DNA of 40,703 nt from Pseudomonadota bacterium (GTDB taxonomy: Bacteria; Myxococcota_A; UBA9042): the NCBI GenBank assembly GCA_005792545.1, contig SXRM01000005.1:1-40703 (forward strand), given 5' to 3'. The notes under the pieces are model-generated. The model made no database searches. It saw only the letters and a list, made by a program, of their open reading frames with translations, and had not been told where the DNA came from. The translations under genes and the position numbers were made by a program. This document shows, one piece after another, positions 1 through 40,703 of this stretch; positions within the stretch are counted from its first letter, which is position 1, and every line of letters starts with the position of its first letter.

Positions 1-3000
1 CGCCGCCGCCGCCGCCGCCAAAGCCGCGTCCGCTGGCCGTGATGGTTCCTGCTACTGTGATGTCATTGGCGTAGATCTCGAGCCAGCCGTCCTTGGGCGA
101 GGTCACCGACGCGGCCGTGCTGGCCACACCGTTCTGCACGTTGTCGGCTTTGCCAAAGCCCTGCACAAGCACGTTGGTACCGACACCAATGTTGACGGTC
201 TCGAAGTAGTGCTTGCCGTACACCGCGAGCAAGCCAGAAGCGGGCCAGTTGGCGTTGTGACCGCCCTGGGCATCGGGAGTTCGCAGTCCGGCAACGCCGC
301 CGTCCCAGGTCAGTGCTTCGGCGATGCGTATGCCGTTGGACTTGCCAATGGCGCCGGTCGCCGAACCGAACACGCCGCGCACGCTGACGTAGTACACAGC
401 TCCGGTCCACGCGCCCGCCACCGACAAGCCGCCAATCGTAGCGCTGGTCACGTTGCCGACGTCGGCAAAGCCCTTGACTTCGGTGCCGCCCGCCGTGGTG
501 CCGATCGCCACCTGGTAGCTCGATGCCCCGGTCAAGGCGGTCCAGTTGGCCCGCACAAAACCGGCGCCGGCGGCGACCGGGCAGTACTGGTACAGCAGAT
601 CGGTGCCCGAGGTCGTCGAACCGTCGTTGACAGTCGGCGCGGCCAGCGGCACGCAAGTGGCTGCCGTACAGACGTTGCCGCCTGCGCACGCGTTGTTGCA
701 GGTCTTGCAGTGGTTGCTGTTGCTCAGCAGGTCCGCCTCGCAGCCGTTGCTGGCCGTCTTGTCGCAGTCGCCGTAGTTGCTGTTGCAGGGGCAGGTGTAG
801 CTGCCGGGCGTGTTGGTACACGAAGTGTTGGCGCCGCAGGTGGCGGTGCCTTTGGAGCACTCGTTGACGTCGGTGCAGACGGTCGGCGCGGTGCCGGCGC
901 AGGTCCAGCCGCTCTCGGTGCCGCACTGGTCGTTGCAGCCGTCGCCCGCCTTGGTGTTGCCGTCATCGCAACCCTCGCTGCCGGCCACGAGGCCGTCGCC
1001 GCACTTGGTGGCACACGAAAAGCCGTCGCCAACCCAACCCTTGTTGCAGACGCAAGACACGGCCTGCGCGCCTGGGGTGCACAACGCCTGCGCATCGCAA
1101 CCGGCGCCAGGCTTGCACTTGCCACCGGTGCATACGTCCAGGTTGGTGCAGCCGTTGTTGTCGTCGCACGGCGCGGTGTTGTTGGCGAACACGCAGCCGT
1201 TATTGGGATTGCAGCTGTCGTCAGTGCACGGGTTGCCGTCGTTGCACGCGATTTTGGGCCCGCCAACGCACTGGGACGCCTGACAGATGTCGCCGCCGGT
1301 GCAGATGTCGCCGTCGCTACAGCTGGCCTTGTTCGCGGGGTTGGCGCAGCCGCTGGCCGCCGCGCAGGTGTCGTCGGTGCAGACGTTGCCGTCGGCGCAG
1401 TTGGCGGCTTTGCCCGAGACGCACTTGCCGAGCGCACACGAGTCACCCACCGTGCAGGCATTGCTGTCGCTGCAGGCGTCGGTGCTCGCGCTGAACTGGC
1501 ATCCCTTGGTCGCGTCGCACGCGTCAGCAGTGCATGGGTTGCCGTCGTCGCAGACGATACTGGCGCCCGCACCGCAAGCGCCGTTGCTGCAGGTGTCGCC
1601 CGCGGTGCAGACGTTGCCGTCGCTGCAGCTGGCCTTGTTGGTATCCTTGAGGCAGCCGTTGGCGGCGTCGCACAGGTCGTCGGTGCAGACGTTGCCGTCG
1701 TTGCAGACGATCGGCGTGCCTGACGCGCACTTGCCCTGGCCGCACTCGTCGCCCTTGGTGCAGGCATTGTTGTCGCTGCACGGACTCTGGTTGGGCGTGT
1801 GCGCGCAGCCGGCTTGTTTGTCGCAACTGTCGTCGGTACAAAGGTTGCCGTCGTTGCAGTTCTGGAACGCCCCCGGGATGCACGCCCCGCCCTTGCACAC
1901 ATCGCCGACCGTGCACACGCTGTCGTCGCTGCAGGGCGCGGTGTTGTCTTCAGTCTTGCAGCCGCCGGCCGCATCGCACAGGTCGGTGGTACAAGGGTTG
2001 CCGTCGTCGCACTTGGCCGGGCCGCTGGGCGTACAGACGCCGACCTTGCAGGTGTCGCCGGCAGTGCACTTGTTGTTATCATCGCAGGGCTTGGTGTTGT
2101 TGACGTGGCCGCAGCCCTTGGCGGTGTCGCAGTTGTCGTCGGTGCAGGGGTTGCCGTCGTCGCACGCGACCGCGGCGCCGGGAACGCACGCTCCGCCTTT
2201 GCAGACGTCGGCCACGGTGCAAACACTACCGTCGCTGCACGGTTGGGTGTTGGCGACGGCGACGCAGCCCTTGTTGCCGTCGCAGCTATCGCTGGTGCAC
2301 GGGTTGGCGTCGTCGCAGTCGGTCTGGGCGCCCGGCAGGCACGCGCCGTCGACGCAAGTGTCGGTGGTTGTGCACACGCTGCCGTCGCTGCAGGTCGCGG
2401 TGTTGTTGGTGTGGCCGCAGCCCTTCTGCTTGTCGCAAGTGTCGTCGGTGCACGGATTGCCGTCGCCGCAGCTGGTCTTGAGGGTGCCTGCGCAGGCCTT
2501 GTCTTTGCAGCCGTCGCCCTGCGTGCAGGCGTCGCCGTCGTCGCAGCCGGATGCGTTGGCGGTGTTGACGCAGCCCTTGGCCGCGTCGCAGGCGTCGTCG
2601 GTGCACACATTGCCGTCATCGCAGGCCTTTTGTGCGCCGGGGATGCAACTGCCCTTGCTGCACGCGTCCTTGTCGGTGCAGGCGTTGTTGTCGGTGCACG
2701 CTGCGGTGGTATTGGCAAAGGTGCAGCCGCCCTTGTCGTCGCAGTTGTCGCTGGTGCACGGGTTGCCGTCGTTGCACTGCAAGCCCGCGCCGCTGCTACA
2801 CGCCTTGTCTTTGCAGACGTCGCCGCTTGTGCACGCATTGCCGTCGTCGCAGGCAAGACTGTTGGCGGTCAAGCTGCAACCGCCCGCGGCCGGTACACAC
2901 GCGTCGTTGGTACACAGGTTGCCGTCGTCGCAGTTCTTGGCCGCGCCGGGCAGGCAAGTGCCTTTCTGGCAGGCGTCGTTTTCACTGCACGGGTTGCCGT

Positions 3001-4825
3001 CGTCGCAGGGGCTTTGGTTGGTGGCGAAAGAGCAGCCGCTCTGGCCATCGCACAAGTCCGTCGTACACGGGTTGCCGTCGTCGCACTGCACCGCCTTGGC
3101 CGTGCACTTGCCGTCGGCGCAGGTGTCGCCGCTGGTACAGGCGTTGCCGTCGCTGCACGGTAAGGTGTTGGGCGGGTTGCCGCAGCCTTTCTGGGTGTCG
3201 CAGCTGTCGGTCGTGCAGGGGTTATTGTCGTTGCAGTCGGTGGCGGCGCCGGGCAGGCACGCGGCGTCTTTGCAGGCATCGCCGACCGTGCAGGCGTTGT
3301 TGTCGCTGCAGCCGCCCGCGCCGCCGTCGAACACGCAGCCTTTCTTGGGGTCACAGCTGTCGGCCGTGCATGGGTTGCCGTCGTTGCAAGTGACCGCCGC
3401 GCCCGGTACGCAACTGCCGTCTTTGCAGGTGTCATTGGTAGTGCAGGCGCTGCCGTCGTCGCACGGTGCCTGGTTGTTGGCGACTTTGCAGCCGCCGGCC
3501 GCGTCGCAGGTCTCGGTGGTGCAGCCGTTGCCGTCGTCGCAGGGGCTGGCTTTGGCCGGCTTGCAGATGCCCTTGGTGCAGGCGTCACCTTCAGTGCAGT
3601 TGTTGAAGTCGTCGCATGCCTTGGTGTTGTGCGTGAAGGTGCACCCGGCCGCGAGGTCGCAGGCGTCGTCCGTGCAAGCGTTGCCGTCCGAGCACTGCAG
3701 TTTGCTGGTGCCGGCGCAGGCCGCCGCTTTGCAGGTGTCGCCAAGCGTGCAGGCGTCGGCGTCGTTGCAAGGCAGCGCGTTGGGGGCGAACACGCAACCA
3801 ACCTTGGGGTCGCAGCTGTCCGTCGTGCACGGGTTACTGTCGTCACAGGTGGTGGTTGCGCCGGGTAAGCAAACGCCCGAATTGCAGGCGTCGCCGGGTG
3901 TGCACGCGCTGTCGTCGCTGCACTGCAGCGCGTCGTTTGCCGTCGACGTGCAGCCGAGCGAACCGTCGCACGCATCCGCAGTACAAGGGTTCTGGTCGTC
4001 GCAGTCGGCCTTCTTGCCGGGGACGCAGGCGCCGGCGGCACACGCGTCACCCTGGGTGCAGGCGTCGCTGTCGCTGCATGTTGCGCCGGCGGCAAGCGAG
4101 ACGCAGCCCTTGCTGGGGTCGCAGGTGTCGACCGTGCACGGATTCTTGTCGTCGCAGCTTAGCGCCTGGCCGGGGACGCAAACGCTGTCCTGGCAAGCAT
4201 CGCCACCCGTGCACGCGTTGTTGTCGCTGCACGGACCGGTCTGCTTGGCAAAAGTGCATCCCGTCGCCTTGTCACAGCCGTCGGTCGTGCAGGGGTTGCC
4301 GTCGTCACACTGCTTGGCGGTGCCTGAGACGCAACTGCCGCCCTTGCAGACGTCGCCGAGCGTGCAGACGTTGCCATCTTCGCATGCCGTGGTCACCGCG
4401 GTGTTGCTGCAAGTGCCTTCGGTTCCGCACGAGTCGGTGGTGCACGGGTTGCCATCGTCGCAGGTCTTTGGCTTTCCGCCCAGGCACTTACCTGCGATGC
4501 AGGATTCGCCGGTCGTACAGGCGTTGCTGTCGTCGCAAGCGGTGCTGTCGGCGGCAAGCGAGACCTGGCAGGCGCCGCTCAGGCACGCGACGACGACGCA
4601 CTGCTCTTTGGGTGGCGGACACGGCATCGTCTCGCTGCACTGTGGTGCTGTCGCCGTGTCCGTGCCCGGCCCGAGGTCGCCCAATTTGCCAGCAGACCCG
4701 TCACTGCTGGCGTCGCTGGCGCCCGGCTGGTCGGTGGTGGCTTCGTTTTCGCATGCGACAAGGCCGGCGAAGCACACGAAAACCGCTGCGAGGGCCGCGA
4801 GCGCGGCGCGAATGGACGAAGTCAT
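1..4825 (-). CDS. Giant Cys-rich repeat lipoprotein, partial (3' end beyond left edge)
   Basis: The frame read from ATG at 4825 stays open to the left edge, giving about 1608 residues with no stop. The N-terminus (MTSSIRAALAALAAVFVCFA) leads to a lipobox LVAC at residues 22-25, so an exported, lipid-anchored surface protein is likely. A short Asp/Ser/Gly-rich linker follows. Then come more than a thousand residues of repeats of the type C-D-D-G-N-x-C-T-x-D-x-C alternating with x-G-x-C-x-x-G blocks, built for many disulfides. From about base 640 down to 330 the sequence changes to an Fn3-like beta domain (around NWTALTGASSYQVAIG). Near the edge it becomes TITASGRGFGGGGGGG, as often seen before beta-helix or Gly-rich surface regions. 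No clear Shine-Dalgarno precedes the ATG. Function is not known; adhesion or a surface-layer role is inference. The long open frame on the opposite strand is a by-product of the repeats. Confidence 0.9.
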   Translation of the reverse strand, partial: MTSSIRAALAALAAVFVCFAGLVACENEATTDQPGASDASSDGSAGKLGDLGPGTDTATAPQCSETMPCPPPKEQCVVVACLSGACQVSLAADSTACDDSNACTTGESCIAGKCLGGKPKTCDDGNPCTTDSCGTEGTCSNTAVTTACEDGNVCTLGDVCKGGSCVSGTAKQCDDGNPCTTDGCDKATGCTFAKQTGPCSDNNACTGGDACQDSVCVPGQALSCDDKNPCTVDTCDPSKGCVSLAAGATCSDSDACTQGDACAAGACVPGKKADCDDQNPCTADACDGSLGCTSTANDALQCSDDSACTPGDACNSGVCLPGATTTCDDSNPCTTDSCDPKVGCVFAPNALPCNDADACTLGDTCKAAACAGTSKLQCSDGNACTDDACDLAAGCTFTHNTKACDDFNNCTEGDACTKGICKPAKASPCDDGNGCTTETCDAAGGCKVANNQAPCDDGSACTTNDTCKDGSCVPGAAVTCNDGNPCTADSCDPKKGCVFDGGAGGCSDNNACTVGDACKDAACLPGAATDCNDNNPCTTDSCDTQKGCGNPPNTLPCSDGNACTSGDTCADGKCTAKAVQCDDGNPCTTDLCDGQSGCSFATNQSPCDDGNPCSENDACQKGTCLPGAAKNCDDGNLCTNDACVPAAGGCSLTANSLACDDGNACTSGDVCKDKACSSGAGLQCNDGNPCTSDNCDDKGGCTFANTTAACTDNNACTDKDACSKGSCIPGAQKACDDGNVCTDDACDAAKGCVNTANASGCDDGDACTQGDGCKDKACAGTLKTSCGDGNPCTDDTCDKQKGCGHTNNTATCSDGSVCTTTDTCVDGACLPGAQTDCDDANPCTSDSCDGNKGCVAVANTQPCSDGSVCTVADVCKGGACVPGAAVACDDGNPCTDDNCDTAKGCGHVNNTKPCDDNNKCTAGDTCKVGVCTPSGPAKCDDGNPCTTDLCDAAGGCKTEDNTAPCSDDSVCTVGDVCKGGACIPGAFQNCNDGNLCTDDSCDKQAGCAHTPNQSPCSDNNACTKGDECGQGKCASGTPIVCNDGNVCTDDLCDAANGCLKDTNKASCSDGNVCTAGDTCSNGACGAGASIVCDDGNPCTADACDATKGCQFSASTDACSDSNACTVGDSCALGKCVSGKAANCADGNVCTDDTCAAASGCANPANKASCSDGDICTGGDICQASQCVGGPKIACNDGNPCTDDSCNPNNGCVFANNTAPCDDNNGCTNLDVCTGGKCKPGAGCDAQALCTPGAQAVSCVCNKGWVGDGFSCATKCGDGLVAGSEGCDDGNTKAGDGCNDQCGTESGWTCAGTAPTVCTDVNECSKGTATCGANTSCTNTPGSYTCPCNSNYGDCDKTASNGCEADLLSNSNHCKTCNNACAGGNVCTAATCVPLAAPTVNDGSTTSGTDLLYQYCPVAAGAGFVRANWTALTGASSYQVAIGTTAGGTEVKGFADVGNVTSATIGGLSVAGAWTGAVYYVSVRGVFGSATGAIGKSNGIRIAEALTWDGGVAGLRTPDAQGGHNANWPASGLLAVYGKHYFETVNIGVGTNVLVQGFGKADNVQNGVASTAASVTSPKDGWLEIYANDITVAGTITASGRGFGGGGGG

Positions 4826-4930
4826 GGTGCAACCACTCGGGCGCGTGGGCGTTTTTCCGCAGCAGTGAAGGATCGACCGCAGCGCGCGCCGGGTCGTTTT
4901 GAGCATACCAAGGCGACCTGGCTGCGGCAA

Positions 4931-4962
4931 GTTGCGCCACCAGTTGCGCCACCAGTTGCGCC
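4931..4962. repeat. Tandem 12-bp repeat beside a G7 element
   Basis: GTTGCGCCACCA occurs at 4931-4942 and 4943-4954, followed by a partial third unit (GTTGCGCC) at 4955-4962 that runs directly into the C7 element at 4963. It lies in the intergenic space upstream of the large lipoprotein gene. A comparable 11-bp tandem repeat flanks the copy of the same element at 8221. Confidence 0.85.
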
Positions 4963-4982
4963 ATCCCCCCCATTGTTCAACT
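4963..4982 (-). repeat. G7-TGAACA dispersed repeat, copy 1
   Basis: On the minus strand this reads AGTTGAACAATGGGGGGGAT. It is identical over 20 bp to 6936-6955 and over 18 bp to 8221-8238. The stop codon TAG (4981-4983) of the adjacent secreted-protein gene overlaps its first two bases, so the element begins exactly where the reading frame ends. Confidence 0.9.
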
Positions 4983-6852
4983 ATCGGACACAACGGCCGT
5001 TTTCGGCGCGGCAACGCTCGTCGCTGGCACAAGCCAGAGACTTGGCACAATGCTCGTCTTGCAGGGCCGCGCAGGACAATCCGCGGCGCACGCACAGGCC
5101 GTCCGAGAAACAGCCGCTCGAGCGCTGGCAGTCGGCGTCGCTGCCGACCACGCACTCACCGCTAAGCACCGCGCACCGGCCGTGGTCGCGACACACGAGG
5201 GCGCCTTCGCAATGCTCGGCCCGGGTCGTTCGACAGCGACCGTCGACGGCGGCGCAGCGCCCGCGCGCACGGCAGACTTCGCTCGCCGAGCAACTGGCGT
5301 CGTCGGCGGCGACACAGTCACCGTTCTTCGATGTGCAAGCCCCATTGATTGAGCAGCACTGCGCCGCCGCGCAGTCGCCGTTGCCTAGTGCAAGACACCG
5401 GCCGTCGACATGGTGACAGTGGCCAATTGCTGCGCAGGGTGACGACAAGCTGCACGCTAGGTCGCCACCGGTCAGCGAACCGAAGCGGCCGTACTCCTCG
5501 ACCGCGACGTCTGCCGTTGCGACCGCAGCCAGCGAGACGGACTGGCCGGCCTTGGTCCGTGCCCACAAAAGGCCGAACTCATCGGCAGCGCACACCTCGT
5601 CCAGTCCTTCAAGGAACTGCGCGGCGCAATAGGCGGTGACAGGCTTGCCGTCCACCTGCACCGTTCGCGTCGACATATAGCGCGCCGTCATATCGTGAAA
5701 GCGCGTGCTCGGGTTACGGAGCCACGCTGCTGATGGCACGACCAGCACGCGCCGCTGCAGCGGGCCCGTTGGATTGGTGTCGGGACATGCCGGAACGCGC
5801 CACAACCCCTGCGCGTCGAGCGTGTAGCAGCCCGTTCGCACCAGCTGCGGTCCGTCGTAGGGCTCTTTATCGACCTCCGGCAGTCCATCGGTGCACGCAA
5901 AACGCAAAAGCGCGACTTGCCGGCCCTCTGGATAGAAGTCGCGCCGCTGCACGAGCACACAGCGAGTCATCGCCGTGGGCATCCCTTTGGTCACGAACGT
6001 CAATTCCCGGCCCTTGGTGGCGACGGCGTTGAATGCCGGCACGGCGTCAAAAACCGGCTCCGGCGCGGCGGCCGCGCGCACGGGCTCAGCCATCAACTCG
6101 GCGACGCGGGGCGCCTTCGGCGTTGTGGCTGGCGAGTAGCCGACTGCCACCGTAAACAAAGTAGTCGACACGCGAGCTGTCGCGCGCAGACCGCTCCAAG
6201 TGGCGCCAAGCCCGATGTCGAAGTTCGGCTCGACAACCCCTGCGCTGCGCATCGCCATGGCCGAGATCGAGACGTCAATCGGAAATGGCCCGGCATCGAG
6301 GTACGTTCCGCCGGCGAGACGCGCCAGTTCTTGCGGCACCGCCAGGTCGAAGCCGTCGCGAATGCCGATACGAACGAAGCGCTGGCCCCACCTGGCCGTT
6401 GCGCGCGCAAAACCGTCGAGGCTGCCTCCGAGGTTGCCCAGGCCGACGACGGCATCCAGGCGGTCATCGAAGTAGCCCAATCCGGCGCGCCAATACGGTG
6501 TGTGCTCGGTCTCGTGGCCTTTCAGCAGGGGTGCACAGCCGTTGCACGGCGCTGGCCCGTAGACGGCGCTGCGGCTGCGTGTTGCGCCCGCCTCGGCAAG
6601 AACGCTGTACCGCTGAGCGCCTGGAGCTCGAACCTGGGCTCCATACCAGATCGACGGTTCGCCATTGCCAGCGTTGCCACGCGCGCCGGTCGCGAGCAGG
6701 ACGGCCGGTGTCCAGCCTGGGTCACGCGCTGAACTCACCGCGCCGCCGTCCGCAGGTGGCCAGCGCTCTGGAATTTCGGCGGCACAGTCGCTGGGCCGAA
6801 GCACGGCCAGTAGCACACTTGCGGCAGCGAGCGCGGCGGCAATGCGGAACAT
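4981..6852 (-). CDS. Secreted protein with barrel-like N-terminus and C-terminal Cys-rich repeats
   Basis: A 623-residue protein. The ATG at 6852 is chosen over the in-frame ATG at 6870 because GGAGG lies 5 nt upstream of it and because MFRIAAALAAASVLLAVL is then a clean signal peptide. Residues of roughly 30-270 are rich in alternating beta-type segments with aromatic ends (for example YWRAGLGYFDDRLDAVVGLG), compatible with an outer-membrane barrel, though no family is recognised. A middle region of about 180 residues has paired cysteines. The last 170 or so residues are about seven to eight units of roughly 22 residues, C-x2-S-x2-C-x3-G-x-C-x4-G-x-C, distinct from the CDDGN repeats of its neighbours. 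The gene is bracketed by direct copies of the G7 repeat (4963 and 6936). Its function is unknown; a cell-surface location is inferred. Confidence 0.85.
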   Translation of the reverse strand: MFRIAAALAAASVLLAVLRPSDCAAEIPERWPPADGGAVSSARDPGWTPAVLLATGARGNAGNGEPSIWYGAQVRAPGAQRYSVLAEAGATRSRSAVYGPAPCNGCAPLLKGHETEHTPYWRAGLGYFDDRLDAVVGLGNLGGSLDGFARATARWGQRFVRIGIRDGFDLAVPQELARLAGGTYLDAGPFPIDVSISAMAMRSAGVVEPNFDIGLGATWSGLRATARVSTTLFTVAVGYSPATTPKAPRVAELMAEPVRAAAAPEPVFDAVPAFNAVATKGRELTFVTKGMPTAMTRCVLVQRRDFYPEGRQVALLRFACTDGLPEVDKEPYDGPQLVRTGCYTLDAQGLWRVPACPDTNPTGPLQRRVLVVPSAAWLRNPSTRFHDMTARYMSTRTVQVDGKPVTAYCAAQFLEGLDEVCAADEFGLLWARTKAGQSVSLAAVATADVAVEEYGRFGSLTGGDLACSLSSPCAAIGHCHHVDGRCLALGNGDCAAAQCCSINGACTSKNGDCVAADDASCSASEVCRARGRCAAVDGRCRTTRAEHCEGALVCRDHGRCAVLSGECVVGSDADCQRSSGCFSDGLCVRRGLSCAALQDEHCAKSLACASDERCRAENGRCVR

Positions 6853-6857
6853 GGCTG

Positions 6858-6862
6858 CCTCC
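6858..6862 (-). promoter_or_regulatory. Shine-Dalgarno that fixes the start at 6852
   Basis: GGAGG on the minus strand, separated by CAGCC from the ATG at 6852. It lies within the six codons that an upstream start at 6870 would add, which argues against that longer start. Confidence 0.75.
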
Positions 6863-6935
6863 GGTGGCATGGATCGCCGGAGGCGACGATACCGCTGAAA
6901 CTGACCTAGCGCAACGTCTGATCACGGGTTTGGCG

Positions 6936-6955
6936 ATCCCCCCCATTGTTCAACT
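6936..6955 (-). repeat. G7-TGAACA dispersed repeat, copy 2
   Basis: Twenty bases identical to 4963-4982 and in the same orientation. Together with the inverted copy at 8221-8238 it brackets the transposase-like gene. It sits between the start of the minus-strand secreted-protein gene (6852) and the plus-strand transposase-like gene (7099). Confidence 0.9.
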
Positions 6956-7098
6956 GGCTGAACTTACGACGAACAAAAGGGCCAATTCGATCAAACGCTG
7001 GCGCCGCCCAGGTTTTTTTCGCGTCTAGCCGCGGCATTTGGCGACACCAACCGATCACCTTGTCGACGGCGCACCTGCCGCGCCGATGAGGCAATCCC

Positions 7099-8166
7099 AT
7101 GTCGATTCGTTACTATTGTCCTGCGTTGCTATTCGAGGTAACCGCCCGCACCGTCGGTGGCGCGTTCCTGTTTGACCCGGTCGCGCACCCCGGCTTCGCA
7201 GCAGCGTTCAACGCGATTATCGCCCTGGCTCAGAAAAAGCATGGCATTCGGGTCTACGCTTACTTTGCCATGTCCAACCACTACCACGGCATCTTTGGCG
7301 CTGAAGATCCTAATTCATTTGCAGATTTCTTATGCGATGTGCACGGCAACATGGCGCGCTACGCCAACCGCGTCGGAGGCCGCGTCGGCCCCGTCTTCAA
7401 CGGCCGCTGCGATGTCACGCCGATCATCGCCGGGGACAAGTGCCTGGCCGAGCGCGTCGCGTACATCATGGCGCAGGCCGTCAAGGTGGATCGCTGCTGG
7501 ACACTGGACAACTGGCCCGGAGCGAACACGAACCGCGCCCTGCTGTACGGCGAGCCGGTGGTCGGCAAGCACTTTGCGCATCGCCGCAAGACCCTGGACG
7601 CGCGACGCAAGGACGGACCGGAGCCCGACGACACCTACACCACGGAGCAGGCGGTTGCAGTGTCGCCGCTGCCGGGCTGGGAGGCCTTGCCCGAATCCGA
7701 GCTTCGAAGCCGCTACCGCGCAATCGGCGAAGTGGCCACCGAGCGCTTCGCCCTGCGTAAGAGCACAGGCACTGGCGCGGAGGGCACTGGCGCGGAGGGG
7801 GGGATTGTTCAAGCGCCCGCATCTGCTGGCGAACCAGCCACTGCATCCGCACTTACCGACGCGCAGAAAGCGTGGATGCAGATGCCGCGCCCGCGTCCCA
7901 AGAAGACGGAACACAAGCGACAGCGCCGGCCCGAAGCCTACGCCGATAGCCAGGCGCAGCTGGCGCGATACCGCGACGCCTACAAGGCCATTCGGCAGGC
8001 GCACGCCAATGCGCGCAGAGCGCTCGAGAAGCAAGCTGAGCGGGCGCTGCGGGGCAAACGCGCCAAGTCGGTCCAGTTTCCGCTGTGGACCTTTGCAGCG
8101 GTCGCGCCATTGGGGCGGTTGGCGCGCGAGGCCGGCAAGCCGGCGGTGCTCGGCGATACCGTCTAG
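7099..8166 (+). CDS. IS200-like / REP-associated tyrosine transposase (Y1 HUH family)
   Basis: A 355-residue protein. The N-terminal 120 residues have the hallmarks of the Y1/RAYT family: a first strand ALLFEVTARTVGGAFLF (residues 9-25), the His-x-His metal motif in AMSNHYHGIF (H61 and H63), and a helix FLCDVHGNMARYANR carrying the probable nucleophile Tyr88. The family-typical G-R-V-G-P-V-F-N-G-R follows at 94-103. These enzymes cut and join single-stranded DNA through a 5'-phosphotyrosine link. The C-terminal 200 residues are basic and not recognised. They contain a low-complexity stretch (TGTGAEGTGAEGG) encoded by a tandem repeat ending in G7, so slippage there would shift the frame. A GAGG lies upstream of the ATG. 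The flanking 18-bp inverted repeats may be its substrate sites. Confidence 0.85.
   Translation: MSIRYYCPALLFEVTARTVGGAFLFDPVAHPGFAAAFNAIIALAQKKHGIRVYAYFAMSNHYHGIFGAEDPNSFADFLCDVHGNMARYANRVGGRVGPVFNGRCDVTPIIAGDKCLAERVAYIMAQAVKVDRCWTLDNWPGANTNRALLYGEPVVGKHFAHRRKTLDARRKDGPEPDDTYTTEQAVAVSPLPGWEALPESELRSRYRAIGEVATERFALRKSTGTGAEGTGAEGGIVQAPASAGEPATASALTDAQKAWMQMPRPRPKKTEHKRQRRPEAYADSQAQLARYRDAYKAIRQAHANARRALEKQAERALRGKRAKSVQFPLWTFAAVAPLGRLAREAGKPAVLGDTV
7768..7813 (+). repeat. Tandem 15-bp repeat and G7-TGTTCA element inside the transposase gene
   Basis: GGCACTGGCGCGGAG is repeated at 7768-7782 and 7783-7797 and runs into a G7 run (7797-7803) followed by ATTGTTCAAG. This has the same architecture as the intergenic copies (tandem repeat, seven-base homopolymer, TGTTCA), but the homopolymer strand is opposite relative to TGTTCA. 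It is translated as part of the transposase-like protein. Confidence 0.8.
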
Positions 8167-8220
8167 CGCACAGCAGAATTGGCGCCGTCGCGCCGGGGAG
8201 ATTTCAATGTAGTCAGCGGC

Positions 8221-8265
8221 TTGAACAATGGGGGGGATCGTCCAACTATGTCGCAACTATGTCGC
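8221..8265 (+). repeat. G7-TGAACA dispersed repeat, copy 3, with 11-bp tandem repeat
   Basis: TTGAACAATGGGGGGGAT at 8221-8238 is inverted relative to the copies at 4963 and 6936. It is followed by AACTATGTCGC at 8244-8254 and again at 8255-8265. The unit shares CGCAACT with the 12-bp tandem units at 4931. It starts 54 nt after the transposase stop codon. Confidence 0.85.
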
Positions 8266-8362
8266 AAGCCGTCCAAAGTGCAGGGGCCTGGGCAGCGGGG
8301 GCGTTTGCCCAAGCGCCCCCTTGCGCCGACCGCTGGCCAATGCGATAACCGGCCGCCCGTCC

Positions 8363-8367
8363 GGAGG
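8363..8367 (+). promoter_or_regulatory. Shine-Dalgarno that fixes the GTG start at 8374
   Basis: GGAGG with a 6-nt spacer before GTG 8374. The open frame extends upstream to 8179, but that stretch runs through the G7 repeat and encodes no conserved sequence, so translation most likely begins here. Confidence 0.75.
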
Positions 8368-8373
8368 CCCGCT

Positions 8374-9111
8374 GTGTTCAAGAAGCCGCACCTCGTCCCT
8401 AGCCAGCACATGGGCCGCCAGCTGTATCTGTGGCAGTACGGCGACTATGGGGCGCCGCTGCTGGTCTTCCCGTCCGCCGCGGGCATGGCCCACGAGTGGG
8501 AAGCCCAGGGCATGATCGACGTGCTCGCGCCGCTCATTTCGGCCAAGAAGCTCAAGGTGTACTGCGTTGAGAGCAACGTCAGCGAAGCTTGGACCAAGAA
8601 AGACCTGGACCCGGCGTGGCGTATCGGTCGGCACCTGGCGTACGAGCGCTTCGTCGGCGAGGAATTGGTGCCGTTTTTGCGCGACGACTGCCGCAGCAAA
8701 GACATCACGTTTGGCGTCACCGGAACCAGCCTCGGGGCGCTGTACTCCGCCAACTTCGCACTCAAGCAACCCGAGGTTTTTCGGTATGCGCTGTGCATGT
8801 CGGGTCGGTACGACGTGCGCGACTTCAATCCGTTGCAGTCGCTGGACGTGTACTTCAACAACCCGCTCGCGTACGTCGGCGGCCTCGACGGCGACCTGCT
8901 GGAGCGCATCCGCCGTCACACCCACCTGGACCTGGTTTGCGGGCGCGGTCCCTGGGAAGACGGTAACTGGCAAGAGACCCAACGGCTGTCGGAGATGCTC
9001 AACCGCAAGGGCATTAGCAACCGCATGGACTTGTGGGGCAAGGACGTCGACCACGAGTGGGGCTGGTGGCGCCGCCAGGCCAAGATGTACCTCGGCCACC
9101 GCTACGGCTAG
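8374..9111 (+). CDS. Esterase-family alpha/beta hydrolase
   Basis: A 245-residue protein from the GTG supported by GGAGG. It matches the putative esterase (esterase D-like) branch of alpha/beta hydrolases: an N-terminal beta-rich strand pair (MGRQLYLWQYGDYGAPLLVF), the nucleophile elbow G-T-S-L-G at 117-121 with Ser119, and a C-terminal D-H-E-W with the probable catalytic His227. The acid is probably one of the Asp residues around 196 or 226. There is no signal peptide, so it is probably cytoplasmic. The substrate cannot be told from sequence; related proteins hydrolyse acyl or thioester groups. The next gene on the same strand starts 54 nt downstream, but no functional link to UvrA is evident. 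Confidence 0.8.
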   Translation: MFKKPHLVPSQHMGRQLYLWQYGDYGAPLLVFPSAAGMAHEWEAQGMIDVLAPLISAKKLKVYCVESNVSEAWTKKDLDPAWRIGRHLAYERFVGEELVPFLRDDCRSKDITFGVTGTSLGALYSANFALKQPEVFRYALCMSGRYDVRDFNPLQSLDVYFNNPLAYVGGLDGDLLERIRRHTHLDLVCGRGPWEDGNWQETQRLSEMLNRKGISNRMDLWGKDVDHEWGWWRRQAKMYLGHRYG

Positions 9112-9165
9112 GCCATCGCGCCAGCGGTTGTCGGCGGGCTGTCATGCCCGCACTGCGACCGCATC

Positions 9166-12100
9166 GTGCCGCTGACGATGCCCACCTGCGCCGCCGACAC
9201 CGCCGCAATTCGCCTGCGCGGCGTTCGCCAGAACAACCTGCGCGGGTTCGACCTCGACATTGCCCACGGCCAGATGACGGTCATTACCGGCGTCTCGGGC
9301 TCCGGCAAGTCGTCGCTGGCGTTCGACACCCTGTTCGCAGAGGGCCAGAGGCGCTACGTCGAGTGCCTGTCGAGCTATGCCCGTCAGTTCATTGAGCGCA
9401 TGGACCGGCCAGCTGTCGACGACATCGCCGGCATCTTGCCGGCAGTGGCGTTGCGTCAGGGTCGCGGGTTGCGCTCGGCGCGTTCGACAGTGGCGACGCT
9501 GTGCGACGCGGGTGAGCTGTTTCGAGCGCTGTTTGCCCACGCCTCGAGCCCGTCGTGCCCCAAGTGCGGCGGCAGTGTCGCAAGGCAGCCGCTGGCGGTT
9601 CTGGCCGACGACCTGTTGCAGCGCTACGCTGGACAGCGTGCTGTCGTCACGTTTGCGCTGCCGGTGCTGTCCACGGAGTCCGCCCGCGGCAGCCTGGCGG
9701 CGCTGGCACAGGGCGGCTACCACCGGGCCTTTGAGGCAGGCGAGACTGTGGATCTCGCGCAGCTACTGACCGCAGACCGCATCGGCCGCGCAGTTGAGGT
9801 CGTGCAAGACCGCATGCGGCTCGACGCTGCCGAACGGCCGCGGTTGCTGGACTCGCTGGCCGAGGGTCTGCGCCGCGGAGCAGGGTTGTGTTCGGTGTTT
9901 GTCCAAGCAGCCGCAGTGACAGGCGGCAGCTGGCGGCTGCTTGGCCACAGCGGCGCGTTTGCCTGGCTGCGTGCCGCCACCGCACGCCGCTGCACGGCCT
10001 GTGGCACCGAAGTCGGCGACCCTTCGCCGCAGTTGTTCAGCGCGAGCAGCGCGGTCGGCGCCTGCGAGAGCTGCAACGGCTTTGGGCGCGTCGCCGGCCT
10101 GGACATCGACAGGGCCATCCCGGACGGCGACCTGAGCCTGGCGCTCGGCGCCGTTCGCGTGTGGACGACCGACAGCACCCGCAGCGAGCTCCGCGACATG
10201 CTGCGCCACTGCGCCGCTGCGGGCATCGACGTCAATACGCCCTGGCGCCTGCTGCCGGTCGAGCACCGCACCCGCATTTTGGACGGCGAACCCGGCAAGA
10301 AACGTGGCCGCTTCGAGGGCGTGCGCGGCTGGTTCCGTTGGCTGGAGAGCAAGCAGTACAAGATGCACATCCGCGTGCAGCTGGCGCGGTACCGGGCCTA
10401 CGTTGCGTGTTCGGCGTGTCAGGGCACGCGGCTCAAAGCGCAAGCCCGCCTGTGGCGTCTGGACGGCTTGGACCTGCCCGCCTGGCTGGCGCTGCCGGTC
10501 CGCCAGGTAGTCGCGCGCCTGCGCGGCCTGCAGTTGGACGAAGTGGCGCGGCAAGCAGTGGCGTTGCCGCTTGCTGACTTGTTGCGGCGTGCTGCGCTGC
10601 TCGACGAAATCGGCCTGCATTACCTGACATTTGACCGCCAGGGCCGCACGCTGTCCGGTGGCGAGCTGCAGCGCGTGCAGTTGGTCGCGGCGCTCGCAAC
10701 CGGCTTGAGTCAGGTCCTCTATGTCCTGGATGAGCCATCGATTGGGCTGCACGCGCGCGACAACGACCGACTTTTGCGGGTGTTGGAACGCCTCAAGGCC
10801 GCCGGCAACACGGTGGTGGTGGTCGAGCACGATCCGGCGTTGATTCTAGCCGCCGACCGCGCCGTCGAACTGGGGCCGGGCGCTGGAGAACAGGGCGGTT
10901 ACCTGCTGTACAGCGGCCCGACCGCCGGCCTGTGTGATGCTGTCGACAGTCCGACCGGCCGCTTTCTGGTTGGCGCTGTGACGATGCCGAGTCCGCCAGC
11001 AGCGCAGGCGCGACCCGGAAAAAGGTTAGGCGAAACAGCATGGCTGACGATTCGCGGCGCCAACGGCCACAACTTGCGCGGCCATGACGTCCAGTTCGCG
11101 CACGGCCAGCTCAACGTCGTCTGCGGCGTGTCGGGGTCGGGCAAGTCGACGCTGGTCGTCGATACGCTCTACCGGGCGGCGGCCCGTTCGCTCGGCCAGG
11201 AAGCGGATGCGCCCGAAGCGCATGTTGGCGTCGAAGGTGCGACTTCGTTGCGCACCGCGGCATTGGTGGACCAGACGCCACCGGCCCGCAGTGCGCGCGC
11301 CAACTGTGCCACGTATCTGGACCTGTGGGATGTCGTGCGGCGGCGCTTGTTGACCGACCCGCTGGCGGCTCAGCGCGGGTACTCGACGGGGACATTTAGC
11401 TTCAACAAGGCCGAAGGTCGTTGTCCGGCGTGCGAAGGGTTGGGCGTCCAGACCGTGGACATGCAATTCCTAAGCGACGTCGCCATGACCTGCGAGACCT
11501 GCCAGGGCAAGCGGTTTGCCAGCGATGTGCTCGACGTGCGCCACCACGGCTGGAATGTCGCGCGCTTCTTGGATGCGACCGCCAGCGAAGTCGTGGCGAC
11601 GTTTGCGGCGGACGCATCGCTGTGTGCGCCCGCCCAGCGGCTGTGCGACCTCGGCCTTGGTTACCTGCGTCTGGGCCAGCCGCTGTCGACGCTTTCGGGC
11701 GGCGAACTGCAGCGCGTCAAGCTGGCTCGGCACCTGCAAGGCGGGGCGGATCGGCTACAGAACGGGCTTTACGTGCTGGACGAGCCGACGACGGGCCTGC
11801 ACTTGCAAGACGTCGCGTGCCTGCTGCGCGCGCTGCGCGAATTGGCCGACGCCGGCCACACGGTGGTCGTCATTGAGCACCACCTCGACGTGATTGCCGC
11901 CGCGGATCGGGTGGTTGAGCTCGGGCCCGACGGCGGGCCAGACGGCGGCCATGTGTTGCACCAGGGCCTGGTCGAAGACCTGCTGCAGGTGTTGGAGTCG
12001 CCGACGGCCAAAGCGCTGCGCGCCCACAAGCACCGGCAGCGCTACGTTGCGGCTGGGGGCTTGCAGGATGGCGAAGTGCTGGAGCGCGACCCAGGCGTCA

Positions 12101-14715
12101 TTGAGGTGCGCGGCGCCCGGGTCCACAACCTCAAGGGCCTAAGCCTGGATGTGCCCCGCGACTGCCTGACCGTGGTGACCGGACTGTCGGGGTCGGGCAA
12201 GTCGTCGCTGGCCTTCGATCTGGTGTTTGCTGAGGGCCAGCGGCGCTTTTTGGACTGCTTGTCGCCGTTTGCGCGCCAGTACCTGCCCCCCGCGCTGGCG
12301 CCCGACGTCGACGCGATCCGCGGCCTGCTGCCGACCGTTGCCATCGCCCAGCGCACCACCCGCGGCGGGCCGAAGTCGACGGTGGCCACGCTGACCGACA
12401 CCCTGCCCTACCTGCGGTTGCTGTTCGCGCGCTGTGGCACCCAGTTGTGCCCGCGCTGCGGCGGCGTCGTGGGTGCGCAGTCCGCGGCAGGCATTGCGGA
12501 CGAGATGGCGCGCGTGCACCGCGCGGATGTGCGCTTTGCGGTGACAGCGCCGGCGGTGCGCGGTCGCAAAGGCCACCACGCGGAAGTGCTCGAGCGCGCC
12601 CGTCAGCACGGCCACAGCTGGATCCTGGTTGACGGCGCGCTGTGCAGTCTGCAGGCGGTACCGCAACTGGGACGTCAGCAGATCCACGACCTGGACTTCG
12701 TCGTCGCGTTGCTGCGGCCCGAAGCCTCGACTGAAACGCTGGTCGCGGCAGTTCAGGATGCGCTCAGGCTCGGCGACGGCACGGCCGGCTCGCGCTGCGT
12801 CTCGAGTCATCGGCGCGGTGCCGCCTCCGTGCACGTGTGGAGCACCGACCGCCACTGTGCAACCTGCCGCATCGCCGTGGAACCGCCCAATCCGCGCCTG
12901 TTCTCGTTTACGTCGCCGGCCGGATGGTGTCCCAAGTGCGAAGGCACCGGCATGCGCGAGCCACCCAAGGCCGTGCTGCACGACCCCGATGCGGACCCCA
13001 AGTCCAGCGAAGCGCTGGCCAAGGCCGGGCTGGCCGACGGTGGCGAGAGCCTGGACCTGCAACCGCAGCGCGCGCTCGATGTGTGCCCGACCTGTCAGGG
13101 CGCACGGCTGCGTCCGGAAGCGCTTGCGGTCCAGGTGGGCGGCAAGAACCTGGCGCAAGCGCTGGACCAGGGGCCCTCGCAGCTGATGGGCTGGCTGGAC
13201 ACGCTGGGTTTTGCGGGTCGCGACGCCCTAGTGGCGGCGCCGATTGTCGCGGACTTGCGCGGTCGCTGTACCTTTCTGGCGCAAGTGGGCCTGGACTACC
13301 TGCCGCTGGGTCGGGCGGCGCTGACGCTGTCCGGCGGCGAAAGCCAGCGACTGCGGCTGGCCGCGCAGCTGGGATCGAACCTGCGCGGCGTACTGTATGT
13401 GCTCGATGAGCCGACGATTGGCCTGCACCCAGCCGACAACGCGCGCGTGCTCGACGCGATGGACCAGCTGCGGGCGCGCGGCAACGGCTTGCTGGTAGTC
13501 GAACACGACGAAGAGACGATCCGCCGCGCCGACCACGTGATTGAGCTCGGCCCCGGCGGCGGCCACAGCGGTGGCGAGCTGGTGTTTCAAGGCACGGTGC
13601 CGGCGCTGCTGGCTGCGCACACTTCGCCGACGGGTGCGGCGCTGCGCCTGGCACCGGGTTTGCGGCCGCGCGACGCGGGCAAGCTTGCAAGCAGCGAAAC
13701 AACAATAGTTTCAGTGCGAAACGCGACCTTGCACAACCTGCGCGGCGACGAGGCGCGGTTTGCGCGCGGCCACTTGAACGTCGTTACCGGCGTCTCGGGC
13801 TCTGGCAAGTCGACGTTGGTGCGCGACGTGCTGGTGCAGGCGGCAAAGCTTTGGGTCGCGGGGGGCGGCGCCGCGGCGGTGGCGGCGAACTTGGGCACCG
13901 TAGCAGGCCTGGATGGCCTCGGGGCGGTGGCTGTGGTGGACCAGGCGCCGATTGGCCGCACCCCACGGTCGTGCCCGGCAACCTATATGGGCGTATTCGA
14001 CACGCTGCGCCAGACCTATGCCGCGCTGCCCGACGCCAAGGTGGCGGGGCTGACCGCGTCGGACTTTTCGTTCAACGCCGGCGCCGGTCGCTGCGAGGTT
14101 TGTGGGGGAACCGGGCAGATTCGCGTCGAGATGTCGTTTCTGCCGACGGTGGCGGTGCCGTGCGAGGCCTGCCAGGGTCAGCGCTACGGCGCGCGGGTGC
14201 TCGGCGTGGGCTACAAGGGCAAGAACCTGGCGCAGGTGCTGGCGATGTCGATGGCCGAGGCCGCGCTGCACTTTGCGGCGCTGCGGGCCGTTGCCGAGCC
14301 GCTCCGGCTATGCGAACGCATGGGACTTGGCTACCTGACGCTCGGTCAGTCGAGCGACACGCTGTCGGGCGGCGAAGCGCAGCGACTCAAGCTGGTGACC
14401 GAACTAGCCAAGCGCCGCCGCGCGGAGACGCTGTACGTGCTGGACGAGCCAACGACTGGGCTGCATCTGCACGACGTGGACAAGCTGCTGACCGTGCTGC
14501 GCGACCTGGTGGCGCGGGGTGACACTTTGGTCGTGATTGAGCACCACCTCGACATCATGGCCCAGGCGGACTGGTTGGTCGACCTGGGTCCGGGCGCCGG
14601 TGCTGCCGGTGGCCAGGTGACGTGGTGCGGGACGGTTTCCGACATGCTGCGGGCAGGGCCGGAGGTGCCAACCCGCGCCGCGCTGGCAGCGCACCTGACA
14701 CCGTCCGCCCATTGA
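9166..14715 (+). CDS. uvrA: Double-length UvrA: two complete UvrA copies fused in tandem
   Basis: At 1849 residues this is about twice canonical UvrA (about 940). Four ABC-type ATPase modules are visible. Walker A motifs lie near residues 42-50 (GVSGSGKSS), 653 (GVSGSGKST), 1007 (GLSGSGKSS) and 1542 (GVSGSGKST). LSGGE signatures lie near 496, 842, 1388 and 1733. Each half repeats the UvrA order: an ATPase part with the sequence EGQRR(Y/F)-x(2)-CLS, a CxxC zinc module, the signature, then a second ATPase part with the paired CxxC zinc finger. A shortened region corresponding to the UvrB-binding insertion is present in both halves. UvrA normally dimerises to scan DNA for lesions; a covalent pseudo-dimer would make this a single chain. 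Such long UvrA-like proteins are known in some proteobacteria, usually beside a normal UvrA, and their role is unsettled. The GTG at 9166 or the ATG at 9178 could be the start; neither has a clear ribosome site. Confidence 0.9.
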
Positions 14716-14791
14716 CGCCGCCGCTCACCCGGCGCACGATGGCCGCCTCGACCACCGCGCTCAAAACCGCGCAAGGTAAGCCGGAGCCGCC

Positions 14792-16753
14792 ATGACCGAC
14801 CCGACGCCGCTACTGCGTGTGCCCACCAAAGACGACCCGGCCGACCCGTGCGTGCTGGTCATCTTTGGCGCCTCGGGCGACCTGACCAAGCGGCTGCTGA
14901 TGCCCGCGCTCTACAACCTGCACTGCGACGGGCTGCTCGACCCGCGCACCAGCATCGTCGGCATGGCAATGGACGACCTGACGAGCGAAGTGTTTCGCGA
15001 CCGGCTTTCGGCGGACATCCGCAAGTTCTCGACGCGCAAGGTGTTTGTCGAAGACGCGTGGGCAGACCTGGTGCGCCGCATCCACTACACGCCAGGCAAG
15101 TTCAATGACGCCGCGGCGTTTGAGCGCCTGGGCCAGGTGTGCGCAGAGGTCGGAGCGGCCGCGGGGACGTGCGACAACCTGCTGTTCTACTACGCAATTC
15201 CGCCGTCGCTGTTTGGCCTGGTGTCGCAGATGCTCGACGGCGCGGGGCTGTGCAAAGCGGGCGCGGCCTGGCGGCGCGTCATCGTCGAGAAGCCGTTCGG
15301 CCACGACCTGCCGTCGGCGCTGGCATTGAACAAGCAACTGCTGGCGCACTGGAGCGAGGACCAGGTCTTTCGCATCGATCACTACACCGGCAAAGAGACG
15401 GTCCAGAACATCCTGGCCTTTCGCTTCAGCAACGGCATTTTCGAGCCGCTGTGGAACAAGCACCACATCGACCACATCCAAATCACGGTCGCCGAAACCG
15501 TGAGCGTCGAGGGCCGCGGCAAGTATTACGAGTCGTCGGGTGTGCTGCGCGACATGATTCAAAATCACATGTTTCAGCTGCTGGCCTACCTGTGCATGGA
15601 GCCGCCGACTTCGCTCAAGCCGGACGCCGTACGCAACGAGCGCTTCAAAGTGCTGGACGCGGTGCGTATCTACAAGCCGGCAGACATCGACAACTACACC
15701 ATTCGCGGCCAGTACGGCGCCGGCAGTAAGCCGGACGGCACGCCGGTCATCGCCTATCGCGACGAGCCAGAGGTCGCCGACGACTCGCGCACCGAGACCT
15801 TTGCGGCCATGAAGCTGTACATCGACAACTGGCGCTGGGAGGGTGTGCCGGTCTACCTGCGCAGCGGCAAAAGCCTGTGGACGCGCGCGACCGAGATCCT
15901 GGTGCAGTTCAAAAAAGCGCCGGAGGTGCTGTTTCGTGACACGCCGGAGGTCGAGGAAATCGAGCCCAACCAGCTGATTTTCCACATCCAGCCGGCCCAG
16001 GGCGTCGAACTGCGCTTCCAGGCCAAAAGCCCGGGCCCCGGCATGATGCTGCAGCCGGTCAACATGCGCTTCGACTACCAGAGCAACTTTGAGGCTCAGC
16101 GCTCGACCGGCTACGAGGTGCTCATCTACAACTGCATGACCGGCGACGCATCGCTGTTTTCGCGCTCGGATCTCGTGGAAGCGGCATGGCGGATTGCCCA
16201 GCCCATGCTCGATGCATGGACGCAAAGCCAACCGCCCGATTTCCCGAACTACACCACCGGCACCTGGGGCCCGCGGGCGTCGTTTCAGTTCATGGAGCGC
16301 GACGGCCGCAAGTGGCTCGAAGTCGTGAACCCGACGATTCTGGGCAAGGTGCCGTTGTTTAGCGGCACCAGCGAAGCGTTCTTGCATGGCCTCGCGCTGT
16401 GTTTGAAGCCTCTGGCCAAGGCCAATGGCGACTACGTCGTGCGCAAAGGCGAGCCGGGCACCGACATGTATCTGCTTGTGCGCGGCAAGGTCGAGGTCCG
16501 CGCCCCGGACGGCGCGGTCCTCAAATCTCTGGCGGAGGGCGACTTTTTTGGCGAGTTGAGCCTGCTGCTAGCCAGCCCGCGCACGGCCGACGTGGTGGCG
16601 ACCACCGACTGCGACCTCTACAGCCTGGACGGCGCTGACTTTCGGCGGGTGCTCAAGATCTACCCCGAGTTTGCCCAGAACATCGTGCAAGTCGCCCGCG
16701 ATCGCTACAAGCTCATCGTGGGCACCGAGTCGATGCTGGGCAAGCGGGCGTAG
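14792..16753 (+). CDS. zwf: Glucose-6-phosphate dehydrogenase fused to a cyclic-nucleotide-binding domain
   Basis: A 653-residue protein. Residues 1 to about 511 are a full glucose-6-phosphate dehydrogenase, which oxidises glucose 6-phosphate with NADP in the first step of the pentose phosphate pathway. Visible motifs are the Rossmann GASGDLTKR (26-34), EKPFG (166-170), the catalytic RIDHYTGKE (194-202, Asp196-His197) and MIQNH (His259). The usual C-terminal end (TGTWGPRASFQFMERDGRKW) is in place. Ordinary Zwf stops here at about 490-510. This protein adds about 140 residues with the Crp/cNMP-binding fold: a beta roll from about 518 and a phosphate-binding cassette FFGELSLLLASPRTADV (585-601) that keeps the Glu (588) and the Arg (597) expected to contact the cyclic phosphate. 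Allosteric control by cAMP or another cyclic nucleotide is inferred. GGAG precedes the ATG. No other pentose-phosphate genes are adjacent. Confidence 0.93.
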   Translation: MTDPTPLLRVPTKDDPADPCVLVIFGASGDLTKRLLMPALYNLHCDGLLDPRTSIVGMAMDDLTSEVFRDRLSADIRKFSTRKVFVEDAWADLVRRIHYTPGKFNDAAAFERLGQVCAEVGAAAGTCDNLLFYYAIPPSLFGLVSQMLDGAGLCKAGAAWRRVIVEKPFGHDLPSALALNKQLLAHWSEDQVFRIDHYTGKETVQNILAFRFSNGIFEPLWNKHHIDHIQITVAETVSVEGRGKYYESSGVLRDMIQNHMFQLLAYLCMEPPTSLKPDAVRNERFKVLDAVRIYKPADIDNYTIRGQYGAGSKPDGTPVIAYRDEPEVADDSRTETFAAMKLYIDNWRWEGVPVYLRSGKSLWTRATEILVQFKKAPEVLFRDTPEVEEIEPNQLIFHIQPAQGVELRFQAKSPGPGMMLQPVNMRFDYQSNFEAQRSTGYEVLIYNCMTGDASLFSRSDLVEAAWRIAQPMLDAWTQSQPPDFPNYTTGTWGPRASFQFMERDGRKWLEVVNPTILGKVPLFSGTSEAFLHGLALCLKPLAKANGDYVVRKGEPGTDMYLLVRGKVEVRAPDGAVLKSLAEGDFFGELSLLLASPRTADVVATTDCDLYSLDGADFRRVLKIYPEFAQNIVQVARDRYKLIVGTESMLGKRA

Positions 16754-16776
16754 ACACGCCCTTTTACGCTGTTGCT

Positions 16777-17610
16777 GTGGCCTTCGCCGGTACCGCCTCA
16801 GGGCCCGACTACGCCGCTGCGTGGCAGCTAGCGGCTGTTGACGGGCTGCAGCAGTGCCAGCGGCCGGCGGACGTCGCCGTTGCGTGGCTGTTCGCCCACG
16901 CGCAAGCCGAAGCGCGCTCGTCGTGGCTGCAAGGTCGGCGCGACCCGCCGCTGGAAGTGGCGGCCTCAGATGCCTCGTGGGCAACCCAGGCCTGGGACAC
17001 GTTGGCGCATCGGCACGTGTTCCGCATCCAGGCCCATGTCGCCCAGGTGCTGACCCGCTGGCAGCGCGGCGAAGTGGACCTGCGCCTGACCGACGCGATG
17101 CCGTCCCCCGACCAGCTGCTGCGCGGCCAGAGCCAGGGCTGGCGGTGGCTGTCGCTGCTGCCGCCGGACGCCGACTGCGGCCTTGAGCCGACGCCGTTTG
17201 CGTTTGCGCTGCACGACCTGTGTCACGCGGCGCACTACTTCGACCCGGCGCACCATCGGGCCCAGCGCGGCTTCTTCGCGGCGGTCTGGAAGGCGACGCA
17301 AACGCCCGGCTTTGGCGAGTGGATGGTGCAGTTCGACGCTGATGTGCCCGCTGAATTCCGCAAGGTCTGCGCGGACATGAACGGCTCTGTTCTGTTCCTG
17401 TGGACGGCGCTGCGCAAAAAGGTCACCAACGCCGCCAAGTTGGCAGGTCGCCCGCCGCAAGACGCCGCTGCCGAGCTGTGCGCTTGGCTTGGCCTGGCCG
17501 GGTCGGTGCGCGACGCGGCGCTGCGGTTTTCGGTGCACCGCGATGCCGACCGCGCGTTGGCCCTGACTGACGCGCAAGTGCTTGAAAACTGGTGGACGGC
17601 CGCGTCTTGA
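16777..17610 (+). CDS. Uncharacterised protein with histidine cluster
   Basis: A 277-residue protein starting at GTG 16777, 23 nt after zwf; no strong ribosome site is visible, so the exact start is uncertain. I do not recognise the family. The sequence is mostly helical, with no signal peptide and no membrane segment. The most distinctive part is FALHDLCHAAHYFDPAHH (residues 143-160), with His at 146, 150, 153, 159 and 160. This resembles a metal-binding helix pair, for example a diiron or zinc site, and Asp187/Asp189 and Glu193 lie further on. The position right after zwf on the same strand allows co-transcription, but no pathway link can be shown. A copy of the G7 repeat starts 5 nt after the stop codon. 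Confidence 0.65.
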   Translation: MAFAGTASGPDYAAAWQLAAVDGLQQCQRPADVAVAWLFAHAQAEARSSWLQGRRDPPLEVAASDASWATQAWDTLAHRHVFRIQAHVAQVLTRWQRGEVDLRLTDAMPSPDQLLRGQSQGWRWLSLLPPDADCGLEPTPFAFALHDLCHAAHYFDPAHHRAQRGFFAAVWKATQTPGFGEWMVQFDADVPAEFRKVCADMNGSVLFLWTALRKKVTNAAKLAGRPPQDAAAELCAWLGLAGSVRDAALRFSVHRDADRALALTDAQVLENWWTAAS

Positions 17611-17615
17611 TCTAT

Positions 17616-17643
17616 GGGGGGGTCTGTTCAGATGCCCGAAATC
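17616..17643 (+). repeat. G7-TGTTCA dispersed repeat, copy 5 (28-bp form)
   Basis: Begins GGGGGGGTCTGTTCAGAT and ends in GAAATC. It matches 25853-25880 at 26 of 28 positions in the same orientation, and weaker similarity continues beyond. It sits between the stop of the His-cluster gene and the first lipoprotein gene. Confidence 0.9.
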
Positions 17644-17684
17644 ACGCTACAAATCTGGTCGCTTCCGATCATGCATGACGGACC

Positions 17685-20600
17685 ATGCGGCAGGGGCTTG
17701 AAGTGACGAGGCGATTATTCAAGCCGATGGCCTTGCCGGTCGGCTGTGGCGGTGGCCTTGCGGGCCTCTTGGCCTTGGGCGCGGCATTGGCAGGTTGCGG
17801 CGACAATGGTGCTGGCACTTCGCCGCCAAAGGCCTCTGCGGCGGACGCGGCCGCCACCGACGCAGCGCCAGACGTGGCCGCAACCTCCGACGTCGGTCCA
17901 GCGGACTTTGGCAAACCGTGCAATGGCGACAGCGACTGCCAAAGCGGCAACTGCGCTTGGGCTTTTGCCGGCAGATTGTGCAGCAAAAGCTGCAACGGGC
18001 CGGCCGATTGCCCCAGTGGCTGGGCGTGCAGGTCTGCGGAGGGTGGCGGCGACGCGTGGTGCGCGCCCGCTGATGCGCTGCTGTGTGCCCCTTGCGTTAA
18101 AGATGCGGACTGCCACCGTTTGGGCGACCCGGCCGCGCAATGTGTCTCGGCGGGCGCCGCAGGCTCGTTTTGTGCCATCGCCTGCACAGACGGCAACCAG
18201 TGCCCCAGCAGTTTTGGCTGCGACACGTCCTCGGGCAAGAAACTGTGTCGTCCCGCCGCCGGGACGCTTTGCACGTGCCCGGCGTATGCGAAGGATCAGG
18301 GACTTGCCACGACATGCGCCAACGCCAACACCCTTGGACAATGCAGCGGTTTTCGCGCTTGTGGACCGGCCGGGCTTGGTCCCTGCGACGCCCTGCCGCC
18401 GGCCGCTGAGGCTTGCAATGCCAAAGACGACGACTGCGATGGCGCCACCGACGAGGCGTTCGCCTGGCAGAACCCCGCGGGCGGCAACGCGCTGGTTGTG
18501 GGTCAAGTTTGCGGCGCTGGTGTCTGCGGTGGTGGCGAGGTGGTGTGCGCCACCATCGCGTCGGCTACGTGCAGCACCGCAAACAAGGCTTCGCCCGAAC
18601 AATGCAATGGTGTCGACGATGACTGCGACGGCCTAACCGACGACGGCGTGTGCGCCTGCAAGTCCAATGCCGACTGCGCGACGCAGCAAGATGGCAAGCT
18701 TTGCAATGGCTCACTGTACTGCGACCCTGTGACGCATGCCTGCGCCCTGAACCCGGCGAGCGTAGTCAAGTGCCAACTGTCGATGCTGCCCTGCACCGTG
18801 GCGACCTGCGTTGAACCGCAAGCGCCTGAGACGTCACCCGTTTGCAAGTCGCTTCCGGTTGCGGACGGCACCCCATGCGACGACGGATTGGCCAGCACCA
18901 CGGGCGAGGTCTGTTCGGCTGGCGCCTGCACCCAAGGGGTGGTGGTCGTGCCGTGTACGGTCAGCGCCGACTGTGCCAAGTATGAGGATGGCGATTTGTG
19001 CAACGGCACGCTTTTCTGCAACAAAGCGACCAAACTGTGCCAGGTCAATCCGGCGACGGCGGTCAAGTGTCCCGACGGCAGCGACACGTTGTGCAGCAAG
19101 AACCTGTGCGTTCCTGCGAGCGGCGCCTGCGCGATGACAGCGGTCAACCAGGGTAAGGCGTGCGACGACGGCTTTGCCTGCACCGCAGGAGAAGCATGCG
19201 ACAAAGGCGCCTGCAGCGCGGCCGCCAACACCTGCAAGTGCAGCAAGGACAGCGACTGCAACGCCAGCGAGGATGGCAACCTGTGCAATGGCACGCTGTT
19301 TTGCGACAAGGCCAAGGCGGTATGCGTGGTGAACCCGGCTACGGTCATCGCCTGTGCAAGTGGCAAAGACACAGCCTGCAGCCTCAATACCTGTGTGCCC
19401 ACGACCGGGCAGTGCGCAATGACCGCCGTCGCCAATGGCGTGCCTTGCGATGCCGATGGCAGCACCTGTTCACCCGCGGATACCTGTCAGGCCGGTGCGT
19501 GCAAAGCCGACTCCAATGTGTGCGCGTGCAAGGTCGACGGCGACTGCGCGAGCAAAGAAGACGGCAACCTGTGCAACGGCACGCTGTACTGCGACAAAGC
19601 AGCGGGTACCTGCCTGGTCAACCCGACGACGGTGGTTCAGTGCGCGACCGGCCAAAACACGGCATGCCTTGTCGCAACGTGCAACCCTATCGACGGCCAG
19701 TGCGGCCCGGTCGCGTTGCCGGTCGGCACGACGTGCAGTGCGAGCGACGCGTGCCTTTCGGCCGGCCTGTGCACCGCGGCTGGCGTGTGCACGCCGGGCA
19801 ATGTGAAGTCCTGCAACGACGCCAACCCGTGTACCTTGGACACCTGTGACGGCAAGCTTGGCTGCGTGCACAGCCCGGCGGCGGCCACCTGCACTGACGG
19901 CGATGCCTGTACCGCTGGCGACGCTTGCACGGACGGCACCTGCAAAGCCGGCACAGCAATCGCCTGTGACGATGGCAACCCGTGTACCAACGACGCTTGC
20001 GCCAAGCTCAAGGGCTGCACCGCTTTGCCCAATGCGGCCACCTGCACCGATGGCAATGCCTGCACGCTGGCCGATGCGTGCCTTGGCGGGGCTTGCCTTG
20101 GCGGAGCCGCTGCTGGCTGCGACGACAAGGACGCTTGCACCACCGACAGCTGCGACAAAGCAAGCGGTTGCAAGCACGCCGCCTTGTCGGGGTGCACGCC
20201 CTGCGCCAACAGTGGGGCGTGCCAGGATGGCAACGTGTGCACCTCTGAGTTTTGCGTATCGGGCTTATGCCAGTTCGCAGCGGTCGAGGGCCAGGGATGC
20301 GAGGACGGCAACGCCTGCACGACCGGCGACAGCTGCGCGGCCAGCGCGTGCAAAGCCGGTCCCCCCAAAGCGTGTAACGACGGCGACGCCTGTACGGTTG
20401 ACGCTTGCGAAGCCAAGACCGGCTGCACCACCGCGCCGGCTGCCACGTGCGACGACAAAAACTCCTGCACCGACGACAGTTGCAACGCAAAGACTGGCTG
20501 CAGTGCGACCGCCAACAGCAAGGCCTGCGACGCCGATGGCAACCCATGCACCGCCGACCAGTGTGCAGGCGGCAAATGCACGCCGGGAGGCCCCGCCGCC

Positions 20601-21761
20601 TGCGACGACGGCAACGCCTGCACCGACAACGCCTGCGAACCCAAGACCGGTTGCGCAGCGGCGAACAACACCAAGCCCTGCAACGACGGCAACCCTTGCA
20701 GCACCGGCGAAACCTGCACGGCAGGCAAGTGCGGCGGCCCGACGACCCCGACAGCCTGCGACGACCAGTTGAGTTGTACGGCCGACAGCTGCGACCCGGC
20801 CAAGGGCTGCGTCCATGACGGCAGCAAGAGCGACGGCGCAACCTGTGGCGAGTTGCCCAACGGCGTATGCAAGGGCGGCACGTGCCAGTGCGGGGCCGGC
20901 TACGCGGCCGTCTCGGTCGACGTCGTGGGCGAGCCGACCAAGGCGTGCGAGGCGACGGGGCCGGTGTGGGGCCAGCGACCGATCAAGCCCGTCGGCGTGT
21001 ACACCGTGCAAGACGTCGCGGGCGGCAAGGTCGTGCTCGACAGCCAAACCAAGCTGATGTGGCAGCAGGGAACGGCGCCTGTCATCAAAGACCTTGCCAA
21101 CGCCAAGGGGTATTGCGACGGGCTGGTCATCGGCACGTTCACAGATTGGCGGGTGCCATCGGCTCATGAACTGGCGACGGTCGCGGACTACAGCGTGGCG
21201 TTCCCCGGTCCGGCCATCGACGCCGCCTTTGTGGGCACGCCTGCCGCGGAATTCTGGTCCACGACGCCCTTTCTAGGCGACGCCGCCACCGCCTGGTGCA
21301 TGCACTTTGAGACGGGGAGCTTGCAATACTACGAGACCAAGAACCTCATGCAGACGCGGTGCGTGCGCGCTGGCGGCGTAGGCGCCGTGGCGGCTCGGTA
21401 TGCGCTGTCCGCCGCTGGCGGGGTGGCGACGGACAAGTGGACGCAATTGCACTGGCAGCGCCAGGCGACCGGTGGCGTGATGCTGTGGCAGGCGGCCAAA
21501 GACCACTGTGCGGGGCTGAGCTTGGAGGGCGCCGGTTGGCGCTTGCCAACGGTGCGCGAGTTGCATGGGCTGGTCGACTACGCCGGCAATGCGCCGACTA
21601 TCGACCAGACCGCGTTTGTGGGCGCCGTGAAGGGGACGTACTGGTCGGTTACGCCGCGGGCCGGAAGTGCAGTCGATGTGTGGGTGGTGACGTTTTCGGG
21701 TGGGGCGATTGTGTACTCGACCGGGGCCCAGACCCACAATGTGCGGTGTGTGCGCGACTGA
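17685..21761 (+). CDS. Cys-rich repeat lipoprotein with MopE-like motifs and two DUF1566 domains
   Basis: A 1358-residue protein from ATG 17685 (an in-frame GTG at 17703 is an alternative start). A lipobox LAGC at residues 35-38 follows a hydrophobic Gly/Leu segment, so it should be a lipoprotein. Residues of about 75-240 form a disulfide-rich block with a DCxSG(N)C pattern. MopE-type calcium- or metal-binding motifs CNAKDDDCDGATDE and CNGVDDDCDGLTDD lie near 244 and 307. A long array of CDDGN-x-CT and ED-G-(N/D)-LCNGTLFC units follows. Two DUF1566 (Lcl-C-like) domains end the protein, the first from about 1105 with KVVLDSQTKLMWQQ and DWRVPSAHEL, the second with WRLPTVRELHGLVDY. DUF1566 is common in surface and secreted proteins of these bacteria, with no settled function. 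The downstream neighbour is a full-length paralogue. Confidence 0.9.
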   Translation: MRQGLEVTRRLFKPMALPVGCGGGLAGLLALGAALAGCGDNGAGTSPPKASAADAAATDAAPDVAATSDVGPADFGKPCNGDSDCQSGNCAWAFAGRLCSKSCNGPADCPSGWACRSAEGGGDAWCAPADALLCAPCVKDADCHRLGDPAAQCVSAGAAGSFCAIACTDGNQCPSSFGCDTSSGKKLCRPAAGTLCTCPAYAKDQGLATTCANANTLGQCSGFRACGPAGLGPCDALPPAAEACNAKDDDCDGATDEAFAWQNPAGGNALVVGQVCGAGVCGGGEVVCATIASATCSTANKASPEQCNGVDDDCDGLTDDGVCACKSNADCATQQDGKLCNGSLYCDPVTHACALNPASVVKCQLSMLPCTVATCVEPQAPETSPVCKSLPVADGTPCDDGLASTTGEVCSAGACTQGVVVVPCTVSADCAKYEDGDLCNGTLFCNKATKLCQVNPATAVKCPDGSDTLCSKNLCVPASGACAMTAVNQGKACDDGFACTAGEACDKGACSAAANTCKCSKDSDCNASEDGNLCNGTLFCDKAKAVCVVNPATVIACASGKDTACSLNTCVPTTGQCAMTAVANGVPCDADGSTCSPADTCQAGACKADSNVCACKVDGDCASKEDGNLCNGTLYCDKAAGTCLVNPTTVVQCATGQNTACLVATCNPIDGQCGPVALPVGTTCSASDACLSAGLCTAAGVCTPGNVKSCNDANPCTLDTCDGKLGCVHSPAAATCTDGDACTAGDACTDGTCKAGTAIACDDGNPCTNDACAKLKGCTALPNAATCTDGNACTLADACLGGACLGGAAAGCDDKDACTTDSCDKASGCKHAALSGCTPCANSGACQDGNVCTSEFCVSGLCQFAAVEGQGCEDGNACTTGDSCAASACKAGPPKACNDGDACTVDACEAKTGCTTAPAATCDDKNSCTDDSCNAKTGCSATANSKACDADGNPCTADQCAGGKCTPGGPAACDDGNACTDNACEPKTGCAAANNTKPCNDGNPCSTGETCTAGKCGGPTTPTACDDQLSCTADSCDPAKGCVHDGSKSDGATCGELPNGVCKGGTCQCGAGYAAVSVDVVGEPTKACEATGPVWGQRPIKPVGVYTVQDVAGGKVVLDSQTKLMWQQGTAPVIKDLANAKGYCDGLVIGTFTDWRVPSAHELATVADYSVAFPGPAIDAAFVGTPAAEFWSTTPFLGDAATAWCMHFETGSLQYYETKNLMQTRCVRAGGVGAVAARYALSAAGGVATDKWTQLHWQRQATGGVMLWQAAKDHCAGLSLEGAGWRLPTVRELHGLVDYAGNAPTIDQTAFVGAVKGTYWSVTPRAGSAVDVWVVTFSGGAIVYSTGAQTHNVRCVRD

Positions 21762-21839
21762 CCTGATGCCAGCTGGTCCACACCCCGCAGTACGCCAAGG
21801 CGCCCCGATTGGGGACTGACCGCAGGAGCAGAAATCGCG

Positions 21840-24800
21840 ATGACTTTCCCAAGCCAGTTGTGGCGACCGCCCACCGACCCATGCGTCGCCGTCTCAATTC
21901 GGGCGGCCGGGGTTTTGCTGCTAGCCGCCTGCGGCGACGCCCCCGCAAGCCCAGCACCCGACGCCAAACCAGCAGCGTTCACCGACGCCGCACCTGCCGA
22001 CGCACCAACCGACGACACCACCGCCGACATCGCCCACGGCCCAGAATCCGAAGACGCCGGCCCCGCTGACGTCGGCAAGCCGTGCACTTCGAACCCAGAG
22101 TGCTCGAGCGGCCTGTGCGTCCCCGGCTTCGCCGGCAGCGTGTGCAGCATGGCCTGCATCAAGCAAGCCGATTGCCCGCAGTCCTGGAAGTGCGGCCCTC
22201 ACCCGGGCGGCGGCCCCGCAACGGTGTGCCTGCCGCGCGACGCCCTGCTGTGCGCCCCCTGCGCCCAAGACGCCGACTGCCAGGCTTTGGGCGAAACTGG
22301 CGCCCGCTGCGTTGCCGATGGACCCGCAGGGTCGTTCTGCGGCATTGGCTGTGCCACCGCAGGCGACTGCCCGACCGGCGCGGACTGTGTCGCCACCGCG
22401 AGCGGCCTGCAATGCCGACCGGCCAATGGCGCACCGTGCACCTGCAGCGCGCTCGCCAAGACCAGCAAGGCCACCACGGCTTGCGCGTCGTCCAACCCTT
22501 TTGGCAGCTGCCCGGGCAAGCGCAGCTGCGGCGACGGCGGCCTGTCCGCCTGCGACGCGCCGGCCGCAGTCAGTGAAGCGTGCAACGACCTGGACGACGA
22601 CTGCGACGGCCAGACCGACGAGGGCGTGTGTGCCTGCAAGAGCGACGCCGACTGCGCGGCGCAGGACGACGGCAAACTGTGCAACGGCAAGCTCGTTTGC
22701 GATACCAAGGCGCACGCCTGCAAGCTCGACGCCACATCGGTCGTCACCTGCCCGGTCAACACCGAGCCCTGCCAGACCACCGCCTGCCAGGAGCCAGTGG
22801 CACCCGCCACGGCGGCAACGTGCGCCACCGCCAACCTGGCCGACGGCCTGCCCTGTGACGACAAGCTGGCAGCGACGAGCGGCGAAACCTGCGTCGCTGG
22901 GGTCTGCGGCCAGGGCGTGGTCGCAGCGCAGTGCACATCCACTGCGGACTGCGCCAAGCTCGAAGACGGCAACCTGTGCAACGGAACCCTGTTTTGCAAC
23001 AAGGCCAAGAAGGTCTGCCAGGTCAACCCGGTGACGGTCGTGTACTGCCCCACTGCCGCAGACTCCGCGTGCAGCAAGAACACCTGCCAGCCCACCACCG
23101 GACTGTGCGCGCCATCGCCCATCAACGCCGGCAAACCGTGCGATGACGGCAACGTGTGCACGGCCGGCGAAACCTGCGCCAGCGGCACCTGCGCCAGCCC
23201 CACCAACACTTGTGCATGCACCGCCACCGCCGACTGCGCCAAGTACGAAGACGGCAACCTGTGCAACGGCACGCTCTACTGCCACAAGGCGACGGCGACC
23301 TGCTTGCTCGACCCGACCAAAGTGGTGGTGTGCCCAACGGGGCTGGACACCGCGTGCAGCAAGAACACCTGCGAACCCAAAACCGGCACCTGCGCACCCA
23401 AGCCCGTCACCGATGGTGCCCCGTGCGACGCCGACGGCAATGCCTGTACTGGTGCTGACGCCTGCAACGGCGGCAAGTGCGCAGCGGGAGCCAATGTGTG
23501 CGCCTGCCAGACCGACGCAGAATGTGCGAGCAAGGACGACGGCGACGCCTGCAATGGCACGCTCTACTGCGACAAGGTGACCAAGCAGTGCGCGGTGAAC
23601 GCGAAGACCGTGGTCGCCTGCCAGACCGGCCTCGACACGGCGTGCGTGCACCACAAATGCAACCCGGTCGACGGCCAGTGCAGCACCGTGACCTTGCCAG
23701 CCGGATCGACCTGCACCGACGGCAACGCCTGTGTCGCACCCAGCCACTGCGGAGCCAGCGGAGCCTGCCTGCCCGGCGCCGCGACCTCGTGCGACGACAA
23801 CAGCCCGTGCACCGCCGACGCCTGCAACAACGCCACCGGCTGCGTGCATACGCCCATTGCGGCGACTTGCACCGACGGCGACGTGTGCACCGTGGCTGAC
23901 ACCTGTGCGGGCGGCCAGTGCAAGCCCGGCGGCCAACTCTTCTGCGACGACAGCAACCCGTGCACCGACGATGCGTGCGCCGTGGGCTTGGGCTGTGCGG
24001 CGACACCCAATGTGGCCGGATGCAGCGATGGCGACGCGTGCACAGCGGGTGACACTTGCAAAGGCGGTACCTGCGGCGCCGGGGTCGCCGTAGTGTGCGA
24101 CGACGCCAACCCATGCACCACCGACACCTGCGACAAGTCAAAGGGTTGCTCGGCGGTGGCCCTGCCCGGCTGCGTTTCGTGTGCGACGGCGGCGGCGTGT
24201 GGCGATGGCAACGGGTGCACGGCCGAGTTCTGCGTCGGCGGCGTTTGCAGCGTGCAGGCACTGGACGGCGCACCCTGCGACGACGGCTCGGCGTGCACCA
24301 AGCCCGACACCTGTCTCGCCAAGGCCTGCCAGGCCGGCAAAGTGGTGACGTGCGCCGACGCCAAACCCTGCACCGACGACAGTTGCGACAGCCAGGCCGG
24401 CTGCCAATTCGTGCCCACCGCCAAGCCGTGCGACGCCGATGGTAGCGTGTGCACCGTCGGCGACGCGTGCAGCGGCGGCTCGTGCGTCGCTGGCAGTCCA
24501 AAGACCTGCGACGACGGCAACCTGTGCACCGACGATGCCTGCGACGCCAGCAAAGGCTGCACGACGCTGGCCAACGGCAAGCCCTGCGACGCCGACGGCA
24601 GCCTGTGCACAGCGCAAGACGGTTGCGCCAACGGCAAGTGCACCGCCGGCGCGGCATTGGCATGCGACGACGCCAACCCGTGCACCGACGACAGCTGTGA
24701 GGCCAAGACTGGTTGCAAACACGTGCCCACCACCTTGGCATGCAACGACGGCGACGCCTGCACGGTCGGCGAAACTTGCCAGGCCGGCGCGTGCAAGGGC

Positions 24801-25826
24801 AACGCCAAGCCCTTGGTCTGCAGCGACAACAAGCCGTGCACTGCCGACAGCTGCGCGCCCACAAGTGGTTGCATGTTCGATGCCGCCAAGGCCGATGGCC
24901 AGCCCTGCACGGCGCTACCCAATGGCGTGTGCGCGGCTGGTGCATGCGCGGTCTGCGGCGCCGGCTTCGACGTGGTCACTGTCGATGTCGATGGCGCCGC
25001 CAAGTCGGTCTGCTCGGCGCTTGGCCCTGTGTGGGGCACGCGGCCGATTCAGCCGGCGGGCGTGTACACCGTGCAGGTCTTGGGGGGCGACAAGGTGGTG
25101 CTGGACGCGCAGACACAGCTGATGTGGCAGCAAGGCATCGCGCCACAAGCCCACAACTGGACCAACGCCAAGGCCTACTGCAACGGCCTGGCGCTCGGCG
25201 GCCACAAAGACTGGCGCTTGCCGTCGTTGGCGGAGCTGTCGTCGCTGCTGGACTACACGGTTGTGGGACCGGGGTTGCTCATCGACACCAGCGCGTTTGC
25301 GGGCACCAAAGCCGGCTCGTACTGGTCGGCGTCGCTGCGCGCAAGCTCCACCACCAGCGCATGGAATGTGTGGTTCAACGCGGGCGACGTTTACAGCAAT
25401 TCGGTCACCAGCAGTCGGGAGGTCCGCTGCGTGCGCGGCGGCCTCAACACCGCGCCCGCGCCGCGCTTTGTGGTGAGCCCGGCCGGCGGCACCGTCGCGG
25501 ACAACTGGACCAAGCTGACCTGGCAGCGCGACATCCTGACCAACACCCAGACTTGGCAGAAGGCCACAGAGTACTGCGCTGCGCTGCAGCTGGAGGGCAG
25601 CGGCTGGCGCATGCCGACGGTGACCGAGTTGCGCGGGATTGTGGATGTGCAAAAGATAAGCCCACCCATCGATGGCACCGCGTTTCCAATAACCCAGACC
25701 AACACCTATTTTTCGGCGACGCCGCTGGCGGGTTCAACCAAGATCGTGTGGGCGGTGTACTTCGCTGTTGGCGAATCGCTGCCGGAGTCGGCGGCGAACA
25801 ACGCGCAGGTGCGGTGTGTCCGGTAA
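21840..25826 (+). CDS. Paralogous Cys-rich lipoprotein with MopE-like motif and two DUF1566 domains
   Basis: A 1328-residue protein 78 nt downstream of its paralogue; AGGAG lies 11 nt before the ATG. The lipobox is LAAC at residues 28-31. Domain order copies the upstream gene: an Ala/Asp/Pro linker, a disulfide-rich block (CTSNPECSSGLCVPGFAGSV), one MopE-like CNDLDDDCDGQTDEG near 248, a long array of CDDGN-x-CT and EDGNLCNGTL units, and two DUF1566 domains at the end (KVVLDAQTQLMWQQG; DWRLPSLAELSSLLDY; WRMPTVTELRGIVD). The two proteins align along most of their length, so this is a tandem duplication followed by divergence. Both are bracketed by 28-bp direct repeats (17616 and 25853). Surface display is inferred; ligand and partner are unknown. 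Confidence 0.9.
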   Translation: MTFPSQLWRPPTDPCVAVSIRAAGVLLLAACGDAPASPAPDAKPAAFTDAAPADAPTDDTTADIAHGPESEDAGPADVGKPCTSNPECSSGLCVPGFAGSVCSMACIKQADCPQSWKCGPHPGGGPATVCLPRDALLCAPCAQDADCQALGETGARCVADGPAGSFCGIGCATAGDCPTGADCVATASGLQCRPANGAPCTCSALAKTSKATTACASSNPFGSCPGKRSCGDGGLSACDAPAAVSEACNDLDDDCDGQTDEGVCACKSDADCAAQDDGKLCNGKLVCDTKAHACKLDATSVVTCPVNTEPCQTTACQEPVAPATAATCATANLADGLPCDDKLAATSGETCVAGVCGQGVVAAQCTSTADCAKLEDGNLCNGTLFCNKAKKVCQVNPVTVVYCPTAADSACSKNTCQPTTGLCAPSPINAGKPCDDGNVCTAGETCASGTCASPTNTCACTATADCAKYEDGNLCNGTLYCHKATATCLLDPTKVVVCPTGLDTACSKNTCEPKTGTCAPKPVTDGAPCDADGNACTGADACNGGKCAAGANVCACQTDAECASKDDGDACNGTLYCDKVTKQCAVNAKTVVACQTGLDTACVHHKCNPVDGQCSTVTLPAGSTCTDGNACVAPSHCGASGACLPGAATSCDDNSPCTADACNNATGCVHTPIAATCTDGDVCTVADTCAGGQCKPGGQLFCDDSNPCTDDACAVGLGCAATPNVAGCSDGDACTAGDTCKGGTCGAGVAVVCDDANPCTTDTCDKSKGCSAVALPGCVSCATAAACGDGNGCTAEFCVGGVCSVQALDGAPCDDGSACTKPDTCLAKACQAGKVVTCADAKPCTDDSCDSQAGCQFVPTAKPCDADGSVCTVGDACSGGSCVAGSPKTCDDGNLCTDDACDASKGCTTLANGKPCDADGSLCTAQDGCANGKCTAGAALACDDANPCTDDSCEAKTGCKHVPTTLACNDGDACTVGETCQAGACKGNAKPLVCSDNKPCTADSCAPTSGCMFDAAKADGQPCTALPNGVCAAGACAVCGAGFDVVTVDVDGAAKSVCSALGPVWGTRPIQPAGVYTVQVLGGDKVVLDAQTQLMWQQGIAPQAHNWTNAKAYCNGLALGGHKDWRLPSLAELSSLLDYTVVGPGLLIDTSAFAGTKAGSYWSASLRASSTTSAWNVWFNAGDVYSNSVTSSREVRCVRGGLNTAPAPRFVVSPAGGTVADNWTKLTWQRDILTNTQTWQKATEYCAALQLEGSGWRMPTVTELRGIVDVQKISPPIDGTAFPITQTNTYFSATPLAGSTKIVWAVYFAVGESLPESAANNAQVRCVR

Positions 25827-25852
25827 CACCGCGAATCATGGGTTTGGCCGAA

Positions 25853-25880
25853 GGGGGGGTCTGTTCAGATCCCTGAAATC
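25853..25880 (+). repeat. G7-TGTTCA dispersed repeat, copy 6 (28-bp form)
   Basis: Same orientation as 17616-17643, with two mismatches. It lies 26 nt after the stop of the second lipoprotein and about 30 nt before the 3' end of the convergent beta-helix gene, so it could also act in the 3' region of both transcripts. Confidence 0.9.
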
Positions 25881-25910
25881 GTGGCGTAAATTGACCTGGA
25901 CTTGATCACG

Positions 25911-28826
25911 TCAGAATCCGGGCTTCGGCGCCTTCGGCAAGCTCAGATCCGCCAGTTCCGGCGCTTGAGGGACACTCAGCCCGCTGTCGCCGGCCACGTT
26001 TTGCTGCGAGGCGCCCGCAATCCAGGTCGCTGTGCGCGCAAGCGTCGCCTTGCGCTGTAAAACCAGGCCAAACGTGCCGCCCGACCACGCGCTGCGGTCT
26101 GCTGTCGCGGCCGTCTGCACGGCCCCGTCCAGCATGGCCCCCGCACGGGCGTAGCCGCCGATCAGCGTGTCCGCGATACGCAAGCCCTGCGCGTCGATGG
26201 CCAGCACGCCGTCGCCGATGACCGGCCCCAAGCTGCCGCTGCGCGACCACGTAGGTGCCGCGGTCACGCCATGTAGGACGGAGCCGCGCACATCAAGCGT
26301 GCCAAGGCGGGTGGCGACTGCGGCCGACGCCAGGTTGCGCAGCGCACACGACCGCAGGTGCGCGACGCCACCATGGGCCACCCACACGCCGCCGCCGTGG
26401 ATGCCATCGGCCAACTGTGGCTGCACATCAGCTATGGCCACGCCCACCAGCGTCGCGGTCGCGCCGTGCGACAGCGAAACCGCGGCGAGATGGCCGCCCT
26501 GCAAGCGACTGCCGTGCAGCAGCACCTCGGCCTTGTCGCGAGCCTGGAGTGCAACGCCAAAAAGGCCATCCTTCTCGCGAGGCCTGGTGTCGCGCACCAA
26601 CAGGCCGGCAGCCTCCAGGCGCGAACCCGGCAGTTCCACACCAATTCCGATGCCGTGGTTGCCTGCAAGCACCGCGCGCTTGAGCAATGCCTGCCCACCC
26701 GAGACGACCAGGCCCTGGCCAAGCCCACCTGACGCGGCTTCGGGCAGCGTGTCGTCCACCACGAGGTCAGTCGCTACCACGCGCGACCCGGGATCCTGCG
26801 CAACCAGACCTGAGGCCCGGTTCGAAGACACGCGCGCCTCGCGTAGCTGCAGTTCCGCTCCTTCCAGCACATTGATACCCAGGCCCAGGATGTCGCCCTT
26901 GGCGCTCGGCAGGGTGTGGTCGACCAGCAAGCGCTTGGCCGTGACGACGGAGCCCTGGCCGTACAAGCGCAGACCGGCCGAGCGGTTGCCAGTGATGCGC
27001 ACGGTATTCAGGTGGGCTCTCGCACCCGCAGCCACGTCCAGGCCGTCGCCGAGGTCGGCGGTCTGACCAGCGGCTTGCGTGCCCGCTACGTGCACACGGT
27101 TGAGCGAAAGCAACGACCCCGCGCCCGTGGCAATGGCGCCGGTAACGGTATTGGCAACCACCAAGGCGTCGTGCACACCAAGGGCGCCGTCCTCGCTGAC
27201 CGCCAGGCCAAAGCCCAACTGCTTGTAGCTGCCGCCAGTCTGGCTGTGGTCGATGCGGGCGCGCCGCAACAGGGCGCCCGTGCCCTTGCCCATCACCATC
27301 ACTTGCAAGCCAGGGTTGGCGTGGGCGCGAAAGCGGACGAGGTCCACGTTCGCCGCTTCGCTGACGACGAGGCCATTGCCCAGGGCTTTGGAGCCGTCGG
27401 CCTGCGTGTTGTCGAGCAACAGCCCGCTGCCGTCGACCCATGTGTTCGGGCCTTCGACGTAAGTTGCCATCAGGCGCGCCCGACGGACGCGGACGTCGCT
27501 TATCGTCAGCTTGGCGCCTTTGACAGCCAAAATGCCCATGCCGAGCGAGCCATCCGGGTGCGCTTGCACTTCGTCGACCAGCACATTGGTCAGCTTGACG
27601 GTGGCGGCGCCGGACACGTAGACGCCATTGACGGCGGAATGCACGATGTGCAAATCGCTCGCGGCGACCAAGGCGCCATCGGTCACTGCCAACCCGCCAA
27701 AGCCGCCGCGCACGGTCAGGCCGCGCAACAGGACGCCACTGGCCTTGCCCTTGGCCGCGAACGTGGGCGCCGCAATCGAACCCTCGACGCTGACCAACTT
27801 GGGGCAGCGGCCGACGACCTGCACGCTGCCGGTCAACACGAAGTTGCCCTTGTAGGTGCCGGCCGCCACCGCCACCTTGCCGCTGCCCATCGCCGCAGCG
27901 AACGCCGGCCCGAGCGCACTGTAAGGCGCGGTACGCGTGCCCGACCAGGGACCGGCGGTATTGGCCGCGGACACGTAAACCGTGCCCGGTTGATCAGCGA
28001 ACCAGCCGAATTCATCGACGCCAGCTTCGCCACACGCTGCTGGGTCGGGTGCGCAACCCGGCAGTCCGCCCTCAAACGCTGCCTTGCCCGACGCGACAAA
28101 GCCGGGTGGGCAGGTCCACTCGGGTCCGCGCACCGGCTCACACGAGTTGGCTTGGGCTGCGGGCAGGTACCCGACCGGGCAGCCGAGCTCGCCGCGCGCA
28201 CAGTCGTGCGGGTCGCCGGAACCGTCGCGGCACGCGATGGGCAGCGCGGTCTCGCCAGCTAGGTGCGCCGGCACGCTTGCGTCTGGCAACTCGGCCCAAG
28301 CTGGCACCAGAGCCAAAGCCAGCCCAGCAGTGGCGGGCAGCAGGCCATTGACGTCGCGCACATCGTCGCCGGCCGCAACGCAGGCGGCCAGGCCGTCGGC
28401 GCTCGGCAATGTACCGACAGGGCACTCGGCCGGCGCAGTCGCAGCAGCAGCAGCAGCAGGGTCACAGCTTGCGCCGCGCCAGATGCAGTCGCCCTCGGTT
28501 AAGGCGCATGGTTGGCCTTGCGCGTCGGCGCGAAACGGACACCAAACCGGTGTGCACAGGCTGCCGTCCAGGTCGGCGGCTTTGGGGTGGGCGACGCGGC
28601 ACTCGGGCGGGCCGACGGCGATGCAGGTGCCGGCCCCAGGCTCAAAGACCTGGCCTGCAGCGCAGTACGCGCAGGAGGCGTTGCCGGTGGGCTTGCGTGC
28701 CAGGGTGTCGACGCACTTGCCGGCCGCGGCTGGCGTTGCGGTGGGCTCGGTCGATTCGCCGCAAGCCGCGAGGCCGAAAAGCGCAATCGCGATGCAGCGC
28801 AAGTTCATGGCCGCGGTGTAGCGCAT
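25911..28826 (-). CDS. Lipoprotein with right-handed parallel beta-helix
   Basis: About 971 residues from ATG 28826, or 965 from ATG 28808. The frame is open further upstream to 29447, but that stretch is antisense to nrfH and lacks a signal sequence. The leader MRYTAAMNLRCIAIALFGLAAC ends in a lipobox LAAC. About 280 residues with scattered cysteines follow (CAYCAAGQVFEPGAGTC; CPPGFVASGK), ending near the typical entry motif of the fold, GTVYVSAANTAGPWSGTRTAPYSAL. From there to the C-terminus there are regular 22-28-residue coils such as GLVVSEAANVDLVRFRAHAN, the pattern of pectate-lyase-like beta-helices. No polysaccharide-lyase catalytic residues can be assigned, so binding or a structural role on the cell surface is as likely as catalysis. 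The gene is convergent with the lipoprotein pair and divergent from nrfHA. Confidence 0.85.
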   Translation of the reverse strand: MRYTAAMNLRCIAIALFGLAACGESTEPTATPAAAGKCVDTLARKPTGNASCAYCAAGQVFEPGAGTCIAVGPPECRVAHPKAADLDGSLCTPVWCPFRADAQGQPCALTEGDCIWRGASCDPAAAAAATAPAECPVGTLPSADGLAACVAAGDDVRDVNGLLPATAGLALALVPAWAELPDASVPAHLAGETALPIACRDGSGDPHDCARGELGCPVGYLPAAQANSCEPVRGPEWTCPPGFVASGKAAFEGGLPGCAPDPAACGEAGVDEFGWFADQPGTVYVSAANTAGPWSGTRTAPYSALGPAFAAAMGSGKVAVAAGTYKGNFVLTGSVQVVGRCPKLVSVEGSIAAPTFAAKGKASGVLLRGLTVRGGFGGLAVTDGALVAASDLHIVHSAVNGVYVSGAATVKLTNVLVDEVQAHPDGSLGMGILAVKGAKLTISDVRVRRARLMATYVEGPNTWVDGSGLLLDNTQADGSKALGNGLVVSEAANVDLVRFRAHANPGLQVMVMGKGTGALLRRARIDHSQTGGSYKQLGFGLAVSEDGALGVHDALVVANTVTGAIATGAGSLLSLNRVHVAGTQAAGQTADLGDGLDVAAGARAHLNTVRITGNRSAGLRLYGQGSVVTAKRLLVDHTLPSAKGDILGLGINVLEGAELQLREARVSSNRASGLVAQDPGSRVVATDLVVDDTLPEAASGGLGQGLVVSGGQALLKRAVLAGNHGIGIGVELPGSRLEAAGLLVRDTRPREKDGLFGVALQARDKAEVLLHGSRLQGGHLAAVSLSHGATATLVGVAIADVQPQLADGIHGGGVWVAHGGVAHLRSCALRNLASAAVATRLGTLDVRGSVLHGVTAAPTWSRSGSLGPVIGDGVLAIDAQGLRIADTLIGGYARAGAMLDGAVQTAATADRSAWSGGTFGLVLQRKATLARTATWIAGASQQNVAGDSGLSVPQAPELADLSLPKAPKPGF

Positions 28827-28900
28827 GGCGGAGCTGCGCGCAAGACGACGCCGATGAACCGGGCGTCCCGCGACGGTGTCGCCGGCGCTAAGTATGCCAG

Positions 28901-28913
28901 GCCAGGAACTGGC
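28901..28913. promoter_or_regulatory. Dyad between divergent genes (possible operator)
   Basis: GCCAGGAACTGGC is a perfect 5-bp dyad with a 3-bp centre. It lies in the 159-bp gap between the beta-helix gene (minus) and nrfH (plus), where a shared regulator site would be expected. There is no match I can name to a known regulator, and a short dyad of this size can occur by chance. Confidence 0.25.
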
Positions 28914-28985
28914 GCTCCGCGTCGCTTGTAGTGCACGATTATGGCCTCGCGGAGGGCTATCGGGCGCCGCGCTAACAGGGCGGGC

Positions 28986-29537
28986 ATGGTTTTTGGGCGG
29001 ATCCTGCGCGATCCTGCGCGCCTGGGCGCGTTGGTGGTGGCGGCGGCAGCATTGGCGGGCTTGGGGGCCTTCACCTTTCGCTATGGCGAGGGGCTGTCGT
29101 ACTTCAGCGCCGACCCCAAGGCCTGCGCCAACTGCCACATCATGCAGCCGCAGTACGACGGCTGGCAGAAAGCGAGCCACCACACGGCGGCGACGTGCGT
29201 CGATTGCCACCTGCCGACCACTTTTGCCGCCAAGTACCTCGCCAAAGCCGCCAACGGCTGGAGCCACAGCAAGGGCTTTACTTTGCAGGACTTCGCTGAA
29301 CCCATCCGCATCAAGCCGGGCAATAGCCAGATCCTGCAAGACAACTGCCTTCGCTGTCACAGTTCGCTGGTGCACGGGATGCTGGCCAGCGCGACTACGG
29401 CGCCAGAACCCGTGTACTGCGTGCACTGCCACTTCACGGTGGGTCACGGCCAGACGGCGGGCCTGGGCGGCAAGCTGCGACAGGACGAACTGCGGGGCCT
29501 CGACGTGCCGCCCGCCAAACCAAAGGACAAGCCATGA
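28986..29537 (+). CDS. nrfH: NrfH, membrane tetrahaem quinol dehydrogenase for nitrite reduction
   Basis: A 183-residue protein of the NapC/NirT/NrfH family, which takes electrons from menaquinol and passes them to NrfA at the outer face of the cytoplasmic membrane. The ATG at 28986 is preferred over one at 28941 because AGGG lies 5 nt before it. One N-terminal membrane helix (about residues 13-32, [19 protein letters not shown]) is followed by four c-type haem motifs: CANCH (47-51), CVDCH (71-75), CLRCH (121-125) and CVHCH (145-149). CANCHIM keeps the methionine known as the haem-1 ligand of NrfH. Its stop overlaps the nrfA start (ATGA), so the two are translationally coupled. Confidence 0.95.
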
Positions 29538-31030
29538 CCGCTGATGCCAAGCCGCGCCGCTGGCCTTTCTATCTGGGTCTTTTTGCTGTCGTCGCCGCAG
29601 GTTCGGCCGCAGGCGCTGCGCTGCTGGTCAGCATCACCGAGCGCAAGCAAGAGGCGTTGCACAGCCAGGTGCGCGTGGTCCAAGTCGGCGACGACGACAC
29701 CGACCCGGCCAGGTGGGGCCTCAATTGGCCAGCGCAGTACGACAGCTACAAGCGCACTGCGCTCAGGACTGCGACCAAGTTCGGCGGCCACGCCGGCAGC
29801 GAGGCGATGCCAGAGGAGAAAATCGAGCGCGACCCGTGGCTCAAGCGCATGTTTGGTGGCTACGCGTTCAGCATCGACTACCGCGACCGCCGCGGCCACG
29901 CCTACATGCTCGCCGACCAAGAGGCGACCCAGCGCCTGACCAAGCCGCAGTCGGGGTCATGTTTGCATTGCCACGCGTCCGTGATGCCGCTCTACCGGCA
30001 ACTGGGCCAGGGCGACGCCGACAAGGGATTCGCCGAGTCGTTCAAGTACAGCTACAAGGACCTGAACCAGAAACTGCACGAGAGCGGCAAGGCCCATCCG
30101 GTCACCTGCGGCGACTGCCACAGCCCGGACACGATGGGCTTGCGGGTCACGCGACCGGGTTTCATCCGCGCGATGGCGCAACTGGCCAAATCGGACGCGC
30201 CGCTGCCAGCGCTGCCGAGCGTCGAACAATGGCGCAAAGGCCCGCGCAAAGCCGACTATGACCCCAACCGCGACGCCACCCGCAACGAGATGCGCAGCTT
30301 CGTGTGCGGCCAGTGCCACGTCGAATACTACTGCTCGACCAAGATGCCGCTGACCTTTCCGTGGAAAAATGGCTTGCGGGCCGAAGACATGGAGAAGACC
30401 TGGGACGAGACCAAGTTCCCCGACGGCAAGCCGTTCATGGACTACGCGCACAAGGAAACCGGGGCGCCGATTCTCAAAGCCCAGCACCCCGAGTTCGAGC
30501 TGTGGAGCCAGGGCATCCACGCGCGCAGCGGTGTCTCGTGCGCCGATTGCCATATGCCGTACATGCGCGAAGGCGCAGGCAAAGTCAGCGACCACTGGGT
30601 GCGCAGTCCGCTCTTGAACATCAACCGCGCCTGCCAGACCTGCCACCGGGCGACCGAAGCGGAGCTGGGCGAGCGCGTGGCCGTCATCCAGGGCCGCAAC
30701 CACGACCTCTTGCAGCGCGGGGGCAAGGCGATTGTGGCGTTGCTCGACGCGATTGCGCAGGCAAAAGCGCAAGGCGCGACCGCCGATCAACTCCAGCCTG
30801 CGCTAGTGATGCAGCGCAAGGCTCAGTGGCGCTTGGACTTCATCGCGGCGGAGAACAGCATGGGCTACCACGCCCCGCAAGAGGCGGCGCGGGTGCTGGC
30901 CGAGGCGCTGGATTACGCGCGGCAAGGCGAGACGCTGGCGGTGCGGGCGATGGCAGGTGGTGCGGTTGGGGTGCCGGGGGCGGTGACGGCCGTGCAGGCT
31001 CCAGGTGCGCCCACCGCTGTGGTGCGGTAG
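29534..31030 (+). CDS. nrfA: NrfA, ammonia-forming cytochrome c nitrite reductase (CxxCH type)
   Basis: A 498-residue pentahaem enzyme that reduces nitrite to ammonium with six electrons on the periplasmic side. An N-terminal anchor ([20 protein letters not shown]) probably holds it to the membrane. Five haem motifs are present: CLHCH (143-147), CGDCH (192-196), CGQCH (258-262), CADCH (336-340) and CQTCH (367-371). The first is the active-site haem, which in E. coli has CWSCK with a lysine ligand; here it is CxxCH, placing the protein in the histidine-ligated NrfA group. CGQCHVEYY (catalytic Tyr265 or Tyr266) and KAQH (Gln317, His318) match the conserved active-site and calcium residues, and Arg134 probably supplies the catalytic arginine. 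The last 25 residues are Ala/Gly/Val-rich and unusual. It pairs with nrfH upstream. Confidence 0.96.
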
Positions 31031-31151
31031 GCTCAGCGGCCTGCCTGGGCCGTCGAGGGACTCCAGGTGCCGACACGCTTTGTTCTCGGTGACTTGCCGC
31101 CAGTGCTGCGCCTTGCGGAAGTCGCACAGGTCAAGACGCACGCAAACTATA

Positions 31152-31246
31152 CAGAATCGCCTTGAGGTGAGATCAAACCTGCCGCGAGGAAGGAGCGACG
31201 AGTCGGCTTGCAAAGCCGCGAGTTTGCGACCCACTGAGCAAGCAAG
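31152..31246 (+). repeat. 95-bp dispersed repeat, copy A
   Basis: Aligns without gaps to 35496-35590 at about 75 of 95 positions, in the same orientation. It lies between nrfA and the phosphoribosyltransferase, ending 14 nt before that gene's start codon, so it may carry its promoter or leader. Both copies can be translated in parallel frames, but no frame looks like a conserved protein. Confidence 0.75.
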
Positions 31247-31260
31247 AACAGCGATCGCAG

Positions 31261-31905
31261 ATGACCTCGGGTCATCGCGATCCTGTATACACTGCCGCCA
31301 AAGCCGGGGACGTCCAAGCCGCCCGCCAGCTTGTGCAGGAACTCGTGCTGCCAAAGCTGGCGCGCCAGGTTTGGCCGGAGCGCTGGCCTAGCGATCTCGT
31401 GCTCTGCAGCGCCCACGCCTACGAAGAGACCGGCATCAACGCAATACCACACGCGCTGGCCTGTCATTTGGCGTGGTGCTTAAGCCTGGCGGTTGAGGTC
31501 GGCATCGCGCAGGCCAACGCAGAACGGCACACGGGCGCCAGTGGCGTGGCCCGCCTTGCCCGTCAAGCGCAGTTTTCCGGACAGGTCACGCGCGGCGCGC
31601 GCTACGTGCTCATCGACGACTTCGTTGGGATGGGCGGAACATTGGCCAACCTTTGCGGGCATATCACCTCCGCCGGTGGCGCGGTTGTCGGCGCATGCGT
31701 GTTGACCTGCCAGCCGCGGTCCACTACTTTGGCGTTGACGCTGGCGACGCTTCGACGCGCCCATGGCCCCGAATTCGAATCCTGGTGGCGACACCGCTAC
31801 GGTCACGGCTTCGACTGCCTCACTGAATCAGAGGCTCGGTACCTTGCGCGCGTCGAAGACGCTGTCGCTCTCCGAGATCGAATTGTTGCCGCAGAGCAAG
31901 GTTGA
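31261..31905 (+). CDS. Phosphoribosyltransferase-like protein
   Basis: A 214-residue protein. The type I PRTase signature is plain: RYVLIDDFVGMGGTLANL (residues 114-131) contains the PRPP-binding loop V-L-I-D-D-x-V-x-M-G-G-T-L. Proteins with this motif bind 5-phosphoribosyl-1-pyrophosphate and either transfer ribose 5-phosphate to a base or act as regulators. The N-terminal segment (YTAAKAGDVQAARQLVQELV) is helical, and the residues around 50-60 (SAHAYEETGINAIPHALA) would form the hood. No purine or pyrimidine gene is near, so the substrate is open. The ribosome site before the ATG is weak. A 95-bp repeat directly precedes the gene. Confidence 0.75.
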   Translation: MTSGHRDPVYTAAKAGDVQAARQLVQELVLPKLARQVWPERWPSDLVLCSAHAYEETGINAIPHALACHLAWCLSLAVEVGIAQANAERHTGASGVARLARQAQFSGQVTRGARYVLIDDFVGMGGTLANLCGHITSAGGAVVGACVLTCQPRSTTLALTLATLRRAHGPEFESWWRHRYGHGFDCLTESEARYLARVEDAVALRDRIVAAEQG

Positions 31906-32001
31906 AATTGGCGAATGGATGGCAGCTCAAGGATATGCGGAAGCGCCAGACCGCGGTTGTTCCGAAGGCAATGGTGAAAGCTCGCGGCCAAGCGCGCATC
32001 C

Positions 32002-32550
32002 CTAGCCGACTCTTGCTACACCTCGACGCCGCTCCGCCATCGCCAGCAACGCCGCCACGGTCGTGAGCTTGCGCGCCGTCATCAGGCAGCGGACCGCGCG
32101 CGGCAGCTTGTCTGCCAGCTTGCTTTTGCCAATCCCGGCCGGCAGGTAGAACCACAGCACGCCAGGACCGAGCGCCCACGCCTCTTCGCCGACGCGCAGC
32201 GAGTCTAACAACGCGGCATCGACGGTCGGGTTCGGCTCGGCCAGAAAGAACGCATGGACCCGCCCGGTATCCACACCCGCGAACGGATGGCTGTGCAGCG
32301 CGAATTCCAGGTCTGCAGCCGAACGCGCGAAAACATCGGGCGCAAAGCCAAAACCCGCTTGAATGCCTGCGCGGACGACTGCGGCCAGCTGCTCGGACGT
32401 GAGATCCGAATCGACGATGGCATTGCCGCTTTGGATGTAGGTCTCGGGATTGCCCAGGCCGTCAGCGAGCATGCGCGCCCGCCACGCCGCCATCGGCAAG
32501 AGTTGGGTGCCCGAGACGTTGACGGCACGCAATAGGACGATGTGCAGCAC
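32002..32550 (-). CDS. DUF1697 domain protein
   Basis: A 182-residue protein from GTG 32550, with AAGGTGG upstream. It matches DUF1697 along its length: HIVLLRAVNVSGTQLLPMAA at the start, GNPETYIQSGNAIVDSD around residues 32-48, and FLAEPNPTVDAALLDSL mid-way. The family is widespread, about 180 residues long, cytoplasmic and without a proven biochemical role. The gene is convergent with the phosphoribosyltransferase gene and just downstream of the muramidase gene on the same strand. Confidence 0.88.
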   Translation of the reverse strand: MLHIVLLRAVNVSGTQLLPMAAWRARMLADGLGNPETYIQSGNAIVDSDLTSEQLAAVVRAGIQAGFGFAPDVFARSAADLEFALHSHPFAGVDTGRVHAFFLAEPNPTVDAALLDSLRVGEEAWALGPGVLWFYLPAGIGKSKLADKLPRAVRCLMTARKLTTVAALLAMAERRRGVARVG

Positions 32551-32598
32551 GGTTTGCCACCTTCGCGCAAGCCGCTGCGCGATGCCCCAACGGGGCGA

Positions 32599-33591
32599 CT
32601 ACCCGCCCATCTGCGGCGCCTGCCCGCCATCGACCAGCTTGCTGTTCAACTCGTAGAACTCGTCGTGCCGCCGCAACCAGCCTTTTTGGAACTTGTTGTT
32701 GTCGCTACCGGGCTTGCTGATCGAGATGAGGTAGTCGCGGCGGTGCTGCATCAAGGCCTCGAACACCGCGCGCTCGCCGTCTTTGGCAATCAGGTCGTTG
32801 ATTTTGGCCGGCGCCTCGTCCCACGAATTGACTTCGACCACGCCCTTGAGCACGCGCAAGGACCCGGTGACGCCACTGCCCCAGGCCCATTGCGAAAAGA
32901 TGTTGGCGACGACCTGCGAGTTGTACTCGTCACCTTTGACGGCGTCCCAATACTTGGCCTTGAAGATCTTCTTGACGAGGTCGTCGGTCATGGCGAAGAA
33001 CTTCTTGCTGTCGGTCTTGCTATAGCCGAGCAGCGGCGCCGCGCTCTGGAAGGTCTCCCAGGTAACGCCCTTGTTGGTGTGCCAGCCGTACTGGCCGTTG
33101 TACGGGTCGGGGCACGGGTGCTTGGACGCCGCATCGCTGGCATCGCGCGACAGACCGCCCTCCCACTTGGCCAGGTGGTTGAACATTTGCAGGTAATCGG
33201 GCTTGCCGCCCGCGGCGTCGCCGGTTGGTGTCTGCGCCAGCATCGACCGTTGCGGGTTGCTGACTTCGCCGCCGTTTGAGCCGCCGCCGCCGCCAGCCCC
33301 GGCAACACCGACCTGCGCGCCCGCGTCTTGGGCTGTGGTTTGCCCCTGGTCCGCTTGACCGCCGCCCGGCTTGAGGCCCGCGGCCTCTTTGCCGGTGTCC
33401 GGGCTGACCGCATTGCGACCGTCCGCATAGGTGCCTGCGCCCGCCACAGCGTTCAGGATGGCGTTGGCGCCGGCACCCGCCGCACCGCCAGCTGCCGATG
33501 TTGCCCCGGCACGCCCGGCGTTGGTGTTGGCCTGGCGATTGGCGTTGTTGGCCGCGTTGCGCGCGGACGGCCCTGCCGTTGCGACTGCCAT
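32599..33591 (-). CDS. GH108-type muramidase with PG-binding domain, no signal peptide
   Basis: A 330-residue protein from ATG 33591, preceded by a G-rich ribosome site (GGGGGGA); a longer start at 33666 has no such support. Residues of about 132-310 match glycosyl hydrolase family 108 lysozymes followed by the associated peptidoglycan-binding domain. HLAKWEGGLSRD carries the catalytic Glu144, and TNKGVTWETF (172-181) is the conserved second motif. AKYWDAVKGDEYNSQVVANI and the final FQKGWLRRHDEFYEL are typical of the C-terminal domain. Residues 1-130 are a disordered Ala/Gly/Asn/Gln-rich region with no hydrophobic signal sequence. Phage endolysins need a holin; other secretion-independent exits are contractile injection or lysis. 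An effector or phage-derived enzyme is therefore possible, but this is inference. Confidence 0.85.
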   Translation of the reverse strand: MAVATAGPSARNAANNANRQANTNAGRAGATSAAGGAAGAGANAILNAVAGAGTYADGRNAVSPDTGKEAAGLKPGGGQADQGQTTAQDAGAQVGVAGAGGGGGSNGGEVSNPQRSMLAQTPTGDAAGGKPDYLQMFNHLAKWEGGLSRDASDAASKHPCPDPYNGQYGWHTNKGVTWETFQSAAPLLGYSKTDSKKFFAMTDDLVKKIFKAKYWDAVKGDEYNSQVVANIFSQWAWGSGVTGSLRVLKGVVEVNSWDEAPAKINDLIAKDGERAVFEALMQHRRDYLISISKPGSDNNKFQKGWLRRHDEFYELNSKLVDGGQAPQMGG

Positions 33592-33981
33592 GCTGTCCCC
33601 CCTGCCCTGGTTGAGCACGTGCGCTGCGCCGCCCCCGGCGCAACCCACGGCCGCCGACGCGGGCAAAAGTGCTTCGCGCTTGCGGAAGGCGGGTAGGCTA
33701 CGGGCTGGGTGGCGTGCCGGTCAACGCCAGCAGCGAGCGGGTGGGGTGTGGGGGGACCGGCGATGGCCGGAATGGACCGCCAAACCAGGTTGCGGCGCCG
33801 CGTTGGCCCGCTCGTCCGTCGGCCAAAGCCTCAGGCCGCCGCGACAAAACCACGCCTGCGCTTGGTTGAACCAGCGCGTTGCCTCGACATGACCTGGACC
33901 CGCGGCGTTATCTGCCGTCTGCAAGTTCGGGCTGGGGCGTATCCGAGCGCCCGCCACCGAATCAGGCGAAGTCACTCTGTG
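33592..33981. other. Non-coding gap
   Basis: 390 bp between the muramidase start and the 3' end of the next minus-strand gene. Short open frames exist on both strands, but none has a ribosome site or a recognisable product. No repeat, hairpin terminator or RNA gene was seen. Confidence 0.5.
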
Positions 33982-35310
33982 CTACTTCGCGCCCTTGGGC
34001 TTAGGCGGCACCAGCCGCCGGTACACGCCATCGCGCATGACCACGAGCAACTGGCCGTCTGCCCAGTACGTACCCAGGTGCGCATGGCCGTGGTACGTTT
34101 TCACCGTCGGGTCCATGCTGCTGTCCTTCGATTCTGGGTACTCTTTGGGCAGCTTCTCGATGGTCCATTTTGCGCCGTCGTAGTGTGCCGGCCCCCACCA
34201 GATGTCATCCGCAGCAAAGACGACGGGCAGCCCGCCGCCCAAGTTCCAGTGGCGTAACGGGGGCCAGTCGATTGGCCCTTGCAACTGCCACTTGAATTCA
34301 AAGCCGTCATAGACCATCAGGCCATGACCGCCTACGATGCATAGCATTCCGTCAAGGCACGCAAACATCTGCGTCAACCTGGCGACGGCCTGTGGGTAGG
34401 CGTAGCCGGGCATTGGCGCTACCTGTTGGCGTTGCCAACCGGTAGCGGTCCTGGTCATCTTGGTCAGGCAGGTGTTCTTCATCGCGTCTGCTGGTTGCAT
34501 GAAGTAGTAGTGGTCACTGTCGTGATCCCGTTTGCCTGAGTTCTGGAAATGCGTGGACGCAACCCAGAATTCATCCTTGGACTTGAAGTACACATCGCCA
34601 ACAAACTCTTGGTTTCCACCGACATCACATGCCGCGGTCTCCTTGAACTCGCCACCCTCCCACAAGAACAGGCCGGTCCTGAACTGCGCGACAATGCCCG
34701 ACGGGTGGCCGCGCATCCGATTAATCAGGTAAAAGTTCTTTGCATAACCCTTCTTGTAATAGTAGTTATTGTCCTTGGGATAGCGGACCCAGCCAGCCGC
34801 TTTGGTCCAGCGTGCGCACCCACAACTGTCCAATCCGACCCAGACTTCGCCGTTGCCCAATACATCCATGGATTCCAAGTCATGGCCGAGTGGCCACGAA
34901 CATGCATCTGTCGGGCTGTCCGGCAATGAAGGCAAGTAACCAGCGCCAATGGTTTGAAACGCAGGGTCCGACCACTTGTCAATCCGAAAGGCGAGGTCGG
35001 CAGGCTTTGGATCGCGAATCGCCAAGTGCAATGACCCATCGGGGCTTGTCGCCGATGCCGCGACATGGACATTGTTCCAGGGTGCCTGCCACTCTGGGTC
35101 GAATGGTGCATCAAAGACAAGTTCCCACCCTGAGCTCGGCGCGCTGTCTGCATTTGGACCAAGTCCTGCCTGACCGTCTGCGCTTGCTGCATCAACCCCG
35201 GCGTCACCGGGCGGGGTTGCATCCTGCTCGGTTTGGGGCAATGAATTGCCGCATTCGACGATCAGCGCTGCGGCGAGAAGCCCTAAGATGCGCGCGCGGG
35301 TGCTGTTCAC
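33982..35310 (-). CDS. Secreted lipoprotein, propeller-like, unknown function
   Basis: A 442-residue protein from GTG 35310, with GAGGTGG just upstream. The leader MNSTRARILGLLAAALIVEC ends in a lipobox-like IVEC, then an Asp/Ala/Pro-rich linker of about 35 residues. The body has repeated tryptophan-containing blades (GNGEVWVGLDSCGCARWTKA; FKSKDEFWVASTHF; FAADDIWWGPAHYDG; HLGTYWADGQLLVVMRDGVY), a spacing that suits a beta-propeller. I do not recognise a named family, and no catalytic motif is evident. It contains more A/T and more Asn, Lys and Tyr codons than the neighbouring genes, which could reflect separate acquisition. Its start codon overlaps the stop of a small upstream frame by GTGA. 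Confidence 0.8.
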   Translation of the reverse strand: MNSTRARILGLLAAALIVECGNSLPQTEQDATPPGDAGVDAASADGQAGLGPNADSAPSSGWELVFDAPFDPEWQAPWNNVHVAASATSPDGSLHLAIRDPKPADLAFRIDKWSDPAFQTIGAGYLPSLPDSPTDACSWPLGHDLESMDVLGNGEVWVGLDSCGCARWTKAAGWVRYPKDNNYYYKKGYAKNFYLINRMRGHPSGIVAQFRTGLFLWEGGEFKETAACDVGGNQEFVGDVYFKSKDEFWVASTHFQNSGKRDHDSDHYYFMQPADAMKNTCLTKMTRTATGWQRQQVAPMPGYAYPQAVARLTQMFACLDGMLCIVGGHGLMVYDGFEFKWQLQGPIDWPPLRHWNLGGGLPVVFAADDIWWGPAHYDGAKWTIEKLPKEYPESKDSSMDPTVKTYHGHAHLGTYWADGQLLVVMRDGVYRRLVPPKPKGAK

Positions 35311-35486
35311 ACAACCACCTCGACGAACACGGCAGCGGATGGCACGTTGTCCGTCCGCACCGCAAAGGCCATGTACCAGCCGAGCAGCGCGACCACAGGG
35401 CTGGATAAGGATTCAAAGGTGACCGCTACCTTGCTGCCCCGAAGCAATTTGCAGTCTACCGCGTTGAGTTTGATGCTTGATGGCAT
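35307..35486 (-). CDS. Small ORF coupled to the lipoprotein gene
   Basis: A 59-residue frame from ATG 35486 (MPSSIKLNAVDCKLLRGSKV to the end AVFVEVVV) whose TGA overlaps the GTG of the downstream lipoprotein by four bases, the arrangement of coupled genes. The frame continues upstream through the 95-bp repeat, so it may be the 3' remnant of a longer gene. No family is recognised and there is no clear ribosome site. Confidence 0.35.
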   Translation of the reverse strand: MPSSIKLNAVDCKLLRGSKVAVTFESLSSPVVALLGWYMAFAVRTDNVPSAAVFVEVVV

Positions 35487-35495
35487 GAAACGAGC

Positions 35496-35590
35496 CAGAA
35501 CCACCTTGAGTCGAGATCGAACCAACTGCAAGGAAGGACCGTCGAGTAGGCTTGCCAAGGCACGAGTTTGCAACCGAAAGAGTAAGCAAG
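35496..35590 (+). repeat. 95-bp dispersed repeat, copy B
   Basis: Counterpart of 31152-31246, same orientation, about 79% identical with no gaps. It directly precedes (on the minus strand) the small coupled frame at 35307-35486. Confidence 0.75.
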
Positions 35591-35812
35591 CTGGGCGGGT
35601 AGGAAGCGCAAAGGCACTCCGCCCCACGCCTTGCGGTCAAAAGCGGCCACAGGACCGCACCCGCCCCGCCGGACCCTCCGGCGACAGCGCCGGCATGACT
35701 GTGCGGGCTGCTTGTCTCGCCGTCAAGCGACGAATTCTCATGCCGCGAGCGGCCCGGTTCGGCCCAGGGCCAGCAAACGTCAGCGCGCCGCTCGCCCCGA
35801 GCATCCCCACCG

Positions 35813-36105
35813 TCAAGGCCCAACTCGCATTGCGCACCGGCCGGTATTGCGCATGCGCTTCGCCGCCCAGGCCAGACCGACCAAGTCGGCCACGCTGTAG
35901 AACTTCTTGCCCGACGCCTCGTCGCCCCCTTCGCTTGGCTGCAGGCTTGGCCGGGATACCTCGACCGCTTCAGTGGTGGCAGTGACTGGTTCGGCGGCGC
36001 CTTTTGGCGCCGTGATTCACCGCACTGTTCATTTGCGTCTGCTCGGGCCGATCCAGCGCCGCATTGTCGGTATCCGGGCTTGCGGTGGTCTGCCACCCTG
36101 CCTAT
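35813..36105 (-). pseudogene. Possible decayed coding remnant
   Basis: On the minus strand two short frames look coding-like but are offset. TASPDTDNAALDRPEQTQMN lies at about 36020-36105. The second runs 36016 to a stop at 35813 and contains EGGDEASGKKFYSVADLVGL. Joining them needs one frameshift near 36016, and neither has a start with a ribosome site. The rest of 35591-36151 shows no gene. Confidence 0.25.
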
Positions 36106-36151
36106 CCTTGCTATGTGGCGCGGGTGCCACCACTTGGTGAAGGACAGCGCG

Positions 36152-36502
36152 ATGCCAAGACCGGTTGAGGCCAATGCTGGCGGGATGTTGCTAGGCGCTC
36201 TGCCTGGCGGTCTGCGCGGCGGGCCCGGTGGCGCCGTCCTTGGTGGCCTTGCGGGCGCAGTCTTGACGAACGGCAAGCAGCCAATTGATGTGGCAATCGC
36301 GCTGGAGGCACAGGGCCGTGGCTGGAGCACCCAAGCGATCCACTGGGTGACAAAACGTCAAGTCGACGTGGTCTTGCAGCGTGACAATGGGCCGCTGCGT
36401 GTGCTGCGTTGCAAAGTCGGGCCTGGAGCCAGGACGAAGGAAGCGTTGGACGACGAAATCTTCGATGCGTTCAGCGAGCAGTTGCGCGATGTCGGCCGTT
36501 GA
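36152..36502 (+). CDS. Small protein with glycine-zipper-like N-terminus
   Basis: A 116-residue protein; AAGGA lies 7 nt before ATG 36152. Residues of about 10-38 (GGMLLGALPGGLRGGPGGAV onward to LGGLAGAVL) are a Gly-rich hydrophobic hairpin like glycine-zipper membrane segments. The rest (AIHWVTKRQVDVVLQRDNGP) is a soluble alpha/beta-looking region ending in an acidic helix. No family is recognised. Its last 14 bases overlap the start of the frame leading to the GGDEF gene, so the two were probably one operon; a membrane partner of a cyclic-di-GMP enzyme is a guess. Confidence 0.6.
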   Translation: MPRPVEANAGGMLLGALPGGLRGGPGGAVLGGLAGAVLTNGKQPIDVAIALEAQGRGWSTQAIHWVTKRQVDVVLQRDNGPLRVLRCKVGPGARTKEALDDEIFDAFSEQLRDVGR

Positions 36503-36596
36503 GCAAGCGCCGGTTGAGCGGCGCCGAATCCCAGCCATTCGCACCCTGACCCGGGTCAACACGCTGATTGACCAGGTTTTTGGCTTGGCGACTTAG
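36489..36596 (+). other. Leader frame ended by in-frame TAG upstream of the GGDEF domain
   Basis: ATG 36489 opens 35 codons (MSAVEQAPVERRRIPAIRTL, ending DQVFGLAT) in the same frame as the GGDEF gene, then a TAG at 36594-36596. The next codons read AFTSHVTSLLNKAAF, which is how a GGDEF domain normally begins. The stop thus separates a plausible N-terminus from the domain. It could be a nonsense mutation, a sequencing error or a leaky stop. Confidence 0.6.
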
Positions 36597-36620
36597 GCAT
36601 TTACGTCGCATGTCACCAGC

Positions 36621-37223
36621 TTGCTCAACAAGGCGGCGTTTGCCGAGATCCCGGATGTCCCAGAAGAGGCACCGCTGGTCGTCTTTGTCGACCTGGCTGG
36701 CTTCAAGGCGGTCAACGACGGGTTTGGCCACGCCGTCGGCGATGCGGTATTGCGCGAGGTGGGCACTCGCCTAAGCGCTGCGGCAGACCAGTTTGCTGGC
36801 GTTGCATACCACTTGAGCGGCGACGAGTTTGCCATGGTATTTAGCCAGGATGAGCAAAGGGATCCGGACCTCATGGCAGCTGTGGCGTCCGACCTTGGCC
36901 GGGTCGAAGTGCCGGTCGAGGGTCGACCAGCGTCGGCAAGTGTAGAGCTGTTTTTCGGTTTTGCTCCGCGCGATCTTGAGCAGACGCTGGCAGAACTTCT
37001 CAAGCGCGCCGAACGGGCTGCGGACGAGGCCAAAGACTTGCGGCAGCCTTGGGTCGAGTGGACGCCGGAGTTGGGAAGCGACGAAATCGTCAACTGGCGC
37101 CGCAAGTGCGCCGGGTGCGGTGCCAGCACTTCGTTGCAGGTTCGCAAGCGCAAGGTGGCTGAGCCACAGTCCGGGCTCTGTGCGAACTGCGGGTCAGTAT
37201 TGCCGATCACCGTTGGGACTTGA
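36621..37223 (+). CDS. GGDEF-domain diguanylate cyclase-like protein with C-terminal zinc ribbon
   Basis: 200 residues from TTG 36621, the first usable start after the in-frame TAG. The diguanylate cyclase fold is clear: VVFVDLAGFKAVNDGFGHAV (metal Asp24, substrate Asn32 and Asp33) and the signature SGDEF at 66-70. SGDEF is an accepted variant of GGDEF, so activity making cyclic di-GMP from GTP is possible. After the domain there is a small zinc ribbon, CAGC (163-166) and CANC (187-190). There is no sensor domain. If the TAG at 36594 is real, this shorter product lacks the first helix of the domain and the segment shared with the upstream frame, so it may be non-functional or poorly translated. 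TTG has no good ribosome site. Confidence 0.7.
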   Translation: MLNKAAFAEIPDVPEEAPLVVFVDLAGFKAVNDGFGHAVGDAVLREVGTRLSAAADQFAGVAYHLSGDEFAMVFSQDEQRDPDLMAAVASDLGRVEVPVEGRPASASVELFFGFAPRDLEQTLAELLKRAERAADEAKDLRQPWVEWTPELGSDEIVNWRRKCAGCGASTSLQVRKRKVAEPQSGLCANCGSVLPITVGT

Positions 37224-37499
37224 GTACAAGCACGGGCGGGCCGGCGTTCGCCGCCGCAGGGTTCGTGGCGGCAGCAGACCGGCGTCTTGGGTCATGCCGG
37301 CGGCAAGTGCCACAGGCTCAAGCGCCAACGCCCGGCCAAGCCGGGCTGGGCATTGGTGATTCTCTCGAACCTGCGCGCACACCGCGGCCGGCTCCCTGTC
37401 TTGCTACAGCCGCACCCGTTGCACGCCACCGCGATTGACGACCGCCGATGCAACCGCCTACGCTGCCATCCCGCCGCGTGTGCGGCGCAAGCCGACGCC
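37224..37499. other. Non-coding gap
   Basis: 276 bp between the GGDEF gene and the two-TM protein. A GC-rich dyad (CGGCCAAGCCGGGC around 37334) may form a short hairpin, but it has no following T run. No gene or RNA is evident. Confidence 0.4.
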
Positions 37500-37922
37500 A
37501 TGTACCGCTTGAAGATCTTCGTGGGTTGGTTGATGGCCGTGGTCGGCGCGTTCATGGTCGCGGTCTGGGTGCAGACGCTGGTCGACGGCGACCCAAAAAA
37601 CTCCGTGCTGACCCTGTTCTTCTGTGCCGCGTTCGCAGGCGGCGGCGTGCTTTTGCTGCGCTCGGGCAGCCGCGACCAACGCGCGCTGGGCCTGACCACG
37701 CCCAGCGGCGTCCAGGCGACTCCTGAAAAACTGGTGCTACAGGTGGCCCAACGCCAAGGCGGCACAGTGACCGCTGCAGAGGTCGCGGCGGATAGCCCAC
37801 TGTCGTTCGACGAGGCCCAGCAGGAGCTGGACAGTCTAGCGCGCAAGGGCGCCTGCGACGTCGATGCCACCGACCAGGGCGCCGTCGTCTACCGGTTTGC
37901 TGGCCTGCTGCCCAAGGGTTGA
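37500..37922 (+). CDS. Two-TM membrane protein with cytoplasmic winged-helix-like domain
   Basis: A 140-residue protein from ATG 37500. Two membrane helices are seen at about 5-25 (KIFVGWLMAVVGAFMVAVWV) and 36-54 (VLTLFFCAAFAGGGVLLL). Residues of about 70-135 (EKLVLQVAQRQGGTVTAAEV and on to GACDVDATDQGAVVYRF) have the look of a small winged-helix domain: helix, helix with T-A-A-E-V-A, then a beta hairpin. This design is common in unnamed membrane proteins of these bacteria. The stop codon is one base from the GTG of the FemAB-like gene, so both are likely co-translated. Confidence 0.7.
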   Translation: MYRLKIFVGWLMAVVGAFMVAVWVQTLVDGDPKNSVLTLFFCAAFAGGGVLLLRSGSRDQRALGLTTPSGVQATPEKLVLQVAQRQGGTVTAAEVAADSPLSFDEAQQELDSLARKGACDVDATDQGAVVYRFAGLLPKG

Positions 37923-37923
37923 T

Positions 37924-39072
37924 GTGACCGACGCCAGGCAGGTTTCGATTCATCCCGAGATCGACAGCGTGCCCGCCGCCGCGTGGGACGCGCTCGCCAA
38001 TCCGCCCGGCGCCGAAAGCAACCCGTTCGTTTCGCACGCATTCTTGCATGCGTTGGAAGCGTCGGGGTCGGCAACGCCAGAAAATGGCTGGACGCCGCAC
38101 CACTTGGCGCTGGGCGACGACGCTGGCCAGTTGCTTGCGGCGGCCCCCTGCTACATCAAAGCCCATTCGCTCGGCGAATACGTGTTCGACCACCCGTGGG
38201 CCGACGCGCTGCACCGTGCTGGCGGCCGGTACTACCCGAAACTGCAAGTCGCCGTGCCGTTTTCGCCGGTGCCCGGGCCGCGGCTGCTCGCACCAACGCC
38301 GGAACTGCGCCGCGAATTGCTGGGTGCGTTGCAAGAAACCTGCGCGCGCAATGGCTGGTCGTCGGCGCACCTGACTTTCCTGCCCGAAGCGGACGCCAAC
38401 GCTCTGGTCAGCGCCACCTGGCTGCGGCGTACTGACCTGCAATTCCACTGGCACAACCGTGGCTACGCTTCGTTTGACGATTACCTCGCGGAACTGTCGC
38501 ACGACAAACGCAAGCAGGTCCGCCGCGAGCGCCGCCAGGTCCGCGAGGCTGGCGTGCAGTTGCGCATCGTCGCAGGCGCAGACGTCACCGAGGCCGACTG
38601 GGACGCGCTGTTTGCCTTCTACCAGCACACCGGCGACCGCAAGTGGGGCCGGCCGTACCTGACCCGTGCGTTCTTCAGCCAGTTGGGCGCAGCGCTGCCC
38701 GAGGCGGTGGTGCTGGTGCTCTGCGATCGGGCCGGCCGCACCATCGCTGGCGCGCTGCACCTTCGCGGCTCGCATACGCTGTTCGGCCGCTACTGGGGCG
38801 CCACCGAAGAGGTGCCGTGCCTGCACTTCGAGGCCTGCTACTACCAGGCCATCGACTACGCCATCGCGCATCGACTGGACCGGGTCGAGGCCGGTGCCCA
38901 GGGCGCGCACAAGCTGGCGCGCGGTTATTTGCCCGTGGCCACGCACAGCTTGCATTACCTGGCGCGGCCTGACCTGCGCGCTGCCGTCGCCGAGTACCTG
39001 GTGCAGGAGCGGGCTGCGGTGGCGGCGGAAGCGCTTGGGGTGGGGCGGGGGCCGTTTCGGCAGGTGGTTTGA
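37924..39072 (+). CDS. FemAB-like / DUF482 acetyltransferase-fold protein
   Basis: A 382-residue protein from GTG 37924, with AAGGG 6 nt before it. It matches the DUF482 family (peptidoglycan biosynthesis/recognition, GNAT fold) end to end: an N-terminal NPFVSHAFLHALEASGS, APCYIKAHSLGEYVFDHPWA, a central YASFDDYLAELSHDKRKQVR (around residue 180) with its basic helix, and the C-terminal LHFEACYYQAIDYAIAH and EAGAQGAHKLARGY. FemAB relatives transfer aminoacyl groups from tRNA to peptidoglycan precursors or other amines; DUF482 has no proven substrate. It has no signal peptide. It follows the two-TM protein by one base. Confidence 0.85.
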   Translation: MTDARQVSIHPEIDSVPAAAWDALANPPGAESNPFVSHAFLHALEASGSATPENGWTPHHLALGDDAGQLLAAAPCYIKAHSLGEYVFDHPWADALHRAGGRYYPKLQVAVPFSPVPGPRLLAPTPELRRELLGALQETCARNGWSSAHLTFLPEADANALVSATWLRRTDLQFHWHNRGYASFDDYLAELSHDKRKQVRRERRQVREAGVQLRIVAGADVTEADWDALFAFYQHTGDRKWGRPYLTRAFFSQLGAALPEAVVLVLCDRAGRTIAGALHLRGSHTLFGRYWGATEEVPCLHFEACYYQAIDYAIAHRLDRVEAGAQGAHKLARGYLPVATHSLHYLARPDLRAAVAEYLVQERAAVAAEALGVGRGPFRQVV

Positions 39073-39188
39073 GGCCGATTTGGTGGGCGGCCCGTCAATG
39101 GCGGTGACCGTGGGACTCCATGGCCGCGCGCTGGCCACAGGGCGCCCGAGCGATGGGCATTCATTCTTTTGCACACACTCCATGTGTA

Positions 39189-39299
39189 GAGGCTGTTGCA
39201 AATGGGTGCGGGCAGGCTTCCACGCCTGTCCGATATCCCTGGAACCATTCACGTTTCGCAGCGGCCTTGGGCGCGTTTCTTGGCTTTTGCAACAGCCTC
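39189..39299. mobile_element. 111-bp MITE-like element with 14-bp perfect inverted ends
   Basis: GAGGCTGTTGCAAA at 39189-39202 is repeated exactly inverted at 39286-39299. The pentamer GTGTA lies directly outside both ends (39184-39188 and 39300-39304), a perfect 5-bp target duplication. There is no open frame inside, so it must have been moved by a transposase in trans. The ends resemble DDE-type insertion-sequence termini, but I cannot assign the family. Confidence 0.85.
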
Positions 39300-39425
39300 G
39301 TGTAGTGGTGGGGAATGCGCTACGTCTCAGGGCCACAGCGTCGCGATTGGCCCGCAGGGCCATGCCGCGTCCGCCATTCGCTTTGTAGCGCTGGACCCGA
39401 TAGACTGCTTCGGCTGGCGAAAAGG

Positions 39426-39457
39426 CCGGCGACGTGGACAACCGGCGACGTGGACAG
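39426..39457. repeat. Two 16-bp tandem units upstream of the virion-like operon
   Basis: CCGGCGACGTGGACAA at 39426-39441 and CCGGCGACGTGGACAG at 39442-39457, differing at the last base. They end 42 nt before the ATG at 39500, a position suited to a regulator site. Their function is unknown. Confidence 0.6.
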
Positions 39458-39499
39458 CCGGCCAACGCGCGGTGCACAACCGCAGTCGAGGCCCTCGAC

Positions 39500-40318
39500 A
39501 TGCACGTCGCTGCCTTTTCCGCTGACGCCCCGGCCGAAGACATTCTGGTTTACCTCACACCCATTGCCGATAGCGTCCTTTCGCCGTCTGGCACGACTGG
39601 CCTCTTGCCCTCGCGCAAGATGGACATTGTCGGTCTGTACGCTGGCGCCAACCTGACGGCGACCCCCACGACACCGACACTGGTTCGCGCACAGCCATCC
39701 GCGCCGACGTTCATTCAGGTGATCACGCCGGCCATCCAGCCGCTCTCACCGACGGCTGCGCCCGACAGTGACCCACCGCTGCAGTTGCTTACCGATCACC
39801 CCCTGCCGCTGCCCGCGGGCGAGGCACTGACTGTGCAGGTTGAGGTCAGCGCGCTCTTGAGCACAGTAGCTGCCGTCGTGTTCCTGCGGGAGAAGTTTGA
39901 GCCGCTGCCGCCGGGGCCCATGTACACGCTGCGCGGTGTCGCGAGTGCGACAACGCCGACCTCGCGGTCGTGGACCCAAATCGCCATCACCTGGGCGCAG
40001 CAGCTCCCGGCCGGTCGCTGTGCGATTGCTTGGATCCAGTACATCGCGCCAACTGGGACCGCGGCCCCCATTGCCGCCCGTCTGGTGCTGCCCGATCAGG
40101 TGCTGCGGCCCGGTGCGTTGGCGCAACCGCTGGTGTCGAGCTTGCCCAACCGCCAGATGCAAGACGGCGTGTTTGGCCTGCTGGGCACGTTTGAGAGCTT
40201 TGCCATGCCGACCGTCGAGGTCCTGCAAATCGGGGCGGCCCCTACGGCCACAGGCGAAATTCACCTTGGCCTCATCCGCCTGACCGACGCCGCCGGCCGG
40301 CCTTGCCGCTGTAGTTGA
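39500..40318 (+). CDS. Uncharacterised protein, first gene of a compact operon
   Basis: A 272-residue protein from ATG 39500 with GAGG 8 nt upstream; longer in-frame starts at 39434 run through the 16-bp tandem repeat and are less likely. The sequence is rich in beta strands, Pro, Thr and Ala (YLTPIADSVLSPSGTTGLLP; WTQIAITWAQQLPAGRCAIA) and has no signal peptide or membrane helix. I do not recognise the family. The beta-rich composition and the next gene's resemblance to small virion proteins make a structural or particle-associated protein plausible. It is followed after 10 nt by the next gene. Confidence 0.7.
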   Translation: MHVAAFSADAPAEDILVYLTPIADSVLSPSGTTGLLPSRKMDIVGLYAGANLTATPTTPTLVRAQPSAPTFIQVITPAIQPLSPTAAPDSDPPLQLLTDHPLPLPAGEALTVQVEVSALLSTVAAVVFLREKFEPLPPGPMYTLRGVASATTPTSRSWTQIAITWAQQLPAGRCAIAWIQYIAPTGTAAPIAARLVLPDQVLRPGALAQPLVSSLPNRQMQDGVFGLLGTFESFAMPTVEVLQIGAAPTATGEIHLGLIRLTDAAGRPCRCS

Positions 40319-40328
40319 GGGGACGGCC

Positions 40329-40619
40329 ATGCGCACCTCAATCCTGCAAGTCGCCGCGACCAGCACCACGCCAACGCTGGTCGTTTCGCCCAGCCCGACG
40401 CGCGCTGCGCTGCTATTTCTGGCGCCGGGCGGCGCACCGACCATCACGGTCAACGTACGTTCACCGACTGCTGACGGCGACGGCATCGTGCTCCAGGCGG
40501 GTTCGGGCGCCGTGCAACTGACCCGCGAGACGCACGGCGACATCGTTGGCCAGGCGTGGTTCGCGCGCGCATCTGCCAACGCGCTATTCACCTGGGTCGA
40601 GACCGGAGAGGTGCCGTGA
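40329..40619 (+). CDS. Small virion-decoration-like protein
   Basis: A 96-residue protein with GAGGGGA before ATG 40329. Its pattern TRAALLFLAPGGAPTITVNV, then a G-I-V-L-Q-A-G-S-G turn and a late IVGQAWFARASANALFTWVE, follows the layout of small beta-sandwich phage proteins that begin with R-x-x-L-x-I-x-N and end in x-V-x-E. This is similarity of pattern, not a firm family match. Its stop overlaps the GTG of the next gene. Confidence 0.55.
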   Translation: MRTSILQVAATSTTPTLVVSPSPTRAALLFLAPGGAPTITVNVRSPTADGDGIVLQAGSGAVQLTRETHGDIVGQAWFARASANALFTWVETGEVP

Positions 40620-40703
40620 GCGCGGCGCAGTCGATTGCAGGCCGAGTGGTCTGCCAGCAGGATGGCCGGCCCGTGCCGTATGCGACGGTGCAAGCGCTGG
40701 TCC
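40616..40703 (+). CDS. Start of a protein with carboxypeptidase-regulatory-like domain, partial
   Basis: A GTG at 40616 overlaps the previous stop by GTGA; GGAGAGG lies just upstream. The 29 residues visible (SAAQSIAGRVVCQQDGRPVP then YATVQALV) match the first strands of CarboxypepD_reg-like or transthyretin-like domains (G-x-V-x(5)-G-x-P-x(2)-x-A-x-V). The rest lies beyond the right edge. Confidence 0.6.
   Translation, partial: MSAAQSIAGRVVCQQDGRPVPYATVQALV

Follow-up and report, generated by a model that had tools for sequence, protein, structure and literature searches.

What is the short sequence with inverted ends that separates a FemAB-like gene from an uncharacterised ORF in the window (the whole stretch of 40,703 nt analysed here), and what kind of transposase could have moved it? 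It is likely a non-autonomous DNA transposon, whose core would have been captured between different ends. Its parts and its neighbours are as follows.

37864..39072, + strand: upstream gene for a FemAB-like / peptidoglycan biosynthesis-recognition protein (PF04339, E 6.6e-152)
39184..39188, no strand: left target-site duplication, GTGTA
39189..39299, + strand: MITE of family A, 111 bp, without a gene of its own
39189..39202, + strand: left terminal inverted repeat (TIR), 14 bp, GAGGCTGTTGCAAA
39204..39231, + strand: REP-like imperfect palindrome GGGTGCGGGCAGGCTTCCACGCCTGTCC, forming a hairpin with a 6-nt loop
39204..39258, + strand: conserved core (element positions 16-70)
39286..39299, - strand: right TIR TTTGCAACAGCCTC, the reverse complement of GAGGCTGTTGCAAA
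39300..39304, no strand: right target-site duplication, GTGTA
39500..40318, + strand: downstream ORF of 272 aa without a family match

The inverted ends match at 14/14 positions and the target duplication at 5/5, in coordinates and sequence exactly as the first-pass annotation had described them, while the internal 28-bp hairpin (39204-39231) was absent from that description. A scan for perfect 14-bp inverted repeats lying 40-400 bp apart, with a perfect 5-bp direct repeat directly outside them, returned this site only in the 40,703 nt, and the chance expectation of such a structure is 0.005 per window (200 dinucleotide shuffles). The single-stranded DNA fold of the element was equalled in stability by 1/200 shuffles (z -3.5). 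The element is shorter than 0.5 kb, has terminal inverted repeats and lacks a transposase gene; by the features assessed, and leaving the parent IS aside, it is a MITE. No known RNA family was matched at the Rfam gathering score, and a plasmid search with the element gave no match.

The element starts 117 bp past the stop codon of the FemAB-like gene, and 200 bp separate its right end from the ATG of the 272-aa ORF. A pattern search saw no promoter-like or terminator-like site inside it, and its hairpin is not followed by a T-run; the window copy is an ordinary intergenic insertion without demonstrated effect on genes. The ‘virion-like operon’ earlier placed downstream found no support in Pfam, PHROGs or phage tblastn, which gave the 272-aa ORF no match. 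Between 39500 and 40703 there are 2-3 tightly packed small ORFs running off the contig end, which were probably the basis of that description; both of those tested lack a family match. The downstream ORF was not found near homologues of the FemAB-like gene in the genus. No allelic empty site of the window copy was seen in the genus, where the neighbouring FemAB-like gene is ≤69% identical.

The source genome is a MAG (7.03 Mb, 435 contigs, 77.75% complete). Searching it with the element gave 19 matches, four of them full or nearly full length: besides the window copy there are three further copies of ~111 bp (76-82% identical) and about seven that are decayed or have exchanged ends. Local matches to the window copy are 82% identical on contig C16 (111 bp), 77% on C386 (111 bp) and 79% on C153 (102 bp); over the whole length, identities are 82% (C16), 77% (C386), 76% (C153), 73% (C246) and 70% (C319), with lower values for five more copies that have differing ends. 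Ten other copies match the core (positions 16-70) at 76-87% identity, even where the flanks are unlike GAGGCTGTTGCAAA; many core copies have degenerate ends, and the near-full-length copies on C386 and C153 show no clear target duplication. Judging from this sequence divergence, the family of the window copy is old and diverged. That the ends and the duplication are still perfect in the window copy suggests that it has decayed little since it inserted, yet gives no date. The first proposal, that a transposase still active elsewhere in this genome moved the element recently, is not borne out: the nearest copies are just 76-82% identical, and no autonomous element with matching ends was found in the assembly.

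The clearest record of an insertion comes from C16, where the copy sits inside a 44-bp tandem repeat (unit CCGGTCCGCG) and interrupts one unit as ...GGTCC-[element]-GTCCGCG. Intact neighbouring units read CCGGTCCGCGCC and the occupied one CCGGTCC-[element]-GTCCGCGCC; the intact units in the same contig thus represent the empty site and show that the C16 duplication is the 4-bp GTCC. On C394, a MITE of another kind (~130 bp) has the same end type, no hairpin and a 5-bp duplication (GCAGC). In G045, a genome from another family of the same class, there are seven copies of a similar end, GAGGCTGTTGAAAAA, with right ends ...TCAACACCCTC or similar; of the duplications, read by eye, one is exact (CGGCG), one reads GGCCTC, and three match at 4/5 positions. 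The elements of the window, C16, C394 and G045 thus link this end type, independently of one another, to duplications of 4-6 bp. Together with the further genomic copies, the C16 empty site and the 4-5 bp duplications of independent copies uphold the original assignment as a MITE. G045 also has a REP-like hairpin of its own (GTGGAGCGCAGGC..GCCTGC), and at least two of the G045 MITEs (L431, L433) have inserted into its loop.

The hairpin has a wider distribution than the element. Its pattern GGGTGCGGACAGGCTTCCACGCCTGTCC (≤2 mismatches) occurs at 37 sites in the source genome versus 0 for the reversed pattern used as control; among the 19 genomes covered, two of the same genus and one of another genus in the family (G007) gave a few matches, and the remaining 15 none. 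In the source genome the hairpin core is also found solitary, in tandem, as inverted pairs and within MITEs of a second family. Locus L229 (C207:20063-20179) is a head-to-tail array of three REP-like hairpins with 43-bp spacing. In G007 the hairpin reads GGGTAGGGACAGG and carries a GTAG tag, where the source genome mostly has GTGC.

The second family, found by systematic search around hairpin sites, consists of nine MITEs of 143-144 bp (loci L216, L219, L223, L227, L228, L232, L236, L240 and L241) with CAGGGC-type ends (CAGGGCNATCGCAA). They generally contain two inverted hairpins with the same stem sequence as the window element, and are flanked by mostly perfect 10-bp duplications (TACGCGTCCC, AACTACCGGC and others). 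Larger elements with CAGGGC-type ends on C265 and C194 have 10- or 11-bp duplications. The one on C194 (L407; C194:8804-9138) is 335 bp long, has CAGCGC/CAGGGC ends and a perfect 11-bp duplication (CGGCCACCCGG), and hosts a nested MITE with GAAGCTGTTGCAAAA-type ends, the end type of the window. Two other end types, on C319 (TIR GACTGTCGAA) and C433 (TIR CCTGCCTTCC), are both flanked by 8-bp duplications that match at 7/8 positions; as single copies these are regarded as tentative. The window's and the CAGGGC end types have GGCTRTYGCAA in common, so a distant relatedness is possible.

The length of the target duplication is a property of the transposase, and duplications of 5 versus 10 bp around one hairpin therefore favour capture over descent from a single ancestor. 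Duplication length also serves to separate IS families (PMC2266710). At least two clearly different transposon end types around one hairpin suggest a passenger moved by more than one transposase. A REP-like hairpin would have been captured between transposon ends at least twice, and the captured core then amplified by different DDE transposases; the 10-bp family probably has an ISAs1-type donor. For the window family, the donor would be a DDE insertion sequence with GAGGCTGTTG ends and ~5-bp duplications; its transposase, missing from the assembly, may have moved the element by cut-and-paste, joining the inverted ends in trans to a staggered target cut. The hairpin probably plays a role at the DNA or RNA level, e.g. 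slowing read-through, and would not be needed for catalysis, given an element of the same end type that has no hairpin. We advance only tentatively, as quite possible, the broader reading that the hairpin core is a shared passenger repeatedly gaining the ends of different DDE transposons, i.e. an end-swapping MITE movable by several transposases. Within one genome such a passenger would have 5-bp, 10-bp and possibly 8-bp duplication classes. Both end types may also share an origin, the transposase having changed later.

It is doubtful, if less so than the other alternatives, that the hairpin belonged to an old transposon end from the start and that solitary hairpins are the decayed remains of MITEs, which would make capture unnecessary. 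The degenerate ends of many core copies are consistent with this, as are the G045 elements, which have a similar end and, about as far in from the left end, a hairpin (GCCGGCTTCCAGCCGGC). Set against it are the CAGGGC family, with the same stem in two inverted copies between another end and at another duplication length, the elements of the window's end type on C194 and C394, from which the hairpin is missing, and the solitary hairpins of G007, which have no such transposon ends. Homology of the family A hairpin with the G045 hairpin was also considered, and the alignment does not establish it.

Alternatively, the mobile unit could be the REP-like hairpin itself, moved by a RAYT, with the outer 14-bp repeats left from an older MITE that it entered. 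The solitary, tandem and inverted-pair occurrences are REPIN-like, the GTAG tag of REPs is carried by the hairpin of G007 (PMC3733652), and a RAYT-like gene is present in the source genome (C146). We nevertheless consider this unlikely: the 5-bp duplication adjoins the outer repeats rather than the hairpin, most copies in the source genome have GTGC instead of GTAG, and the RAYT gene is flanked by hairpins other than the window's, which is not found near it. RAYT movement of the window's hairpin is only a possibility. At C146 (L155), a different hairpin, CTGGGACCGCGGACGTCC[T/C]CGTCCGC, stands as an inverted pair on either side of the RAYT-like gene. Finally, it is highly improbable that the sequence is no transposon at all, its inverted repeats having arisen by chance or forming a transcription terminator in the intergenic space. 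The intergenic position and strong hairpin would suit this. Against it stand the 0.005 chance expectation, the other copies with duplications and the empty site, and the lack of a T-run behind the hairpin; the C16 copy already contradicts it.

For the preferred reading, a transposon with a captured core, a donor was sought from the ends. Searching the genome for the 14-bp end, as had been recommended, did not recover the parent insertion sequence. In the source assembly, GGCTGTTGNAAAA-like ends (≤1 mismatch) were not seen bounding a transposase gene, and none of its five DDE_Tnp_1 transposases is flanked on both sides by the window's ends. The end GAGGCTGTTGCAAAA occurs in none of 378 other genomes of the phylum that were searched; across the source assembly, the phylum genomes and two viral-contig scans, none of the elements found was autonomous and had matching ends, and a literature search did not find the end sequence as an IS end. 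The assembly lacks about 22% of the genome, and a parent IS may have been lost with it.

For the CAGGGC ends, more can be said. The end CAGGGC[T/G]ATCGCTA, a close variant of the one bounding the 143-144 bp elements, lies 124-140 bp from the start of >20 contigs, which points to high-copy insertion sequences having fragmented the assembly. More than 20 contig starts or ends (e.g. L416-L424) break ~125-140 bp inside insertion sequences with this end, of at least two kinds. The ISAs1 family has CAGGG-type ends and 8-10 bp duplications. Beside the end CAGGGCGATCGCAA at the end of contig C155, a partial protein (N-terminus) matches the ISAs1 transposase model (E 4e-10; 39 bits, below the curated whole-protein cut-off of 70), and an ISAs1-type high-copy element is probably the donor of the 143-144 bp family. 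A peptide next to a CAGGGC-type end on C202 has no family match. On C434 (L185), an IS4-like transposase ORF (476 aa) lies near an element of the 144-bp family that is cut off in its first hairpin; a second end was not found beside this truncated copy, so the ORF is not put forward as a parent.

Compared with known systems, the element resembles bacterial MITEs such as NEMIS, Nezha and ERIC (PMC3733652) in being short, non-coding and intergenic, with inverted ends, a target duplication, a hairpin fold and several copies. It differs in that its GAGGCTGTTGCAAA ends and 4-5 bp duplication are not known to match any named MITE, and in an interior that is a REP-like hairpin common to another MITE family. 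With REPs and REPINs (PMC3116915, PMC3733652) it shares a core palindrome of 20-30 bp, found alone or in inverted pairs, and a GTAG-tagged form in a related genus (GTGC in the source genome). Unlike these, its core lies between terminal inverted repeats with target duplications, which exclude a plain REP, and the RAYT gene of the source genome is flanked by other hairpins. Likeness to ISAs1 is confined to the sister 144-bp family (CAGGGC ends, 10-bp duplications, adjoining ISAs1-like protein), and the GAGGCT ends and 5-bp duplication of the window element exclude an ISAs1-derived MITE. IS701, ISH3 and IS1634 likewise generate duplications of 4 to 6 bp, with conserved outer bases (---YACT, CRGT and C-----YT, respectively) that do not fit GAGGCT (PMC2266710, Table 1), so derivation from these was rejected.

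The biology of MITEs and that of REPs are already known (PMC3733652, PMC3116915); a narrow literature search found no description of one core between several end types in one genome. The shared core touches on two questions, the origin of MITEs and the spread of REP-like hairpins. A genome in which one hairpin lies between at least two end types, with duplications intact, would be a testbed for distinguishing hairpin capture from deletion of full insertion sequences as the source of MITEs.
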